Positions 1-64,000 of a stretch of DNA of 64,000 nucleotides are shown here, in pieces (the stretch's first letter is position 1; each line of letters opens with the position of its first letter). The DNA lies in NCBI GenBank assembly GCA_017792345.1, contig CP051228.1, forward strand, positions 3,316,148 to 3,380,147. Reading direction: 5' to 3'. This DNA comes from Mesoflavibacter sp. (GTDB taxonomy: Bacteria > Pseudomonadota > Alphaproteobacteria > UBA8366 > Aestuariispiraceae). Below the pieces are notes generated by a model. It was not told the origin of the DNA. It did not search any database and saw only the letters and a program-made list of their open reading frames with translations. Made by a program: the position numbers and the translations under genes.

Positions 1-30
1 CTGGACCCCCGCCTCCGCGGGGGTGACCGG
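1..30. repeat. REP-like hairpin (family A)
   Basis: A GC-rich imperfect hairpin (CCCCGCC, short TCCG loop, CGGGGGT) next to a CTGGA element. It resembles the half-units found at 7.2, 8.8, 23.8 and 27.7 kb. The partner half probably lies outside the window. The rest of the stretch up to the first gene holds nothing I recognise. Confidence 0.55.
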
Positions 31-181
31 TGGGGAAAGCGCGTGCTTCTGTGAAAGCGCGGGAACACGGTATGGGGTGGGGCCGTCACGGCGATCCGCC
101 CAGCGTTCCCGAGCGGGAACCCGAAACTGAGTGTCTCAGGCGGTTTCATATGAAGACATGCCACTCTACATTGGCGGAACC

Positions 182-1045
182 ATGAACGCGATCACTCAGG
201 AACAGGCGGTCAATCGGACCACACTCAGCCGGCAGGACCATGTGTGCTTCTGGCGCGACCCGCGCTGGGACGATCTGGAATGCCTGCATGCCCGGTTTCT
301 GAATCATGTCTATTGCCCGCATATCCATGAAACCTATGCCATGGGCGTCATTCTGGACGGGATTGAGCGCTATACGCTGAAGGGCGTCCATTATGCCGCC
401 GGGGCCGGGGATATGGGCTTGGTCAATCCGGGGGAGCTGCATGACGGCTGCCCGGGGGAGGACGGCTATCAATACCGAATGTTCTATCCGACCGAGGCCT
501 TGATGGCGCGGATCGCGACCGAGGTGACGGGCAAGCCCGTCGACCGGGTCTATTTCCGCCAGGGCCTGGTGAAGGATCCGGACGTCTACGCCCTGCTGGC
601 CCGCGCGCATCTGTCGATGGAATATGCCGAGACCAATCTGAAGCGCGATTCCGACTTTCTGGAAGCCGCCGCCCTGCTGATCGAACGGCATGCCGACACC
701 AACCTGCCGCCGATCCAGGTCGGCCGGGAAGTCCGCGCCATCGCCACGGTCTGCGACTATGCCGAGGACCGGCTGGAGGAGGAGTTGGATCTGGACGAGT
801 TGGCCGGCCTGGTCGGTTTCAGCCGCTTTCAATTGATCCGCGCCTTCCGCCGCGAATTGGGCATAACGCCCCATGCCTGGATCATGAACCGCCGCGTCGC
901 CCGGGCGAAGCAATTGATGGCCGCCGGCACGCCCCCCGCCCAAACCGCCGCCGCCTGCGGCTTCTACGACCAAGCCCACCTGACCCGCAATTTCAAGGCG
1001 GTGACGGGGGTGACCCCGGCGAAGTATCGCGGCGCATTCCTGTGA
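182..1045 (+). CDS. AraC-family transcriptional regulator
   Basis: A 287-residue regulator. The N-terminal half is an AraC-type cupin sensor domain, with His residues around HIHETYAMGV and the fold-typical run GAGDMGLVNPGELHDG. The last ~95 residues are the double helix-turn-helix domain, including LDELAGLVGFSRFQLIRAF and the closing GFYDQAHLTRNFKAVTGVTP. I chose the ATG at 182 because a GGCGGAA ribosome-binding site precedes it; a GTG at 131 and an ATG at 158 are in frame but have no clear site. The effector is unknown. AraC proteins of this layout are often found near azlC/azlD exporters, which lie 1.3 kb downstream, but that link is inference. Confidence 0.88.
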   Translation: MNAITQEQAVNRTTLSRQDHVCFWRDPRWDDLECLHARFLNHVYCPHIHETYAMGVILDGIERYTLKGVHYAAGAGDMGLVNPGELHDGCPGEDGYQYRMFYPTEALMARIATEVTGKPVDRVYFRQGLVKDPDVYALLARAHLSMEYAETNLKRDSDFLEAAALLIERHADTNLPPIQVGREVRAIATVCDYAEDRLEEELDLDELAGLVGFSRFQLIRAFRRELGITPHAWIMNRRVARAKQLMAAGTPPAQTAAACGFYDQAHLTRNFKAVTGVTPAKYRGAFL

Positions 1046-1177
1046 TCTGACTACCGACCATTCGGTGGCGACTTTTTCGCTTTCTATTTTCCAAAGAAAA
1101 AACTATATTAATCGTACGGGTTGAATATTCTCATGAGTGCATGCGTTAAGCATGCATTTTTTCGTTTGGGGGCACCA

Positions 1178-1414
1178 ATGACTGAGAAGACTACCGCTGG
1201 AAATCCGGCGCCGGTGAAGGGGCCGGCGTCTTACTTCCCATCTATCGAAAAGAAATACGGTAAGCCGATTGCGGAATGGAAGGCGCTGATCCGAACGCGG
1301 CCGGACGCGAAACATATGGAATTGGTCAGTTGGCTGAAGGATGAACTCGGTCTTGGTCATGGCCACGCCAACGCGCTGGTTGCTCACACCCTCGCCGAAG
1401 ACAAGAAGAGGTAG
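1178..1414 (+). CDS. DUF4287 domain protein
   Basis: A 78-residue soluble protein with the DUF4287 signature: YFPSIEKKYGKPIAEWKALI, then a Lys/His-rich helix and GHGHANALVAHTL near the C-terminus. These small proteins have no settled biochemical role. The ATG at 1178 follows a strong purine run (TTTGGGGG). An upstream in-frame ATG at 1121 would add 19 residues unlike the family. The gene ends 10 bases before the DoxX-like gene and the two are probably cotranscribed. Confidence 0.8.
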   Translation: MTEKTTAGNPAPVKGPASYFPSIEKKYGKPIAEWKALIRTRPDAKHMELVSWLKDELGLGHGHANALVAHTLAEDKKR

Positions 1415-1424
1415 GAACAGCACT

Positions 1425-1826
1425 ATGAGCGATACATTGAAACGCCGGATCGGCTGGGGCCTGACGGGCCTGTTTGCTCTGTTCATCGCCGGGGCGTCGG
1501 TTACACCGAAACTGGCGGGTATGGATGTCGCGGGTGATACCCTCGCCGGTCTTGGATGGGATCCCGGTTACACGCTGTTGATCGGGATCATCGAGCTCGC
1601 TTGCCTTGTCCTCTATCTCGTGCCGCGTACCGCCGTGTTCGGCGCCGTCCTGATGACCGGTTTGCTCGGCGGGGCGATCGCGACCAATCTGCGCGCCGAC
1701 ATGCCGATGTTCAGTCACACCCTGTTCAGTGTCTATCTGGCACTGTTCATGTGGGGCGGGCTCTGGCTGCGCGACGCACGCTTGCGGGCGCTGTTCCCGT
1801 TTCGAACGGCCCAGCCTGAACTCTAA
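1425..1826 (+). CDS. DoxX-like membrane protein
   Basis: A 133-residue integral membrane protein with four predicted hydrophobic helices (about residues 8-28, 48-66, 71-90 and 97-117), the topology of the DoxX-like family. Conserved features include a Pro/Lys after the first helix (VTPKL) and Glu in ELACLVLYLVPRTA at helix 2. Function in this subfamily is not established; some DoxX relatives take part in quinone or thiol redox chemistry. The ribosome-binding site GAGGTAGGA overlaps the stop of the DUF4287 gene, suggesting translational coupling. Confidence 0.82.
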   Translation: MSDTLKRRIGWGLTGLFALFIAGASVTPKLAGMDVAGDTLAGLGWDPGYTLLIGIIELACLVLYLVPRTAVFGAVLMTGLLGGAIATNLRADMPMFSHTLFSVYLALFMWGGLWLRDARLRALFPFRTAQPEL

Positions 1827-1841
1827 CTGGCATCGGTTGGC

Positions 1842-2162
1842 TTAGCGCATGCGATCATAGGTGTGAAGGGCGGCGTCGTCCCAGTCTTTGGACGGGTCGT
1901 CATGGCAATATCGTAGGGCGATTGCATAGATTTGATCGTCATCTGCGCCGTTTCCGACTTCCGCGTCGTCCGCATAGTTCCGTCCGGTGAAATAGCCCAT
2001 CAGCCACCACTTGTTGTATTCCCTGTAATGTTCGTTCGCGTCCTCGCGTAGGACGGCCTCGCACCCCACGCTGAACTTTACGGTATAGGCCGGGGCGGCG
2101 GAGGAACTGGCAAGGTTGCAGGCGACGGCAAGTAAGATTGGAATGGAAACAGACATCTTCAT
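1842..2162 (-). CDS. small secreted protein, HdeA/Rap1a-like
   Basis: A 106-residue protein with an N-terminal signal peptide (MKMSVSIPILLAVACNLASS) and a mature domain of about 80 residues. The pattern GYFTGRNYAD, then DDDQIYAIALRYCHDDPSKD, then a final DAALHTYDRM is typical of the HdeA/Rap1a group of small helical periplasmic proteins, with two Cys (GCEAV and RYCHD) placed to form the usual disulfide. The role, for example acid chaperone or immunity-like, cannot be decided. It is convergent with the DoxX-like gene. Confidence 0.6.
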   Translation of the reverse strand: MKMSVSIPILLAVACNLASSSAAPAYTVKFSVGCEAVLREDANEHYREYNKWWLMGYFTGRNYADDAEVGNGADDDQIYAIALRYCHDDPSKDWDDAALHTYDRMR

Positions 2163-2371
2163 CGCGATTCCTCCTCAAGGATCGAAGACGCCAACGCGAT
2201 TGAAGTAAGCACCGTTTCTATGCGGCCTGCAGCAAAATTCCCATTTTCGGCATACCGAATGGAGGGGCGGGAGTCGCCGGTCTGCGTAACCCGCAATTTT
2301 CTACAATCATTTCGGTCGCCCCTGCCGCATATCTGTCGTCCTGACGAGATTTTGACGATTGGGAGCGTTTG

Positions 2372-3094
2372 ATGTTCTGGACTGAGTTTCGGCGCGGGTT
2401 TTTGGATATTCTGCCGTTGCTGGCGGGGGTGATGCCATTTGCGCTGCTGTTCGGCACGCTGGCGTCCCAGAAAGGGTTGAGCCCGGTGGAGATCGTTTTG
2501 ATGTGCGCGACGGTCTATGCTGGCGGGGCGCAGTTCGTGTCGATCGATGTCTGGGCGACGCCGGTTCCGGTCCTGGCCGTCGTGTTGGCGACGGGGCTGG
2601 CCAATGCGCGCTACTTCCTGATGGGGGCTGCGTTGCGACCGCATGTGACGGGCCTGTCCTGGCCGGCGCGGCTGTGGTTCGTTGGCATTCATTCCGACGA
2701 GACCTGGGCGATCGCGCTGAAACGGTCTCAGACGGCGGCGCTGACGCCGGGTTATGTGCTGGGGCTGACCGGGCTGTTCTATCTGAACTGGCCGTTTTGG
2801 TGCCTGATCGGGGCTTTGGTCGGCGGGCTGATCGACGACCCGGCGCGCTATGGGGCGGATTTCATGTTTGTGGCCATGTTCCTGTGCCTGATCCGGGGCA
2901 TGTGGCAGGGCCGGATCTCGCTGGTCGCGGTCGGCGCGTCGGCGGTGGCCGGGCTGGCGGCGCAGCAATTGCTGCCGGGCCATTGGTACATCTTCATCGG
3001 CGCGGTTTCCGGCATGCTGGCCGCCGCCGCCTTCTGGTCCCCGGGGTCGGGGCGCGACGAGAGTTGCGACGCCAAGCTGGAGGCGCGGACATGA
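2372..3094 (+). CDS. azlC: AzlC-family branched-chain amino acid exporter, large subunit
   Basis: A 240-residue inner-membrane permease subunit. The AzlC signature is present: GVMPFALLFGTLA near the N-terminus, then CATVYAGGAQFVSID, LANARYFLMGAALRP and HSDETWAIAL. AzlC works with AzlD as an amino-acid exporter. Start chosen at the ATG at 2372 behind GGGAGCG; the preceding in-frame TTG is less likely. The stop overlaps the azlD start in an ATGA tetranucleotide, a strong sign of coupled translation. Confidence 0.92.
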   Translation: MFWTEFRRGFLDILPLLAGVMPFALLFGTLASQKGLSPVEIVLMCATVYAGGAQFVSIDVWATPVPVLAVVLATGLANARYFLMGAALRPHVTGLSWPARLWFVGIHSDETWAIALKRSQTAALTPGYVLGLTGLFYLNWPFWCLIGALVGGLIDDPARYGADFMFVAMFLCLIRGMWQGRISLVAVGASAVAGLAAQQLLPGHWYIFIGAVSGMLAAAAFWSPGSGRDESCDAKLEART

Positions 3095-3390
3095 GCTTCG
3101 ATTCGATCCACCTGACCGCGATTCTGGGCATGGCCGCGGTTACCCTGGCGATGCGGTTCGGCGGCTATCTGCTGGTCCGATATGTCACTGTGACCGGGCG
3201 TGCGGCGGCGGCGATGGAGGCGATGCCGGTCGCGGTGCTGACGGCTCTGGTCGTCCCCACCGCGCTGGCAACCGGTCCGGCAGAGACGGTTGCCGCCGCC
3301 GTCACGCTGTTCGCGGCCTGGCGTCTGCCGATCATCGTCGCGGTCATCGTCGGGACTGCTGCCGTAGTGGCGCTGCGGCTGGTGGTCTGA
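3091..3390 (+). CDS. azlD: AzlD-family branched-chain amino acid exporter, small subunit
   Basis: A 99-residue membrane protein with three or four short helices. It shows the AzlD pattern AVTLAMRFGGYLLVRYV and MEAMPVAVLTALVVP, then a final hydrophobic stretch LPIIVAVIVGTAAVVAL. It begins inside the azlC stop codon (ATGA at 3091). It forms the two-component exporter with AzlC. Confidence 0.9.
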   Translation: MSFDSIHLTAILGMAAVTLAMRFGGYLLVRYVTVTGRAAAAMEAMPVAVLTALVVPTALATGPAETVAAAVTLFAAWRLPIIVAVIVGTAAVVALRLVV

Positions 3391-3481
3391 GTGCGCCGTC
3401 TGGCGGCGTCCTATCGCTTGTCCCAGCATTCACGAGACCTGTTACGGCATCAATGGGAGACATTTTCGACCAATCATCGTT

Positions 3482-3503
3482 GACAATTTATCGATAAATT
3501 GTC
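3482..3503. promoter_or_regulatory. perfect 22-bp palindrome in the hydantoinase promoter
   Basis: An 11-bp arm (GACAATTTATC) is followed directly by its exact reverse complement. A TTGACA hexamer at 3480-3485 overlaps the left arm and AT-rich -10 candidates lie around 3504-3512, so a bound protein would block RNA polymerase. The site sits 36 bases before the oxoprolinase start. Likely a repressor operator; the cognate regulator is not proven. Confidence 0.7.
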
Positions 3504-3538
3504 TTTGATAATCTTCCAACGCAACGGAGGATATCGGC

Positions 3539-6500
3539 ATGACGGCGTCACGCGAAGCGGAACCGCGCAAAGAGGGATGGCAGTTCTGGATCGACCGGGG
3601 CGGCACCTTCACCGATGTCGTCGCGCGCGCGCCGGGCGGGGCGCTGACCACCCATAAGCTGCTGTCCGAGAATCCCGAGGCCTATAAGGACGCGGCCGTT
3701 CAGGGTATCCGCGATCTGCTGGGCCTGAAGGCGGGCGATCCGATCCCGTCGGATCAAATCGACGCGGTGAAAATGGGCACCACCGTTGCGACAAATGCGC
3801 TGCTGGAGCGCAAGGGCGACCGGACACTGCTGGTCGTTACCGAAGGCTTCCGCGATCAGTTGCGCATCGCCTATCAGGCCCGTCCGCGCCTGTTCGACCG
3901 CAATATCCTGCTGCCCGAAATGCTGTATGAGCGGGTCGAGGAAGTGGTCGAGCGGGTCGACGCCAAGGACAAGGTTCTGACGCCGCTGGATCTCGACGAT
4001 TTGCGCCCGAAACTGCAGATGGCTTACGACGACGGCATCCGCGCCGTTGCCATCGTTCTGATGCACGGCTATCGCGTGCCGGATCATGAGAAGAAGGTCG
4101 CCGCGCTGGCGCGGGAGATCGGCTTCACCCAGGTATCCACCAGCCACGAGACCAGCCCGCTGATCAAATTCGTCGGGCGCGGTGATACGACCGTGGTCGA
4201 TGCCTATCTGTCGCCGATCCTGGGCCGCTATGTGCAGCAGGTCGCGGGCGAGCTGGGCGATGTCCGCCTGCAATTCATGCAATCCAATGGCGGCCTGACC
4301 GACGCCAAGCTGTTCCAGGGCAAGGACGCGATCCTGTCCGGTCCGGCGGGCGGTATTGTCGGGTCGGTGAAGACGGCGGAACAGGCCGGATTCGACAAGG
4401 TCATCACCTTCGACATGGGCGGCACGTCGACCGACGTCGCCCATTACGACGGTGAATACGAACGCGCCTTCGAAACCCTGGTCGCCGGGGTGCGGATGCG
4501 CGCGCCGATGATGCTGATCCACACCGTGGCCGCCGGCGGCGGGTCGATCTGTCAGTTCGACGGCGCCCGCTTCCGCGTCGGTCCGGAAAGCGCCGGCGCC
4601 AACCCCGGCCCGGCTGCCTATCGACGCGGCGGTCCGCTGGCCGTGACCGACTGCAACGTCATGCTGGGCAAGCTGCAGCCACAATTCTTCCCCGCCGTCT
4701 TCGGTCCAAACCAGGACGAGGCGCTGGACGCCGCCCCGGTGCGCGAGAAGTTCGAGGCGCTGGCGCAGGACGTCGAGGCTTCGACCGGTCAGAAACGGTC
4801 GCCCGAGGAAATCGCCGACGGGTTCCTGAAGATCGCCGTCGAGAACATGGCGAACGCGATCAAGAAAATCTCCGTTCAGCGCGGCTATGACGTCACCGAA
4901 TACGCCCTGCAATGCTTCGGCGGCGCGGGCGGGCAGCATGCCTGTCTGATCGCCGATACGCTGGGCATGACCAAGGTGCTGATCCATCCCTTTGCGGGCG
5001 TCCTGTCCGCCTATGGCATGGGGCTGGCCGATATCCGCGCCATGCGCGAACGGTCTGTCGAACAGCCGCTGAACGACGGCCTGCTGGCGCGTTTGGAACG
5101 CGAGCTGGCCGCCATGGCAGAAGAGGCCGAGGCTGAGCTTTTGAAACAGGACGTGCCGTCCGACCGGATCGAACTGCTGCGCAAGGTGCATATCCGCTAT
5201 GACGGGTCGGATACGGCGCTGGAAGTGCCCTATGGACCGCTGGACGAGATGGCGGAGGCATTCGAGACCTCCTATCGATCCCGTTTCGGGTTCCTGATGG
5301 GCGGGAAGGGGCTGGTTGCCTCCGCCCTCTCCGTGGAAGGCATCGGCCGGACCTTCGATCTGGCGTCGGACGATTTGGCGGCGCGCGCCGCCACACCGGA
5401 CCCGGTCGAGACGGTCACGACATATATGGCGGGCGATTTCGTCGAAACGCCGGTCTTCGACCGCGACCGCATGTCGGCGGGGCAGAAGGTGAAGGGGCCA
5501 GCGATCCTGATCGAACGGACCGGCACCAATGTCGTGGAGCCGGGTTGGGAAGCCGAGATGACCGCCATCGGCAATCTGGTCCTGACCCGCGTCGAGGCAT
5601 TGCCGCGTCAGGTAGCGATCGGCACCCAGGCCGATCCGGTGATGCTGGAAGTGTTCAACAACCTTTTCATGTCCATCGCCGAGCAGATGGGCTACACGCT
5701 CCAGAACACCGCCTATTCGGTGAATATCAAGGAGCGGCTGGACTTCTCCTGCGCGGTCTTCGATTCCGAGGGCAACCTGATCGCCAATGCGCCGCATATG
5801 CCGGTGCATCTAGGCTCCATGGGTGAAAGCGTCCGGGCCGTCGTGCGCAACAATGAAGGCACGATCAAGCCGGGCGACGCCTATGTCCTGAACAACCCGT
5901 ATAACGGCGGCACGCACCTGCCCGACGTCACCGTGGTGACCCCGGTCTTCCATGAGGATGGCAGCCGCATCCTGTTCTTCGTCGCCAGCCGCGGGCACCA
6001 TTCCGATATCGGCGGTCGCACGCCGGGTTCCGCCCCGCCGGATTCCGCGCATATCGACGAGGAAGGCGTGCTGATCGACAATTTCAAACTGGTCGATCAG
6101 GGCACCTATCGCGAAGAGGCCCTACGCGAGGTTCTGGCCTCGGCCAAATACCCGGCCCGCAACCCCGATCAGAATGTCGCCGACCTGCGCGCGCAATTGG
6201 CGGCGAATGAGAAGGGCGTCCAGGAACTGAACAAGATGGTCGGCCATTTCGGCCTGGACACGGTCGAGGCCTATATGGGCCACGTCCAGGACAATGCCGA
6301 AGAATCCGTACGCCGGGTCATCGATGTTCTGAAGGACGGGTCCTTCGAATACCCGATGGATAACGGCCAGAAGGTCAAGGTCGCGATCACCATCGACAAG
6401 GCGAAGCGCGGCGCGACCGTGGACTTCACCGGGACCAGCCCGCAGGGTCAGAACAATTTTAACGCCCCGGCGGCTGTCTGCCGGGCAGCGGTGCTCTATG

Positions 6501-7177
6501 TCTTCCGCACCCTGGTCGAGGACGACATCCCGATGAACGAGGGCTGTCTGAAGCCGATCGAGATCGTCCTGCCGGAAGATTGCATGCTGAATGCGCGCTA
6601 TCCCGGCGCGGTGATCGCGGGCAACGTGGAGACCTCGCAGATCGTGACCGACACGCTCTATGGCGCGCTGGGCGTCATGGCGGCGGCCCAGGGGACGATG
6701 AACAATTTCGTCTGGGGCAATGACCGGTATCAGTATTACGAAACCGTCTGCGGCGGGTCCGGCGCCGGTCCCGATTTCAATGGGACGGACGCCGTTCACA
6801 CCCATATGACCAACAGCCGCCTGACCGATCCGGAAATCCTGGAATGGCGCCTGCCGGTCCTGCTGCAGAAGTTTGAGATCCGTCGCGGCTCCGGCGGCAA
6901 GGGCATGCATCGCGGCGGCGACGGCGTCCGCCGGATCGTGCGGTTCCTGGAGGATATGGACGTCGTCATCCTGGCGAATCATCGCATCGTCCCGCCTTAC
7001 GGCATGGCGGGCGGTGAGGACGGTGCGGTCGGCCGCAACTGGATCGAACGCACCGACGGCAGCCGCGAGGACATGACGGCGACCGACATGCGCGCAGTGC
7101 AGGCTGGCGACGTCTTCGTGCTGGAAACACCCGGCGGCGGCGGCTTCGGCAAGGCGCGGGCCGAAGCGGCGGAGTAG
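3539..7177 (+). CDS. hydantoinase/5-oxoprolinase, fused A and B subunits
   Basis: A 1,212-residue cytosolic enzyme joining the HyuA/OXP1 ATPase half (to about residue 690) and the HyuB half in one chain, the arrangement of 5-oxoprolinases. The A half has the ASKHA nucleotide-binding pieces [12 protein letters not shown] (near residue 16), GPAGGIVGS and [12 protein letters not shown]. The B half starts around [20 protein letters not shown] and keeps [21 protein letters not shown] and [15 protein letters not shown]. The family opens cyclic amides with ATP (5-oxoproline, hydantoins, N-methylhydantoin); substrate cannot be chosen from sequence. RBS CGGAGG at 3525-3530. A perfect palindrome lies in the promoter and a MarR-type regulator gene lies downstream. 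Confidence 0.92.
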
Positions 7178-7184
7178 GGGAAGG

Positions 7185-7375
7185 CCCCCTCACCCCGGCC
7201 CTCTCCCTCGAGGGAGAGGGAGTCCAAAGGGACGCCACCCCGGCGGAAGCCGGGGTCCAGGGGAGCGGGCGCGGGTGTGCCATCGGCTCTGGATTCCGGC
7301 TTTCGCCGGAATGACAAAATGGTTTGTCCCCCTCTCCTTGGGGAGAGGGTGGCCCGGAGGGCCGGGTGAGGGGAA
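7185..7375. repeat. nested inverted repeats (families C and A)
   Basis: An outer inverted repeat (CCCCTCACCC-type left arm near 7186, GGGTGAGGGG right arm ending near 7374) contains internal CTCTCCC/GGGAGAG hairpins. It encloses a pair of family A REP units (CCCCGGC..GCCGGGG at about 7238-7262 and TTCCGGC..GCCGGAA at about 7293-7311). It fills almost the whole gap between the hydantoinase and the MarR-like gene. Confidence 0.75.
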
Positions 7376-7396
7376 TTCTGGGAAGGAGCAATCGGC

Positions 7397-7906
7397 ATGG
7401 CCAGAAACCGCATCGTATCCTCGGCGCATCTCGTCTCCGACAAGGCGGCGGAACTGAGCGAATACGAATACGGGCTGATCGTCGCCTGGCACGCCTTTCA
7501 GCGCTGGGTGTCCCGCTGCATGGCGGCGGCGGGATATGGCGACCTGGGCTCCCTGGATGTTCTGGTCCTGCATTCGGTCAATCATCGCGACCGGCACAAG
7601 CGCCTGGCGGATATCTGCTTCACGCTGAATGTCGAAGACACGCACACCGTCAATTATGCGCTGAAAAAGCTTTTGAAGGCCGGGCTGGTCGAATCCGAGA
7701 AGCGCGGCAAGGAAGCCTTCTATGCCGCGACGGAATCCGGCCGGGAGGCCTGCCGCGTCTATCGTGAAGTTCGGGAATCCTGCCTGGTCGACGCGTTCGA
7801 GGCGCTGGGCGGATTGGACCCCGAGGAAATCGCCGACACCGCCCGGACCCTGCGCGCTTTGTCCGGTCTCTACGATCAGGCAGCGCGCAGCGCGACGAGC
7901 CTGTGA
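7397..7906 (+). CDS. MarR-type winged-helix regulator
   Basis: A 169-residue DNA-binding protein. The middle has the winged-helix layout: DRHKRLADICFTLNVEDTHT, then NYALKKLLKAGLVESEKRGKEAFYAATESGR, matching helix-turn-helix, recognition helix and wing of the MarR superfamily. N- and C-terminal helices would form the dimer interface. It starts behind a GGAAGGAG site right after the repeat block. Its stop overlaps the GTG/ATG region of the sulfotransferase gene, so the two are cotranscribed. It is a candidate reader of the palindrome at 3482-3503, but other targets are possible. Confidence 0.82.
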   Translation: MARNRIVSSAHLVSDKAAELSEYEYGLIVAWHAFQRWVSRCMAAAGYGDLGSLDVLVLHSVNHRDRHKRLADICFTLNVEDTHTVNYALKKLLKAGLVESEKRGKEAFYAATESGREACRVYREVRESCLVDAFEALGGLDPEEIADTARTLRALSGLYDQAARSATSL

Positions 7907-7908
7907 CC

Positions 7909-8787
7909 ATGGCCCGCCCCACGACTCTGGCCGGCATGCGGGCCGCACTGTCGGGCTTCGAAACCGGGGAGGGGTTCCGAAAGGGTCTGGCCTTCCAGCC
8001 GCAACCGACGGACGTCTTCATCTCGCCCTATTCGAAATGCGGCACGACCTGGATGCAGCAGATCGTCCATGGTCTGCGCAGCGGCGGAGACATGGCCTTC
8101 TCCGAAATCACGGAAGTTGTGCCCTGGATCGAGATGGCCCATGACCTCGGCCTCGACCCGGAGGCGCAGCGTTTCGAACCGCGCGCCTTCAAGAGCCATC
8201 TGCCCTGGCGCGACATTCCGAAGGGCGGGCGCTATATCGTCGTCTTCCGTGATCCGACGGATGCCTGCCTGTCCTTGTATAAATTCTTCGAAGGCTGGTT
8301 CTTCGAGACCGGCAGCATCGAATTCGAAGACTTCGCCCGGGACTTCTATCTGGGACGCGGCGACGACCACGGGTATTGGGTGCACACTGCCTCGTGGTGG
8401 GAGCAGCGGGACCGGGACGACGTTTTGCTGGTGTGCTTCGAGGGTCTGAAAGACGACCTGCCGAATGCCGTTCGGAAAGTGGCGCGATTCCTGGACCTGC
8501 CGGAAAGTGGCCCGGCTTTCGACGTCGCCGTCAAACAGGCGGGCTTCGACTTCATGAAGGCCCATGGCGGGCAGTTCGACGATCACCTTGTCCGCGAACG
8601 CCGCGATGCCGCCTGCGGCTTGCCGCCCGGCGGTAGCGCCTCCAAGGTCAGCACCGGTCTCGCCGGGGCTGCCAAGCCGATCATGTCCGACGAAACGCGC
8701 GCCGCGTTCGACGCGGAATGGCACCGGATGATGGGCGAACCGTTCGGCCTGTCGGACTATTCGACGTTGCGCGCGGCGCTGCGGTAA
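7909..8787 (+). CDS. PAPS-dependent sulfotransferase domain protein
   Basis: A 292-residue cytosolic enzyme of the Sulfotransfer_1 family, which moves sulfate from PAPS to a hydroxyl or amine. The 5'-phosphosulfate loop is visible as SPYSKCGTTWMQQIVHGL, and the 3'-phosphate motif as RYIVVFRDPTDACLSLYKFF. EVVPWIEM and the catalytic-region His in FKSHLPWRDIP fit the family. The conserved C-terminal GxxGxxK loop is seen only weakly. The ATG at 7909 is taken as start; a GTG two codons earlier overlaps the regulator stop as GTGA. The acceptor is unknown. Coupling to a MarR-type gene suggests ligand-controlled expression. Confidence 0.85.
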   Translation: MARPTTLAGMRAALSGFETGEGFRKGLAFQPQPTDVFISPYSKCGTTWMQQIVHGLRSGGDMAFSEITEVVPWIEMAHDLGLDPEAQRFEPRAFKSHLPWRDIPKGGRYIVVFRDPTDACLSLYKFFEGWFFETGSIEFEDFARDFYLGRGDDHGYWVHTASWWEQRDRDDVLLVCFEGLKDDLPNAVRKVARFLDLPESGPAFDVAVKQAGFDFMKAHGGQFDDHLVRERRDAACGLPPGGSASKVSTGLAGAAKPIMSDETRAAFDAEWHRMMGEPFGLSDYSTLRAALR

Positions 8788-8841
8788 CGTCGGAGTATCC
8801 CCCGGGTGGTTGCGAGCCAACAGGGCGAAATGCATCGCGAC

Positions 8842-8925
8842 GTCATCCCCGCGCAGGCGGGGATCCAGGGAATGGGGCACGATCATGCGGGCGGCTCTGG
8901 ATTCCCGCCTGCGCGGGAATGACGG
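8842..8925. repeat. paired REP element (family A)
   Basis: Two inverted copies of the GTCATCCCCGCGCAGGCGGG-type unit. The left unit is 8842-8870, ending GATCCAGGG; the right unit is 8897-8925, starting TCTGGATTCCC and ending GAATGACGG. The paired, head-to-head arrangement is like bacterial interspersed REP mosaics. Confidence 0.8.
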
Positions 8926-8960
8926 ATGGGGCATGTAATGCCGCGGATGCTGTGGGAAGG

Positions 8961-9090
8961 CTCCTGCCTTCGCAGGAGCACGGCAGATGTTGATCGTCGC
9001 GTTATCGTATTCCTGCGAAAGCAGGAATCTTCCATGGTCCGGCACAGTAGCCGGTGAGGAAGAAGGCTGCTGCTTTCGCAGGAGCACGGG
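8961..9090. repeat. family B hairpin repeat, one full and one partial unit
   Basis: The unit starts with CTCCTGCCTTCGCAGGAG, continues GATGTTGATCGTCG, then ATTCCTGCGAAAGCAGGAAT and TTCCATGGTCCGGCAC. The next unit begins 106 bases later at 9067 and stops after its first hairpin. The same unit recurs at 9.7-10.0 kb. Confidence 0.8.
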
Positions 9091-9147
9091 GTTCGGGTAT
9101 CTTGCTCACCCTGACATCATTGAAACGCATCCTTTGAAAGGTTCCCA

Positions 9148-9699
9148 ATGCGCGCGCCGCCTCTCATCATCCTCGATGTCCAAGACGCGATCGATCAGCC
9201 GGTCTGGAACGGCAAAAGCAATCCGGATTACCTGTCGGTCATTCAGCGACTGCTGGCGCATTGGCGGGGGAAGGGCTGGCCGGTGGTTCATGTGAAACAC
9301 GACGAGGCGACCCCGACTTCGACCTACCACACCCACGGGTCCTGGAACGCGATCAAGCGCGAGGTCGCGCCGTTGCCTGGGGAGACAGTGGTGGTGAAGA
9401 CCCAGAACTGCGCCTTCATCGGCACGGATCTGGACGCGGTGCTGAAAGGGCTCGGCGCGGAAGGCTTCGTGCTGACGGGCGTCGTCATCCACAACAGCAT
9501 GGACGCGACAGTGCGGGCGGGGAAGGCCTTGGGCTATCATATCCTGTTGCCGTCGGACGCGACGACGGCGGTGCCGGTGAAAGGCGCCGATGGCCGGCTT
9601 TGGGATGCCCAGATGGTCCGTGATCTGACCCTGGCGATCCTGGACGGCGAATATGCGGAAGTTCTGACGGCGGAGGCCGTCGTCGCGCGGTTCACCTAA
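9148..9699 (+). CDS. isochorismatase-fold hydrolase with Ser in place of the catalytic Cys
   Basis: A 183-residue protein of the isochorismatase/nicotinamidase superfamily. Asp in LIILDVQDAID (D10/D13) and the conserved Lys in VVKTQ (K84) are present. The usual nucleophile region GxxTHxCVxxTxRxA reads GVVIHNSMDATVRAG, so residue 117 is Ser where most amidohydrolases carry Cys. A later GRLWDAQMVRDLTLAIL helix is family-typical. It could be a non-thiol isochorismatase-like hydrolase, as for PhzD-like members, or have altered chemistry. It stands alone between repeat blocks. Confidence 0.82.
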   Translation: MRAPPLIILDVQDAIDQPVWNGKSNPDYLSVIQRLLAHWRGKGWPVVHVKHDEATPTSTYHTHGSWNAIKREVAPLPGETVVVKTQNCAFIGTDLDAVLKGLGAEGFVLTGVVIHNSMDATVRAGKALGYHILLPSDATTAVPVKGADGRLWDAQMVRDLTLAILDGEYAEVLTAEAVVARFT

Positions 9700-10021
9700 C
9701 CTGGCTGCCGCCCCAAAGCCGTGTTCCTGCGAAAGCAGGAACCTTCATCGTTCCAGAAAGGTGCCTGAAGAAGGAAGGCTCCTGCTTCCGCAGGAGCACG
9801 GTAGATGTTGATCGTCGTGTTATCGCATTCCTGCGAAAGCAGGAATCTTCCATGGTCCGGCACGGCGCTGGTGGGAAGGAAGGCTCCTGCTTTCGCAGGA
9901 GCACGGCAGAAGTTGATCGTCGCACTATCGCATTCCTGCGAAAGCAGGAATCTTCCATGGTCCGGCACGGTACCGGGGGAAGGAAGGCTCCTGCTTTCGC
10001 AGGAGCACGGTAGGCGAAAAT
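9700..10021. other. 322-bp gap made of family B hairpins
   Basis: There is no gene. After ~20 bases behind the isochorismatase-like gene, almost everything up to the tyrS stop codon is repeat sequence. The last hairpin ends only 8-10 bases from the tyrS stop, so it may also stabilise or end the tyrS transcript, although it lacks a U-tract. Confidence 0.7.
9723..10013. repeat. tandem family B hairpin repeats
   Basis: It begins with a GTTCCTGCGAAAGCAGGAAC hairpin. Units beginning CTCCTGCTT(T/C)CGCAGGAG then start at 9779, 9884 and 9988, giving spacings of 105 and 104 bases. Each full unit has two hairpins separated by GATCGTCG and TTCCATGGTCCGGCAC blocks. The last unit holds only the first hairpin. 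The copies are nearly identical, indicating recent amplification or gene conversion. Confidence 0.85.
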
Positions 10022-11272
10022 TCAGACGACCTTCAGAAGCGCGTGCTTCTTCTTGCCCATGGACAATTTCACCACGCCGTCGATGGCCGCGTCTGCACCG
10101 AGGGTCAGGCCGTCGTCTTCGACTTTCTGGTCGTTGACGCGGATTGCGCCGCCCTTGATCTGGCGGCGGGCGTCGCCGTTCGACTGGGTCAGGCCGACCA
10201 GGGTCAGGGCATTCAGAATGCCGATCCCGCCGGCCAGTTCCGACGCCGGGATCTCTACGGTCGGCAGATCGTCGCCCAAACCGCCCTGTTCGAAGGTCTT
10301 GCGCGCGGTCTCGGCGGCGGCCGCAGCTGCTTCCGCACCGTGGCACAGTTTCGTTGCTTCATTGGCCAGGCGGATCTTCACGTCGTTGATGGCGGCGCCT
10401 TCGGCTTTCTCCAATTCCGCGATCTCGTCCAGCGGTAGGTCGGTGAACAGGCGCAGGAAGCGGCCGACATCGGCGTCTTCCGTGTTGCGCCAGTACTGCC
10501 AGTAATCGTAGGCGCTCAGCCGTTCGGCATTGAGCCAGACGGCACCGCTGGCGGTCTTGCCCATCTTCGCGCCCGACGCGGTGGTCAGCAGCGGCACGGT
10601 CAGACCATAGAGCGACGCATCGTCGGTCCGGCGGCCCAATTCGACGCCGTTGACGATATTGCCCCACTGATCGGACCCGCCCATTTGCAGGCAGACGTCG
10701 TGGCGCTTGTGCAACTCCACGAAGTCGTAGGCCTGGAGGATCATGTAGTTGAATTCCAGGAAGCTCAGCGGCTGTTCCCGTTCCAGGCGCAGGGCGACGC
10801 TGTCGAATTTCAGCATCCGGTTGACCGAGAAATGACGGCCGAAGTCGCGCAGGAAGGGGATGTAGGCGAGCTGCGACAGCCAATCGTCATTGTTCACCAT
10901 GACGGCGTCGGTCGGCCCGTCCCCGAAGGTCAGGAACTTCTCGAACACCTTCTTGATGCCGTCGATATTGCGCTGAATATCGTCGTCGGTCAGCAGCTTG
11001 CGCTGTTCGTCCTTGCCGCTGGGATCGCCGACCTTGGTCGTGCCGCCGCCCATCAGGACGATCGGCTTGTGGCCGGTTCGCTGCAGCAGGCGCAGCAGCA
11101 TGATCGGGACCAGGGAACCCGCATGCAGCGAATCCGCCGTGGCGTCGAAGCCTATATAGGCGGGGATCGGACCTTCCATCGCGCGCGCGTCGAGCGCTTC
11201 CATATCCGTGCACTGATGCAGGAATCCGCGGTCGCGGACGGCTTTCAGGAAATCCGAACGTAGTTGTTCCAT
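10022..11272 (-). CDS. tyrS: tyrosyl-tRNA synthetase
   Basis: A 416-residue class I synthetase that charges tRNA-Tyr. The HIGH-equivalent is [12 protein letters not shown] with the following [13 protein letters not shown]; the tyrosine-pocket region is [11 protein letters not shown] and [14 protein letters not shown]; the KMSKS-equivalent is [10 protein letters not shown]. The C-terminal S4 RNA-binding domain is seen in [18 protein letters not shown]. Length and motifs are those of bacterial TyrRS. The ATG at 11272 ([10 protein letters not shown]) is chosen because the extension upstream is not family-like and crosses the divergent anmK promoter region. Confidence 0.96.
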
Positions 11273-11397
11273 GGTCGTAAAAACTCTGATTTGTCGGTTG
11301 AACGCGGCGCGGGATAGCATGAACCTGCGGACCCGGCAACGTGGGACGCCCCGCTTGCATCGGTCGCGTCGGGTACAAAGGAATTCGGGAGGCACGA

Positions 11398-12483
11398 ATG
11401 GCCAGGACGATGACCGCGCTGGGCCTGATGAGCGGGACCAGTTTCGACGGGATCGACGCGGCGCTGATCGAAACCGACGGCGAGGCGATCCTGTCGACCG
11501 GCGCCAGCCTTGCACGGCCCTATGACGAGCCGTTCCGGGCGCGGTTGCGCGCCGTTTTGCGGGCGGAGACACGGACGGCCGCCATCGACACGCTGGAACG
11601 GGATATAACCGACCGGCATGCGGAAGTGGTGGTGGCCCTTCTGGAACAGGCCGGGCTGTCGGCGGGCGATGTCGATATCGTCGGTTTCCACGGGCAAACG
11701 ATCAACCACCGGCCCGATCTGGGTTGGACGTGGCAATTGGGGCTGGGCGGGCGATTGGCGAAACGGATCGGGATCGATGTGGTCTACGATCTGCGCGGCG
11801 CGGATGTCGCGGCCGGCGGGCAGGGCGCGCCGCTGGCGCCGGTCTACCACCGGGCCTTGGCGGGCGCTCAGATCATGCCCCTGGTTGTTCTGAATCTGGG
11901 CGGCGTGGCGAACATCACCTTCCTGGAAGATGCCGCCGCCGACCCGGTCGCCTTCGACACCGGTCCCGCCAGCGCGTTGCTGGACGATTGGATCGCCGGA
12001 CACGGGGCCGGCGCGTTTGACGAGGACGGTCGGATTTCCGGTACGGGCAAAGTCGATCGGTCGGCCCTGGCCGCGTTACTGGACCATCCCTACTTCACGC
12101 AGCCCTATCCCAAGTCGCTGGACCGCGACGCGTTCGACCCCGCCCCGGTGAAGGGGCTGGATCTGGCGGATGGTGCGGCGACCCTAGCGGCATTCACGGT
12201 GGAGAGCGTGGCCTTCGGTATCGAATTGCTGCCCAGGCCTCCGGTTAAGGTTCTGGTGACAGGCGGGGGACGGCGCAATCCGACCTTCATGTCCGGCTTG
12301 GCGCAGCGTCTGGGCGTGCCGGTGGAACCGGTGGAGAAGGCCGGTTGGGACGGCGATGTTCTGGAGGCCCAGGCCTTCGCCTTCATGGCGGTGCGCAGCC
12401 GGATGGGCTTACCGATCAGCTTTCCGGGTACGACCGGGGTCGCGCGGCCGCTGACCGGCGGCCGCTTCGCCCCGAAATCCTGA
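11398..12483 (+). CDS. anmK: anhydro-N-acetylmuramic acid kinase
   Basis: A 361-residue cytosolic kinase in cell-wall recycling; it opens and phosphorylates 1,6-anhydro-MurNAc to MurNAc-6-phosphate. Family motifs: [20 protein letters not shown] at the N-terminus, [43 protein letters not shown] and [13 protein letters not shown], then [13 protein letters not shown] and [23 protein letters not shown] precedes the ATG at 11398. It is divergent from tyrS, a pairing seen in many proteobacteria. Confidence 0.95.
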
Positions 12484-12499
12484 AACCGGGAGCCTGGGG

Positions 12500-13141
12500 T
12501 CAGCCGGCCAGGCGCTGATCCAGATAACCGCTGACCGTTTCCTTCAGGTCGTCGACCTTGTTGGTGAAGAAATGGTTGGTGTCGGCCATCAGATCGTAAT
12601 CGATGGTGATGCCCTTCTGCGCGCGCAGCTTGTCGACCAGCTTGTTGACCTGTTCCGGCGGAACAATGTCGTCGGAATCGCCATGGACGATCAGACCCGA
12701 AGACGGGCAGGGGGCCAGGAAGGTGAAATCGTACAGGTTCGCCGGCGGCGCGACGGAGATGAAGCCGTTGATTTCCGGACGGCGCATCAGCAGCTGCATG
12801 CCGATCCAGGCGCCGAAGGAGAAACCGGCGATCCAGCAATCGCGGGCGTTCTCATTATAGGATTGCAGCCAGTCCAAAGCCGTCGCCGCATCCGACAATT
12901 CGCCTTCGCCGCGCGAGAAGACGCCCTGGGAGCGACCGACGCCACGGAAATTGAACCGCAGACAGGAAAAGCCGCGCTTCGCAAAGGTATGGTACATCTC
13001 GTAAACGACACGGTTGTTCATCGTGCCGCCATGCTGCGGATGCGGATGCAGGAACAGCGCGATCGGCGCGTTTTCGTCCTGTCCGTGCGTATAGCGGCCT
13101 TCGAGACGTCCCTCTGGACCGTTGATAATGACTTCCGGCAT
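12500..13141 (-). CDS. alpha/beta hydrolase (COG2945-like)
   Basis: A 213-residue hydrolase of the short-chain alpha/beta group without signal peptide. It shows LFLHPHPQHGGTMNN after the first strands, FNFRGVGRSQG, the nucleophile elbow AGFSFGAWIG (GxSxG), the acid region VHGDSDDIVP and the final His in ADTNHFF. This close COG2945 pattern is common in alphaproteobacteria, but the substrate is unknown. It is divergent from cysE. Confidence 0.88.
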   Translation of the reverse strand: MPEVIINGPEGRLEGRYTHGQDENAPIALFLHPHPQHGGTMNNRVVYEMYHTFAKRGFSCLRFNFRGVGRSQGVFSRGEGELSDAATALDWLQSYNENARDCWIAGFSFGAWIGMQLLMRRPEINGFISVAPPANLYDFTFLAPCPSSGLIVHGDSDDIVPPEQVNKLVDKLRAQKGITIDYDLMADTNHFFTNKVDDLKETVSGYLDQRLAG

Positions 13142-13468
13142 CAGATCACCCCGGTGAGAATATGGTCGGTTTGCCCCTGCAAGTCCGGCCCATCGCTTTA
13201 GACGTCAAGGCCTTGGGACACAAGCGTTATCGCGGCAAAGTGTTCGGCGGCCTCCTTGACGCCGAATCTGACTGCCGTATATGTAGGGGGCACTTCGGTG
13301 CGGGAAAGTCCGGTTCCGCAGGTAAGGGGGCGGAACCAGGATGGTAAGGAAGGCGGCGCCGATCCCGGTCGATGACTGAGGGCAGGCGCAGGCATTCCTG
13401 ACAAACGGAGCTTCGCGACCACGCCGCACCGGGAATGGGACCGGGCGGCCGGAAAGGCACGGACCAGC
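13142..13468. other. 327-bp divergent intergenic region before cysE
   Basis: I see no convincing gene. The region carries the divergent promoters of the hydrolase and cysE, and one perfect-stem hairpin at 13312-13337. No known riboswitch consensus was recognised. Confidence 0.55.
13312..13337 (+). promoter_or_regulatory. hairpin in the cysE leader
   Basis: GGTTCCGC and GCGGAACC form a perfect 8-bp stem around a 10-base purine-rich loop, about 130 bases before the cysE start. There is no U-tract, so it is not a plain terminator. It may be a leader structure or a protein site; function is unproven. Confidence 0.4.
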
Positions 13469-14224
13469 ATGTTCCAGACGATACGTTCCGACATCGACGC
13501 GATGATTTCGCGCGATCCCGCGGCCCGCTCCCGGATCGAAGTCGCGCTGTGTTACCCCGCCTTCCATGCGATTCTGCTGTACCGCGCGTCCAGTTGGATG
13601 TGGCGGCGCAATTGGCGGCTGACCGCCCGTATGGTTTCACAATTCGCGCGCTGGACGACGGGGATCGAAATCCACCCCGGCGCCACGATCGGCCACGGTT
13701 TCTTCATCGACCACGGCATGGGTGTCGTGATCGGCGAGACGGCGGAGATCGGCGACAATGTCACGCTGTATCACGATGTGACCCTGGGCGGCGTTTCCCC
13801 GGCGGAAGATTCCGACGGTCAGCGCTGCACCAAACGGCACCCGACCTTGTGTGACGATGTCATCGTCGGGTCGGGCGCGCAGATTCTGGGTCCGATCACG
13901 GTCGGCAAGGGCGCGCGTGTCGGTGCCAATGCGGTTGTCATCAAGAATGTCGCCGAAGGCGCGACCATGGTCGGTATCCCGGCCAAGCCGGTGACCGGCA
14001 AGGCCGGGCGGGCTACCGGCGCGTTCTCGCCTTATGGAACGCCGCTTGGCGATCTGCCGGACCCGGCCGCGCGCGCGATCGAAGGCCTGATGCAGCAGGT
14101 CGAAACTCTGAAGGCCCAGATCGGCAATCTGGAATCGCGTCTGGCCGAAGCGGAGAAACGTCCGAGCTTCGGTTTCGCCGTCGAGGACGATGCCGAAAGC
14201 GCCCGTCAGGCCGCCAAGAAGTAA
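13469..14224 (+). CDS. cysE: serine O-acetyltransferase
   Basis: A 251-residue hexapeptide-repeat acetyltransferase making O-acetylserine for cysteine synthesis. The N-terminal SATase helical domain ([20 protein letters not shown]) is followed by the left-handed beta-helix with [42 protein letters not shown] and KRHPTL. The active-site His/Asp lie in DHGMG and in the KRHPTL region. A C-terminal tail of about 60 residues contains a short heptad stretch ([22 protein letters not shown]), probably coiled coil. It leads a cysteine/Fe-S block (iscR, two desulfurases, ferredoxin), supplying the sulfur donor. Confidence 0.94.
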
Positions 14225-14252
14225 TCCAAACATTCAACAAATGCGACGTAAG

Positions 14253-14288
14253 AGCGCGGCAGGGAAACAACCTTCCTGCCGCGCTTTA
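14253..14288 (+). terminator. hairpin terminator after cysE
   Basis: An 11-bp stem, AGCGCGGCAGG paired with CCTGCCGCGCT, with an 11-base loop and a short TTTA tail. It lies 29 bases behind the cysE stop. The short T-run suggests partial or weak termination before iscR. Confidence 0.65.
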
Positions 14289-14448
14289 CACGGCGATTGT
14301 AAGTTCTACATTAAAAGCGCTGGTTGCGGCTGGCGATTGGGAATGACCGACCGATATCGCTCAGGGATGGGTGGGGACGCGATCGGGTCGGACGTGTGCG
14401 CCAGGCCGTGCAAGCGGCTTGCGACGCTGCGAACGGCGGAGGATTCGC

Positions 14449-14907
14449 GTGAAACTGAGCACCAAGGGACGCTATGCGGTGATGGCCATCGTCGATCTTG
14501 CGTCCATGAAGGCGGACCGGCCTGTGCCATTGGCCGATATAGCCGAACGGCAGGACATCTCCCTGTCCTATCTGGAACAATTGTTCTCGAAAATGAAACG
14601 TGGCGGTGTCGTCCGCAGTGTCCGGGGGCCGGGCGGTGGCTATATCCTGGCCAAATCCCGAGACGCGATCAGCGTGACCGACATCCTGCGTTCCGTCGAC
14701 GATGAAACCCGAATGGGGCGCTGCGTTCCGTCGTCCCCTAACCTCTGCCGCCCCGGCGATACCCGCTGCGCAACGCATGAGCTATGGGCGATGCTGTCGG
14801 CGAAGATCGAGGCGGTTCTGGACCAGGTCAGTATCGCCGATGTCTGTGAAGGGCGGTACGCGTTGGACAACGAGCGCCCCATAGCGCAGGCGGTCGGCGA
14901 AGATTGA
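14449..14907 (+). CDS. iscR: Rrf2-family Fe-S regulator IscR
   Basis: A 152-residue transcription regulator that senses Fe-S cluster status. The N-terminus KLSTKGRYAVMAIVDLAS and the helix-turn-helix/wing (DISLSYLEQLFSKMKRGGVVRSVRGPGGGY) are IscR-like. Putative [2Fe-2S] ligands are C92, C100, C107 and H110 (CATHELW), matching the three-Cys-plus-His set of E. coli IscR with slightly wider spacing. The GTG start at 14449 has GGCGGAGGA upstream. It heads iscR-desulfurase-desulfurase-fdx. I did not find an IscR type 1 palindrome in its own promoter. Confidence 0.92.
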   Translation: MKLSTKGRYAVMAIVDLASMKADRPVPLADIAERQDISLSYLEQLFSKMKRGGVVRSVRGPGGGYILAKSRDAISVTDILRSVDDETRMGRCVPSSPNLCRPGDTRCATHELWAMLSAKIEAVLDQVSIADVCEGRYALDNERPIAQAVGED

Positions 14908-14953
14908 GCGGATAGAACCTTTTCCCGCCGCCCCTGCCGTGAGACAAAGCGGC

Positions 14954-16066
14954 ATGCCGCAGACGCCCGTCTATCTGGATTACAACGCGACCTGTCCGAT
15001 CCTGCCGGAATCGGAACAGGCGGTGCTGTCCGCGCTGGCGGCCGGCGGTAATCCGTCCTCCGTCCATGCCTTCGGCCGCGCTGCCAGGGGCGCGGTGGAA
15101 GCCGCACGCGGGCGGGTGGCGGCGCTGGTGGCGGGGGATCCGGCTCAGGTCGTGTTCACGTCGGGGGCCAGCGAAGCGAATATGCTGGCCTTGCGCGCCC
15201 TGCCGACAGGCCGGGTTCTGGTCTCAGACATCGAACATGACAGCGTCCTGAATGCCCAGACAGGCGCCATTCGGCTGCCGGTCGATCCAACGGGACGGCT
15301 GGACCTGACTTTCCTGCGCGAGACCGTGGCGGAAGGGGATTTCGTGTCGGTCATGGCGGTGAACAATGAAACCGGCGTCGTCCAACCGATCGCCGAAATC
15401 GCCGACATCATCCGCGGCGCGGGGGGCCGGTTGCATGTCGACGCTGTTCAGGCGGCAGGCCGCCTGTCCTTGGATATCGCGGAACTGGGCGCGACGGCCA
15501 TCAGCGTCAGCGCCCATAAGCTCGGCGGTCCGCCGGGGGTCGGGGCATTGATCCTGGGACGCGGCGTCGCCCTGCGTGCGATCATGCCGGGCGGTGGCCA
15601 GGAGCGGGGCCGGCGCGGTGGGACGGAAAACACCCCGGGCATCGCCGGGTTTGGCGCTGCGGCCGCACGCGCCCTGGAAAGCCGGGACGGCGAACAAGCG
15701 CGGCTGGCCGAACTGCGTCAAAAATTGGAAGACGGGCTCGCCGGCGCGGGGGCGACCGTTATCGCCGCCGGAACGCCCCGGGTCGCCAATACGGTGTGCG
15801 CCGCGCTTCCGGGCGTGCCGTCGGAAAAGCAGGTGATCGCCCTGGACCTTGCGGGATTCGCGGTCAGTGCCGGGTCCGCCTGCTCGTCCGGGAAGGTCAA
15901 GACCAGCCACGTCTTGAATGCGATGGGATTGCCGGACGACCTGTCCGGCGCGTCGATCCGTGTCAGCATGGGGTGGCGTACCACGGCGCAGGAAATCGAT
16001 GCCTTTATCGGCGCCTATGCCGCGATGGCCGGGCGGTTCGGTGCCATGGCCAAGATCGCCGGGTGA
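14954..16066 (+). CDS. cysteine desulfurase, NifS/IscS-like (first copy)
   Basis: A 370-residue PLP enzyme releasing sulfane sulfur from cysteine. It starts VYLDYNATCPILPE. The PLP lysine is K189 in SVSAHKLGGPPG, and the catalytic loop Cys is C310 in SAGSACSSGKVKTSHVL. Group I features (GTENTPGIAGF, RGGTEN) are clear. The ATG at 14954 is preferred over an in-frame GTG at 14939. It sits between iscR and a second desulfurase only 13 bases downstream; the two are about the same size but clearly diverged, so this is an old duplication. Confidence 0.92.
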   Translation: MPQTPVYLDYNATCPILPESEQAVLSALAAGGNPSSVHAFGRAARGAVEAARGRVAALVAGDPAQVVFTSGASEANMLALRALPTGRVLVSDIEHDSVLNAQTGAIRLPVDPTGRLDLTFLRETVAEGDFVSVMAVNNETGVVQPIAEIADIIRGAGGRLHVDAVQAAGRLSLDIAELGATAISVSAHKLGGPPGVGALILGRGVALRAIMPGGGQERGRRGGTENTPGIAGFGAAAARALESRDGEQARLAELRQKLEDGLAGAGATVIAAGTPRVANTVCAALPGVPSEKQVIALDLAGFAVSAGSACSSGKVKTSHVLNAMGLPDDLSGASIRVSMGWRTTAQEIDAFIGAYAAMAGRFGAMAKIAG

Positions 16067-16079
16067 AGAAGGATTGCGG

Positions 16080-17243
16080 ATGACCAGCAACCGGCCAAAC
16101 CGACCGATCTATCTCGACTATCAGGCGACGACGCCCTGCGACCCGCGCGTCGTCGACCGGATGATGCCGTATTTCAGCGAGATCTTCGGCAATCCGCATT
16201 CCGCCGATCACCGCCATGGCTGGGACGCGGAGGCTGCGGTGGATGCGGCCCGGGGCCAGGTCGCGTCCCTGATCGGCGCGAAGCCACGGGAAATCGTCTT
16301 CACCTCCGGCGCGACGGAATCGAACAACCTGGCGATCAAGGGGGCGGCCCGTCACCGTCGCGTGACCGAGGGACGGACCCGCGTCGTGACCGTCGCCAGC
16401 GAACATAAATGCGTCCTGGAAAGTGCCGCGCGGCTGGAGCGCGAAGGGTTCGACGTCACCTACCTGCCGGTCCTTCCGGATGGGCTGATCGACTTGGCGG
16501 CGCTGGAGGCGGCCCTGGACGACAAGGTTGCGGTCCTGTCGGTTATGGCCGTGAACAACGAAATCGGCGTGATTCAGCCGCTCGAAGAAATCGGTCGGCT
16601 GGCGCGCGCCGCCGGCGCCTGGTTCCACAGCGATTGCGCCCAGGCCTTCGGGAAGATCCCGCTGGATGTCGACGCGCTCTCCATCGATCTGATGAGCATT
16701 TCGGGACATAAGATCTATGGGCCGAAGGGCATCGGTGCGCTCTATATCCGCGCCCGGAATCCGAAGGTCGCGCTGGAACCGCTGATGGACGGCGGCGGGC
16801 AGGAGAGAGGGCTTCGCTCCGGAACGCTGCCGACGCCGCTGTGCGTCGGGCTTGGCGCAGCCGCCGAGATCGCGGCAAATGAAATGATAGCGGAAGGCGA
16901 GCGGCTGCGCGCGATGCGCGACGACCTTTGGAACAGGCTAAGCCGCGACTTGCCGCAGGTGACGCTGAACGGCGATGCCGACCGGCGGATACCGGGGAAT
17001 CTGAACCTCACCGTGCCGGGCTTGGAAAGCGCGGAACTGCTGGCGGCGCTGGACGGATTGTCGGTTTCGGCCGGATCGGCCTGCTCCTCCGGCGCGCAGG
17101 CGGCAAGCCATGTGCTGCAGGCGCTGGGACACGACCCGGCAAAGGTCGCCGCGGGCCTGCGCATCGGTCTCGGTCGATTCACCACGCGCGCGGATATCGA
17201 CGCGGCGCATGAGATGCTGATCGCCGCGGTTTCCGGGCGCTGA
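16080..17243 (+). CDS. iscS: cysteine desulfurase IscS (second copy)
   Basis: A 387-residue PLP-dependent desulfurase. IYLDYQATTPCDPRVVDRMM opens the domain. PLP lysine K211 lies in SISGHKIYGPKGIGALYIR, and the persulfide Cys C335 in SAGSACSSGAQAASHVL. ATESNNLAIKGAAR and GGGQERGLRSGTLP are standard. This copy is closer to canonical IscS than its upstream neighbour. It presumably supplies sulfur for Fe-S assembly and perhaps tRNA thiolation. A ferredoxin gene follows after 77 bases. No iscU or iscA is in this block. Confidence 0.93.
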   Translation: MTSNRPNRPIYLDYQATTPCDPRVVDRMMPYFSEIFGNPHSADHRHGWDAEAAVDAARGQVASLIGAKPREIVFTSGATESNNLAIKGAARHRRVTEGRTRVVTVASEHKCVLESAARLEREGFDVTYLPVLPDGLIDLAALEAALDDKVAVLSVMAVNNEIGVIQPLEEIGRLARAAGAWFHSDCAQAFGKIPLDVDALSIDLMSISGHKIYGPKGIGALYIRARNPKVALEPLMDGGGQERGLRSGTLPTPLCVGLGAAAEIAANEMIAEGERLRAMRDDLWNRLSRDLPQVTLNGDADRRIPGNLNLTVPGLESAELLAALDGLSVSAGSACSSGAQAASHVLQALGHDPAKVAAGLRIGLGRFTTRADIDAAHEMLIAAVSGR

Positions 17244-17320
17244 CCGATTGACTTAACCGGGCGCTTGTCCCAAATAGCGCGGGTCTTTGCGCAAGCCGGT
17301 CAGCCACGAGAGGACGTTTC

Positions 17321-17638
17321 ATGCCGAAAATCACCTTCGTTCACCGCGATGGAAGCGAAACCGTCGTCGACGCCAAGAACGGGCTTTCGGTGATGGAAAC
17401 GGCCGTCGACAACGATGTCGAGATCGAAGCGGCCTGCGAAGGGTCGCTGGCCTGCGCGACCTGCCATCTGGTGGTCGAGGACCAGGACTGGTTCGATCGG
17501 CTGGACCCGCCCAGCGAGGACGAGGAAGACATGCTCGATCTCGCATTCGGGCTGACCAAGACCTCGCGCCTGTCCTGCCAGATCCGTGTCAGCGACGCCC
17601 TGGACGGCATCCGTTTCCGCGTGCCGGACGAAACCTGA
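17321..17638 (+). CDS. fdx: [2Fe-2S] ferredoxin, adrenodoxin/Fdx type
   Basis: A 105-residue electron carrier. The ligand set C-x5-C-x2-C is CEGSLACATC and the fourth Cys lies in RLSCQIRV. The vertebrate/ISC-type signature EAACEGSLACATCHLVV identifies the adrenodoxin-like class used in Fe-S assembly. It lies last in the iscR block and is followed 32 bases later by a strong terminator. Confidence 0.94.
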   Translation: MPKITFVHRDGSETVVDAKNGLSVMETAVDNDVEIEAACEGSLACATCHLVVEDQDWFDRLDPPSEDEEDMLDLAFGLTKTSRLSCQIRVSDALDGIRFRVPDET

Positions 17639-17670
17639 CCCTCATTTAATCAGGGCATTGGACGGTCCCC

Positions 17671-17700
17671 AAGCCCCGCATTGCGGGGCTTTTTTGCTTT
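17671..17700 (+). terminator. rho-independent terminator of the iscR-fdx block
   Basis: AGCCCCGCA and TGCGGGGCT form a 9-bp stem with an almost absent loop, followed by TTTTTTGCTTT. This is the clearest intrinsic terminator in the window. Confidence 0.92.
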
Positions 17701-17769
17701 GTCCCCTTACACCCAGTTGTTAGGCTTTCACCGGTGGGGCCGGTTCATCTCAAACGGGGGGAGAGAAAC

Positions 17770-19125
17770 ATGGGCAATCACGCGGCGGACATCGACGCCT
17801 TCATGGCGGCGCTGAAGGCGAAGAATCCGGGAGAATCGGAATTCCATCAGGCGGTACATGAGGTCGCACAGACCATCATTCCGTTTCTGGACACGAAGCC
17901 GATCTACAAGGATCTGAAGATCTTCGAACGGATGTGCGAGCCGGACCGGACGGTGATGTTCCGGGTTTGCTGGCAGGCCGATGACGGGGCCGTGCATGTC
18001 AATCGCGGCTTTCGGGTTCAGGTCAACAACGCCATCGGACCGTACAAGGGCGGCTGCCGCTTCCATCCGTCGGTCAATCTGTCGGTCCTGAAATTCCTGG
18101 GCTTCGAACAGCAGTTCAAGAATTCGCTGACCGGACTGCCGATGGGCGGTGCCAAAGGCGGGTCGGATTTCGATCCCAAGGGCCGGTCGAATGCCGAGAT
18201 CATGCGCTTCTGTCAGGCCTTCATGTCCGAACTGTTCCGGCATATTGGGCCGGATGTCGATGTGCCCGCCGGCGATATCGGCGTCGGCGCGAAAGAGATC
18301 GGATACATGTTCGGCCAGTACAAACGCCTGACCAACAAGTTCGAAGGTGTCCTGACCGGCAAGGGGCTGGAATATGGCGGGTCGCTGATCCGGACCGAGG
18401 CGACGGGCTACGGTGCCGTCTATTTCCTGCAGAACATGCTGGACGTCGCCGGGCTGGACATGGACGGCAAGACCGTCGTCGTATCCGGTTCCGGCAATGT
18501 CGCGACCCATGCGGCGGAAAAGGCGCATCAACTCGGCGGGCGTGTGGTCACCCTGTCGGATTCCGGTGGATTCGTGCACGACCCGGACGGCATGACCCAG
18601 GAGAAGATCGATTGGGTCAAGGATCTAAAGAAGAATGGCGGCCGGATATCGGAATATGCCGACCATTTCGCCGGGTCGACCTTCCACGCCAAGGCACGGC
18701 CCTGGCATGTGCCCTGCGACTATGCGCTGCCCTGCGCGACGCAGAACGAGATCGGCGAGGAGGACGCAAACGCCCTGATCAAGAACGGCGTCAAGGCGGT
18801 CTCGGAAGGGGCGAATATGCCCACCGTCGATGCCGGTCAGAAGGCGTTCCAGGCAGCCGGCGTTCTGTTCGGCCCGGCCAAGGCGGCCAATGCCGGGGGC
18901 GTTGCTGTCTCTGGCATGGAGATGTCACAAAATTCCGCGCGCGTCAGCTGGACCGATAAGGAATTGCGTAACCTTTTGAAGACTACCATGGCGAACATCC
19001 ACCAGACCTGTCACCAGTTCGGCGAAGGGCACGGTAAGGATGGCGGTATCGATTACGTCCGCGGCGCCAATATCGGCGGTTTCGTCAAGGTGGCGGACGC
19101 GATGCTGGCCTTCGGCGTGATGTAG
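17770..19125 (+). CDS. gdhA: NADP-specific glutamate dehydrogenase
   Basis: A 451-residue enzyme making glutamate from 2-oxoglutarate and ammonium. It has the GdhA-type N-terminus with FHQAVHEVAQTI, the substrate-binding GPYKGGCRFHPSVNLS and catalytic Lys in GLPMGGAKGGSDFDPKGRS. A Rossmann segment VVVSGSGNVATHAAEKAH follows, then EGANMPTV and GVAVSGMEMSQNS near the end. The length matches hexameric bacterial NADP-GDH. The ATG at 17770 follows a GGGGGGAGAG run. It stands as its own unit behind the fdx terminator. Confidence 0.95.
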   Translation: MGNHAADIDAFMAALKAKNPGESEFHQAVHEVAQTIIPFLDTKPIYKDLKIFERMCEPDRTVMFRVCWQADDGAVHVNRGFRVQVNNAIGPYKGGCRFHPSVNLSVLKFLGFEQQFKNSLTGLPMGGAKGGSDFDPKGRSNAEIMRFCQAFMSELFRHIGPDVDVPAGDIGVGAKEIGYMFGQYKRLTNKFEGVLTGKGLEYGGSLIRTEATGYGAVYFLQNMLDVAGLDMDGKTVVVSGSGNVATHAAEKAHQLGGRVVTLSDSGGFVHDPDGMTQEKIDWVKDLKKNGGRISEYADHFAGSTFHAKARPWHVPCDYALPCATQNEIGEEDANALIKNGVKAVSEGANMPTVDAGQKAFQAAGVLFGPAKAANAGGVAVSGMEMSQNSARVSWTDKELRNLLKTTMANIHQTCHQFGEGHGKDGGIDYVRGANIGGFVKVADAMLAFGVM

Positions 19126-19136
19126 AAAGCGATAGA

Positions 19137-19337
19137 ATGAATACAGGCAGGGACAGAGATTTAGGGCCGCCGCGCCCGTCGGAACCGGTCGATCCGCGCG
19201 AGATCGACCGCGCCCTGGCCCGTGGCGCGATGCAGAACCGCCGCCTGAACAAGGCGCTGGACACCGTCACCCGCGAATTGGAACGCGACCCCGGCGCCCT
19301 GGCACGGGTGCTGCGGCGCTGGGTCAACGAATCCTGA
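19137..19337 (+). CDS. small hypothetical protein
   Basis: A 66-residue, highly charged protein starting 11 bases after gdhA. The C-terminal half (REIDRALARGAMQNRRLNKA and following) should form two amphipathic helices. I do not recognise a family. Close spacing suggests cotranscription with gdhA. A conserved small protein is plausible but a chance reading frame cannot be excluded. Confidence 0.5.
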   Translation: MNTGRDRDLGPPRPSEPVDPREIDRALARGAMQNRRLNKALDTVTRELERDPGALARVLRRWVNES

Positions 19338-19617
19338 TCGATCCGATTTCCTTTCGCGACTGTCGCTAGAATCTCCTTGCGTTACGGATGTTTACGGAGC
19401 ATGGTCCGCGCGTGGCGGCCCCGCAGCCGTTTAAGAGTGACGAATGACTATGGTGCGTTTCCGGCTTTGCCTTGGATTGCGTACCGGAGACGGACTTCCT
19501 CTAAGCTTTGTGGGACGTGCGCCCCGGCCACGCATGTGCGGGCCGGGCACCAATGCGTGCAGGTGGATCGATGACCGGCCCCGGCACGATGCTAAGAACG
19601 AGTAGGACTACGAGATC

Positions 19618-19821
19618 ATGGCCAAAGGCACCGTTAAATTCTTCAACACCACCAAAGGCTTCGGCTTCATTACGCCGGAAGGCGGCGAAAAGGACGTTTT
19701 CGTCCACATCACCGCCGTTCAGGCCTCTGGGCTGGATACGCTGAGCGACGGCCAGAACGTCGAATTCGACATCGAGCCGGATCGCCGCGGACCGAAGGCG
19801 GTGAACCTGCGCGCGGCCTAA
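19618..19821 (+). CDS. cold-shock protein, CspA family
   Basis: A 67-residue single CSD protein binding single-stranded RNA and [19 protein letters not shown] contains RNP1 and DVFVHITAV contains RNP2. The 280-base region before it, from the previous gene, is typical of the long structured leaders of csp genes; I see no cold-box consensus. An intrinsic terminator follows. Confidence 0.95.
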
Positions 19822-19847
19822 CAGCCCCGCGACAAGGCGAATTCGGG

Positions 19848-19884
19848 AAAGGGCGGTGCCATCGGGCACCGCCCTTTCTCTTTT
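19848..19884 (+). terminator. rho-independent terminator after the csp gene
   Basis: AAAGGGCGGTGCC and GGCACCGCCCTTT form a perfect 13-bp stem around ATCG, followed by CTCTTTT. Confidence 0.9.
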
Positions 19885-19929
19885 GGGGTGATACAAATTG
19901 GCATCGTCGGTATGCCGCCGTTCTATGGC

Positions 19930-20748
19930 TTACCGAATGAATTTTACCTTGGCTCTGCCGTCACCGGTGAGGGAGTCGTCAGACTTCGGAGAAGCGTTTG
20001 ACGTCCATTCGGCAGTCATCTCATCCGTCACGAAATCGGGATGAAGCGGCCACGCGGTTTGGCCATTCACATCAAGAAGTTCGCACGATCGATAGTCATA
20101 GCTATGGGAATGGTTCCAACAGAGATCGAGAGCCTTTTCGATTGCCGCTTCCACGGATTCCTGGCCAAAGGCGAAGCCGAATTCAATCTCTCGGTATGAA
20201 TTCCGGAGCACTATTGCCTTGTGAAAATCAGTTTTCTGGTATTCCCGATATTCTGGAGACTTACTCAAACTTGCCATAAGCCGTTCTAAATATTCGGCCT
20301 TCCTCTGGTCCCTTGTACGCCATTTCGGATCGTCGGGATCGCCACCATTGCTTTCAATAAGATCTCTTCGAAACGAAAGAGCCGTTGCTGTATTGTCTTC
20401 AGCGTTCCAGCCCTCGATGTTTTTCCAGATGATTTTGTGTTGATCCGCAAATATGAAACAGGGCTTCCCGTATGCGCGTTCGCATTGTTCCACGACTTCT
20501 CTCGCTGAATTGACATAGCAACGGAATGCCGGGCGGTAACAGGTCGCGCCATAGGCACCTTTCCCGTCTTCTGTAACTGCGAATGCAATTACCTGATCAA
20601 AATCGGTTCTGGCGTATTTCTCATAGTAGAAAGCCACTGCGGGAGAAAAACTGATTGGCCCGGAGCCCGCCAGTTCTTCGGCACTTTTGCAGCTGGCGAG
20701 CGCCAGCAGCATAGTTGTTACGATAATCGAGAGTCGTATATTTCCCAC
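19930..20748 (-). CDS. putative lipoprotein with an internal duplication
   Basis: A 272-residue exported protein. The signal ends in a lipobox LALASC, so Cys20 would be lipidated. The mature part seems to hold two related modules: the first around YYEKYARTDFDQVIAFAV then CERAYGKPC and HKIIW, the second around YREYQKTDFHKAIVLRN then ALDLCWNHSH, CELLDVNGQTAW. Each has a (K/R)TDF(D/H)xxI strand and a Cys pair suited to a disulfide. Local base composition is visibly poorer in GC than in neighbouring genes, which may reflect acquisition. No family recognised. Confidence 0.65.
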   Translation of the reverse strand: MGNIRLSIIVTTMLLALASCKSAEELAGSGPISFSPAVAFYYEKYARTDFDQVIAFAVTEDGKGAYGATCYRPAFRCYVNSAREVVEQCERAYGKPCFIFADQHKIIWKNIEGWNAEDNTATALSFRRDLIESNGGDPDDPKWRTRDQRKAEYLERLMASLSKSPEYREYQKTDFHKAIVLRNSYREIEFGFAFGQESVEAAIEKALDLCWNHSHSYDYRSCELLDVNGQTAWPLHPDFVTDEMTAEWTSNASPKSDDSLTGDGRAKVKFIR

Positions 20749-20934
20749 TCACTGCACCCTATTGGCTAAAACATAGGCTGGGTTAGGTCTCGCAGACAAC
20801 ATCGTTCTCAACTGCTGAACCTGTTCGGCGGCTATGGTGCGTAACATTCGAAATCGTCGATTGCCCGACAAAAATATGTCACTCGCCTTCATCGGCGTTC
20901 TTGGGCAGGTTGCGGGCATAGACTGGAGGGTGCC

Positions 20935-21777
20935 ATGGCCAAGATTATCGTCTTCACCGACCTGCATATCGTCCCGGAAGGCAAGACCATCATCGGGCTG
21001 GATCCGTATGAGCGGCTTCTGGCGGGGGTCGAGCATGCGCTGCGCATCCATCCCAATGCCGACAGGATCGTCTGCACCGGCGATCTGACCAATCGCGGGG
21101 ATGCGGATTCCTATAGCCGGTTGAAGGAGATTCTCGACCGGTCCCATGTGCCGGTGCGCCTGCTGATCGGCAATCACGATGAGCGCGAGACGTTTGCGCA
21201 GTGCTTCCCGGACACCCCGCTGGATCCAAAAGGCTTCGTGCAGAGCGCCGAGGATCTGGGCGACTGGCGGATGATCTATCTCGATACGCTGAACGCGCCC
21301 CCTTACGTCTTCCCGGAGGCCTATAGCGGCTATCTGTGCGACAGCCGGATGGCCTGGCTGGAAGCGCAGCTCGCCGCCGCCGGTGACCGGAAGGTCGCGA
21401 TCTTCATGCATCACCCGCCGCATGATATCGGCTTCCCCGGCATGGACGAGATCAAACTGAAGAACGGCGCGGCATTCTATGACCTGATCGGGCGGTTCGG
21501 GAATGTGCGGCATATTGTGGCGGGGCATGTGCACCGGACAATTTCCGGCGCCCATCGCGGTGTCGCATATTCGGTCTTCAAGAGCCCCTGCCATCAACAG
21601 CCGATGAACCTGGACTCGCACGATCTGTCGCTATCGGTCGACGAACCTGCGGCTTACGGCATCCTGTTGACCACGCCGCATGGCATGATCGTCCATACCG
21701 AGGATTATCAGATCGCCGTCGCCAACGCGCTGTCCGATCAGGACGCTTTGGGCGCCGGGGCGGACGCGGCCGAATAG
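20935..21777 (+). CDS. calcineurin-like phosphodiesterase (CpdA/GpdQ type)
   Basis: A 280-residue binuclear metallophosphoesterase. All five metal/active-site blocks are present in order: FTDLHI, CTGDLTNRGD, LIGNHDERE, MHHPPHD and AGHVHR. The layout is that of class III cyclic-nucleotide phosphodiesterases and glycerophosphodiesterase GpdQ; which substrate applies is open. No signal peptide, so cytosolic. It starts at an ATG behind GGAGGGTGCC and ends ~50 bases before the suf operator. Confidence 0.88.
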   Translation: MAKIIVFTDLHIVPEGKTIIGLDPYERLLAGVEHALRIHPNADRIVCTGDLTNRGDADSYSRLKEILDRSHVPVRLLIGNHDERETFAQCFPDTPLDPKGFVQSAEDLGDWRMIYLDTLNAPPYVFPEAYSGYLCDSRMAWLEAQLAAAGDRKVAIFMHHPPHDIGFPGMDEIKLKNGAAFYDLIGRFGNVRHIVAGHVHRTISGAHRGVAYSVFKSPCHQQPMNLDSHDLSLSVDEPAAYGILLTTPHGMIVHTEDYQIAVANALSDQDALGAGADAAE

Positions 21778-21831
21778 ACTTAGAACCTTTCCAGATTCAG
21801 GGCTTGCCATCCCGGTCATAAACGCTAAATA

Positions 21832-21858
21832 CAAAGAGGACTAAATTAGTACTCTTTG
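21832..21858. promoter_or_regulatory. 27-bp near-perfect palindrome, IscR/SufR-type operator
   Basis: Two 13-base arms around a single central A with one mismatch (12 of 13 pairs). The core GACTAAATTAGTA fits the E. coli IscR type 1 core GACTRWWWYAGTC at 12 of 13 positions. It ends 24 bases before the proposed GTG start of the suf regulator, in the right place for autoregulation of the operon. Confidence 0.75.
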
Positions 21859-21882
21859 CGCAAGGCGCGGGGTGGTCGGAAC

Positions 21883-22347
21883 GTGTTTCGGATTTCGAGG
21901 ATGACGGATTACGGCGTCGTGCTGTTGAGCTACATGGCTCGGCGGCCGGATGCCCTGTCGACCGCGCCGGAACTGGCGGAACGCACGACCCTGCCGGCGC
22001 CGACCGTGGCGAAGATCCTGAAGGCTCTGGCCAAGGCCAAGGTCATCACGGCTCAACGCGGCGCGCAGGGGGGATATGCCCTGCAACGACCGGCAACGCA
22101 AGTCACCGTGTCCGAGATTGTGGCCGCCCTGGACGGGCCGGTGGCGCTCACGGCCTGTGTCGATGGGTCGACGGACGATTGCAAGGTGGAGAATTTGTGC
22201 CCCCTGGCGGGCGGCTGGAACCGAATCAACACGGCGGTTCAGACGGCATTGGACAGCGTAACCCTGGCGGATCTGATCGCGGACAGCGCGATGATCCCGA
22301 GTTTCGAGGCAAGACCGGCGCACGAAACTGCGTCGGCGGGACGGTAA
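21883..22347 (+). CDS. sufR: SUF-system Rrf2-family regulator
   Basis: A 154-residue Rrf2 regulator of the type heading proteobacterial suf operons. MFRISRMTDYGVVLLSYMA and the winged helix (TLPAPTVAKILKALAKAKVI, then GAQGGYAL) match. Three candidate cluster ligands are C92, C100 and C106 (C-x7-C-x5-C). The GTG at 21883 gives the family-typical N-terminus; an earlier TTG at 21856 would overlap the operator. It lies three bases upstream of sufB, so it is translated with it, and it probably represses its own operon when cluster-loaded. Confidence 0.88.
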   Translation: MFRISRMTDYGVVLLSYMARRPDALSTAPELAERTTLPAPTVAKILKALAKAKVITAQRGAQGGYALQRPATQVTVSEIVAALDGPVALTACVDGSTDDCKVENLCPLAGGWNRINTAVQTALDSVTLADLIADSAMIPSFEARPAHETASAGR

Positions 22348-22350
22348 GAT

Positions 22351-23820
22351 ATGGCGACGACGGAAACAGTCCAAAAGGTGAGCGCGCTGGAGGCGGAGAA
22401 ATACCGCTATGGCTTCACCACCGAAATCGAGATGGACTTCGCGCCGAAAGGCCTGAACGAAGACATCGTGCGCCTGATCTCCCAGAAAAAGGAAGAGCCG
22501 GAATGGCTGCTGGAATGGCGCCTGAAGGCCTTCCGCCTGTGGCAGGACATGCCGGAACCCGCCTGGCAGAAGCCGGACGTGCCGCCGATCGACTATCAGG
22601 ACCTTTACTATTACGCCGCGCCGAAAAAGAAGGACGGTCCGAAGAGCCTGGACGAGGTCGACCCGAAACTTCTGGAAACCTATGAGAAGCTGGGTATCCC
22701 GCTGAAGGAGCAGGAAGTCCTGGCCGGTGTCGAAGGCGCGCCGAAAGTCGCGGTCGATGCGGTCTTCGACAGCGTGTCCGTCGCCACGACCTACCGCAAG
22801 GAGCTGGAAAGCCACGGCATCGTCTTCTGCTCCATCTCCGAGGCGGTGAAGACCCACCCGGAGCTGGTGAAGAAGTATCTCGGTTCCGTCGTGCCCTATT
22901 CGGACAACAAGCATGCCTGCCTGAATTCCGCCGTCTTCACCGACGGCAGCTTTGTCTACATTCCGAAGGGCGTCCGCTGCCCGATGGAATTGTCGACCTA
23001 TTTCCGCATCAATGCGCAGGATACCGGCCAGTTCGAACGCACGCTGATCGTCGCAGACGAGGGATCGTATGTTTCCTATCTGGAAGGCTGCACCGCGCCG
23101 ATGCGCGACGAGAACCAGCTTCACGCCGCCGTCGTCGAACTGATCACGCTGGACGATGCCGAGATCAAATATTCGACCGTCCAGAACTGGTATCCGGGCG
23201 ACGAGAACGGCAAGGGCGGCATCTACAATTTCGTGACCAAGCGGGCTGCCTGCCGGGGACGGAATTCCAAGGTGTCCTGGACCCAGGTCGAAACCGGGTC
23301 GGCGATCACCTGGAAGTACCCCAGCTGCATCCTGCAGGGCGACAATTCCCAGGGCGAGTTCTATTCCGTGGCGATCACCAACAACCGCCAGGAAGCCGAT
23401 ACCGGGACCAAGATGATCCATATCGGCAAGAACACGCGCTCGCGCATCATTTCCAAGGGGATCTCGGCGGGGCGCGCCGATCAGACCTATCGTGGGCTGG
23501 TCCGGGTGATGCCGAATGCGGACGGTGCGCGGAATTTCACCCAGTGCGACAGCCTGCTGATCGGCGATCAATGCGGCGCGCATACCATCCCCTATATCGA
23601 AAGCCGCAACCCGACTGCGCAGTTGGAGCACGAGGCGACGACCAGCCGGATCAGTGAGGATCAGCTGTTCTATTGCCTGTCGCGCGGGATCGGAGAGGAA
23701 GAAGCCGTGGCGCTGATCGTCAACGGCTTCTGCAAGGAAGTCATGCAGACGCTGCCCATGGAATTCGCTGTCGAAGCGCAAAAGCTGATCGGCATCTCCC
23801 TGGAAGGCAGCGTCGGGTAG
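22351..23820 (+). CDS. sufB: Fe-S scaffold subunit SufB
   Basis: A 489-residue core subunit of the SufBCD scaffold on which Fe-S clusters are built. Family blocks: [66 protein letters not shown] and the C-terminal beta-helix with [21 protein letters not shown]. The conserved Cys of the last segment (LFYCLSRG) and those in KHACLNS are retained. The length is as expected. Confidence 0.96.
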
Positions 23821-23836
23821 GCACGGAACAACCCCC

Positions 23837-23921
23837 GTCATTCCGGCGAAAGCCGGAATCCAGGGCAACTGGCGGGATAGTTGATTGTGGCCCTGGACCC
23901 CGGCCTTCGCCGGGGTGACGG
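23837..23921. repeat. paired REP element between sufB and sufC
   Basis: Left unit GTCATTCCGGCGAAAGCCGG with the GGAATCCAGGG tail (23837-23865), then the inverted partner CCCTGGACCCCGGCCTTCGC continuing to GGGTGACGG (23891-23921). It sits inside the suf operon and ends 22 bases before the sufC start. Confidence 0.85.
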
Positions 23922-23943
23922 AGACAGACGGAAAGAGTTCACA

Positions 23944-24699
23944 ATGTCATTGTTGAAGATCGAAAACCTGACCGCGGAAGTCGACGGCAAGGAAATCCTG
24001 AAGGGCCTGAGCCTGGAGCTGAATGCCGGCGAGGTCCATGCCATCATGGGCCCGAACGGGTCTGGCAAGTCGACCTTGTCCTATGTCCTGGCCGGGCGCG
24101 ACGGGTATGAGGTCACCGGCGGCTCCGTCACTTATGACGGTAAGGATCTGCTGGCCATGGCGCCGGAAGAGCGTGCCTGTGAAGGCGTCTTTCTGGCTTT
24201 CCAATACCCGGTCGAACTGCCCGGTGTCGCCAATACGACCTTCCTGAAGCATGCGCTGAACGCGCGCCGGAAGTATCGGGGCGAGCCGGAACTGGACGCG
24301 CTGGAATTCGTCAAGGCCGTGCGCGGCAAGGCGAAGGAACTGAACATGCCGGACGACATGCTGAAGCGCCCGGTCAATGTCGGCTTCTCCGGCGGCGAAA
24401 AGAAGCGGAACGAGACGCTGCAGATGGCGGTTCTGGAACCGACCCTGGCGATCCTGGACGAGACGGATAGCGGTCTCGATATCGACGCCTTGAAACTGGT
24501 GTCGGAAGGGGTCAACGCGCTGCGCAAGCCGGACCGCGCCTTCCTGGTCATTACCCATTATCAGCGCCTGCTGGATTATATCGTGCCCGACAAGGTTCAT
24601 GTCCTGTCCGGCGGGAAGATCGTGAAGACCGGCGACAAGAATCTGGCGCTGGAACTGGAAAAGACCGGCTATGCCGAATTCTCCGGGGAGGCGGCATGA
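23944..24699 (+). CDS. sufC: Fe-S assembly ATPase SufC
   Basis: A 251-residue ABC-type ATPase that drives SufBCD. Walker A GPNGSGKSTL, signature FSGGEKKRNE, Walker B with LAILDETDSGLDIDAL, and the H-loop region VITHYQRLLDYI are all intact. The ATG at 23944 gives MSLLKIENLTAEVDGKEILK. Its last four bases overlap sufD (ATGA). Confidence 0.97.
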   Translation: MSLLKIENLTAEVDGKEILKGLSLELNAGEVHAIMGPNGSGKSTLSYVLAGRDGYEVTGGSVTYDGKDLLAMAPEERACEGVFLAFQYPVELPGVANTTFLKHALNARRKYRGEPELDALEFVKAVRGKAKELNMPDDMLKRPVNVGFSGGEKKRNETLQMAVLEPTLAILDETDSGLDIDALKLVSEGVNALRKPDRAFLVITHYQRLLDYIVPDKVHVLSGGKIVKTGDKNLALELEKTGYAEFSGEAA

Positions 24700-25916
24700 C
24701 CGACAATGTCCTTCAGGATCTGCTGCGCCAGCGGGGCGCGCCGGGCCGGTTCGATACCGGCGACGCGCTGCCGACCCGCAAGGCGGAGCAGTGGAAATAT
24801 ACCGACCTGAAGCGGCTGGAGAAGATCGGCTGGACCGTCTGGCTGGCCGAGGACGTGCATGGTGTTGTCCGCCCGCCGGAAACCGGTTTGGAATTGGACG
24901 GCGCGGTCGATCTGGTGCTGGTCAATGGCTTCCTGGACCGCGACTTGTCGGCTCTGGACAATCTGCCCACCGGACTTTCGGTTGAGGCAGGCCCGGCAGC
25001 CGACGCCTGGGGAGAAGGTTTCACCGAACGCTTGAGCGACGCGCTGGCGCAGGAGGAACTGACGATCCGGGTCGATCCGGGCCGGACCGTCGACGCGCCG
25101 ATCCATATCCGCCATGTCACATGGGGCGCGGACAAGGATGCCGCCATCGCCCATGCGGCGCGGGTGACGATCACGGTCGGCGCGGGCGCCGAGGCCTGCA
25201 TCGTCGAAAGCCATGTCACCGCCGAAGGGCGCGGGTTCTCCGTGCCGAGCCTGGGCGTCAGCCTGGACCGCGACGCGCGCCTGGGGCTCTACACGCTGCT
25301 GGGCGAAGGAGCGCAATCGGCGCAACTGGCGCTCAGCGATATCGGCGTCGCGGAAAATGCGGTGCTGGATTCCTTCATCCTGTCCGTCGGCGACGGGCTG
25401 TCCCGACGGGAGACGCGTCTTTCCATGGCCGGCGAACGCGGCGAGGCCGCCCTGTCCGGGTCCTATTTCGGGGCCGGGGATGCGGTGATCGATAACACGA
25501 CCTTCGTCACCCATAGCGCCGAGAACGCGACCAGCCGCCAATTCTTCCGCGGCGTGCTGGACGATCATGCGCGGGGCGTGTTTCAGGGCAAGGTCCTGGT
25601 GCGCGAGGGCGCGCAGGGCACGGACGGTCAGCAGCAGCACAAGGCGTTGCTGTTGTCGCGCCATGCCGAGGTCGATGCCAAGCCGGAACTGGAAATCTAT
25701 GCCGACGACGTGCAATGCGCCCATGGCGCGACGGTCGGTGCGATCGATGCGGATCAGCTGTTCTACATGCGCGCCCGGGGTATCCCGGAAGACCGCGCCC
25801 GGGCGATGCTGACCGAATCCTTCCTGATCGAAGCGGTGGAGAAGATCGCGCGTCCCGCGATCCGCGACACCTTCCGTAACGTCCTGTCCGCGCGCCTGAA
25901 TGGAGAAACGGCATGA
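24696..25916 (+). CDS. sufD: Fe-S assembly subunit SufD
   Basis: A 406-residue SufD paralogue of SufB. It has the N-terminal RKAEQWKYTDLKRLEKIGW, the beta-helix with DNTTFVTHSAENATSRQFFRG, VFQGKVLVREGAQGTDGQQQ and the closing CAHGATVGAIDADQLFYMRARGI. The Cys/His of CAHGA, needed for cluster assembly in E. coli SufD, is retained. It overlaps sufC upstream (ATGA) and sufS downstream (ATGA), a tightly coupled block. Confidence 0.95.
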   Translation: MTDNVLQDLLRQRGAPGRFDTGDALPTRKAEQWKYTDLKRLEKIGWTVWLAEDVHGVVRPPETGLELDGAVDLVLVNGFLDRDLSALDNLPTGLSVEAGPAADAWGEGFTERLSDALAQEELTIRVDPGRTVDAPIHIRHVTWGADKDAAIAHAARVTITVGAGAEACIVESHVTAEGRGFSVPSLGVSLDRDARLGLYTLLGEGAQSAQLALSDIGVAENAVLDSFILSVGDGLSRRETRLSMAGERGEAALSGSYFGAGDAVIDNTTFVTHSAENATSRQFFRGVLDDHARGVFQGKVLVREGAQGTDGQQQHKALLLSRHAEVDAKPELEIYADDVQCAHGATVGAIDADQLFYMRARGIPEDRARAMLTESFLIEAVEKIARPAIRDTFRNVLSARLNGETA

Positions 25917-27163
25917 ACGATGCGGTGCTGAAACCGTCCGAACTTCCTTATGACGTCGACGCATACCGCGCGGATTTCCCGATCCTGTCGGAAACCGTGC
26001 ATGGCAAGCCGTTGGTCTATCTGGACAATGGCGCGTCGGCGCAGAAGCCGAAGGCGGTGATCGACGCGATGCGCGGCGCCTTCGAACATTGCTATGCCAA
26101 TGTGCATCGCGGCGCCTATGATTTCTCGGAACGGACCACGGCCGCCTATGAGGGCGCCCGCGAGACCGTCCGGGCCTTCCTGAATGCCAAGAGCGAGCGG
26201 GAAATCGTCTTCGCCAAGAACACGACGGAAGCGATCAACCTGGTCGCCTATTCCTTCGGGCGCGGATTGCTGAAAGCCGGCGACGCGGTGGTGATTTCTG
26301 AAATGGAGCACCATTCCAACATCGTGCCCTGGCAGATGCTGCGCGACGAGAAGGGGATCGAACTGCGCTTCGCGCCGATTTCTGACGAAGGCGAGCTGTT
26401 GATGGACAAGTTCGCCGAGCTTCTGGACGAGAAGGTGAAGCTGGTCGCGATCACCCATGTTTCCAATGTCCTGGGCACGATCACGCCGGCCGAGAAAATC
26501 GTCGACATGGCCCATGCCGTCGGCGCGAAAGTGCTGTTCGACGGCAGCCAGTCGGTCATGCATATGCCGATCGACGTTCAGGCGCTGGATTGCGATTTCT
26601 ATGTCTTCACCGGCCATAAGATCTATGGCCCGACCGGGATCGGCGTGCTGTACGGCAAGGAAGCGGTGCTGGAGACCATGCCGCCCTTCCTGGGGGGCGG
26701 GGACATGATTTCCTCCGTCACGTTGCAGAAATCGACCTGGGCGGAACTGCCCGCCAAATTCGAAGCCGGCACGCCGCCGATCGTCGAGGCGATCGGGCTG
26801 GGCGCGGCCATCGACTATATCATCGGCATCGGGCTGGAACGGATCGCCGCCCATGAACGCGATCTGCTGTCCTATGCCATGCAGCGCCTGGCGGCGGTCG
26901 ACAATCTGCGCGTGATCGGTACGGCCCCGAACAAGACCGCGGTGATCTCCTTCGCGATGGGGGAGGCCCATCCCCACGATATCGCGACGATCATCGATCA
27001 GCAGGGCGTGGCCGTGCGCGCCGGACACCATTGTGCCGAGCCGCTGATGCACCGGATGGGCGTCGTCGGCACGGCCCGCGCTTCCATGGGCCTCTATAAC
27101 ACCCGCGCCGAAATCGACCGTCTGGGCGAGGCGCTGGACAAGGTGAATGCGATTTTCGGGTAA
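25913..27163 (+). CDS. sufS: cysteine desulfurase SufS
   Basis: A 416-residue group II desulfurase feeding sulfur to SufBCD. PLP lysine K236 in FTGHKIYGPTGIGVLYG, active Cys C374 in VRAGHHCAEPLMHRMGV, and the substrate-side EMEHHSNIVPWQ are conserved. Group II enzymes normally need SufE or SufU to hand on the persulfide; neither gene is in this operon. It overlaps sufD by four bases. This is the third cysteine desulfurase within 13 kb. Confidence 0.96.
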   Translation: MNDAVLKPSELPYDVDAYRADFPILSETVHGKPLVYLDNGASAQKPKAVIDAMRGAFEHCYANVHRGAYDFSERTTAAYEGARETVRAFLNAKSEREIVFAKNTTEAINLVAYSFGRGLLKAGDAVVISEMEHHSNIVPWQMLRDEKGIELRFAPISDEGELLMDKFAELLDEKVKLVAITHVSNVLGTITPAEKIVDMAHAVGAKVLFDGSQSVMHMPIDVQALDCDFYVFTGHKIYGPTGIGVLYGKEAVLETMPPFLGGGDMISSVTLQKSTWAELPAKFEAGTPPIVEAIGLGAAIDYIIGIGLERIAAHERDLLSYAMQRLAAVDNLRVIGTAPNKTAVISFAMGEAHPHDIATIIDQQGVAVRAGHHCAEPLMHRMGVVGTARASMGLYNTRAEIDRLGEALDKVNAIFG

Positions 27164-27176
27164 GGACGAGACCGAG

Positions 27177-27644
27177 ATGGATGACGGACGCGACGACAGG
27201 GATTACCTGACCCACGAGACCGATGGGCCGCAGAGCGGATCGGACATCGTGCATCCCTATATGGGCATGTTCGGTGACGGGCCGGCGGCCGAGGAAGGCA
27301 TGCAGGCGCTGGCGGGCGAACCGCTGGCCGATGGCGTCGGTACCGCCACGCCGGACGCGGTCGAGGCCGCATTGCGGACCGTTCACGACCCGGAAATCCC
27401 GGTGAACATATACGATCTGGGCCTGATCTATTCCTGCGAAGTCGACGCCAAGGGCGATTGCGATATCCTGATGACCCTGACCGCCCCGGCCTGTCCGGTC
27501 GCGGGTGAGATGCCGCAGCAGGTGGCCGACGCCGTCGCCGCGGTCGCCGGCATCGGCGTGGTCACCGTGACCCTGACATGGTCGCCGCCCTGGCATCCCG
27601 ACATGATGTCCGAGGACGCGAAACTGGCCCTGGATTTGTTCTAG
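27177..27644 (+). CDS. sufT: SufT-type Fe-S maturation protein (DUF59/MIP18)
   Basis: A 155-residue protein with a ~50-residue acidic, poorly structured N-terminal part followed by a DUF59 domain. EAALRTVHDPEIPVNIYDLG and LIYSCEVD start it, then LTAPACPVAGEMPQQV with the conserved Cys, and VTLTWSPPWHPDMMSEDAK. SufT proteins assist Fe-S maturation. The ATG at 27177 has AAGGACGAG upstream; a codon at 27147 would overlap sufS. Confidence 0.9.
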   Translation: MDDGRDDRDYLTHETDGPQSGSDIVHPYMGMFGDGPAAEEGMQALAGEPLADGVGTATPDAVEAALRTVHDPEIPVNIYDLGLIYSCEVDAKGDCDILMTLTAPACPVAGEMPQQVADAVAAVAGIGVVTVTLTWSPPWHPDMMSEDAKLALDLF

Positions 27645-27686
27645 GGTCGATATGATATAATGAGGGAAGGGCAATTTCCCTTTGCC

Positions 27687-27770
27687 GTCACCCCCGCGAA
27701 GGCGGGGGTCCAGGGGGACAGGCACGGCCTTGCATGTTGGTCCTGGATTCCCGCCTTCGCGGGAAAGACG
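27687..27770. repeat. paired REP element between sufT and sufA
   Basis: GTCACCCCCGCGAAGGCGGG with its GGTCCAGGG tail (27687-27715) and the inverted TCCTGGATTCCCGCCTTCGC continuing to GGGAAAGACG (27741-27770). It is the second REP pair inside the suf operon, 23 bases before sufA. Confidence 0.85.
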
Positions 27771-27793
27771 AAACCAATATTGAGAGGAAAGCG

Positions 27794-28141
27794 ATGTTCG
27801 ATCCGAACAAACCCATCGTAAGCCTGACCGACGCGGCTGCGGATCGCGTTCGCGCGCTGATGAGCAAGGCGGGCGACGGCGTGATCGGGCTGCGCATCGG
27901 GGTGTCTTCCAAGGGCTGTTCCGGCCTGTCCTATGTCGTCGAATACGCCAAGGACAAGAAACAGTTCGAAGAGGAAGTCGACGTTGCAGGCGCCCGCATT
28001 CTGATCGACCCGGCGGCGACCATGTTCCTGATCGGCGCCGAAATCGACTATGAGGAGAGCCGCCTGCAATCGGGCTTCACCTTCAAGAACCCGAACGAAA
28101 CCGCCCGCTGCGGCTGCGGCGAGAGCTTCTCGGTTTCCTGA
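27794..28141 (+). CDS. sufA: A-type Fe-S carrier (SufA/IscA/ErpA family)
   Basis: A 115-residue carrier that passes clusters to apo-proteins. Three invariant Cys are present: GCSGLSYVVEY and the CGCGESFSV pair at the C-terminus. SLTDAAADRVRALM and SGFTFKNPNE are standard. RBS GAGAGGAAA precedes the ATG at 27794. As last suf gene it probably belongs to the operon despite the REP pair; the name is by context, since SufA, IscA and ErpA are hard to tell apart. Confidence 0.93.
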   Translation: MFDPNKPIVSLTDAAADRVRALMSKAGDGVIGLRIGVSSKGCSGLSYVVEYAKDKKQFEEEVDVAGARILIDPAATMFLIGAEIDYEESRLQSGFTFKNPNETARCGCGESFSVS

Positions 28142-28146
28142 ACGAC

Positions 28147-29799
28147 TTAGCCGTCCTGGCCGGGTGTCCGCAGGATGATTGTCGCCGTCGTGCCTTTGCC
28201 GACGGTGCTTTCGTAGGTCAATTTCCCCCGCATCGCGTTGATCAGCAGTTTCGACAGGGGAATACCGATTCCGGCGCCGCGCTTCGTGTCTGTCCGGGTT
28301 GCGTGACTGCTGGAGAACGGATCTCCCAGATTGGCGAGCTGATCCTGCGACATGCCATGGCCGGTATCGCGCACCTTGATGGCGACAAGCGGGCCGGGTG
28401 CCGTCTCGGCCGTGATGGTAAGCGACCCACCCGGATCCGTGTAGCGCAGGGCATTTGATCCCAGATTCAGCAATACCTGCGTCAGCCCCCGCATGGATCC
28501 CAGCACGGGCGGGATATTCTGAGGCGCGTGGAAGGACAGGGTGACCTCGGCCTTGGACGCCATGGCGGTCAGCATGGTCTCCGTCTTGTCGAACAGGTCT
28601 GGCAGGGATGTCGGTCCGATATCCTCCAGGACGCCCTTTGTTTCCAGGGCCGACATCTGCAGCAGATTGTCGATCAGTTCCAGCAGGTACTCAGCACTGG
28701 AAAGGATATCGGCTGAGTATTCCTGGTATTTTTCGGTCGGCAGACGGCCGGGCGCCTGCCCACTCATCATCTGGGAAAAGCCCAATATCGCGTTCAGCGG
28801 TGTCCGCAATTCGTGACTTACATTTGCCAGAAGCCGGGTCTTGGCGGCGTCCGACTTCTCCGCAATGTCCAGGGACCGCGCCAGTTCGCGGGTTCGCTCC
28901 TGGATGCGTTCCTCCAATTCGGAGTTCAACTTTTCGGTCGCGGCCCGGGCGGCCTGTGCCTTTGCCTCGCTTGCCCGCAGCCGCATTTCGCTGAGCCGGG
29001 AATCCGTCACATCGGTCCATACCGCGATCAGGGCGCCGCTGGCGGTCAGGCATTCCTCATATTCCAGATGGGTCCCGTCCTTGGTTTCAACGGCCAGCGG
29101 GCCAAAGGTCTTGTCGGCCGGAAAGGGGCGGTCGGCAATGTCCAGCAAGGCGCTGGACGTTTCGGGTTTCAAACTGATCTCGGCGCAGGATCGGATAAAG
29201 TCCGCAAAAGGTCTGCCCGGCGAATAGAGATGGACCGTATCGGGCATCTGTTCCGAGATCCGCTTGTTGCTGAAAACGAAACGCCCTTTGGTGTCGAAGA
29301 AGCAGAAACCGATATGGATCGCGGTGATCGTGTCCAGCAGGTCTCGGTATTCGTCGACCTCGACCATGGACGGCGTCAGCTCGGCCCAGACTTTCATGTA
29401 TTTGCCGCTTTTCAGCCGGTGCGGTGTGACGGTGACCCATTTACCGTTGCTGGTCTGAAAAATGAAGGGTTCGGCGAGCTCCCGATGGCGGGCGAGGCCG
29501 GCCGCTAGATGCCGCTCCAGATTGGGCAATTCATCCGGCGCCAGATTTCGTTCGAAAAAGACCCGTAAGGCCTCGTCATAACGCCGGCCGACAAACATCT
29601 CGTCCCTGTGCCATGGGAACATTTCCACATAATTGGCATTCCAGAACACGATGCGGTCGTCGGAATCGTAGATGCAGATCGCTTCGGGTACGGAATCGAG
29701 GATTTCGGCCAGTTCCGGGGCCTCTACGGCCGCCAAGGCACCTGTCCGCTCCAAGTCCTCACGCATGTGTTCCAATCCGCTCTGCAAAGTGTCGGACAT
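28147..29799 (-). CDS. PAS-domain sensor histidine kinase
   Basis: A 550-residue kinase without transmembrane segments, so cytosolic. One PAS starts near residue 30 (ILDSVPEAICIYDSDDRIVFWN), a second around 150 (LLDTITAIHIGFCFFDTKGRFVFSN), then a coiled coil (AKAQAARAATEKLNSELEER). The HisKA box is LLANVSHELRTPLNAILGFS. The ATPase core has QVLLNLGSNALRYTDPGGS (N box), KVRDTGHGMSQ (G1) and GAGIGIPLSKLLINAM (G2). No receiver domain and no response-regulator gene nearby, so its partner lies elsewhere. It converges with sufA. Confidence 0.93.
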   Translation of the reverse strand: MSDTLQSGLEHMREDLERTGALAAVEAPELAEILDSVPEAICIYDSDDRIVFWNANYVEMFPWHRDEMFVGRRYDEALRVFFERNLAPDELPNLERHLAAGLARHRELAEPFIFQTSNGKWVTVTPHRLKSGKYMKVWAELTPSMVEVDEYRDLLDTITAIHIGFCFFDTKGRFVFSNKRISEQMPDTVHLYSPGRPFADFIRSCAEISLKPETSSALLDIADRPFPADKTFGPLAVETKDGTHLEYEECLTASGALIAVWTDVTDSRLSEMRLRASEAKAQAARAATEKLNSELEERIQERTRELARSLDIAEKSDAAKTRLLANVSHELRTPLNAILGFSQMMSGQAPGRLPTEKYQEYSADILSSAEYLLELIDNLLQMSALETKGVLEDIGPTSLPDLFDKTETMLTAMASKAEVTLSFHAPQNIPPVLGSMRGLTQVLLNLGSNALRYTDPGGSLTITAETAPGPLVAIKVRDTGHGMSQDQLANLGDPFSSSHATRTDTKRGAGIGIPLSKLLINAMRGKLTYESTVGKGTTATIILRTPGQDG

Positions 29800-29873
29800 G
29801 GGGAATGCATCGATAATCTGGTTGCTCCCGCCGATGTCAGACTAGCGGGCATTCCAATTCTTGCAAGTATGAC

Positions 29874-31130
29874 TCAATCGGTGACCGCCTGCCGGCAATG
29901 GGTCTCGCGCAGCAGGAATGTGGCGATCAGGCCGATGCCGTATGCCACCAGCAAGGCGCTGAACGCGGACTGATAGCCGCCTGCGTCATAGACGGGCGCA
30001 CCGTTCTGCATGGTGCCATCCCAGTTCTGGTCCAGAATGACGCCCAAGAGCGGCTGGAACAGGGCGCCCGATCCGACGACGAACATGTTCACGAAGCCAA
30101 GGCCCGCGCCGGCGCGGCTGGGACGGTTGGTCTCGCGCACGCAGGTGAAGGTCAGGATCATCGTGCAGCCGCCGATACCGTTCAGGACGAACAGGGTTCG
30201 TATCGCCCAGGGTGACAGGTCCGGCGTGAAGATCATCGCGGCCATTGCCGTGCCACTGAGGGCGAAGCCGCCATAGATCAGCGGCTTGCGGCGCCCGATC
30301 TTTTCCGTCGCCAACCCGATCATCGGGCCGACCACCGCCCATCCGACGAAGATCAGCGATGCGGATCCCGCCGCATCTGCGGGGGAGAAACCGTGCACCT
30401 GAATCAGCCACGGCACGGCCCACAAGCCGGCGAAGGCCAGCATCGGGGCGGTCAACGTGAAGCCTATGATCGCACAGCACCAACTGTCCCGTCGGGCGAG
30501 TACGTCCCGGAAGGCGCCTTTGGATGCGCCGTTCGCAGCCGCTTTACGTTCCTTCGGGATTTCCTGGACGACCAGGAAAATCAGGACGGCCAGAATGGCG
30601 CCGAGGACACCGATCCCGATCACCGTCTCGCGCCAGCCGGTCGCCTCGACGACCAGGCTCAGCGGCGCCTGTCCGGCGATGGCCCCGCTCATCCCGACGC
30701 TTTGCAGGATGCCGATCAGCAGGCTGAAGCGCTGGGGCGGGAACCAGGTCGCGGCGATCGACATCGTGCCGACATAGCCGAAGGCAACCGCCGCGCCGAT
30801 CATCGTGCGGCCGATGGCGGCGGGGGTGATCGATTCGGCCAGCGCGAAGACCAGACTGCCGACAAGGCACAGGGCCATGGCACTGCTGAGGATCCGCCGC
30901 GGCCCAAACCGGTCCATCAGCACGCCGATCGGCATCTGCATCCCGGCATAGGCGTAGAAATAGAAGGCGCTCATCGCGCCAAGCGCCCCCGCCTGAACCT
31001 GGAAGGCGCGCATCAGATCGTCCGTCATGACGCTGGGCGCAACGCGTTGCAGGAAGGCATAACCGAAACAGGCACATCCCAGAAGGAAGGCTGCCCAAGC
31101 GCGCAGGGAGGGGGGGGGTGATGCGATCAT
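29874..31130 (-). CDS. MFS transporter
   Basis: A 418-residue inner-membrane protein with about 12 hydrophobic segments. The MFS loop 2-3 motif appears as GVLMDRFGPRRILSSAMALC, and the first helix as AAFLLGCACFGYAFLQRVAPS, a signature of the sugar-phosphate/anion-type and NarK-like branches. The substrate cannot be assigned. The start codon is followed four codons later by a run of nine C residues (31110-31118 on the plus strand is G9), which could slip. It lies upstream of the kinase gene on the same strand, separated by 74 bases. Confidence 0.9.
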   Translation of the reverse strand: MIASPPPSLRAWAAFLLGCACFGYAFLQRVAPSVMTDDLMRAFQVQAGALGAMSAFYFYAYAGMQMPIGVLMDRFGPRRILSSAMALCLVGSLVFALAESITPAAIGRTMIGAAVAFGYVGTMSIAATWFPPQRFSLLIGILQSVGMSGAIAGQAPLSLVVEATGWRETVIGIGVLGAILAVLIFLVVQEIPKERKAAANGASKGAFRDVLARRDSWCCAIIGFTLTAPMLAFAGLWAVPWLIQVHGFSPADAAGSASLIFVGWAVVGPMIGLATEKIGRRKPLIYGGFALSGTAMAAMIFTPDLSPWAIRTLFVLNGIGGCTMILTFTCVRETNRPSRAGAGLGFVNMFVVGSGALFQPLLGVILDQNWDGTMQNGAPVYDAGGYQSAFSALLVAYGIGLIATFLLRETHCRQAVTD

Positions 31131-31231
31131 ACACCGCTGTTACGACATCGCCGCGCCGGTTGAAAGCCTCGCCGCGACAGATGAGGCCCCTGAAACGTCA
31201 CAACTTTGCGGATCAACCGGCAAAGACGCGG

Positions 31232-32194
31232 TCAGGCCGCAAAAACCTCCCGGCAGGTCCAGGCCAGATAGGCTCCGTAGCCGGCCAGCAAGACCCCGCC
31301 CTCCCATCGGCACAGACGGCCGCCGGTCAAGGCGAAGGCCAACATGGCGGCAGTGGCGGCAAGCATAACCCAGATATCGAACCGGGCGATCTCAACCGGA
31401 ATTTCCAGCGGATGGACGATCGCCGTGATACCCAGAATGCCCAGCGTGTTGAAAAGGTTGCTGCCCAGAATGTTACCGAGCGCCAGATCTGTCTGCCGCC
31501 GGATAGCGGCAACGATGGAAGCCGACAGTTCCGGCAGAGACGTGCCGACCGCGACGATGGTGAGGCCGATGAGGGTCTCGGACAGTCCCGCGGATTCCGC
31601 CAAGGCGATGGCGCCGGATACCAGCAGCTTGGCGCCCAGGACGGTCAGGACAAGCCCGGCCAGCGCCAAGGCCAAGGCGGTCGGCAGCCGCTGCGGACCC
31701 GGCTCGGCGATTTCGGTTTCCGCGCGGTGCAGATCCGACGCCGCATCGTGGACGCGTTGTTCCCGATAGATCGTGTAGGCCAGATAGACGCCCAAGAGCA
31801 CGATCAGGACGATGCCATGCACCTGGTTGGCGAAGCCCGTCAAAACGATCCCCAGACACGCCAGGGACGCGATGATGAGGGCCAACCCGTCTCGGTAGAT
31901 CGCGTCGCGGGACGTCACGATGGGGACGATGACCGCCGTGAGGCCCAGGATCAGCAGGATATTGGCGATGTTGCTGCCGACCACATTCCCCACCGCGATG
32001 CCGGGCGAGCCTGCGAAGGCCGCGGCGACGCTGGTCACCAGTTCCGGCGCCGATGTGCCGAACCCGACCAGCGTCAGTCCTATCAGCAAGGGGGAAACGC
32101 CCAGTTTGTGTGCGGTGGCGACGGAGCCGCGCACCAAAGCCTCGCCGCCTACGAACAAGCAGACAAGCCCGGCGGCAATCAGGATGTAATCCAT
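31232..32194 (-). CDS. calcium/sodium antiporter (CaCA family, YrbG-like)
   Basis: A 320-residue antiporter with the two inverted alpha-repeats of the CaCA family: VGFGTSAPELVTSVAAAFAG with GNVVGSNIANILLILG in the first half, and VAVGTSLPELSASIVAAIRR with GNILGSNLFNTLGILG in the second. These hold the ion-binding Glu/Asn/Ser residues. About ten transmembrane segments. The K+-independent bacterial YrbG branch is the best match. Confidence 0.95.
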   Translation of the reverse strand: MDYILIAAGLVCLFVGGEALVRGSVATAHKLGVSPLLIGLTLVGFGTSAPELVTSVAAAFAGSPGIAVGNVVGSNIANILLILGLTAVIVPIVTSRDAIYRDGLALIIASLACLGIVLTGFANQVHGIVLIVLLGVYLAYTIYREQRVHDAASDLHRAETEIAEPGPQRLPTALALALAGLVLTVLGAKLLVSGAIALAESAGLSETLIGLTIVAVGTSLPELSASIVAAIRRQTDLALGNILGSNLFNTLGILGITAIVHPLEIPVEIARFDIWVMLAATAAMLAFALTGGRLCRWEGGVLLAGYGAYLAWTCREVFAA

Positions 32195-32297
32195 GGAAGG
32201 TCTTTCGACGCAGACGCGGCCCGCTGCCGCGCATGACCGCCGACGATATCGGGCGTCCGAACACGCTTACAAGACCGCGCCGCGCCCGGTGCGAAAA

Positions 32298-32750
32298 TTA
32301 TTCCCGCCCCAACGGTCCCGTCGCGCTGTCCATCGCGGAAAGGCGATCGAGAACGCGCTCGAAGAGTGTCCGTTCCTCTTCGGACAGGACCGACAGCAAG
32401 GTCTGTTCGAACGCCAAGGCATCTGGAACAATCCGGCCATAGAAATCGCGGCCCGCCGCCGTCAGGGCGACGGCGATCAGGCGGCGGTCGCGGTCGGATT
32501 GCGTCTTGCGGACCAGCCCGGCGCTTTCCAGGCGCTGAAGCGCGCGCGTTACTCGGTATTTTTCCAGGCTGACCCGGTCATGAATGTCCCGGACCGATAG
32601 ACCGTCCGCCGCGCCGCCCAAATGCGCCAGAACGCGCCATTCCGCCTGACCGATGCCGCGTGGCCCATAGACCTTCGATAGGTCCCGGGTCACCCGGTCC
32701 GCCAATACGGAAAGCCGATAGGGCAGGAAGCGGTTGAGGTTGAGATTCAT
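32298..32750 (-). CDS. MarR-family regulator next to hmgA
   Basis: A 150-residue winged-helix repressor. The DNA-binding part reads LSVRDIHDRVSLEKYRVTRALQRLESAGLVRKTQSDRDRRL, with the Asp-Arg of the MarR wing (DRDRR). The ATG at 32750 (MNLNLNRFLPYRLSVLADRV) is chosen; the alternative ATG at 32780 would lie inside the operator palindrome. It is divergent from homogentisate dioxygenase, so it is probably an HmgR-like repressor responding to an aromatic intermediate; the ligand is inference. Confidence 0.9.
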   Translation of the reverse strand: MNLNLNRFLPYRLSVLADRVTRDLSKVYGPRGIGQAEWRVLAHLGGAADGLSVRDIHDRVSLEKYRVTRALQRLESAGLVRKTQSDRDRRLIAVALTAAGRDFYGRIVPDALAFEQTLLSVLSEEERTLFERVLDRLSAMDSATGPLGRE

Positions 32751-32765
32751 CGGCAATCTTGACAG

Positions 32766-32783
32766 TCGTTGCATTTGCAACGA
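32766..32783. promoter_or_regulatory. perfect palindromic operator between marR and hmgA
   Basis: TCGTTGCA, two bases (TT), then TGCAACGA: a perfect 8-bp inverted repeat in the divergent promoter region, 16 bases before the MarR start and ~58 bases before hmgA. The size and spacing fit a MarR dimer site serving both genes. Confidence 0.75.
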
Positions 32784-32840
32784 AATTTATGCCGTGATCC
32801 TGTCGGGTTGGTCAACCTGCTGAATGAAAGGGGTTTTCGA

Positions 32841-34142
32841 ATGTCCGGCGAAGCGGAAATGTTGAGCGGTTTCGGGAACGAGTTTGAATCCGAAGCAATG
32901 CCAGGCGCCTTGCCGCAAGGGCGTAACAATCCCCAACGTTGCCCCTTCGATCTTTACGCGGAACAGCTTTCCGGCACGGCCTTCACGGCACCCAATGCCG
33001 AAAACCGCCGGACGTGGCTGTACCGACTGCGGCCCAGCGTCCGACACTCCGGGCAGTTCGCCCGCTATGACGCACCCTATTGGAAGACGGCGCCCCACCG
33101 ACCGGATCATCAATTGCCGCTGGGGCCTTATCGTTGGAACCCCGTCGGACCCGTTGCCGGGGCGGCGGATTTCGTGGACGCGGTCCGCACCATGACGACC
33201 GCGGGCGATGCGTCGATGCTGACCGGCATGGCGGCCCATGTTTTCAGCGCGTCTCGGTCCATGACCGACCGCTGTCTGATCAACGCCGACGCGGAAATGC
33301 TGATCGCGCCCTGGCACGGTCGGGTCGAAATCGTCGCCGAGACGGGGCGATTCGAAATCGCGCCGTTGGAAATCGCGATCCTGCCGCGCGGCATGGCGTT
33401 TCAGATACGCCTGCCGGACGGTGCTGCCAGCGGCTATGTCCTGGAGAATTACGGCGCGATGCTGCGTCTGCCCGACCGTGGGCCGATCGGGGCAAACGGG
33501 CTGGCCAATCCGCGCGATTTCAAATCACCGCGCGCCTGGTTCGAGGACCGGGAAGAGCCGATGGAACTGATCATGAAGTGGGGCGGGGCGCTGCATGCCG
33601 CCGAAATCCCGCAGAGCCCCTTCGATGTCGTGGCCTGGCATGGCAATTACGTGCCAGTGAAATACGATCTGACGCGGTTCAACACGATGGGGTCGATTTC
33701 TTTCGATCATCCGGACCCGTCGATCTTCACCGTTCTGACCTCTCCGTCGGAAGTACCGGGCACGGCCAATATCGACTTCGTGATCTTCCCGGAACGTTGG
33801 TTGGTGGCCGAGGATACGTTCCGTCCGCCCTGGTACCACCGCAACGTCATGTCGGAGTTCATGGGCAATCTGTGCGGCGCCTATGACGCGAAGCCGAACG
33901 GCTTTCCGCCCGGCGCGATGAGCCTGCACAATTGCATGATCCCGCACGGACCCGATGCCGGGGCATTCAAGGCCGCCAGCACGGCGGACCTGAAACCGCA
34001 CAAGCTGTCGGACACCATGGCCTTCATGTTCGAAACCCGATACCCGCAATTCCCGACCCGCTTCGCCGCCGAAGAGGCTCCGCTCCAGACGGATTACGCC
34101 GATTGCTGGGCCGGTATCGAGAAACTCTATCCGGGCCGTTGA
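32841..34142 (+). CDS. hmgA: homogentisate 1,2-dioxygenase
   Basis: A 433-residue non-heme Fe(II) ring-cleavage enzyme of tyrosine/phenylalanine breakdown, making maleylacetoacetate. [17 protein letters not shown] and [13 protein letters not shown] open it. The iron ligands are visible as H333 and E339 in [12 protein letters not shown], and H369 in MIPHGPD, at the same spacing as in the human enzyme. The ATG at 32841 follows GAAAGGGG. Maleylacetoacetate isomerase and fumarylacetoacetase genes are not in the window. Confidence 0.96.
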
Positions 34143-34143
34143 T

Positions 34144-34536
34144 CTAGACCAGGGACAGCACCACGCTCTGCAGCATCAGCACGCCCAGCCAGTGCAGGCC
34201 GTCGATGATTGTCAGCGCGGGTTTATTGCCCTGGAAGCTGTGATTGATCGTCATCGTCGTCATGACAATGCCGATCCACAGCAGCAGGGCGAGCGCGAGC
34301 ATCGGACCGGTGCCGCTTTCCGCCCCAGCAAGGATGGACAAGGTGACGGCCAGAACGAACTGACCGATCGCCGCAATGACAAAGGGGGCCGGAGACTTGC
34401 GCTTTTCGATCTCCTCCTTCGTCGTTCCCAGCGCGGCCATCCATTGCGTGCCCAGGACGGTGTAATAGACGGCGCCGAAGATGTATCCGGCGATACCCGC
34501 CGCCAGCACGCCCAACCAGTCGATGGAACCAATCAT
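34144..34536 (-). CDS. DUF1761 membrane protein
   Basis: A 130-residue protein with four hydrophobic helices and the DUF1761 pattern: WLGVLAAGIAGYIFGAVYYT, QWMAALG, FVIAAIGQFVLAVTLSILAG, and DGLHWLGVLMLQSVVLSL at the end. The function of this family is unknown. The ATG at 34536 is chosen for its fit to the family N-terminus. The stop lies two bases from the hmgA stop on the other strand. Confidence 0.82.
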   Translation of the reverse strand: MIGSIDWLGVLAAGIAGYIFGAVYYTVLGTQWMAALGTTKEEIEKRKSPAPFVIAAIGQFVLAVTLSILAGAESGTGPMLALALLLWIGIVMTTMTINHSFQGNKPALTIIDGLHWLGVLMLQSVVLSLV

Positions 34537-34672
34537 TTTCCGAAATCCCCCACGAATTTGTCTCTGCGCGACGGACGTGCCGTTTGGCGCGCGGTCATCC
34601 TTGACGCGGGCCCTATGATATCCCAAACGGGCTCGTCCCGGTATTTCCACGACCGAACGGGGAGGGCGCGTG

Positions 34673-36370
34673 ATGAGCGGCGATCAGACTTTCGATTACA
34701 TCATTGTCGGTGCAGGGTCGGCGGGTTGCGTTCTGGCGGCGCGCCTGACCGAAGACCCGCAGTCCAAGGTCCTTTTGATCGAAGCGGGCGGCAGCGATTC
34801 CTCCATCTTCATCCAGATGCCGACGGCGCTGTCCATCCCGATGAACATGAAGAAGTTCAACTGGTTCTTTGAAAGCTTGCCGGAGCCGGGTCTGGACAAC
34901 CGTCGTCTGCATACGCCGCGCGGCAAGGTGCTGGGCGGGTCCTCATCGATCAACGGCATGGTCTATGTGCGCGGTCATGCCTGCGATTTCGACGAATGGG
35001 AGGAGCATGGCGCGGCCGGTTGGGCCTATCGCGACTGCCTGCCCTACTTCCGCCGGGCCGAAACCTGGAAAGATCCCGACGGCCGCGACGCCGATGCCTA
35101 TCGCGGCGGTGACGGACCGCTGGGTACCTGCAACGGCAACGAAATGCGGAACCCGCTTTACAAGGCCTGGATCGAAGCCGGGAAAGAGGCGGGGTACGGT
35201 TTCACCGAAGATTATAACGGCCACCGCCAGGAAGGCTTCGGGCGGATGCATATGACCGTCAAGGACGGCGTGCGCTGGTCGACCGCGAATGCCTATCTGA
35301 AGCCCGCCCGCAACCGGCCCAACCTGTCGGTCGTCACCGGTGCGCTGACCCATAAAGTGCTGCTGGACGGCAAGAAGGCGGTCGGTGTCCGGTATGAGGC
35401 GGGCGGCAAGGTCGTCGACGTGAAGGCGTCGCGGGAGGTCATCCTGTCCGCCGGATCGGTCGGATCGCCGCAATTGCTGCAATTGTCCGGTATCGGTCCG
35501 GCCGAGGCGCTGAAGGCGGCCGGGGTCGACGTGGTGCACGATCTGCCCGGCGTCGGCGGCAATCTTCAGGACCATTTGGAAGTCTATTTCCAGTTCCGTA
35601 GCACCCAGCCGATCACGCTGAACGGTAAGCTGGATCCGTTCAGCAAGTTCCTGATCGGTGCGCGCTGGTTCTTCTTCAAATCCGGCCTGGGCGCGACCAA
35701 TCACTTCGAAAGCTGCGCCTTCATCCGGTCGAAGGCCGGCTTGAAGTGGCCGGACATTCAGTACCATTTCCTGCCCGCCGCGATGCGTTACGACGGTAAC
35801 GCCGCCTTCGACGGGCACGGCTTCCAGGTCCATGTCGGGCCGAACAAGCCGAAAAGCCGAGGGCATATCCGCATCAATTCCGACGATCCTGCGGCCAAGC
35901 CGTCGATCCTGTTCAATTACATGACCGAACAGGAGGATATCGAGGCCTTCCGCGCCTGCGTCCGCCTGACGCGAGAGATCATGGCGCAACCGGCCATGGA
36001 CCCGTATCGCGGACCCGAGATCCAGCCCGGCGAAGATATCGATGAAGACGCCGCGATCGACGCCTGGGTGCGCCAGAATGCGGAAAGTGCCTATCACCCG
36101 TCCTGCACCTGCAAGATCGGCGGTGACGACGATCCGTCGGCGGTGCTGGATACCGAATGCCGGGTGCGGGGCATCGGCAATCTGCGGGTCGTCGATAGTT
36201 CCATTTTCCCGACCATCCCGAACGGCAACCTGAACGCCCCGACGATCATGGTCGGCGAGAAGGCCGCCGATATCATTCGCGGCAAGGAACCCTTGCCCGC
36301 ATCCAATGCGCCGGTCTGGATCGCGCCCGATTGGGAAACCAGACAGCGTGAAGGGGCAGCGGTCCGGTAA
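34673..36370 (+). CDS. GMC-family FAD oxidoreductase (choline/alcohol dehydrogenase type)
   Basis: A 565-residue flavoenzyme. The dinucleotide-binding [20 protein letters not shown] is at the N-terminus. GMC signature 1 reads [20 protein letters not shown] and signature 2 [16 protein letters not shown]. The C-terminal catalytic His lies in [12 protein letters not shown] and an Asn/Pro segment in [17 protein letters not shown]. It resembles BetA and AlkJ; no betaine genes are adjacent, so a general alcohol dehydrogenase is equally likely. The ATG at 34673 is taken, directly behind an overlapping GTG, after GGGGAGGG. Confidence 0.92.
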
Positions 36371-36392
36371 CACCAAGCGTCGGATGGACCGG

Positions 36393-36935
36393 TTAGACCT
36401 CGCTGCAGGGGATCTGCGTGATGTCTTCCGGCTCCAAGGACGGGTGCGACGTATCCGTGGGCGAGATGCGATAGAGGCTGATCCCCAGAATGTGATTGGG
36501 GGTGCCGTCATTGTCCGCCAAGGGCGTCAGCATCCGTTCCGCGCGTCTTGTGTCCAGGGCGGACAGGCGCTCTGAACTGGCGCCGTAGTGGATCAGCGGC
36601 GTGCCGAGGATATTGTCCCAGCGTTCCCGCATGATCGGGTAATCTTGATCGCCGACAATTTCACGCATCGTCAGACCTTTGATGCTGCGACCCCAGGCAT
36701 TGTTGATCTCCTCACCCGCCAGCCGGACGACATAGTCGTCGCGATCCGCATCGAACCGGTAGATCCAGAGATAGGGCAACAGGCCGCGCACGGTCATCGG
36801 ATCGAATGCGCTGCGCAAGGGCATGGCCAGATCGCCGCGGGCCATCCGCCAAGCCTGCAAGAAGGTGAAAATTCGCGAATCCGCGCCCGCCAACCTCGCT
36901 TCCACGGAGGCGCCTAAAGGGGCAATTTTGGTCAT
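36393..36935 (-). CDS. PAS_5-type protein (first paralogue)
   Basis: A 180-residue soluble protein with a single PAS_5-like domain. It has FLQAWRMARGDLAMPLRSAF, then PYLWIYRFDADRDDYVVRLAGEEINNAWGRSIKG, and LIHYGASSERLSALDTRRAERMLTPLADNDG. Many Rhodospirillales carry sets of such stand-alone sensors without output domains. It has a close paralogue 80 bases upstream on the same strand. Function unknown; a sensory or partner-binding role is inferred. Confidence 0.8.
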   Translation of the reverse strand: MTKIAPLGASVEARLAGADSRIFTFLQAWRMARGDLAMPLRSAFDPMTVRGLLPYLWIYRFDADRDDYVVRLAGEEINNAWGRSIKGLTMREIVGDQDYPIMRERWDNILGTPLIHYGASSERLSALDTRRAERMLTPLADNDGTPNHILGISLYRISPTDTSHPSLEPEDITQIPCSEV

Positions 36936-37017
36936 GCGCGATAGACCTCACATGCGGTTCGGCAGCACTATCTCGATTATATTACAAGTTTTGTAAACCG
37001 TCGCGAAGGGAGGGCTG

Positions 37018-37569
37018 TCAGACTATGTCGGCACAATGAACCTGATAGGCGTTCTGCAGGATAATTTGCGGTCGCGTTTCGCCCGTTTCGCCCAACTCAT
37101 AGAGACTGAGCCCCAGCACATGATCCGGCTCACCGTCCGGGGAGTCTTCACCGATCAGCGGCAAGACCAAGCGTTCGGCGCTATACATTCGGTTCTCGTG
37201 CAGCCTCTCGCCCTTGCCGTAATGGATCAGGGGCGTGGTCAGAATTTTCCGCCAGATGTCGGTGACAACTTCGAAATCCTTGTCCCCCAGAACCTGCCGG
37301 GCGTCGTGGCCGGCGATACTGTAACCCCACGACCGGTTGATGTCTTCTCCCGCCAGGCGGCAGACGAAGCCACTTTTGTCCGGTTCCCAGCGATAGAGCC
37401 AGATCGAGGATAGCAGCCGGGGAACACTCAACGGGTCGAAATCGCGCTTGTTGGGAACCAACTGCCCGCCGCGCGCCGCCTTCCAGGCGTCAAGCAGTTG
37501 GACGATCCGGATGTTCGGATCGGGCAGTTCTGAAAGGTTCTGTTTCCGCGCGGTGGACTGATTTGTCAT
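37018..37569 (-). CDS. PAS_5-type protein (second paralogue)
   Basis: A 183-residue paralogue of the previous gene. Matching blocks: LLDAWKAARGGQLVPNKRDF, SSIWLYRWEPDKSGFVCRLA, GEDINRSWGYSIAGHDARQV and LIHYGKGERLHENRMYSAER. Both end in a short tail with Cys near the C-terminus (IPCSEV here versus VHCADIV). The ATG at 37569 is chosen (MTNQSTARKQ). The tandem pair most likely arose by local duplication. Confidence 0.8.
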   Translation of the reverse strand: MTNQSTARKQNLSELPDPNIRIVQLLDAWKAARGGQLVPNKRDFDPLSVPRLLSSIWLYRWEPDKSGFVCRLAGEDINRSWGYSIAGHDARQVLGDKDFEVVTDIWRKILTTPLIHYGKGERLHENRMYSAERLVLPLIGEDSPDGEPDHVLGLSLYELGETGETRPQIILQNAYQVHCADIV

Positions 37570-37730
37570 GATCGAGTTCCGAGCCGCCCTTTCGGTAATC
37601 CGCATGTTGTGAATTTAGACATAGCACGAAGTCTTCCGATGTCATCCGCGAAGGCGGCTTGTCGTGCTTGTGACAGGGTATGCGAACGTGATCCACTCAC
37701 GCAGGATGAAACCCGCCCAGAGGAGCAATC

Positions 37731-38336
37731 ATGACGTGGGTCAAGACGGTCGCTTATGACGATGCGTCGGATCGGCTGAGGACGTTGTACGATCGCGTCT
37801 CCGGTCCAGGCGGCAAGATCGACAACATCATGATGGCGCATTCACTGCGACCGCATACGATGGAAGGGCATATGGCCCTGTATAAGGCGGTCCTGCATCA
37901 CTTCGGAAACGACGTGCCGAAATGGGTCCTGGAGACGATCGGGATCTATGTCAGCCTGTTGAACGGCTGCGCCTATTGCGTCGATCATCATTTCGCCGGG
38001 CTGAAGCGGTTGTTGCGCGGCGCCGAACGTGCCGATCGGATCCGGTCCGCCCTGGAGGCCGGCCGTCCCTCGGACGCGCTGGATCGGCAAACCGCGCGCG
38101 CGCTGGATTATGCGGAGAAGCTGACCCGCACCCCTCAGGAAATCTCGGCGGCGGACGTCCAAACGCTGCGTGACGCGGGATTTACAGACGGCCAGATTCT
38201 GGAGATCAATCAGGTCACCGCCTATTTCGCCTATGCCAACCGCACGGTTCTGGGGTTGGGCGTCGACACGGCGGGCGACGTTCTGGGACTTTCACCCGGC
38301 GACGGCGCGGACCCCGATAACTGGACGCATGGATGA
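37731..38336 (+). CDS. AhpD-like carboxymuconolactone decarboxylase family protein
   Basis: A 201-residue all-helical protein. The redox motif is NGCAYCVDHHFAGLKRLLRG, the CxxC plus His of AhpD-like peroxidases, and YFAYANRTVLGLGVD is the peroxidase-related tail. It may reduce peroxides with a dithiol partner; no partner gene is adjacent. It starts behind GGAGCAATC, and its stop overlaps the deacylase start (ATGA at 38333), so the pair is cotranscribed. Confidence 0.87.
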   Translation: MTWVKTVAYDDASDRLRTLYDRVSGPGGKIDNIMMAHSLRPHTMEGHMALYKAVLHHFGNDVPKWVLETIGIYVSLLNGCAYCVDHHFAGLKRLLRGAERADRIRSALEAGRPSDALDRQTARALDYAEKLTRTPQEISAADVQTLRDAGFTDGQILEINQVTAYFAYANRTVLGLGVDTAGDVLGLSPGDGADPDNWTHG

Positions 38337-39328
38337 GCGACACGACAAACCCAATTGCCTGCACCGTGGATCTGACGGCACAAGGCCGAAATCTCGGTTA
38401 TCTGCTGGTCCCGCATTCGGTCCATCGGTCGGCCTATGGTCATATTCACGTCCCCGTCGCTTCCCTGGTCGGACCGCGCGACGGCCCGTCCATCCTGTTG
38501 ATGGCCGGCAATCACGGGGACGAGTATGAAGGGCAGATCGTCTTGTCTGGCCTGATGCGCGACCTCGACCCCGACCGGATTTCGGGCCGCCTGACCCTGC
38601 TGCCGATGGCGAATTTTCCGGCGGCGGAAGCGGGGACGCGGACATCGCCCGCCGATGGCGGCAATTTGAACCGGACTTTTCCAGGGAAGCCTCGTGGGAA
38701 TCCGACGGAAATGCTGGCGCATTTCATCGAACATCGCCTTGTCGCGGGAACCGATCTTGTCATCGACCTGCATTCCGGCGGCAGTTCGCTGTACTGCGTT
38801 CCATTCGGCATGACGTCGTGGGTCGAAGGCAATGAGCACAACCCGCTGCGCCGATCGGTGATGGCGGCGCTCGGCCTGGACGCGGCGCTTTATCATCTGC
38901 CGGATGGCGACGGATGGTATTCCAGTTCCGCGGCATGGCGAGCCGGGGCGGCCGGTTTCACGCTGGAGCTGGGTGGCGGCGGCACGGTCGATCCGGAAAT
39001 CCGGAGACGCGCCCGGGACGGCGTGCTGCGCGCCCTAAGGGTTGCCGGGGGGTACGACGATGACGGGGAGGCGGGACCGGTCCCGGATCATCCACGCGAG
39101 TTCAAGGATGAAAGCCTGATCTTCGCAGAGGAACCGGGACTCTACGAACCCCTATTACATGCGGGGGACGCGGTCGATGCGGGCAAGAGGGCCGCATATA
39201 TCCATTTCCCGGAAACCCCCGGCAAGGCACCGTTGGATGTCATTGCGCCGAGAGACGGCTACATCCTGGCGCACCGCGTTCCGGCGCGGGTGCTGCGCGG
39301 TGACTGTCTGTTTCACGTCGGGCATTGA
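38333..39328 (+). CDS. succinylglutamate desuccinylase/aspartoacylase-family deacylase (DoeB-like)
   Basis: A 331-residue zinc-dependent deacylase. The metal-binding region MAGNHGDEYEGQIVLSGLMR has the HxxE pair, followed by ADGGNLNRTFPGKPRG, DLVIDLHSGGSSLYC with the third ligand His, and GFTLELGGGGTVDPE with the catalytic Glu region. The C-terminal beta domain (KAPLDVIAPRDGYIL) is barrel-like. The pattern is close to N-acetyl-diaminobutyrate deacetylase DoeB, but without the other ectoine genes here the substrate is uncertain. It overlaps the AhpD-like gene. Confidence 0.87.
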   Translation: MSDTTNPIACTVDLTAQGRNLGYLLVPHSVHRSAYGHIHVPVASLVGPRDGPSILLMAGNHGDEYEGQIVLSGLMRDLDPDRISGRLTLLPMANFPAAEAGTRTSPADGGNLNRTFPGKPRGNPTEMLAHFIEHRLVAGTDLVIDLHSGGSSLYCVPFGMTSWVEGNEHNPLRRSVMAALGLDAALYHLPDGDGWYSSSAAWRAGAAGFTLELGGGGTVDPEIRRRARDGVLRALRVAGGYDDDGEAGPVPDHPREFKDESLIFAEEPGLYEPLLHAGDAVDAGKRAAYIHFPETPGKAPLDVIAPRDGYILAHRVPARVLRGDCLFHVGH

Positions 39329-39345
39329 TCCCAAGCAGGGGCGGA

Positions 39346-39663
39346 TCAGAACAGGGCCGTGCTGCTCTCATTGACGGTTTCCAGGATCTCATAAGAGACG
39401 CCGACCGAGTCACCGTCGACATGTCGCACCTCAAAGGCGATGTGTTTGCGAAACCGGTAGCCCGCCGCCTGCATATGCAAATCCGCTTCGCCGGTCGCGC
39501 CAATCTTTCGATAGGCTTCCGGCAGGACGGCGCGAAAGCCGGTTCCGCTGAAATCCTGCAGCGCGCGCAGCCGCCCGTCCAATGACAGGGTCGGCAGGAC
39601 CGTAGTCAATCGCAACGCGTCGCGGCGGTCGGCGTCCGGCAAGTCGTTTCGATAAGCTTCCAT
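39346..39663 (-). CDS. PilZ-like domain protein
   Basis: A 105-residue soluble protein. RRDALRL gives the RxxxR-type arginines, and LQDFSGTGFRAVLP gives D-x-S-x-x-G, the second half of the c-di-GMP binding consensus. The remaining strands (GEADLHMQAAGYRFRKHIAF, VRHVDGDSVGVSYEI) fit a small PilZ barrel. If correct, it binds c-di-GMP. It is isolated between the deacylase and phnX, and the similarity is weak enough that some doubt remains. Confidence 0.65.
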   Translation of the reverse strand: MEAYRNDLPDADRRDALRLTTVLPTLSLDGRLRALQDFSGTGFRAVLPEAYRKIGATGEADLHMQAAGYRFRKHIAFEVRHVDGDSVGVSYEILETVNESSTALF

Positions 39664-39766
39664 CGGACCTCATATCCACAATGCCGATAAGGGCATAGGG
39701 GAGTTTAAGGCCGCGATGGTTAAAGTGGGGTAAACGGACCCGTTTACCCCATTGCCCCGGCCCGGC

Positions 39767-40597
39767 TTACGGTGCGTCGCCGGCCGCCAGACGCGCGTCG
39801 ATATCGTCGATCACCTCCACAATGTTCGCCACGGTGTCGATCACGTAATGCGCGCCCGCATGCCGCAGTTTCGCCGCCGCCTTTTCCCGCAGGTCATCTT
39901 GGGCGTCCTCGGACAGGGAGGTCCATTCGTCATAGCTGAGCCCGACCTCATTGCCGGAGCAGGCGAGGCCGACGGTCCACATGCCGGCGGCCAGACCGGC
40001 CTCGATCCCCGGTGCACTGTCGTCCACATTGACGCAGGCCTGGACGCAGATGACACCGAGATCTAATGCCGATTTAAGGCACATATCCGGCCGCGGCCGG
40101 CCATGGGCGACGTCAGAGGCGCAGACCGTGTTGTCCGGCACCAACCCCTGTTCCGCCAGCTTGCCGGACAGGACCTCCAATACTTCGCGCGGATAGCCCG
40201 TGGTCGTGCCGATTTTTCGGCCTTCCTCGCGCAGGATTTCGATGACGTCCAGGGCACCCGGAATGACCGTCGAATAGTCGGCCAGGCACTGGACCTGCAG
40301 TGGCAGAAATTCTGCATACATCGCGTCGATATCCGCCTCGGTTGGGACTTGCCCATGCGCCCCAGCCCAGCGGGCGGCCAGTCCGGGCATGGTGCACATC
40401 TGGGCAATGTGATCGCGCTTCGCCGCCCCCATGGGCCGCCGCGCCTCCGCCACGGTCGCTTCGACCCCACGGCGGCGAAAAATCTCAATGAAGGCCATGA
40501 CCGGCGCCGTCGAGCCGAAGTCGACCAGGGTCCCGGCATTGTCGAAAATCACCGCCTCGACGGGTCCGGTATAGCGGCGGATATAGGAAAAGCTCAT
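39767..40597 (-). CDS. phnX: phosphonoacetaldehyde hydrolase
   Basis: A 276-residue HAD-fold enzyme splitting phosphonoacetaldehyde to acetaldehyde and phosphate. The nucleophile loop is AVIFDNAGTLVDFGSTAPVM; GAAKRDHIAQM holds the Schiff-base Lys region specific to PhnX. GTTTGYPREVLEVL, CASDVAHGRPRPDMCL and CVNVDDSAPGIEAGLAAGMW complete the HAD motifs. The ATG at 40597 is chosen. It lies downstream of phnW on the same strand, separated by a 161-base repeat-bearing gap. Confidence 0.95.
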   Translation of the reverse strand: MSFSYIRRYTGPVEAVIFDNAGTLVDFGSTAPVMAFIEIFRRRGVEATVAEARRPMGAAKRDHIAQMCTMPGLAARWAGAHGQVPTEADIDAMYAEFLPLQVQCLADYSTVIPGALDVIEILREEGRKIGTTTGYPREVLEVLSGKLAEQGLVPDNTVCASDVAHGRPRPDMCLKSALDLGVICVQACVNVDDSAPGIEAGLAAGMWTVGLACSGNEVGLSYDEWTSLSEDAQDDLREKAAAKLRHAGAHYVIDTVANIVEVIDDIDARLAAGDAP

Positions 40598-40637
40598 AGC
40601 GGTGCTCCTCGAAAATATTGGTCGGAAGGGGCGAATT

Positions 40638-40729
40638 CCCCTCACCCCGACCCTCTCCCAGTGGGAGAGGGAGTAAGTGTGGTCCCTTCTCCCACTGGGA
40701 GAGGGTCGCCTGAAGGGACGGGTGAGGGG
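40638..40729. repeat. family C nested inverted repeat between phnW and phnX
   Basis: CCCCTCACCCCGACCCTCTC on the left mirrors GAGAGGGTCG..GGGTGAGGGG on the right, with CTCTCCCAGTGGGAGAG and CTCCCACTGGGAGAG hairpins inside. It is the same type as the outer element at 7.2-7.4 kb, and it occupies most of the phnW-phnX spacer. Confidence 0.8.
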
Positions 40730-40758
40730 CCTGCGGCGGCAGCCTCTTCACCCGTCGG

Positions 40759-41895
40759 TCAGGCTGCCGCGCCGGTCGGCACCTTCATTTGCGCCATCAC
40801 GTCGCGCACGGCCTCGACCGCGCCGGCCATATCGCGCTCGTCCAAGCGCCCGATGCAGCCGATGCGGAAGCTCTCTGCGACGGTCAGCTTGCCCGGATAG
40901 ATCAGGAAACCGCGTTCGGCGAGCGCGTCATAGAAGGTCTGGAAACTGAAATTCGGATGGTCCGGCATGCGGAAGGTGACGATGATCGGTGCCTGCAATC
41001 GGTCCGGCAGCAGCGTCTCGAAGCCGAGTTCGCGCAGGCCGTCAATCAGCGTCCGGCAATTCCGGCGGTACCGTCCGCCGCGCCCGGCGACCCCGCCCTC
41101 GTCGCGATGTTCGTCCAGGGCCTGGGCCAGGGCGGCGATGACGTGGATCGGCGGGGTGAAACGGTACTGGCCCGTTCTCTCCAACGCCAGGAACTGATCC
41201 GCCAAGTCCAGGCTCAGCGCATGGGCATTGCCCGCCGCCGCGCCCAAAGCATCCTCGCGGCACAGAACGAAGCCCAGACCGGGCACCCCTTCCAAGCATT
41301 TGTTGGACGACGCGGCCAGGGCGTCATAGCGCACTTTGGCGGCGTCGATCTCCAGCGCGCCGAAGGCGCTCATGCTGTCGACCAATAGGCGGCGGCCCTT
41401 CGCCGCGACCGCAGAGGCAATGTCCGCGATTGGGTTCAGGATGCCGCTGGTGGTCTCGCAATGAACCGCGAAGACATGGGTGATTGCGGGATCGGCATCC
41501 AGCGCGGCCGAGAGGGTGGCGATGTCCGGTGGGGTGTCTTCCGCCGTTTCCAGGGCGGTCCAGGCGCGTCCGGCACGGTCTGCGATCTTGCCCGCCCGCT
41601 GGCCATAGGCGCCGTTGATCAGGATCAGCAGTTTGCCGTCGCGCGGCACGAAAGTGCCGATCATGGCTTCCACCGCAAAGGTCCCGCTGCCCTGCATCGG
41701 AACGGTGACCAGCCCGTCGCCCCCGGCGATTTCCGCCAGGCCCTCAAGCACGCGCCGGTTCAATGCGATGAAGGCCGGATCGCGCGATCCCCAATCATGC
41801 AGCATCGCCTGCTTGACGGATTTCGACGTGGTCAGCGGACCGGGCGTCAACAGCAATGGATCGCCGGTTTCGCTTTTGGCGCGGGGCAGGGACAT
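40759..41895 (-). CDS. phnW: 2-aminoethylphosphonate:pyruvate transaminase
   Basis: A 378-residue PLP enzyme turning 2-aminoethylphosphonate plus pyruvate into phosphonoacetaldehyde plus alanine. PLLLTPGPLTTSKSVKQAML and HDWGSRDPAF are diagnostic; the PLP lysine lies in AASSNKCLEGVPGLGFVLC, and VQGSGTFAVEA-like GSGTFAVEAMIGTFVP is present. It is the first step of a two-enzyme route completed by phnX, and is divergent from a LysR regulator. No phosphonate transporter is in view. Confidence 0.95.
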   Translation of the reverse strand: MSLPRAKSETGDPLLLTPGPLTTSKSVKQAMLHDWGSRDPAFIALNRRVLEGLAEIAGGDGLVTVPMQGSGTFAVEAMIGTFVPRDGKLLILINGAYGQRAGKIADRAGRAWTALETAEDTPPDIATLSAALDADPAITHVFAVHCETTSGILNPIADIASAVAAKGRRLLVDSMSAFGALEIDAAKVRYDALAASSNKCLEGVPGLGFVLCREDALGAAAGNAHALSLDLADQFLALERTGQYRFTPPIHVIAALAQALDEHRDEGGVAGRGGRYRRNCRTLIDGLRELGFETLLPDRLQAPIIVTFRMPDHPNFSFQTFYDALAERGFLIYPGKLTVAESFRIGCIGRLDERDMAGAVEAVRDVMAQMKVPTGAAA

Positions 41896-41976
41896 GGATT
41901 ATCCTCCAAGGCGGGCAGGCAATGTGACGCAGCGGTTCTAGCGCCGCGCGTTTTATCGCGTCCAATCCATACTAAT

Positions 41977-41989
41977 TATCTGCTAGATA
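41977..41989. promoter_or_regulatory. LysR-type T-N11-A box between phnW and its regulator
   Basis: TATCTGCTAGATA is a 5-bp inverted repeat around GCT and fits T-N11-A with dyad symmetry exactly. It lies in an AT-rich stretch 48 bases before the LysR start and ~80 bases before phnW, the usual place for a shared LysR site. Confidence 0.6.
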
Positions 41990-42036
41990 GATTTTAATTA
42001 TGTGACAGACTGCCTTGGGGAAAGTTGGGGGTGGTC

Positions 42037-42912
42037 ATGAACCACAGCCAGTTGCGCGCGTTCCACAGGGTCGCCAGCGAGGGCAGTTTCACCCGCGCGG
42101 CGCGGGCGCTGCGCGTGTCTCAGCCGACCCTGTCGGCCCAGGTGAAGGCGCTGGAGGAAAGCTTCGGCGTCCGGCTGTTCGACCGGCGCGGACGGCGGAT
42201 CGCCCTGACACCGCTTGGCCAGGATCTTCTGGCGATCACCGAACAGATATTTGCGTTGGAGGAGGAGGCCGAGGCTCTGCTGGCCGGGATCCGCGACCCG
42301 GCGCGCGGCGCGTTGACGATCGGCGCGGATTCCCCGCATCACGCGATGACGCTGCTGGCCGGATTGAAAGCCGGGCATGGCGGCCTGACCCTGTCCGTTT
42401 CGGTCGGCAGCGCGGCGTTGGTGCTGCGCGACCTGCGGGACTATCGCTGCGACGTCGCGGTCCTGTCCAACCCTCCGGAAGCACCGGACCTGAAGATCGT
42501 CCCGTTTCGTCGCGACCGGCTGGTCGCCATCGTCCCTGTCGGCGATCAGGCGGAGGAGGGACCTGTGCCGCTTTCCCTGCTGCTGGAGCGGCCGCTGATC
42601 ATCCGGGAGGCCGGTTCGGTCACCCGCGACGTCCTGGAAACCGCCGCTGCCGCACGGCGGCTGACCTTCCGCCCCAGCATGGAAATCGGCAGCCGCGAGG
42701 CGGTGCGCGAAGCGGTTGCCGCCGGTCTGGGCGTCGGCGTGGTCTTCGAAAGCGAATTCGGCCGCGACGCGGGGTTGCGAAAGGTCAAGATCGCCGGGGC
42801 GGACCTGACCGTACGCTACGCCGTTGTCTGTCTGGAGGCGCGCCGCCGCCTGGCCAATATCCGCGCCGCGATGAATGTCGCGGAAGACCTGGCTGATCCC
42901 GCCGCGACCTGA
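42037..42912 (+). CDS. LysR-family regulator, probably of phnWX
   Basis: A 291-residue regulator. The N-terminal helix-turn-helix is LRAFHRVASEGSFTRAARAL then VSQPTLSAQVKALEESFGVRLFDR. The rest is a periplasmic-binding-type effector domain with GALTIGADSPHHAMTLLAGL and AAGLGVGVVFESEFG. The ATG at 42037 follows GTTGGGGG. Divergence from phnW and the T-N11-A box support control by a phosphonate-related effector, not shown directly. Confidence 0.9.
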   Translation: MNHSQLRAFHRVASEGSFTRAARALRVSQPTLSAQVKALEESFGVRLFDRRGRRIALTPLGQDLLAITEQIFALEEEAEALLAGIRDPARGALTIGADSPHHAMTLLAGLKAGHGGLTLSVSVGSAALVLRDLRDYRCDVAVLSNPPEAPDLKIVPFRRDRLVAIVPVGDQAEEGPVPLSLLLERPLIIREAGSVTRDVLETAAAARRLTFRPSMEIGSREAVREAVAAGLGVGVVFESEFGRDAGLRKVKIAGADLTVRYAVVCLEARRRLANIRAAMNVAEDLADPAAT

Positions 42913-43180
42913 ATTTTGGATACGGGACGTTCCCGCCGTCGATCCGGCCAAGGCGAGCTTGATTCAAGCGCTTCCTGACCATAAAGTCGCGCCGCTATGA
43001 AACCCGGTATGACCCAAGTCCAGGCGTGCTTCGCGGCGCCCATACGAATTATCGGCCCGACCCCTGCGGGCCGGGGCGCGCGGGTGTCGGGATAAGACCG
43101 GTGTCGGTTCGGCCAGTTGGGCCGTGCTGCGCGCCGCCCCGATCCGGATTCTTGATTTTCATGTGACTGGAAGCTGACCC

Positions 43181-46063
43181 ATGAGCGCCGATACGACGCA
43201 ATCCGTCGATTACAAAGACACGATCAACCTGCCCCAGACCGATTTCCCGATGCGCGCGGGCCTGCCGCAGCGCGAGCCGGAAATCCTGCAGCGCTGGGCC
43301 GAGACCGACCTGTGGTCCCGTCTGCGCGCGGATGCCAAGGGCCGCGAGAAGTTCATCCTGCATGACGGCCCGCCCTATGCGAACGGCCATCTGCATATCG
43401 GTCACGCGCTGAACAAGATCCTGAAGGACATCATCAACCGGTCGCGTCAGATGACCGGCTATGACGCCTGCTATGTGCCGGGCTGGGATTGTCACGGCCT
43501 GCCGATCGAATGGAAGATCGAAGAGAAATACCGCGCCGAAGGTCAGGACAAGGACGCCGTCCCGGTTGCCGAATTCCGCAAGGAATGCCGCGACTTCGCC
43601 GACAAATGGATCGACATCCAGCGCGAGGAATTCAAGCGGCTGGGCGTATTGGGCGATTGGGACAATCCCTATCTGACCATGTCCTATGGCGCCGAGGCGC
43701 AGATCGCTGCCGAGATCGGCAAATTCCTGATGCAGGGCAGCCTTTACAAGGGCGCGCGCCCGGTCTGGTGGTCGGCGGTCGAAAAGACCGCACTGGCCGA
43801 AGCCGAAGCCGAATATATGGAACACAAGTCGACGACGATCTGGGTGAAGTTCCCTGTCGTCACCGCTGCCAGTCCGGAGCTGGACGGCGCATCCGTGGTC
43901 ATCTGGACGACGACGCCCTGGACGATCCCCGGCAACCGGGCCATCGCCTGTCATGAAGAGTTCGACTATGTCGTCCTGGAAGTGACGGAACTGGGCGAGG
44001 GGGCCAAGGGCGCGGCAGTTGGCGAGAAACTGGCGGTCGCCAAGGCGCTGGTCGACGCGACCTGCGAGCAGGCGAAGATCGCTGGCCACAAGATCGTCGC
44101 CGAGCTGAAAGGTGCTGCGGTCCAGGGCACGGTCTGCGCGCATCCGTTCCGCGGTCATGCCGAGGCGGACGGCCATTACGATTTCGACGTCACCGTCTAT
44201 CATGCCGACTATGTCACCGATGAATCCGGCACGGGCTTCGTCCATATTGCGCCGGGCCATGGCGCGGATGACTGGCATCTGGGCCGCAAGCACGGGATCG
44301 AAATCCCCCAGACCGTCGGCGAGGACGGCAGCTTCTACGATTTTGTGCCCGTGATGGCGGGCAAGGTCGTCATCACCCAGGACGGTAAGGAAGGCGACGC
44401 CAACCCGTCGGTCCTGCGCGAACTGGCCATTGCCGGCAAGCTGCTGGCCAAGGGCTCGCTGCGCCACCAGTATCCGCATAGCTGGCGGTCTAAGGCGCCG
44501 CTGATCTTCCGCAACACGGCGCAGTGGTTCATCTCGATGGAAAGCCACGGCCTGCGTGACGTCGCCTTGCAGGCGATCGAGGACACGGCCTTCTATCCGA
44601 AACAGGGCAAGACGCGCCTACATTCGATGATCAAGGAGCGCCCGGACTGGTGCATCAGCCGTCAGCGCGCCTGGGGCGTGCCGATCCCGGTCTTCGTGCA
44701 CAAGGAAAGCGGCGAGCCGCTGCGTGATCAGGCGGTCGTCGACCGTATCGTCGCGGCCTTCCGCGAGGAAGGGGCGGATGCTTGGTTCTCCAGCGATCCG
44801 TCGCGCTTCCTGGGCAATGATTACAAGGCCGACGATTACGAACAGGTCCGCGATGTCGTCGACGTTTGGTTCGACAGCGGGTCGACCCATGCCTTCTGCC
44901 TGGAGCAGCGCGAAGACCTGCAATGGCCGGCATCGCTGTATCTGGAAGGATCGGATCAGCATCGCGGCTGGTTCCATTCCTCGCTGCTGGAAAGCTGCGG
45001 CACGCGCGGCCGTGCGCCCTATGACGCCGTTCTGACCCACGGTTTTGTCATGGCCGAGGACGGCCGCAAGATGTCGAAATCGCTGGGCAATGTCGTCGTT
45101 CCGGCGGAAGTGAACGAGAAATACGGCGCCGAGATCCTGCGGCTCTGGGTCGTGTCGGAAGACTATTCCGGCGATCTGCGCATCGGCGAAAGCATGCTGA
45201 AGCAATTGACGGATTACTACCGCCGCTTCCGCAACACGCTGCGCTGGCTGCTGGGGTCGCTGGCCCATTACGATCCGTCCAAACGGGTCGAGCCGAAGGA
45301 CATGCCGGAACTGGAGCGCTGGGTCCTGCACCGCATCGCGGAACTGGACAAGGTCGTCCGCAAGGGGATCGAAACCTACGATTTCACCCTGATCTTCCGC
45401 GAGTTGCATGAGTTCTGCGCGGTCGATCTGTCGGCCTTCTATTTCGATATCCGGAAAGATGCTCTGTATTGCGATGCGCCGGACAGCCCGCGCCGTTTGG
45501 CGTCCCTGACGGTACTCGACATCCTGTTCGAGAGCCTGACGGCCTGGCTGGCCCCGATCCTGAGTTTCACGACGGAGGAGGCCTGGCTGGCCCGGACCGG
45601 AACCGCGCCGGAGAATTCGGTGCATCTGCGTCAGCTGCCGGACGTGCGTGCCGATTGGACGCTGCCGGAAGCCGAGGCCGCGCGCTGGACCAAGGTGCGC
45701 CGCGTGCGCCGTACGGTGCTGACGGCGCTGGAGCAGAAGCGGAATGAAAAGGAAATCCGCGCCAATCTGGAAGCCGCCCCGGTGATCCACGCGGATGCCG
45801 CGATCAAGGCGGCCTTCGACGGGTTGGATCTGGCGGATATCCTGATCACGTCGGATGCGGAGATCACGACGGCCGAGGCGCCGGACGGGGCCTTCACCTT
45901 GTCGGACGTACCGGGTGTCGCGGTCGTCTTCCGTCGGGCGGATGGCGAGAAATGCGAGCGGTGCTGGAAGGTCCTGCCGGATGTCGGCAGCCGGCCCGAA
46001 GCGCCCGGCGCTTGCGGCCGGTGCGCCGATGCCGTGGCCGGTACGGTTCAAGCGGCCGAATGA
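43181..46063 (+). CDS. ileS: isoleucyl-tRNA synthetase
   Basis: A 960-residue class Ia synthetase. The HIGH motif is PPYANGHLHIGHALNKI, the editing domain follows with TTTPWTIPGNRAIACH, and KMSKS is EDGRKMSKSLGN. The C-terminal zinc ribbon has two CxxC pairs (CERCWKV and CGRC), typical of bacterial IleRS. Length and motifs are normal. The stop overlaps lspA (ATGA), and the 268 bases before the gene show no T-box or other structure I recognise. Confidence 0.97.
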   Translation: MSADTTQSVDYKDTINLPQTDFPMRAGLPQREPEILQRWAETDLWSRLRADAKGREKFILHDGPPYANGHLHIGHALNKILKDIINRSRQMTGYDACYVPGWDCHGLPIEWKIEEKYRAEGQDKDAVPVAEFRKECRDFADKWIDIQREEFKRLGVLGDWDNPYLTMSYGAEAQIAAEIGKFLMQGSLYKGARPVWWSAVEKTALAEAEAEYMEHKSTTIWVKFPVVTAASPELDGASVVIWTTTPWTIPGNRAIACHEEFDYVVLEVTELGEGAKGAAVGEKLAVAKALVDATCEQAKIAGHKIVAELKGAAVQGTVCAHPFRGHAEADGHYDFDVTVYHADYVTDESGTGFVHIAPGHGADDWHLGRKHGIEIPQTVGEDGSFYDFVPVMAGKVVITQDGKEGDANPSVLRELAIAGKLLAKGSLRHQYPHSWRSKAPLIFRNTAQWFISMESHGLRDVALQAIEDTAFYPKQGKTRLHSMIKERPDWCISRQRAWGVPIPVFVHKESGEPLRDQAVVDRIVAAFREEGADAWFSSDPSRFLGNDYKADDYEQVRDVVDVWFDSGSTHAFCLEQREDLQWPASLYLEGSDQHRGWFHSSLLESCGTRGRAPYDAVLTHGFVMAEDGRKMSKSLGNVVVPAEVNEKYGAEILRLWVVSEDYSGDLRIGESMLKQLTDYYRRFRNTLRWLLGSLAHYDPSKRVEPKDMPELERWVLHRIAELDKVVRKGIETYDFTLIFRELHEFCAVDLSAFYFDIRKDALYCDAPDSPRRLASLTVLDILFESLTAWLAPILSFTTEEAWLARTGTAPENSVHLRQLPDVRADWTLPEAEAARWTKVRRVRRTVLTALEQKRNEKEIRANLEAAPVIHADAAIKAAFDGLDLADILITSDAEITTAEAPDGAFTLSDVPGVAVVFRRADGEKCERCWKVLPDVGSRPEAPGACGRCADAVAGTVQAAE

Positions 46064-46536
46064 TGCAGCGTCTGGGACTTGCGATTGCGGCGGCCGTCTT
46101 CGCGGCGGATCAGATATCCAAACCCTGGATTCTGTCCGTCTTTGAAGGCGGCGCACGACCGGTCGAGGTGACGTCGTTCTTCAACCTGGTTCTGGTTTAC
46201 AATCGCGGCGTCAGTTTCGGCCTGTTCAGCAACGATTCGACGTCCGGACCGTTCATCCTGGCCGGATTGGCGGTCGCCATCGCGCTCGGCATCTGGTGGT
46301 TCCTGCTGCGCAAGGCCGGCGCGCGCCTGATGGCGATTGCCTGCGGACTTATCATCGGCGGCGCGTTCGGCAATGCGCTGGACCGGCTGCTCTATGGCGG
46401 TGTCGTGGATTTCCTGGATTTCCACGTCGCCGGATATCATTGGCCAGCTTTCAATATCGCCGATTGCGCGATTGTCGTCGGCGCGGTTCTGATCGCCGCT
46501 GACGGCTTGTTCGGCAAGGCGAAACCCCTTACATGA
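46060..46536 (+). CDS. lspA: lipoprotein signal peptidase (SPase II)
   Basis: A 158-residue inner-membrane aspartic protease with four transmembrane helices. Catalytic Asp residues sit in GGAFGNALDRLLYGGVVDFL and in FNIADCAIVVGA. VYNRGVSFGLF is the conserved N-terminal block. The usual substrate-side DQxTK motif reads DQISKPW. It overlaps ileS by four bases, a widely conserved pair. Two lipoproteins it could process are near: the DUF3035 protein and the TolC-type lipoprotein. Confidence 0.95.
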   Translation: MMQRLGLAIAAAVFAADQISKPWILSVFEGGARPVEVTSFFNLVLVYNRGVSFGLFSNDSTSGPFILAGLAVAIALGIWWFLLRKAGARLMAIACGLIIGGAFGNALDRLLYGGVVDFLDFHVAGYHWPAFNIADCAIVVGAVLIAADGLFGKAKPLT

Positions 46537-46611
46537 TGAGGGGCGCCCGGAAGTATGATATACTGCCGGCCAATCAAGGCGTTCCAAAAACGAACGGGTA
46601 TGGGACCGACA

Positions 46612-47211
46612 ATGACGGGACCGCGTAAACTGGGTGGAAAAGTTCTGACTTTCGGCATGCTTGCGGGGTCGCTGCTTGTCGCCGCATGTTCGGCCGACAC
46701 GGGCAAGATCCTGGGCCTGGAAAAAACCACGCCGGACGAATTCGCCGTTGTGTCGCGCGCGCCCCTGTCCCTTCCCCCCGATTACGGCCTGCGGCCGCCC
46801 GATCCCAACGGTCAGCGTTATCAGGATCTGAAGCCCCAACTGGACGCGCAGCGTGCGGTGTTTGGCGACGAAGCCATTCAGCGGCGGCTGGATACGGAAG
46901 CCCAACTGCGCCGCGCGGGTGTCAGTCAGGGCGAGATGACATTGCTCGATCGGACCGGCGCGATCGAGGCCAGTCCCGAAATCCGATTGGTTGTGGATGA
47001 AGAAACCGCGGCGCTGGCGGCGGAGCAGGACTCCTTCGTCGACGATCTGGTTTTCTGGCGTGACTCGGAAAAGGCGGGTGACGTGATCGACGCCAATGAA
47101 GAAACGCGGCGCCTGCAGGGGAACTCCGCGCTGGGCGTCCCGGTCACCGAAGGCCAAACGCCGATCATCACGCGCGAGGGCGAAAAGTCCTGGTTCGAGT
47201 GGCCTTTCTGA
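46612..47211 (+). CDS. DUF3035 lipoprotein (possible BamF-like)
   Basis: A 199-residue exported lipoprotein with lipobox LLVAAC after TFGMLAGS. The mature part contains TTPDEFAVVSRAPLSLPPDY and LRPP, the DUF3035 hallmark, then a charged helical stretch. In alphaproteobacteria some DUF3035 proteins have been linked to the outer-membrane BAM complex; here that is by family only. The ATG at 46612 is chosen. It follows lspA by 75 bases with a TATACT-like -10 in between. Confidence 0.85.
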   Translation: MTGPRKLGGKVLTFGMLAGSLLVAACSADTGKILGLEKTTPDEFAVVSRAPLSLPPDYGLRPPDPNGQRYQDLKPQLDAQRAVFGDEAIQRRLDTEAQLRRAGVSQGEMTLLDRTGAIEASPEIRLVVDEETAALAAEQDSFVDDLVFWRDSEKAGDVIDANEETRRLQGNSALGVPVTEGQTPIITREGEKSWFEWPF

Positions 47212-47352
47212 CGGCTCGCCTTAAAGCGTCCCGCAGCAATCGATCGCGTTCGATCACTTTTCCAAAAGAATTTGTGCCGGTCGGTGGACGCCGCCGCGTT
47301 TGTGCCTATCTGCCTATCGTCAAACTTTGACCATCGATAAGAAGGGGTAGGG

Positions 47353-48711
47353 ATGCGGTCCTTGAACATCGCCCTCGGAGCGGCAACCTTTTTGCTGATG
47401 TCCGGGGCTGTCCCCGCGCTCGCCGAAGTCTTCGGCGCCAAGGAAACCGTTCTGGACAATGGCATGCGGATCGTTGTGGTGGAAAATCACCGCGCGCCCG
47501 TGGTGACGCAGATGGTCTGGTACAAGGTCGGGGCGATGGATGAACCGCCTGGCCGATCCGGCATCGCGCATTTCTTGGAACACATGATGTTCAAGGGCAC
47601 CGATACGCTGGAACCGGGGGAGTTCTCGGCCATCGTCGCGCGCAATGGTGGACAGGAGAATGCCTTCACCTCGCAGGACTACACGGCGTATTTCCAGTCC
47701 GTTTCGAGCGACCGGTTGGATCTGGTGATGGAGTTGGAAGCCGACCGGATGGTCAATCTCAACATCGCCGAGGATCAGTTCGAGCTCGAACGGCGCGTTG
47801 TCTTGGAAGAGCGGCGCCAACGCGTCGACAGCGAGCCTTCGTCGATCCTGTCGGAACAAGTATCGGCGTCCTTGTACCGAAACCATCCCTACCGCAATCC
47901 GGTGATCGGCTGGGCACATGAGATAGAGACGTTGTCCATCGACGACGCCGTGGATTTCTATCGGACCTACTACGCGCCGAACAATGCGATCTTGGTGGTG
48001 TCCGGCGATGTGGATGCCAACGAGGTCTTCGCGATGGCCGAGAAATATTTCGGTGTCCTGGACCCAAGTGAGATCCCCGAGCGTCCAGACTATCGTGAGC
48101 CGCCGATGACCGTCGAGATCGAGGTCGTTTACCATGATCCGCGCGTCCGCCAACCCAGCGTGACCATGCGCAAGTTGGCCCCGTCCTGGAATACGATCGA
48201 GGATCGGTCCGAAACCTACGCCCTGGAAGTGCTGTCCCAGATCATCGGCGGCGGCAGCACGTCGACCTTCTATCGGTCCTTGGTCATCGACCAGGGTGTC
48301 GCCGTCAATGCCGGCGGCTGGTACGACGGGGACGGGCGGGGACCCGGCACGATCGGTTTCTATATCAGCCCGGCCGATGGTGTTTCCCTGGACGAGGCCG
48401 AGGCGGCGCTGCGCGAGGAGATCGCCAAACTTCTCACCAAAGGCGTCACTGAATTCGATGTCGAACGTGCGGTCATCCGCCTGCAGGACGCGGCCGCGAC
48501 GGCGCGGGACAGTCTGAGCGGCCCGGCGATGACAATCGGGCGCGCCCTGTCGACCGGTCGGACGTTGGAGGATATTGAGGAATGGCCAGACCGGATTGGG
48601 GCGGTGACGGTGGATCAGGTGAACGCCGCAGCGCGCAAATACCTGTCGGCGCCGGGCGAGGTTGTGAGCCGCTTGTTGCCGGAAGGTGGCGAGAAAGGAG
48701 CCGGACAATGA
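47353..48711 (+). CDS. M16 zinc metallopeptidase, catalytic subunit
   Basis: A 452-residue periplasmic peptidase. The signal peptide runs to about PALAEV. The inverted zinc motif HFLEHMMFKG gives H73, E76 and H77, with the distal Glu in LVMELEADRM. The two M16 half-domains are intact, the second marked by NHPYRNPVIGW and AVNAGGWYDGDG. The pair with the next gene resembles bacterial heterodimers like mitochondrial processing peptidase. It overlaps that gene by four bases. Confidence 0.93.
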   Translation: MRSLNIALGAATFLLMSGAVPALAEVFGAKETVLDNGMRIVVVENHRAPVVTQMVWYKVGAMDEPPGRSGIAHFLEHMMFKGTDTLEPGEFSAIVARNGGQENAFTSQDYTAYFQSVSSDRLDLVMELEADRMVNLNIAEDQFELERRVVLEERRQRVDSEPSSILSEQVSASLYRNHPYRNPVIGWAHEIETLSIDDAVDFYRTYYAPNNAILVVSGDVDANEVFAMAEKYFGVLDPSEIPERPDYREPPMTVEIEVVYHDPRVRQPSVTMRKLAPSWNTIEDRSETYALEVLSQIIGGGSTSTFYRSLVIDQGVAVNAGGWYDGDGRGPGTIGFYISPADGVSLDEAEAALREEIAKLLTKGVTEFDVERAVIRLQDAAATARDSLSGPAMTIGRALSTGRTLEDIEEWPDRIGAVTVDQVNAAARKYLSAPGEVVSRLLPEGGEKGAGQ

Positions 48712-50039
48712 TCCCGCGCGGAACCCGTTTGCTGCCGCTGATCCTGGTCGCGCTGGTCCTGGTGCTGACACGGCCCGCCTTGGCGGAAGTGGAGGTCGAG
48801 GAAGTCGTAAGCCCCGGCGGCATTAAGGCCTGGCTGGTGCGCGACGAAACCGTACCGGTCACCGCAATTGAATTCACCTTCAAGGATGGTGGGGCCGGTC
48901 TGGATCCCGATGGGCGCGAAGGCACTGCCAATCTGGCCGCATCAACCATCGACGAGGGCGCGGGCCCCTATGACAGTCAGGCCTTCCAGCAGAAACTGGC
49001 CGACCGATCCATCCGCATTTCCTTCAATGCCGGGCGCGACGCCCTGTCCGGCAGTTTCTATACGCTGAACCGCTATCGCGACGAGGCGTTGGAACTTCTG
49101 CGACTGGCTCTGACGCAACCGCGTTTCGACTCCGAACCGGTGGAGCGGATCCGCAGTCAGATCATGGTCGGTATCCGCCAATCGGAAAGCGATCCGGAAA
49201 GTGTCGGCGCGAAGGCCCTGCGCGAGGCGGTGTTCGGCGACCATCCTTATGCCGAGCCGGTGAACGGGACCGAGGCCAGTCTGGCGGCGGTGACGGTCGA
49301 CGATTTGCGTACCTATGTGAAGGAGGCTTTGACCCAGGACCGACTGACCATCGGTGTCGTCGGCGATATCGAGCCTGACACCCTGGGTGCCATGCTGGAC
49401 CGCGTCTTCGGCGACCTGCCGGAAACGGGGCGTGCCGACCCGACACCCGATATCGAGCCCCGGATCGCCGGCGGCAGCATCGTTCTGGACATGGACGTAC
49501 CGCAAAGCACGATCCTGTTCGCACAGCGTGGCATGGCGATCGACGACCCGCGCTACTATGCAGGCATGGTCTTGAACTATGTGCTGGGCGGCGGGTCGTT
49601 CAATTCCATCCTGACGGACGAAATCCGGGTCAAACGGGGGCTGGCCTATTCGGTCTATTCTTTCCTCCACCCGATGGACCATGCGGCTTTGCTGCGCGGT
49701 GGGGCGGCGACCCAGAATGCGCGGGCCGGCGAAACAGTCGATCTCGTGCGTCAGGTTCTGACGGATATCCGGGATAACGGCGTCCCGGCGGACAAGGTCG
49801 AGGATGCGAAGACCTATCTGACCGGCTCGTTCCCGTTGCGGTTCACCAGTTCGTCCCAGATCGCGTCCCAATTGGACGCGATGCAGTATCACGATTTTCC
49901 GATCGACTATTTCCAGACGCGCAACGCCCAAGTAGAGGCGGTGACGCAGGAAGCGGTCGACGCCTTGGCAGCCGAATTGCTGGATCCTCAAGGACTTCTC
50001 TTTGTCATCGTCGGGCGTCCGAAGGGATTGGGCGGGTGA
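48708..50039 (+). CDS. M16 peptidase-like partner subunit lacking the zinc motif
   Basis: A 443-residue exported protein (signal MIPRGTRLLPLILVALVLVL, cleavage near LAEV). It has the M16 fold throughout, for example GTANLAASTIDEGAGPYDSQ where the catalytic motif should be: HxxEH is absent, so this is the non-catalytic substrate-binding partner. Later blocks FGDHPYAEPVNGTEASL and NYVLGGGSFNSILTDEIRVK are family-typical. It starts in an ATGA overlap with the catalytic subunit. Confidence 0.93.
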   Translation: MIPRGTRLLPLILVALVLVLTRPALAEVEVEEVVSPGGIKAWLVRDETVPVTAIEFTFKDGGAGLDPDGREGTANLAASTIDEGAGPYDSQAFQQKLADRSIRISFNAGRDALSGSFYTLNRYRDEALELLRLALTQPRFDSEPVERIRSQIMVGIRQSESDPESVGAKALREAVFGDHPYAEPVNGTEASLAAVTVDDLRTYVKEALTQDRLTIGVVGDIEPDTLGAMLDRVFGDLPETGRADPTPDIEPRIAGGSIVLDMDVPQSTILFAQRGMAIDDPRYYAGMVLNYVLGGGSFNSILTDEIRVKRGLAYSVYSFLHPMDHAALLRGGAATQNARAGETVDLVRQVLTDIRDNGVPADKVEDAKTYLTGSFPLRFTSSSQIASQLDAMQYHDFPIDYFQTRNAQVEAVTQEAVDALAAELLDPQGLLFVIVGRPKGLGG

Positions 50040-50130
50040 ACCGCCTTCGCACGGGAAAATAGTCTGGTGATCGTGCCTCCGGAGATTTTATACTCTAGCG
50101 AGTGTTTTCGGTTGCCGGAGGAATTTCCCA

Positions 50131-50697
50131 ATGTTGCAAGGCTTGGCCAATCTGCCGAACGGCCTGTCCATTCGCCCGGCCAGGCCGGGGGACAAAGCGT
50201 TCCTGGAAAAGCTGCATCGCGATCAGCGCGAAGACCTGAAAATGGTCGACGCCGACCGCGCCTATATCGAAGAACTGCTGGATATGCAGCTTCGGGCGCA
50301 GACCCTGGGCTATGGCGGAGCATTTCCGGAAGCCCTGTACTTCGTGATCGAGAAGACCGGTGATGCCGTCGGCAAGCTGACGCTCGATTGGGGCGGAACA
50401 GAGGCCCGCGTCGTCGATTTGGCCTTCGTAAAGAAGGCGCGGGGGAAAGGCTTCGGGCAATCGGTCCTGATGGCGCTCATCGCGGCCTGCGGTTCGTCGA
50501 AATGCCCCTTGGCGGTTTCCGTCGCGCTGAACAATCCGGCACTTTATCAGTGGTTGTTGGCGCAAGGATTTGCGGTGACCCAGGCGCCGGAAGGCGGATC
50601 GCATCACATGCTGGTCTGGTATCCGGGCCGCGACGCCATGGCCGGACAGCCGGGCGCGCTGGCGCAGGCGTCCTCTTCCGGGGAAGGATCTGTTTAG
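50131..50697 (+). CDS. GNAT-family acetyltransferase
   Basis: A 188-residue N-acetyltransferase. The N-terminal strand-helix is SIRPARPGDKAFLEKLHRDQ. The acetyl-CoA loop lies in LAFVKKARGKGFGQSVLMAL (R-G-x-G-x-G-like), and VSVALNNPALYQWLLAQGFA is the usual last motif. The substrate is unknown. It lies right beside the DUF6916/tail-collar genes and points towards them, so it may belong to that locus. Confidence 0.85.
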   Translation: MLQGLANLPNGLSIRPARPGDKAFLEKLHRDQREDLKMVDADRAYIEELLDMQLRAQTLGYGGAFPEALYFVIEKTGDAVGKLTLDWGGTEARVVDLAFVKKARGKGFGQSVLMALIAACGSSKCPLAVSVALNNPALYQWLLAQGFAVTQAPEGGSHHMLVWYPGRDAMAGQPGALAQASSSGEGSV

Positions 50698-50704
50698 GCG
50701 CTGC

Positions 50705-51040
50705 TCAGGCGAATATCACGGACCAACGCTGACCGTCACCCCATTCTGGTTCGGGAATGCCGCTGTTGGGGGTGATCATGACACCCTTCAAAAGCCCGAA
50801 ATTCTCGTTTTCCAAACTCACGCAGATGGAATCGCCCGTCGGCGGCACGTGATCGGTCATGAAGATCGCCGCGAAGGCAGAGCGATCGCGCAATCCCGGG
50901 ATTGGCCCGCTTGAAATCCGGACCTGGACCAGGCGTGCCTCGACCTCACCGTCGTCATTAAAGACCCGGAATGTCTCGCCAACATGCGGTTCGAAAGTCT
51001 GTGCCTGGACCGCACCCATATCCAATTCGTTATCCGCCAT
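50705..51040 (-). CDS. DUF6916-like protein (copy 1)
   Basis: A 111-residue small beta-rich protein: MADNELDMGAVQAQTFEPHV, then FRVFNDDGEVEARLVQVRIS and IPGLRDRSAFAAIFMTDHVP. It shares with the copy at 52.5 kb the scheme (A-x-V/T-FxPHxGxxF, a middle LV strand, RxxFxxxF, then a final strand). Such proteins are small companions of tail-collar genes. Function unknown. It is last in the minus-strand run of four genes. Confidence 0.72.
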   Translation of the reverse strand: MADNELDMGAVQAQTFEPHVGETFRVFNDDGEVEARLVQVRISSGPIPGLRDRSAFAAIFMTDHVPPTGDSICVSLENENFGLLKGVMITPNSGIPEPEWGDGQRWSVIFA

Positions 51041-51158
51041 CGTTCCAATCCGTTCCAACTCAATCTGATGTTCTTGCTATCATGAATAAGGAACGGCGCG
51101 GAACCCTCTTGTCCCGCGCCGTTCGCCCAAATCCGGTACGCCCGCGCCGAAAACGGCG

Positions 51159-51782
51159 TCAGTTTCTGGACGGGTAGATGCCTTCTTCGCAAATGCAGTA
51201 GTTGACGGCCTGCAACGGGTTCAGCAGTTCGAAGGCCTGGCTGCTGCCGGTCGTATCGACGGTGACCGTACCTGTGACGCCGCCGCCAGTGACAGTGACC
51301 CCACCCAGTTCAACGGTCGTGCCGGGCGTCGTGCCGTCGACATACATGTCGGGGAAGGTCCCCAGCGGTGGCTGGCTGCCAATGTAGTCGCCCGCAGCCG
51401 GCGCGCGTTTGGACGCGGCGCTGGTCGACGCCGACACACTTGCCACCGGCGACGTTCCGCCGGTGGGCGTAAAGGTGGCAGTGTGATTGTGCGTCGGCAT
51501 CTGGGACAAGGTCAATGTGTGGACCTGGGCGCCGGCTTTCGCGCCGAGCGCGAAAGGCGTTAGCCCGGGTGGCGAACCCATCTGGTTCGAGCCGATCGGC
51601 ACCCGCGCGCGCAGGTCCGGATAGCCGAAGGTCGCCCGACCGTCGCCGCCGTAGAAGTTGGAGATTAGTGAGAAGAGGGCGGTGTTCTGCGAGATAGCGA
51701 TGACCTGACCGCTGCAGAAAGCCCATTTGTAGGGTGCGAAGGTGAATCCGAAGCTTGCGATCATGCCGTAGAAGGCGTCCAT
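51159..51782 (-). CDS. phage tail-collar domain protein, MdpB-like (copy A)
   Basis: A 207-residue protein with an N-terminal collar domain (GFTFAPYKWAFCSGQVIAIS then GGDGRATFGYPDLRARVPIG, GDGR..F..PDLR being diagnostic), the MPTHNHTATF His cluster, a variable Ser/Ala/Thr linker, and a conserved end CICEEGIYPSRN. No phage head, portal, tape or baseplate genes accompany it. Relatives are called microcystin-dependent-like proteins; their role is unsettled. It has the same length as its neighbour, copy B. Confidence 0.85.
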   Translation of the reverse strand: MDAFYGMIASFGFTFAPYKWAFCSGQVIAISQNTALFSLISNFYGGDGRATFGYPDLRARVPIGSNQMGSPPGLTPFALGAKAGAQVHTLTLSQMPTHNHTATFTPTGGTSPVASVSASTSAASKRAPAAGDYIGSQPPLGTFPDMYVDGTTPGTTVELGGVTVTGGGVTGTVTVDTTGSSQAFELLNPLQAVNYCICEEGIYPSRN

Positions 51783-51843
51783 TTTACTGCTCCCCTATAG
51801 AATTGCTGCGCCACTGCCCGCCATGGGCCGGCCGCTACCTCGA

Positions 51844-52467
51844 TTAGTTTCTGGACGGGTAAATGCCGTCCTCGCAGATGCAGAAGTTTACGGCCTGGAA
51901 CGGGTTCAATATCGAGAAGGTTGCACCCGAACCGGTGTCCCCGGTCGCCACATACCCACCCCCCAGGCCGCCCGAAAAATCCACACCGCCCAAGGGAACA
52001 AGAGTTCCCGGCGAGGCGCTGTCGACATACATATCCGGGAACGTCCCCAGCGGCGGTTGGCTGCCCAGATAGTCGCCGGGGTCGGGATTTCGCAAACTGG
52101 CCGAACTGGCCGAGGCCTCGAACTCAAATGTCGGGTCGAAGGTCCCAGTTTGAGTGAAGGTCGCCGTGTGAGCGTGCGTTGGTAGTTCAGCAGCAGCTAT
52201 CGCCTTGGTTTGCTCACCGTATGCGAGACCCAGCGAGATCGGCAAAAGACCGGGCGGCGTCCCCATATCGGCGGATCCGACCGCCATGCGCGCGCGCAGG
52301 TCCGGATAGCCGAAATACACTCTGCCATCGCCGCCAAAATTGGTGCCGAGTAGAGAGAACAGGGCCGTATTCTGATTGACCGGGACCAACTGAGCGCTGC
52401 AGAAGGCCCAGTCCCGGGGCGGGAAGGTGAAGCCGAAAGCGGCGATCATGCCTAAAAACGCATCCAT
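51844..52467 (-). CDS. phage tail-collar domain protein, MdpB-like (copy B)
   Basis: Also 207 residues. It matches copy A at GFTFPPRDWAFCSAQLVPV, GGDGRVYFGYPDLRARMAVG, LPTHAHTATFTQTG, GDYLGSQPPLGTFPDMYVD and CICEDGIYPSRN. The two differ mainly in the middle Ser/Ala-rich segment and in the penultimate strand region. Identical length, with divergence concentrated in one central part, suggests duplication followed by selection for different binding surfaces. It lies 61 bases upstream of copy A. Confidence 0.85.
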   Translation of the reverse strand: MDAFLGMIAAFGFTFPPRDWAFCSAQLVPVNQNTALFSLLGTNFGGDGRVYFGYPDLRARMAVGSADMGTPPGLLPISLGLAYGEQTKAIAAAELPTHAHTATFTQTGTFDPTFEFEASASSASLRNPDPGDYLGSQPPLGTFPDMYVDSASPGTLVPLGGVDFSGGLGGGYVATGDTGSGATFSILNPFQAVNFCICEDGIYPSRN

Positions 52468-52523
52468 ATTTTATTCCCCCGGATATAGCGTCACAGTGAT
52501 TTCAGTCAGGCGGCCGGGCCGCG

Positions 52524-52901
52524 TCACGAGAAGGTCGCGGTCAAAAGGACGACCTTGCCGTCTTTCTCCGCGTCCCGGCTGAGCGCGATGGCGGGAATTT
52601 CTCCCAGATCGGCGTGGTGCAACTGATAAACGCCGTCGTAGAACGGAAAATTCTCAGGGCCGGAGAACAGGACGCTGAAACGCTTGCGGGTCAGCATCTT
52701 GTCGCTGTCCGGACTTTCCGGGCATTGGATTTCGCCCCGGTCCTCGCAGTCGACCAATTCGAGTTCGACCGTCACCCCGTCGGATTTGATCCCCTCCTCG
52801 CTGGTACCCGCGAAGAGAGTGGTTTTGAACTTGCTGCCGATATGGGGCTTGAAGGTGTCGACCGTGGCCTTGGCCAGATCCAATTGTTTCACTGTCGCCA
52901 T
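52524..52901 (-). CDS. DUF6916-like protein (copy 2)
   Basis: A 125-residue small beta-rich protein: LAKATVDTFKPHIGSKFKTT, VTVELELVDCEDRG, then RKRFSVLFSGPENFPFYDGV and a final strand ending VVLLTATFS. It is the first gene of the minus-strand run and so is transcribed first from the promoter in the AT-rich gap. Relation to the 50.7-kb copy is clear in layout but distant in sequence. Confidence 0.75.
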   Translation of the reverse strand: MATVKQLDLAKATVDTFKPHIGSKFKTTLFAGTSEEGIKSDGVTVELELVDCEDRGEIQCPESPDSDKMLTRKRFSVLFSGPENFPFYDGVYQLHHADLGEIPAIALSRDAEKDGKVVLLTATFS

Positions 52902-53403
52902 GTGACTCCCCGAATGCCTTGGTTCCCCTGGACCGGCAGTGACGAAAAGAAGCGTGGCCGAACCCTCGGTCGGTGCGGCGGAACCGTTGCTATGGTTCCA
53001 GATTACCGAGCGAGCTCCGGGATTCGCCTCTTTCGGACAGCCGTTTCAGTCCGGTGTCGAAAGTTTTTATCCCATAACGAGCATAGCAGCGTTTTCAGCC
53101 AAACGACTATGAATTTTTGTTACGATATGTCTGCACCTTTAAAGTGTTGTTTTCTTTCAATCGTTTACGAAGATTTAACGGTGCCGAGACTATGTAAGGC
53201 TTACTGAAACAAGGATTCTACACGTCGATCGGTGGGAAGTGTGAGATATTTATCTAAAATACGTTGTATATTGGGGTGAACCTCCTTACGATCCTAGGCG
53301 GAAGAGTTGCCCTGCGTTAGTGTGGCTATCAATATCGGCGCCCGGTTGTGCGGTGCTTTGCCCGTAATTGCCGTGACGGTGGCGGAAACTTAGAGGTGCG
53401 GTT
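52902..53403. promoter_or_regulatory. 502-bp AT-rich divergent control region
   Basis: No gene is seen. Base composition drops sharply compared with the flanks, especially at 53060-53290 (AT-rich runs such as GAATTTTTGTTACGA, TTTAAAGTGTTG, ATTTATCTAAAATACG). It separates the tail-collar operon from the giant DUF4347 gene and must hold both promoters. An AGAGG ribosome-binding site stands before the GTG at 53404. No regulator gene is adjacent. Confidence 0.65.
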
Positions 53404-56400
53404 GTGCAATTCCTTCGGCAGATTTTGATGAACTCGACCGCCCGCCTGCCGGACGTGCATCGTCCCGCATTCAAGGCGCCGATGGCGCTGGAGCCGCGCT
53501 TCATGTTCGACGCCGCGGGCGCGGCGACGGGGGCCGATGCGGCGCAGGATGCCGCGGCGGAGGCCGAGGCGGTCGCCGAAAATTCCCCAAATGCGGGAGC
53601 GGGTGCCAATGCCGACGCGGTCGCGGATGCGATCAGCGGTCATGTCCCGGCGGAAAACCGTAAGGAAGTTGTGATCGTCGACCCCAGCGTCGCGTCCTAT
53701 CAGGACCTGCTGGCCGGAATGGATCCCAATATTGAGGTCATCATTCTTTCGGAAGGCGCGACGGTTGAGGATATCGCCACGGCGCTTGAAGGCCGTAACG
53801 GCATCGATGCCGTACACCTGATCAGCCATGGTGGTGTCGGCTCGCTCAATCTCGGTGGCGAGATTCTGTCGCTCGACACCCTGGATGCCAATGCCGATGC
53901 GCTGCGTACGATCGGGAACGCGCTGTCGGCGGACGGCGACATTCTGCTGTATGGCTGCAATGTAGGCGCGGATGGCGCCGGCGGTGATTTTCTGAGCGCC
54001 TTCGCAGTTGCGACCGGCGCGGATGTCGCCGCTTCGTCGGACGAAACCGGTGCTGCTGCGCTGGGTGGCGACTGGGTACTGGAAGAAAGCGTCGGGTCGA
54101 TTGAAACCGGCGTCGCGATATCCGGCGCGGCCCAGGAAAATTACGCACACACCCTTGCCGTTTTCGACTGGACCTCGAACACCGCAGATGGCGGTGCGTC
54201 CGTGACCCAGACCGTTTCCGGCGTGACGATCACGATCGCGGGCGGCAACATGGATGTTACGAATGGCGGCGGGTTGGCCGGATCGTCCGGCAGTGTCGCG
54301 TTCGAAAACAGCGGCTACCAGGGCTCGTTCACGATTTCCTTCAGCTCCGCCGTCAATTTGACGACAATGCGGGTCGGGCGCGTATCCGGGCACAATTCCT
54401 TGGATATTCTCTATACGGTGACGGACGGTTCCGGGAACGGTCAGGTCACTCAATCCGCCGCGAACTACGCGTCTGGCTCCGACGTCACGTTGAACTGGAC
54501 AAGCGTCACCAGCTTTACCGTCGCGGCCAATGGCAGTCTGAGCGGGACCAGTTTCTCCGCGCTGTTCGACAATATCAATTTCACCGCCGCGAATGCCGCG
54601 CCGGCTCTCGGCGGGACACCCGCCGACGTGACGGTGACGGAGGACGTCGCGACGGCGATCGATCTGTCGGCCTACAATGTGTCGGATGGCGATGGCGACA
54701 CGATCACCCTCACTCTGGCGGTGGATGCCGGCACCATCGCGTCGATCGACGGGAACGGCACGACGTCCGGCGTGACCGTTGCGAATTCCGGCACCGGGTC
54801 GATGACGCTGCAGGGCACGGCCGCCAATCTGAATACCTATCTGAACGATACGACCAAGATCCGCTACACGACCGCGCTGAACAGCACCGCTTCCGCGACC
54901 CTGACCGTTACGCCGAACGACGGGACCGTGAACGGAACCGCCGATACCGTGACGCTGAACGTGACGCCGGTGAACGACAATCCGACCGGGTCTCTCCCGG
55001 CCAGCGTGACCGTGACAGAGGACACGTTGAGCAATGTCGATCTGTCGGCCGCCAGCTTCGCGGATGTCGACAGCGCGTCGATCACGGTCACCCTAACGGC
55101 ATCCGCCGGAACCTTCGCGACCCCGGCGGATGGGGCCGGTGTCGGCGGCGGGGTCACCGAGACCCTAGTCAACGCGACGACGATCACGCTGGTGGGCTCG
55201 GCGGCCGATATCAACACCTATCTGGATACGGCATCGAACATCCGCTACACGCCGGCGTCCAATGTGAACGGCGCGGCGGCGGCGACGATTACCGTCACCG
55301 CCAATGACGGCAACGGGTCGGGTAACGTCGCGCTGGGCACGGTCAATGTGAACATCACGGCGGTGAACGACAATCCGACCGGGTCGCTTCCGGCCAGCGT
55401 GACCGTGACCGAGGACACGCTGAGCAATGTCGATCTGTCCGCCGCCAGTTTCGCGGATGTCGATAGCGCGTCGATCACCGTGACGCTGACCGCGTCGGCG
55501 GGAACCTTCGCGACCCCGGCGGACGGGGCCGGTGTCGGCGGCGGGGTCACCGAGACCCTGGTCAACGCGACGACGATCACGCTGGTGGGCTCGGCGGCCG
55601 ATATCAACACCTATCTGGATACGGCGTCGAACATCCGCTACACGCCCGCATCCAACGCAAACGGCGTGGCGGCGGCGACGATCACCGTTACCGCGAATGA
55701 CGGCGACGGGTCGGGTAACGTCGCACTGGGCACGGTCAATGTGAACATCACGGCGGTGAACGACAATCCGACCGGGTCGCTCCCGGCCAGCGTGACCGTG
55801 ACCGAGGACACGCTGAGCAATGTCGATCTGTCGGCCGCCAGTTTCGCGGATGTCGACGGCGACACGATCACGGTCACCCTAACGGCGTCCGCCGGAACCT
55901 TCGCGACCCCGGCGGATGGCGCGGGCGTAGGCGGCGGCGTCACGGAGACTCTGGTCAACGCGACGACGATCACGCTGGTCGGCTCAGCGGCGGACATCAA
56001 CACCTATCTCGATACGGCATCGAACATTCGGTACACGCCGGCGTCCAATGTGAACGGCGCGGCGGCGGCGACGATTACCGTCACCGCCAATGACGGCAAC
56101 GGGTCTGGTAACGTCGCGCTGGGTACGGTCAATGTGAACATCACGGCGGTGAACGACAATCCGACCGGGTCGCTTCCGGCCAGCGTGACCGTGACCGAGG
56201 ACACGCTGAGCAATGTCGATTTGTCGGCCGCCAGTTTCGCGGATGTCGACAGCGCGTCGATCACCGTGACGCTGACCGCGTCGGCGGGAACCTTCGCGAC
56301 CCCGGCGGACGGGGCCGGTGTCGGCGGCGGGGTCACGGAGACCTTAGTCAACGCGACGACGATCACGCTGGTGGGCTCGGCGGCGGACATCAACACCTAT

Positions 56401-59400
56401 CTGGATACGGTATCGAACATCCGCTACACGCCGGCGTCCAATGTGAACGGCGTGGCGGCGGCGACGATCACCGTTACCGCGAATGACGGCGACGGGTCGG
56501 GCAATGTCGCGCTGGGCACGGTCAATGTGAACATCACGGCGGTGAACGACAATCCGACCGGGTCCGTCCCGGCCAGCGTGACCGTGACCGAAGACACGCT
56601 GAGCAATGTCGATCTGTCGGCCGCAAGCTTCGCCGATGTCGACGGCGACACGGTCACGGTAACCCTGACCGCCTCGGCCGGAACCTTCGCAACCCCTGCA
56701 GACGGCGCGGGCGTTGGCGGCGGGGTCACCGAGACCCTGGTCAACGCGACGACGATCACGCTGGTCGGCGCGGCGGCGGACATCAACACCTATCTCGACA
56801 CGGCTTCCAACATTCGCTACACGCCGGCGTCCAATGTCAGCGGCAACAGTGCGGCGACGATCACCGTCACCGTCAATGATGGACAAGGCAGCGGGAATGT
56901 TGCGGCCGGAACGGTTCAGGTGAATGTGACCGCCGTGAACGATGCGCCGGCCCTCGCCGGTCTCGACGGGACGCCCAGCTTTACCGAAGGCGGCGCCGCG
57001 GTCGTATTGGACAGCAATGTGACCGTCACGGATGTCGAACTGGGGGCCCTGAACGGCGGGAACGGCAATTTTGCCGGGGCCAGTCTGGTCATCGTGCGCA
57101 ATGGCGGCGCCAATGCGACCGACACCTATTCGATCGTGACCGGGGGCAACCTCACCGTCGCGGGCAGCAATGTTTCGTCCGGCGGTAACGTGATCGCCAG
57201 TTTCGATACGTCTTCGGCCGGCCAGGTGACCATCACCTTCCAGAACAACGGCACGATCCCGACGACCGCGCTGGTCAACGAGGTGATGCAGGCGATCCGC
57301 TACACCAACACATCGAACGATCCGCCCGCCACGGCGCAATTGAATTGGACCTTCTCGGACGGCAACAGCGCCAATGCCCAGGGGACCGGCGACAATCCCG
57401 GCACGGCCACCGGGTCCACAACCGTGTCGATCACCAATGTGAACGACGCGCCGACCCTGACCGCGACCGGGCAGAACCCGACTTATGTCGAAGGCGCCGG
57501 TGGGGCAGATCTATTCAGTGGCGTGACGGCCGGCACGGTAGAGGCGGCCGATCGCATTTCGTCGATGACTTTGACCGTCACCAACCTATCCGACGGGGCG
57601 AGCGAAATTCTCGGCTTCGATGGATCGGATGTCGCCCTGACCAACGGGACAAACGTCACGACGGCGACCAATGGTCTCAGCGTTTCGGTTTCCGTCACCG
57701 GCAGCACCGCGACCGTCAGTTTTTCCGGCGCGACACTGTCCGTCGCGCAATTCCAAACTCTGGTCGACGGCATGACCTACCGCAACACGTCGGACAATCC
57801 GACGACGGCGGGGAACCGGGTGATCACCATCACCGGAATTACGGATAATGGCGGCACGGCCAATGGCGGCAGTAACGCGGCGGCGCCGAACCTGACAAGT
57901 ACCGTGTCCCTGACCGCGGTGAACGACGCGCCGGTCATCGGCAATCTGAACGGCGACAGTACCAGTCTGCAGGTGGGCAATGCCTCCACTATCGACAATG
58001 GCGGCAATGTGACTGTCACCAACGCGGATTCCGCCGACTACAACGGCGGGTCGCTGATTATTTCCGACAATGGCGGCAACAATACCGCCAACGGCAATTT
58101 CTCGGTCGACGGGACCAATGTGACGTCCGGCGGCGACGGCACGATTTCGGCGGGTGAGACGATTTCGGTTGGCGGCGTCAATATCGGCACAGTAAACGCG
58201 ACAAATGACGGTCAAGCCGGGCGGTCGCTGGAAATCAGTTTCAACTCCAATGCCACCAATGCGCGGGTGCAGACTCTGCTGCAGAACATCCGCTGGGGCG
58301 CGGCCGCCGGCACCGGGGCACAGACCTTCACCGCGACATTGAACGATGCCGACGGCACCGCGAATGGCGGTGCGCAGTCGACGACAGCAAACTTCACCAT
58401 GACCATCGGCAACCTGCCGGTGATCAGCAATCTCAGTGGCGACAGTGTGACCTTTACCGAGAACGGCGGCGCCGTCGTGCTCGACAGCGGCGGCAACGCG
58501 ACGGTCACCGATGCGGACAATCCGGCCAATTATGGGGGCGGCAATCTGATAGTCACCGTCTCGGCCAACGCCGTGGCGGCGGAAGACATCCTGACCTTCA
58601 GCACGGCGGGAACCGTCGCGCTGGCCGGAACGACGGCGGGATCGAACGTCTCCGTCGGCGGTACGGTGATCGGTACGCTGGCGAACAATATCGCGGCCGG
58701 GAACAACCTGGTCGTCAATTTCAACACCAATGCGACCCTGGCCCGGGTGCAGACGCTGGTCCAGGCCATCGCCTACAATAATGCCAGCGAGGCGCCGACC
58801 ACCACGACCCGCACCGTATCCGTCACGTTGACCGACAATGATTCCCTTTCCAGCGCGGCCAGCACCGTGTCGGTCGCGGTCTCGGCGGTCAACGACGCGC
58901 CGGTCTTCACCGGGCTGGATGGCACGCCCACGGTCAATGAACAGACGGCGACGGTCCTGGATTCCAACGCCACGATCGCGGATGCGGAATTGGACGCCCT
59001 GAACGGCGGCGCCGGTAACTATAACGGGGCGACCTTGACCCTGTCGCGCAATGGCGGTGCCAATGCACAAGACCGGTTTGCCAATACCGGTACGCTGGCT
59101 GCGCTGACCCAGGGCGGCAACCTGACGGTCGGGGCGACGACGATCGGGACGGTGACAACGAATTCGGCCGGTACGCTGCTCCTGACCTTCAATGCGAACG
59201 CGACCACCGCCCTGGTCAACAGCGCGATCCAGCAGATCACCTATACGAATACCAGCGACACGCCCCCGGCCAACGTTCAGATCAACTATGTCTTCAGCGA
59301 CGGCAATTCGGGCGCGCAAGGGTCCGGCGGTGCCGGGTCGGACAGCAACGATTCCGTCACGGTGACGATCACGCCGGTGAACGATGCGCCGACGGCATCC

Positions 59401-61437
59401 GGTATTCCGGCCTCGGTGACTGTCACGGAAGACGTATTGAGCAATATCGACTTGTCGGCTGTCAGTTTCGCGGATTTGGACGGCAACAATCTGACTGTCA
59501 CGCTGACCGCGTCGGCGGGGACATTTGCCACACCGGGCGACGGGGCCGCGGTCGGGGCCGGGGTCACCGAAACGCTGGTGAATGCGACGACGATCACGCT
59601 GGCCGGCAGCGCGGCGGACATCGCCACCTATTTGGACACCACGACGAATATTCGCTACACCACCACGGCAAACGCGGCGGGGAACGGCGTTGCGACGATC
59701 ACGATTGCCGCGAATGACGGTACGGTCAATCCGACGCTGGGCACGGTTCAGATCAACGCGACGGCGGTCAACGACGCACCGACGGCGACGGGCGTTCCCG
59801 CCGCCGTAACCGTCACCGAAGACACGATCAGCAATATCGACCTGTCGGCCATTACCTTTACGGAGGTCGACGGCGATACGCTGACGGTGACCCTGACGGC
59901 ATCGGCCGGAACCTTCGCCACGCCGGGCGACGGGGCCGCGGTCGGGGCCGGGGTCACCGAAACGCTGGTGAACGCGACGACGATCACGCTGGTCGGCAGC
60001 GCGGCCGATATCAGCACCTATCTCGATACCGCCACCAATATCCGTTACACGACGGCGGCGAATGCCGATGGCAACGCGGTGGCGACGATCACGATCACCG
60101 CCGGCGACGGCACGGTGACCCCGACCCTGGGAACGGTGAATATCAACTCCACCGGCGTGAATGACGCGCCTGGGCTGGTCGGCGTCGACAATTCGGTTGT
60201 GTTTGACCCATCGGGGGGCACGCCGGTCGTGCTCGATTCCAACATGACCGTGTCGGATCCGGAACTGACGGCGGCCAACAATTACAATGGCTTCTCGGTT
60301 CAGATCCAACGGTCCGGCGGGGCCGACGCGACCGATCTGTTCGCCGTGCGGTCCAGCGCGAATGTGACCATTGTCGGTGGCAATGCGCAGGTCGGCGGCA
60401 ATACCATCGCGACGCTGAACACCACGACGGCGGGACGTTTGGTCATCACCTTCACCAGCGGCAACGGGACCACGGCGACAACGGCGCTGATCAATGAAGT
60501 GCTGCAGAACGTTACCTATGCGACCAACGCCGCGACTCCGACATCGCCGGTCACGATTGAGCTTACCCCCAATGACGGCACGGTTGGCGGTACGGCCCAG
60601 ACACTTACGGCGACCTTGCGGCCGCCGGCGCCGGTCGACGATTTCGTCCCGCCGCCGACCAATTCGAACCCGCCGCCGGCCCCGCCGCCTCTCGCGACGG
60701 CCCCGCCGCTGCCCCCGCCGCCGCCGAGCACGCCGGTGCGCGATGGGTCGAGCAACGGATCCAATCCGGGCGGTCCGGCTCAGAACAACGGCGGCGCGGA
60801 AAGCGCCATCCGCGGAACCTTGGGGTCGCAGAGTGCGATTGAAAACACCGGCACGCCCGTCCGTGTTTCGGTCGTCGGTACCGGAAACGGTCTTGTCGCG
60901 AATGCCGGGGCCGGATTGGGCGGCGGAACCAATGGCGGTCTGGGCGGCGGAAATGCCGGTGGATTCGGTGGAGCAGGCGGCGGCCTGGGCGGTGGTCTGG
61001 GTGGCGGCGGCTTCGGTGGAGGCGGCCTTGGTGGTGGTGCCGGTGGCGGCCTGGGCGGTGGTCTCGGCGGAGGTATCGGTGGTGGTTTAGGCGGCGGCAC
61101 AGGGGGCGGCCTCGGCGGTGGCCTCGGTGGAGGGACCCCCGGATCGGGCTCCTCCGATGGGCTGGATGGCGGGCTTGGCGTGCCCGGCGCGGACCCGCAG
61201 GGCGGGACCGGATTGGGCGATCAGGCATCTGCATCCGGCGCCGGAAGGCCTATTGCGGATGACAGACTGTTGGTTGCGGCCACAGACAGGCAGGATGTCC
61301 AAGACGGCGAAAGCGTCTCGGAAGAGACAATGGCGGTGACGGACTTCTTTGGCGAGTTGTTGCTGGCTGCGGGTGAAGGTACGGTGCTGGACGATTTTGC
61401 AACAGCACTGGACGAATACCTGCCGCCGGCGGCATAA
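53404..61437 (+). CDS. giant DUF4347 repeat protein, putative surface or exported adhesin
   Basis: A 2,677-residue protein. Residues 29-38 read LEPRFMFDAA, an LEPR-type N-terminal motif known from large extracellular proteins. DUF4347 spans about 88-247, with H142 in LISHGGVG and C185 in LLYGCNVGADG; C185 is the only Cys I find in the chain. A beta domain follows (about 250-400), then cadherin/VCBS-like repeats to ~2390, including five near-identical 131-residue units (523-1177) and two 130-residue units (1992-2251). The end is Pro-rich (~2410-2445), Gly-rich (~2500-2585), then a short acidic tail. There is no RTX, LPXTG or PEP-CTERM. GTG start with AGAGG upstream. TolC-type and adaptor genes follow, so export by them is inferred. 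Confidence 0.9.
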   Translation: MQFLRQILMNSTARLPDVHRPAFKAPMALEPRFMFDAAGAATGADAAQDAAAEAEAVAENSPNAGAGANADAVADAISGHVPAENRKEVVIVDPSVASYQDLLAGMDPNIEVIILSEGATVEDIATALEGRNGIDAVHLISHGGVGSLNLGGEILSLDTLDANADALRTIGNALSADGDILLYGCNVGADGAGGDFLSAFAVATGADVAASSDETGAAALGGDWVLEESVGSIETGVAISGAAQENYAHTLAVFDWTSNTADGGASVTQTVSGVTITIAGGNMDVTNGGGLAGSSGSVAFENSGYQGSFTISFSSAVNLTTMRVGRVSGHNSLDILYTVTDGSGNGQVTQSAANYASGSDVTLNWTSVTSFTVAANGSLSGTSFSALFDNINFTAANAAPALGGTPADVTVTEDVATAIDLSAYNVSDGDGDTITLTLAVDAGTIASIDGNGTTSGVTVANSGTGSMTLQGTAANLNTYLNDTTKIRYTTALNSTASATLTVTPNDGTVNGTADTVTLNVTPVNDNPTGSLPASVTVTEDTLSNVDLSAASFADVDSASITVTLTASAGTFATPADGAGVGGGVTETLVNATTITLVGSAADINTYLDTASNIRYTPASNVNGAAAATITVTANDGNGSGNVALGTVNVNITAVNDNPTGSLPASVTVTEDTLSNVDLSAASFADVDSASITVTLTASAGTFATPADGAGVGGGVTETLVNATTITLVGSAADINTYLDTASNIRYTPASNANGVAAATITVTANDGDGSGNVALGTVNVNITAVNDNPTGSLPASVTVTEDTLSNVDLSAASFADVDGDTITVTLTASAGTFATPADGAGVGGGVTETLVNATTITLVGSAADINTYLDTASNIRYTPASNVNGAAAATITVTANDGNGSGNVALGTVNVNITAVNDNPTGSLPASVTVTEDTLSNVDLSAASFADVDSASITVTLTASAGTFATPADGAGVGGGVTETLVNATTITLVGSAADINTYLDTVSNIRYTPASNVNGVAAATITVTANDGDGSGNVALGTVNVNITAVNDNPTGSVPASVTVTEDTLSNVDLSAASFADVDGDTVTVTLTASAGTFATPADGAGVGGGVTETLVNATTITLVGAAADINTYLDTASNIRYTPASNVSGNSAATITVTVNDGQGSGNVAAGTVQVNVTAVNDAPALAGLDGTPSFTEGGAAVVLDSNVTVTDVELGALNGGNGNFAGASLVIVRNGGANATDTYSIVTGGNLTVAGSNVSSGGNVIASFDTSSAGQVTITFQNNGTIPTTALVNEVMQAIRYTNTSNDPPATAQLNWTFSDGNSANAQGTGDNPGTATGSTTVSITNVNDAPTLTATGQNPTYVEGAGGADLFSGVTAGTVEAADRISSMTLTVTNLSDGASEILGFDGSDVALTNGTNVTTATNGLSVSVSVTGSTATVSFSGATLSVAQFQTLVDGMTYRNTSDNPTTAGNRVITITGITDNGGTANGGSNAAAPNLTSTVSLTAVNDAPVIGNLNGDSTSLQVGNASTIDNGGNVTVTNADSADYNGGSLIISDNGGNNTANGNFSVDGTNVTSGGDGTISAGETISVGGVNIGTVNATNDGQAGRSLEISFNSNATNARVQTLLQNIRWGAAAGTGAQTFTATLNDADGTANGGAQSTTANFTMTIGNLPVISNLSGDSVTFTENGGAVVLDSGGNATVTDADNPANYGGGNLIVTVSANAVAAEDILTFSTAGTVALAGTTAGSNVSVGGTVIGTLANNIAAGNNLVVNFNTNATLARVQTLVQAIAYNNASEAPTTTTRTVSVTLTDNDSLSSAASTVSVAVSAVNDAPVFTGLDGTPTVNEQTATVLDSNATIADAELDALNGGAGNYNGATLTLSRNGGANAQDRFANTGTLAALTQGGNLTVGATTIGTVTTNSAGTLLLTFNANATTALVNSAIQQITYTNTSDTPPANVQINYVFSDGNSGAQGSGGAGSDSNDSVTVTITPVNDAPTASGIPASVTVTEDVLSNIDLSAVSFADLDGNNLTVTLTASAGTFATPGDGAAVGAGVTETLVNATTITLAGSAADIATYLDTTTNIRYTTTANAAGNGVATITIAANDGTVNPTLGTVQINATAVNDAPTATGVPAAVTVTEDTISNIDLSAITFTEVDGDTLTVTLTASAGTFATPGDGAAVGAGVTETLVNATTITLVGSAADISTYLDTATNIRYTTAANADGNAVATITITAGDGTVTPTLGTVNINSTGVNDAPGLVGVDNSVVFDPSGGTPVVLDSNMTVSDPELTAANNYNGFSVQIQRSGGADATDLFAVRSSANVTIVGGNAQVGGNTIATLNTTTAGRLVITFTSGNGTTATTALINEVLQNVTYATNAATPTSPVTIELTPNDGTVGGTAQTLTATLRPPAPVDDFVPPPTNSNPPPAPPPLATAPPLPPPPPSTPVRDGSSNGSNPGGPAQNNGGAESAIRGTLGSQSAIENTGTPVRVSVVGTGNGLVANAGAGLGGGTNGGLGGGNAGGFGGAGGGLGGGLGGGGFGGGGLGGGAGGGLGGGLGGGIGGGLGGGTGGGLGGGLGGGTPGSGSSDGLDGGLGVPGADPQGGTGLGDQASASGAGRPIADDRLLVAATDRQDVQDGESVSEETMAVTDFFGELLLAAGEGTVLDDFATALDEYLPPAA
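54971..56935 (+). repeat. five near-identical 393-bp tandem units
   Basis: Units begin at 54971, 55364, 55757, 56150 and 56543 with TGAACGACAATCCGACCGGG, exactly 393 bases apart. Each encodes SVTVTEDTLSNVDLSAASFA through TITVTANDG to NVNITAVNDNPTGS. Units 1, 2 and 4 carry DVDSASITV; units 3 and 5 carry DVDGDT(I/V)TV. Nearly identical DNA implies recent expansion or gene conversion. Confidence 0.92.
59378..60157 (+). repeat. two diverged 390-bp units of the same repeat
   Basis: Units start at 59378 and 59768 and are 390 bases long, one codon shorter than the main array. They encode the same scheme (SVTVTEDVLSNIDLSAVSFA, then TASAGTFATPGDGAAVGAGV). They are closer to each other than to the first array. 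Confidence 0.85.
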
Positions 61438-61550
61438 GTTTGGCCAAACCTTGGGAATCGTGCGCGTATACAAAATCGCGGTTTAGTTGAATTCAGTGAT
61501 GTCGTCCGGGCGGGATTGGTCCGACGGATGGGAGCGACAGGGGTGGATTT

Positions 61551-63074
61551 ATGAGTTTTGTTCCGAATGGATTTGTCGGTTCGGTAATGTTGGCATGCAG
61601 CCTGGCCGTCGCCGGCTGTTCCGTCGACTTGAAGCCGTTCACTCAGGAGGAGAACGCGGCCCGCGTCGAATCCGATCTGTCCGCTCTCTTCGCCGATCAG
61701 GAACGGATCTCCGGCCCGATCATGCTGGAAGAGGCGATCGCCCGTGCCCTGACCTACAACCTCGACCATCGCCTGAAACTGATGGAGCGCGCGGTCGGTG
61801 TCCGCGAGTTGGACGTGGCGCGCATGAATCTGCTGCCGTCGGTCGCGGCCAATGCCGGTTATGATGCACGCTCGCATGCGGACACGACCTTCAACGAGGC
61901 CCGGACGTCCACATCGACGACGTCGGACAAGCGCCTCAAGACGGCGGATCTGTCGATCTCCTGGAACGTCCTGGATTTCGGCATCGGCTATATTCGCGCC
62001 AAGCAGCAGGCCGATCTGGCCCTGATCGTCGAAGAACGCCGCCGTCAGGTCATTCACAATATCCTGCAGGACACGCGCGAGGCCTATTGGCGCGCCGCGG
62101 CGGCAGAACGGGCGCTGCGGTCCTTCGGTCCGTTGATGGAGCGGGTTCAGATGGCGCTGGACGATGTCGAGGCCCAGGTCGCCGCGCAGGTCAATTTGAT
62201 GCAAGCGCTGGTCTACAAGCGCACTTTGCTGGAGACCCTGCGCCAGTTGGAAGGGCTGCGCCACGACATGCAGGCGGCGCGCGCGGAACTGGCCGTCCTG
62301 ATGAATGTGCATCCGGATTCGGAATTCACGATTTCCGACGCCGAGGGGCCGCTGCCCAGCCACGTCCTGGCCTTCTCCTTCGATCCCGAGGAGTTGGAAC
62401 TGGCGGCGCTGACCAATCGGTCGGAGCTGCGGTCGGAAGCGTATCAGCTGCGCATCAATCGCGAAGAAGCGCGGGTCGCGATGCTGCAGATGATCCCGGG
62501 CCTGAATTTCAGCGCCGGTATCAACTATACGTCCGACAGTTATAAGGCCAATCAGCGTTGGTACGATGCCAGCATGGCCTTGGCCTGGAACGTGATGAGC
62601 CTGTTCCAAGGGCCGGCCAATATCGAACTGGCGGAAACCAAGCAGGAGATGTCCAAGGTCCGGCGGCTGGCGCTCAGCATGGCCGTGATCGCCCAGGTCA
62701 ACGTTGCCCAGTTGCGCTTTGTTTCGGCCAAGCGCGATTACGAACTGGCCAATGACATCGCCACCGTACAGGGCAGCATCCAGACCCAGGTCGCCAATTC
62801 GCAGCAGGCCGCGACCGGCAGCGGGCAGGAAGTCATTCAGGCCGATGTCTTGACCGCCTTGACCGACCTGCGCCGCAACTTGGCCTATGCCGAATTGCAG
62901 GCGGCCTATGGCCGGCTGATCGCGGCGTCAGGGGCGGATCCGCAGCTTGATGGCGTGTCGGAACAGGACGGTCTGATGGTGCTGGCCGGGGCAGTCGGAC
63001 GGGCGTTGCAGGAATGGGAAAACGGCGAGTTCAAGGCACCCGCCCGTTGGTCCGGAGAAGACGAGGCGTCCTGA
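61551..63074 (+). CDS. TolC-family outer-membrane lipoprotein
   Basis: A 507-residue outer-membrane channel subunit. The signal ends in lipobox LAVAGC, as in OprM/NodT-type members. The body has the paired helical hairpins of TolC, starting with IMLEEAIARALTYNLDHRLK and repeated later as ALTDLRRNLAYAELQAAYGR LI. LQDTREAYWRAAAAERALRS and VNVAQLRFVSAKRDYELAND mark the long helices. It lies 113 bases behind the giant gene, and its stop overlaps the adaptor start, forming one operon. Confidence 0.92.
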   Translation: MSFVPNGFVGSVMLACSLAVAGCSVDLKPFTQEENAARVESDLSALFADQERISGPIMLEEAIARALTYNLDHRLKLMERAVGVRELDVARMNLLPSVAANAGYDARSHADTTFNEARTSTSTTSDKRLKTADLSISWNVLDFGIGYIRAKQQADLALIVEERRRQVIHNILQDTREAYWRAAAAERALRSFGPLMERVQMALDDVEAQVAAQVNLMQALVYKRTLLETLRQLEGLRHDMQAARAELAVLMNVHPDSEFTISDAEGPLPSHVLAFSFDPEELELAALTNRSELRSEAYQLRINREEARVAMLQMIPGLNFSAGINYTSDSYKANQRWYDASMALAWNVMSLFQGPANIELAETKQEMSKVRRLALSMAVIAQVNVAQLRFVSAKRDYELANDIATVQGSIQTQVANSQQAATGSGQEVIQADVLTALTDLRRNLAYAELQAAYGRLIAASGADPQLDGVSEQDGLMVLAGAVGRALQEWENGEFKAPARWSGEDEAS

Positions 63075-63835
63075 TGGCGCGCCTCGCCGCCTGTCTCGTC
63101 GCGCTGTCGGTCCTGTCCGCCGGCATGGATGCGGCGGCGCAATCTAACGATTCCAATACAGACGTGGTGGACGGTCCCCTGGTCCGGGCGCTGGTCGTGT
63201 CACGGGACCGGGCTGTTCTATCGGCCGAAATCGCGGCGCGGATCGCAGAGATGCCGTCGCGTCCAGGTGATCGTTTCGCCAAGGGCGACCGGCTGGTGCG
63301 TTTCGATTGCAGCCGCTTCGTCGCCCAGCGCGACGTCGGGGCCGCCGATGTCGATGCGGCGCAGAAAAGCCTGCAATCGGTCGAGAAACTGCGCAGCCTG
63401 AACGCGGCCGGCCAATTGGAGGTCGAAATTGCGGCCGCGCAAGTGGCTAAGACGGAGGCGCAGCAGCGCCTGTTCCAATCGGATGTCAATCGCTGCACGA
63501 TCAGCGCGCCTTTTGACGGGCGGGTGGTGGCCTGGCATGCCAATCCGCATGAAGTCGCCAATCCGGGCGACGACCTCGTGGAAATCGTGGCGGCGGGCAA
63601 TCTTGAAATCGAAATGATCGTGCCGTCGTCCTGGCTGTCGTGGCTGGCGCCGGAACTGTCGTTCGCAGTCGCCGTCGACGAGACCGGCAATCGCTATGAG
63701 GCCAAGGTGACCAAGCTGGGTGCGGAGGTGGACCCTGTCAGCCAGACCGTGGCGATCCGCGCAGGATTCGACAGTGCTCCCCGGGATCTGCTGCCGGGGA
63801 TGAGCGGAACCGCGATCTTTCCGCAAGGCCAGTGA
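63074..63835 (+). CDS. HlyD/RND-type periplasmic adaptor, short form
   Basis: A 253-residue membrane-fusion protein with a signal peptide (to about DAAAQ). The lipoyl halves are EIAARIAEMPSRPGDRFAKG and RCTISAPFDGRVVAWHANPH, joined by a single helical hairpin (AAQVAKTEAQQRLF). The beta-barrel follows, ending in LLPGMSGTAIFPQG. It is shorter than standard adaptors, lacking much of the membrane-proximal region. It couples to the TolC gene by an overlapping start; no RND pump or ABC exporter gene is in the window. Confidence 0.9.
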   Translation: MARLAACLVALSVLSAGMDAAAQSNDSNTDVVDGPLVRALVVSRDRAVLSAEIAARIAEMPSRPGDRFAKGDRLVRFDCSRFVAQRDVGAADVDAAQKSLQSVEKLRSLNAAGQLEVEIAAAQVAKTEAQQRLFQSDVNRCTISAPFDGRVVAWHANPHEVANPGDDLVEIVAAGNLEIEMIVPSSWLSWLAPELSFAVAVDETGNRYEAKVTKLGAEVDPVSQTVAIRAGFDSAPRDLLPGMSGTAIFPQGQ

Positions 63836-63906
63836 TCGCGCCAGGACGCGGGCTTCCGTCCGAGCGGAGGGTTACAAGCATCGACCAAAAGGGTAAATAG
63901 GGCGGC

Positions 63907-64000
63907 ATGAGCGTCTCATCCGGCACTGAAGGCAAACAGGCGGCGGGCAGCAATGCAGCGCGGACAACCGCCCTCTTGCTGCAACTGGAGAAGGAGGCGC
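63907..64000 (+). CDS. start of a further gene, cut by the window end
   Basis: The reading frame opens at an ATG (MSVSSGTEGKQAAGSN) and continues with ALLLQLEKEA to the last base. Only 31 residues are visible, so no family can be given. Position, 71 bases after the adaptor, suggests the same operon, perhaps a second, larger adaptor or the inner-membrane part of the exporter. Confidence 0.55.
   Translation, partial: MSVSSGTEGKQAAGSNAARTTALLLQLEKEA

Follow-up and report, generated by a model that had tools for sequence, protein, structure and literature searches.

The locus at the end of the window (the whole 64,000-nucleotide stretch analysed here) raises the question of how a giant protein might leave the cell when its gene lies beside genes for a TolC-type protein and HlyD-type adaptors but not beside an ABC ATPase gene. 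Few bacterial gene products exceed giant surface proteins in size, and we know of no exporter assigned to this group of them. An earlier note on this DNA had proposed a chromosomal export system, with collar proteins as partners of the giant. We consider it reasonably probable that the locus encodes a TolC-type exporter dedicated to the giant, in which a RiPP-style protease-adaptor would replace the ABC transporter.

Gene content and conservation of the locus

The genes named in the earlier note, namely GNAT, DUF6916 and collar genes, the giant after a divergent gap, a TolC lipoprotein and a HlyD adaptor, all lie where it had placed them. Its truncated next gene starts at 63907 and encodes a HlyD adaptor whose N-terminal part is GAF-like. 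When the contig was extended past 64 kb, this gene and the following one, an M50-HlyD fusion, proved to be part of the set. The features are as follows.

50131-50697, plus strand: GNAT acetyltransferase, accessory cassette (Pfam scan)
50705-51058, minus strand: DUF6916 protein, accessory cassette (PF21880, 38 bits, cut-off 27)
51159-51782, minus strand: collar-domain protein, accessory cassette (PF07484, 3.4e-22)
51844-52467, minus strand: collar-domain protein, accessory cassette (PF07484, 1.2e-20)
52524-52901, minus strand: DUF6916 protein, accessory cassette (PF21880, 46.2 bits, cut-off 27)
53404-61437, plus strand: giant DUF4347 protein, 2,677-residue frame (DUF4347, E 1.6e-51), proposed exported substrate
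53482-53511 (approximate), plus strand: N-terminal motif LEPRFMFDAA (LEPR-XLL-like), proposed recognition signal
53668-54156, plus strand: DUF4347 domain (Pfam), with His142 and Cys185
61551-63074, plus strand: TolC/OEP outer-membrane protein with lipobox (PF02321, 2.2e-28, 99.8 bits)
63014-63835, plus strand: short periplasmic HlyD/RND-type adaptor (PF13437, 5.7e-20)
63907-64000 in the window, plus strand: GAF-HlyD adaptor, 457 residues, cut by the window end (whole gene L003:1055-2428)
L003:2432-4576, past the window end: M50-HlyD fusion, 714 residues, beginning 3 bases after the GAF-HlyD stop codon

The description of the collar and DUF6916 genes as mirrored holds for gene order, but the mirroring is limited to order because all four genes share one strand, which rules out a duplication or inversion as its meaning. 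The divergent gap has a GC content of 0.570 (53-54 kb block), against 0.60-0.665 for the blocks on either side (50-53 and 54-61 kb). The upstream flank consists of IleRS, DUF3035 and two M16 peptidase genes, and the fusion is followed on its 3' side by the housekeeping genes GcvT, alcohol dehydrogenase, response regulator and KARI. In the nearest relatives, G105 and G211, the flanking M16 and GcvT genes sit on separate contigs.

Relatives of the fusion were confirmed in 556 stretches, and the best 80 of these were used for the locus counts. They come from Alpha-, Beta- and Gammaproteobacteria, Nitrospira and two Desulfo- bins, and the set occurs in culturable environmental Pseudomonas and Azospirillum. 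Among these best 80 of 556, the GAF-HlyD gene lies beside the fusion in 77, the short HlyD gene in 68 and the TolC gene in 52 (the 28 without it being partly at contig ends), and DUF4347 is in range in 32. The note had held that unconserved neighbours, or unrelated housekeeping genes next in line, would mark the locus as a chance assembly; the set is kept far outside the lineage, and the next two genes are members of it, with housekeeping genes following. The conserved set also bears out the view that the TolC and HlyD genes belong with the giant at a chromosomal locus.

The proposed linkage of collar proteins to DUF4347 is real, since 8 of 39 DUF4347 places have a collar no more than 5 kb away, where about 0.08 would be expected; the same GNAT-collar-DUF6916 genes recur in Pseudomonas, where the GNAT relative in locus L113 matches at 37.8% over 156 residues (E 2e-40). 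At the exporter loci, collars were found in 14 of the best 80 of 556, all from Pseudomonas or Stutzerimonas. The cassette adjoins DUF4347 genes in two genomes without the exporter and is also found elsewhere, beside asparagine-synthase genes. A single-sequence search for DUF6916 returned nothing in the 80 loci, and DUF6916 was detected by Pfam in the loci subsequently checked manually. The cassette is thus an optional partner of the locus. The Pfam name of the collar domain refers to phage tail fibres, which would fit the remains of a phage or tailocin next to a secretion locus with which they have no connection. However, a scan of the genes between 43 and 64 kb and of the next ten revealed no phage structural family, and the collar, DUF6916 and GNAT combination recurs by DUF4347 in other genera, so that we regard a remnant as highly improbable.

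The giant protein and its N-terminal motif

The giant more likely starts at ATG 53428 than at the frame start, 53404. Its motif LEPRFMFDAA is followed by the DUF4347 domain, cadherin-like/tandem-95 repeats, a Gly-rich region and a short C-terminal segment, and the gene contains 4.9 copies of a 393-bp unit. Judging from its sequence, the giant is without a Sec-like hydrophobic N-terminus, the maximum 11-residue hydropathy being 0.88 compared with 2.24 and 2.79 in the signal regions of the TolC and HlyD proteins of the same locus. The N-terminal motif resembles the LEPR-XLL domain (NF012209), which is merely a named N-terminal domain, and no link of this domain to an exporter was found in the two open-licence papers that use the term. 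The window motif scores 14.7 bits with NF012209, under the cut-off of 17, and the model matches 39 of 43 N-termini with E no higher than 1 and 2.9e-6 as the best value.

The pattern LExRxxFD[AG] is present in 32/32 DUF4347 frames neighbouring the fusion in the best 80 of 556 loci, compared with 4 of 10,064 other frames; these four exceptions are large and lie directly upstream of TolC in such loci. A further count gave 36/45, the pattern having been loosened slightly between successive counts. A giant with this motif (LEPR giant) is encoded on the same contig as the fusion in 51 of these 80 loci. In the other 29, 27 contigs end less than 10 kb from the fusion gene; L074, also one of the 29, has a DUF4347 frame truncated at the start of the contig, and L072, with a fusion but no LEPR giant, is a genuine exception. 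Three Pectobacterium genomes have two fusion copies, each paired with a separate LEPR giant; a DUF4347 match is seen in one of the two giants but not in the other. Among 289 genomes of the window's class, DUF4347 occurs in 23 and the fusion in 13, and both occur together in 10, where about one is expected. Within this class the motif was found at 11 of 12 DUF4347 loci of fusion-bearing genomes, compared with 0/12 strong and 0/6 weak DUF4347 loci of genomes without the fusion. The co-occurrence of giant and fusion, the conservation of the set in 80 relatives and the proximity of collars to DUF4347 lead us to reject a chance assembly.

A short C-terminal motif is probably common to the giants. 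With a profile from 32 hand-chosen C-termini, 25 of 32 left-out members rank in the top 1% of 2,280 decoys, the best decoys outscore members, and the window's giant scores weakly (6.8 bits). C-termini were dropped before the count when the frame ended out of frame, showed no visible motif or repeated another (L051, L067, L071, L073, L097, L104, L121, L126, L193 and one L060 frame).

The DUF4347 domain is a putative clan CD (caspase-like) cysteine protease, as suggested by its fold and its His-Gly and Cys positions. His142 and Cys185, numbered from the GTG start, match these positions in the window's giant, and 25 of 29 DUF4347 sequences have both residues, the His being absent in four. In structure comparisons, the domain matches legumain and caspases with TM 0.3-0.4, and the closest solved structure is 9qpe_G (E 7e-5, TM 0.55). 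One paper places Tce1 (PA0256), a putative type VI cysteine protease effector, in the same Pfam family (PMC8262886), and another proposes a His/Cys dyad (PMC13323088). Unlike Tce1, the DUF4347 domain here is an N-terminal domain of a giant protein, and no type VI genes were seen in the locus.

The M50-HlyD fusion and the ABC question

The fusion combines a domain that may be PqqD-like with an M50 intramembrane protease (PF02163, 28.5 bits, cut-off 27.2) and a HlyD part. It has the HExxH and second zinc/aspartate motifs of peptidase family M50, and H210, E211 and H214 (HExGH) and F311-D312-G313 (FDG) are invariant in 51/51 fusions. The PqqD-like identity of the N-terminal domain is a weak assignment from sequence profiles and a structure model: PF05402 matches 3 of 51 N-termini with E no higher than 1 (0.058 at best), NF050069 matches 1 of 51, and the modelled domain has three strands followed by three helices (pLDDT about 90); none of the 50 listed fold matches is a PqqD structure. 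The C-terminal half aligns in structure and sequence with the MacA/EmrA/MexA adaptors, which pair with ABC, MFS or RND pumps, whereas the membrane part here is a protease and not a pump. No paper on peptidase M50 together with HlyD was found in the open-licence literature.

Residues 41-406 of the fusion, including the HExxH region, match the daptide metalloprotease model NF041824 (168.9 bits, cut-off 300), as do the protease halves of all 51 fusions. Together with the short HlyD protein, which at 94.8 bits lies just under the 94.9-bit cut-off of the RND-adaptor model TIGR01730, and with GAF domains that suggest sensing or regulation, this resemblance would suit an efflux or peptide-export pump in which the M50 part acts as a RiPP-type protease on a small peptide and the giant stands next to it by chance or under loose selection. 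Unlike the daptide/RiPP proteases, the fusion is joined to HlyD, and its neighbour is a giant protein rather than a known small precursor. Since giant and fusion co-occur, the motif is associated with the fusion and duplicated fusions are accompanied by separate giants, we find such a pump quite improbable.

Type I systems, such as HlyB-HlyD-TolC and the LapBCE system for giant adhesins such as LapA, recognise an uncleaved signal at the C-terminus of the substrate, which in many cases also has RTX repeats. The present locus resembles them in combining HlyD adaptors and a TolC-type protein with a giant repeat protein. The TolC/OEP protein, with a lipobox LAVAGC at its N-terminus, reaches only 25.1 bits with TIGR01844 (cut-off 225), and TIGR01843 stays far under its cut-off. 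The set has three different HlyD-domain proteins, one of which is fused to the M50 protease. As the earlier note stated, no ABC ATPase is present among the window genes scanned with Pfam, nor among the scanned locus genes past the window end. An energising part was expected there, or one of a new kind; the fusion does lie past the end, but an M50 protease-HlyD fusion is, to our knowledge, not a known energiser. PsmE of Pseudomonas F113, whose cluster has been called type I and described with RTX and epimerase domains (PMC7716237), was not adopted as the same system.

The genome has one type I ABC exporter above the family cut-off (TIGR03375, 979.5 bits, C1:3096331), an LssB-type protein about 270 kb away, and sub-threshold relatives of it, so that a partner of this kind might act in trans. 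This distant exporter could energise an ordinary type I system to which the local HlyD and TolC proteins are extra adaptors. ABC exporters classically pair with TolC and HlyD, and the candidate C-terminal motif of the giants would fit the C-terminal signals of type I substrates. However, ABC-like frames were found by a crude motif rule in only 16 of the best 80 of 556 loci, and the M50-HlyD fusion is the conserved neighbour. Moreover, the window's giant has no RTX repeats, 24 of 33 LEPR giants also lack them, and it is an N-terminal motif that tracks the fusion. We therefore think an ABC exporter in trans rather unlikely.

Proposed export route

In the dedicated exporter that we favour, the PqqD-like domain of the fusion would recognise the LExRxxFD[AG] motif of the giant, as PqqD-like domains recognise precursor peptides in RiPP systems. 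The metalloprotease and HlyD arm of the fusion, GAF-HlyD, short HlyD and the TolC lipoprotein would together make up a conduit that spans the envelope, and the substrate may be trimmed or released at the M50 site. Once exported, the giant may be processed by its putative DUF4347 protease. It would end up on the cell surface or outside the cell, with the collar proteins as optional partners.

The gene set is possibly an as yet undescribed secretion system. More tentatively, and with some doubt, we suggest a separate secretion class in which giants exit via TolC through a protease-adaptor fusion reading LExRxxFD[AG]; such a class would have no dedicated ATPase and could draw energy from membrane potential, folding outside the cell or proteolytic release. 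If so, the motif, a directly testable substrate signal, would predict substrates in many Proteobacteria and Nitrospira, and a conserved set with a RiPP-type protease in its adaptor and without an ATPase of its own would change the view of how TolC-linked export can be driven.

Gene content of the locus beyond the window

All genes named in the earlier note were found at their positions, and since the host genome is a single contig of 4.9 Mb, the sequence beyond the window end could be read. Extension past 64 kb added two genes to the locus:

From window 63907, running past the window end: HlyD adaptor (GAF-HlyD), 457 aa
Past the window end: M50-HlyD fusion, 714 aa, with a peptidase M50 match in the middle and an HlyD match in the C-terminal half

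The GAF-HlyD and M50-HlyD genes are spaced by 3 bases, and the reading frames of TolC and the short HlyD overlap, as in an operon. The fusion is followed by GcvT, alcohol dehydrogenase, a response regulator and KARI, and GNAT is preceded by IleRS, DUF3035 and two M16 peptidases. The scan of locus genes turned up no ABC ATPase. The gene of the DUF4347 giant contains near-identical 393-bp repeats (54956-56879; 4.9 copies, 89% matches), whose copy number is probably unstable. A 105-bp unit (2.8 copies) lies at window 9724-10013, away from the exporter locus.

Conservation of the proposed exporter set and linkage of fusion and giant

The exporter set is conserved. Scanning public genomes with an M50-HlyD alignment gave at least 556 confirmed stretches, of which the best 80 were retained with up to 10 kb of flank per side. 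Record titles assign these 80 loci, many of them in metagenome bins, to Nitrospira and its relatives, to the Alpha-, Beta- and Gammaproteobacteria, and to two Desulfo- bins. Using models derived from the proteins of the window together with their matches, we called GAF-HlyD at 77, short HlyD at 68 and TolC at 52 of the best 80; a DUF4347 frame was in range at 32, and another frame of more than 1,300 aa at 26. The typical order is TolC, short HlyD, GAF-HlyD and M50-HlyD, and the giant either precedes TolC or comes after the fusion. The Pfam GAF domain was detected in 3 of 24 GAF-HlyD members.

Giant and fusion co-occur. Among 289 genomes of the window's class, 23 carry DUF4347 and 13 the fusion, and both occur in 10 compared with approximately 1 expected from the totals. 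Of the 48 genomes in which the retained locus showed no DUF4347, 36 carry it somewhere, in many cases adjoining the fusion. Three Pectobacterium genomes have two fusions each, every one with its own giant, one giant of the pair with DUF4347 and the other without a DUF4347 match. A giant with the motif LExRxxFD[AG] is on the fusion's own contig in 51 of the best 80 loci, including L108, whose giant carries an ME variant. Of the remaining 29 fusions, 27 have a contig end no more than 10 kb away; at locus L074 a DUF4347 frame is cut by the contig start, and locus L072 is a genuine exception. Genome G028 has a second DUF4347 frame (C1:963645, locus L010), broken by TAG and without an adjoining M50-HlyD match.

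The feature that the giants share is the N-terminal motif LExRxxFD[AG]. It occurs in every one of the 32 DUF4347 frames found at the 80 loci versus 4 of 10,064 other frames, and these four are large and directly precede TolC in three exporter loci. In the class sample, beyond the 80 loci, a locus was available for 30 of the 39 DUF4347 places. Of the DUF4347 loci in fusion-bearing genomes, 11 of 12 had the motif, the twelfth being a second DUF4347 within a motif-bearing frame; genomes lacking the fusion showed it at none of 12 strong loci and none of 6 weak ones. In extended stretches, 36 of 45 DUF4347 frames carry it; among the other nine, a spurious domain edge hides it in one, ME replaces LE in one, an LFSAD variant takes its place in two, the contig boundary truncates one and four lack it. 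Giants without a DUF4347 match also bear the motif in Pectobacterium, Serratia, Corticibacter, Pseudomonas and Micavibrio. The NCBIfam LEPR-XLL domain matches 39 of 43 motif N-termini at E ≤1, and the window giant scores 14.7 bits, below the cut-off of 17. The region around its motif is not hydrophobic (hydropathy 0.88 versus 2.24 for its own TolC and 2.79 for its own HlyD); the median over 80 motif frames is 1.57, and a few of them reach values as high as 2.35. At G328:C84:321362-326737 and at locus L181, a diverged M50-HlyD (27% identity) adjoins a DUF4347 protein with the variant IEPRLLFSAD, and motif and fusion may vary together.

The collar cassette

The linkage of collar genes to this system, proposed in the earlier note, is real as an association, and the cassette proves optional at exporter loci and also stands alone. 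In the class sample, 8 of 39 DUF4347 places have collars no more than 5 kb away, versus approximately 0.08 under random placement; the eight are spread over 8 of 23 genomes and six genera. DUF6916 is near 6 of the 39. The fusion is present in six of these eight genomes and absent from two. At loci L131 (G096) and L132 (G135), collars adjoin motif-less DUF4347 genes in genomes without an M50-HlyD match: the association of collars may extend to DUF4347 proteins at large.

Among the best 80 of at least 556 exporter loci, collars occur at 14, exclusively in Pseudomonas or Stutzerimonas. A Pfam check of the intervening genes there assigned all 7 candidates to DUF6916, two of them with scores under the cut-off, and found GNAT plus sulfotransferase in Pseudomonas locus L113, whose GNAT is 37.8% identical to that of the window. 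The L113 sulfotransferase gene (14791-15612) separates the collar cassette from the DUF4347 giant; comparable frames were noted by eye in L116, L118, L121 and L099.

Stand-alone cassettes in seven loci
L135-L141 (genomes G012, G043, G040, G095, G271, G051, G033): three collar genes and GNAT each, often DUF6916

In all five of these cassettes that were tested, the 630-aa neighbour is an asparagine synthase. L137 and L140 hold sulfotransferase and HPr-kinase-like genes, and L140 also a transglutaminase-like gene. Together this is a lasso-peptide-like set beside tail-collar genes.

Predicted folds and a candidate export route

All 51 aligned fusions keep the HExxH residues and FDG unchanged, and the daptide metalloprotease model matches the protease half of each (window fusion, 168.9 bits; cut-off 300). 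The C-terminus RESGF is common, being exact in 42 of the best 80 of at least 556. The structure model of the fusion (pLDDT 89.6) has at least six membrane helices, a MacA/MexA-like arm and an N-terminal domain of three strands and three helices. We take this strand/helix order to be that of PqqD; together with weak profile matches (PF05402 in 3 of 51 fusions, best E 0.058; NF050069 matches one of 51), the model weakly suggests a PqqD-like domain.

The DUF4347 model (pLDDT 89.7) matches the DUF4347 protein in 9qpe, legumain and caspases. PA0256 is named a DUF4347 protein in PMC8262886, and PMC13323088 describes it, under the name Tce1, as a putative cysteine protease whose His/Cys dyad is TcdB-like. 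The window giant has both residues, as do 25 of 29 aligned DUF4347 sequences. RTX repeats number zero in the window giant and one to five in 9 of 33 LEPR giants above 900 aa. A C-terminal motif may be common to the giants, as 25 of 32 left-out C-termini score as high as the best 1% of decoys.

The most probable reading is that the giant is exported by the four envelope proteins. The motif of the giant would be read by the N-terminal domain of the fusion, whose protease would trim or release the chain, and the HlyD arms with TolC would form the channel; DUF4347 may process the giant afterwards. Gene linkage, the motif and the folds are what the analysis shows, and from these it infers export, motif recognition, cleavage and the energy source. 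It is possible that an ABC partner encoded in trans serves this export: the window genome has one ABC exporter above the type I cut-off, approximately 270 kb away, and no PrtD-type exporter above cut-off. In the open-licence literature searched, four papers mention DUF4347 and two mention LEPR-XLL, and we found no paper joining M50 and HlyD. As a TolC/HlyD locus, the system is a variant of a known arrangement. If export by the four envelope proteins needs no ATPase, they would represent a new class of exporter.
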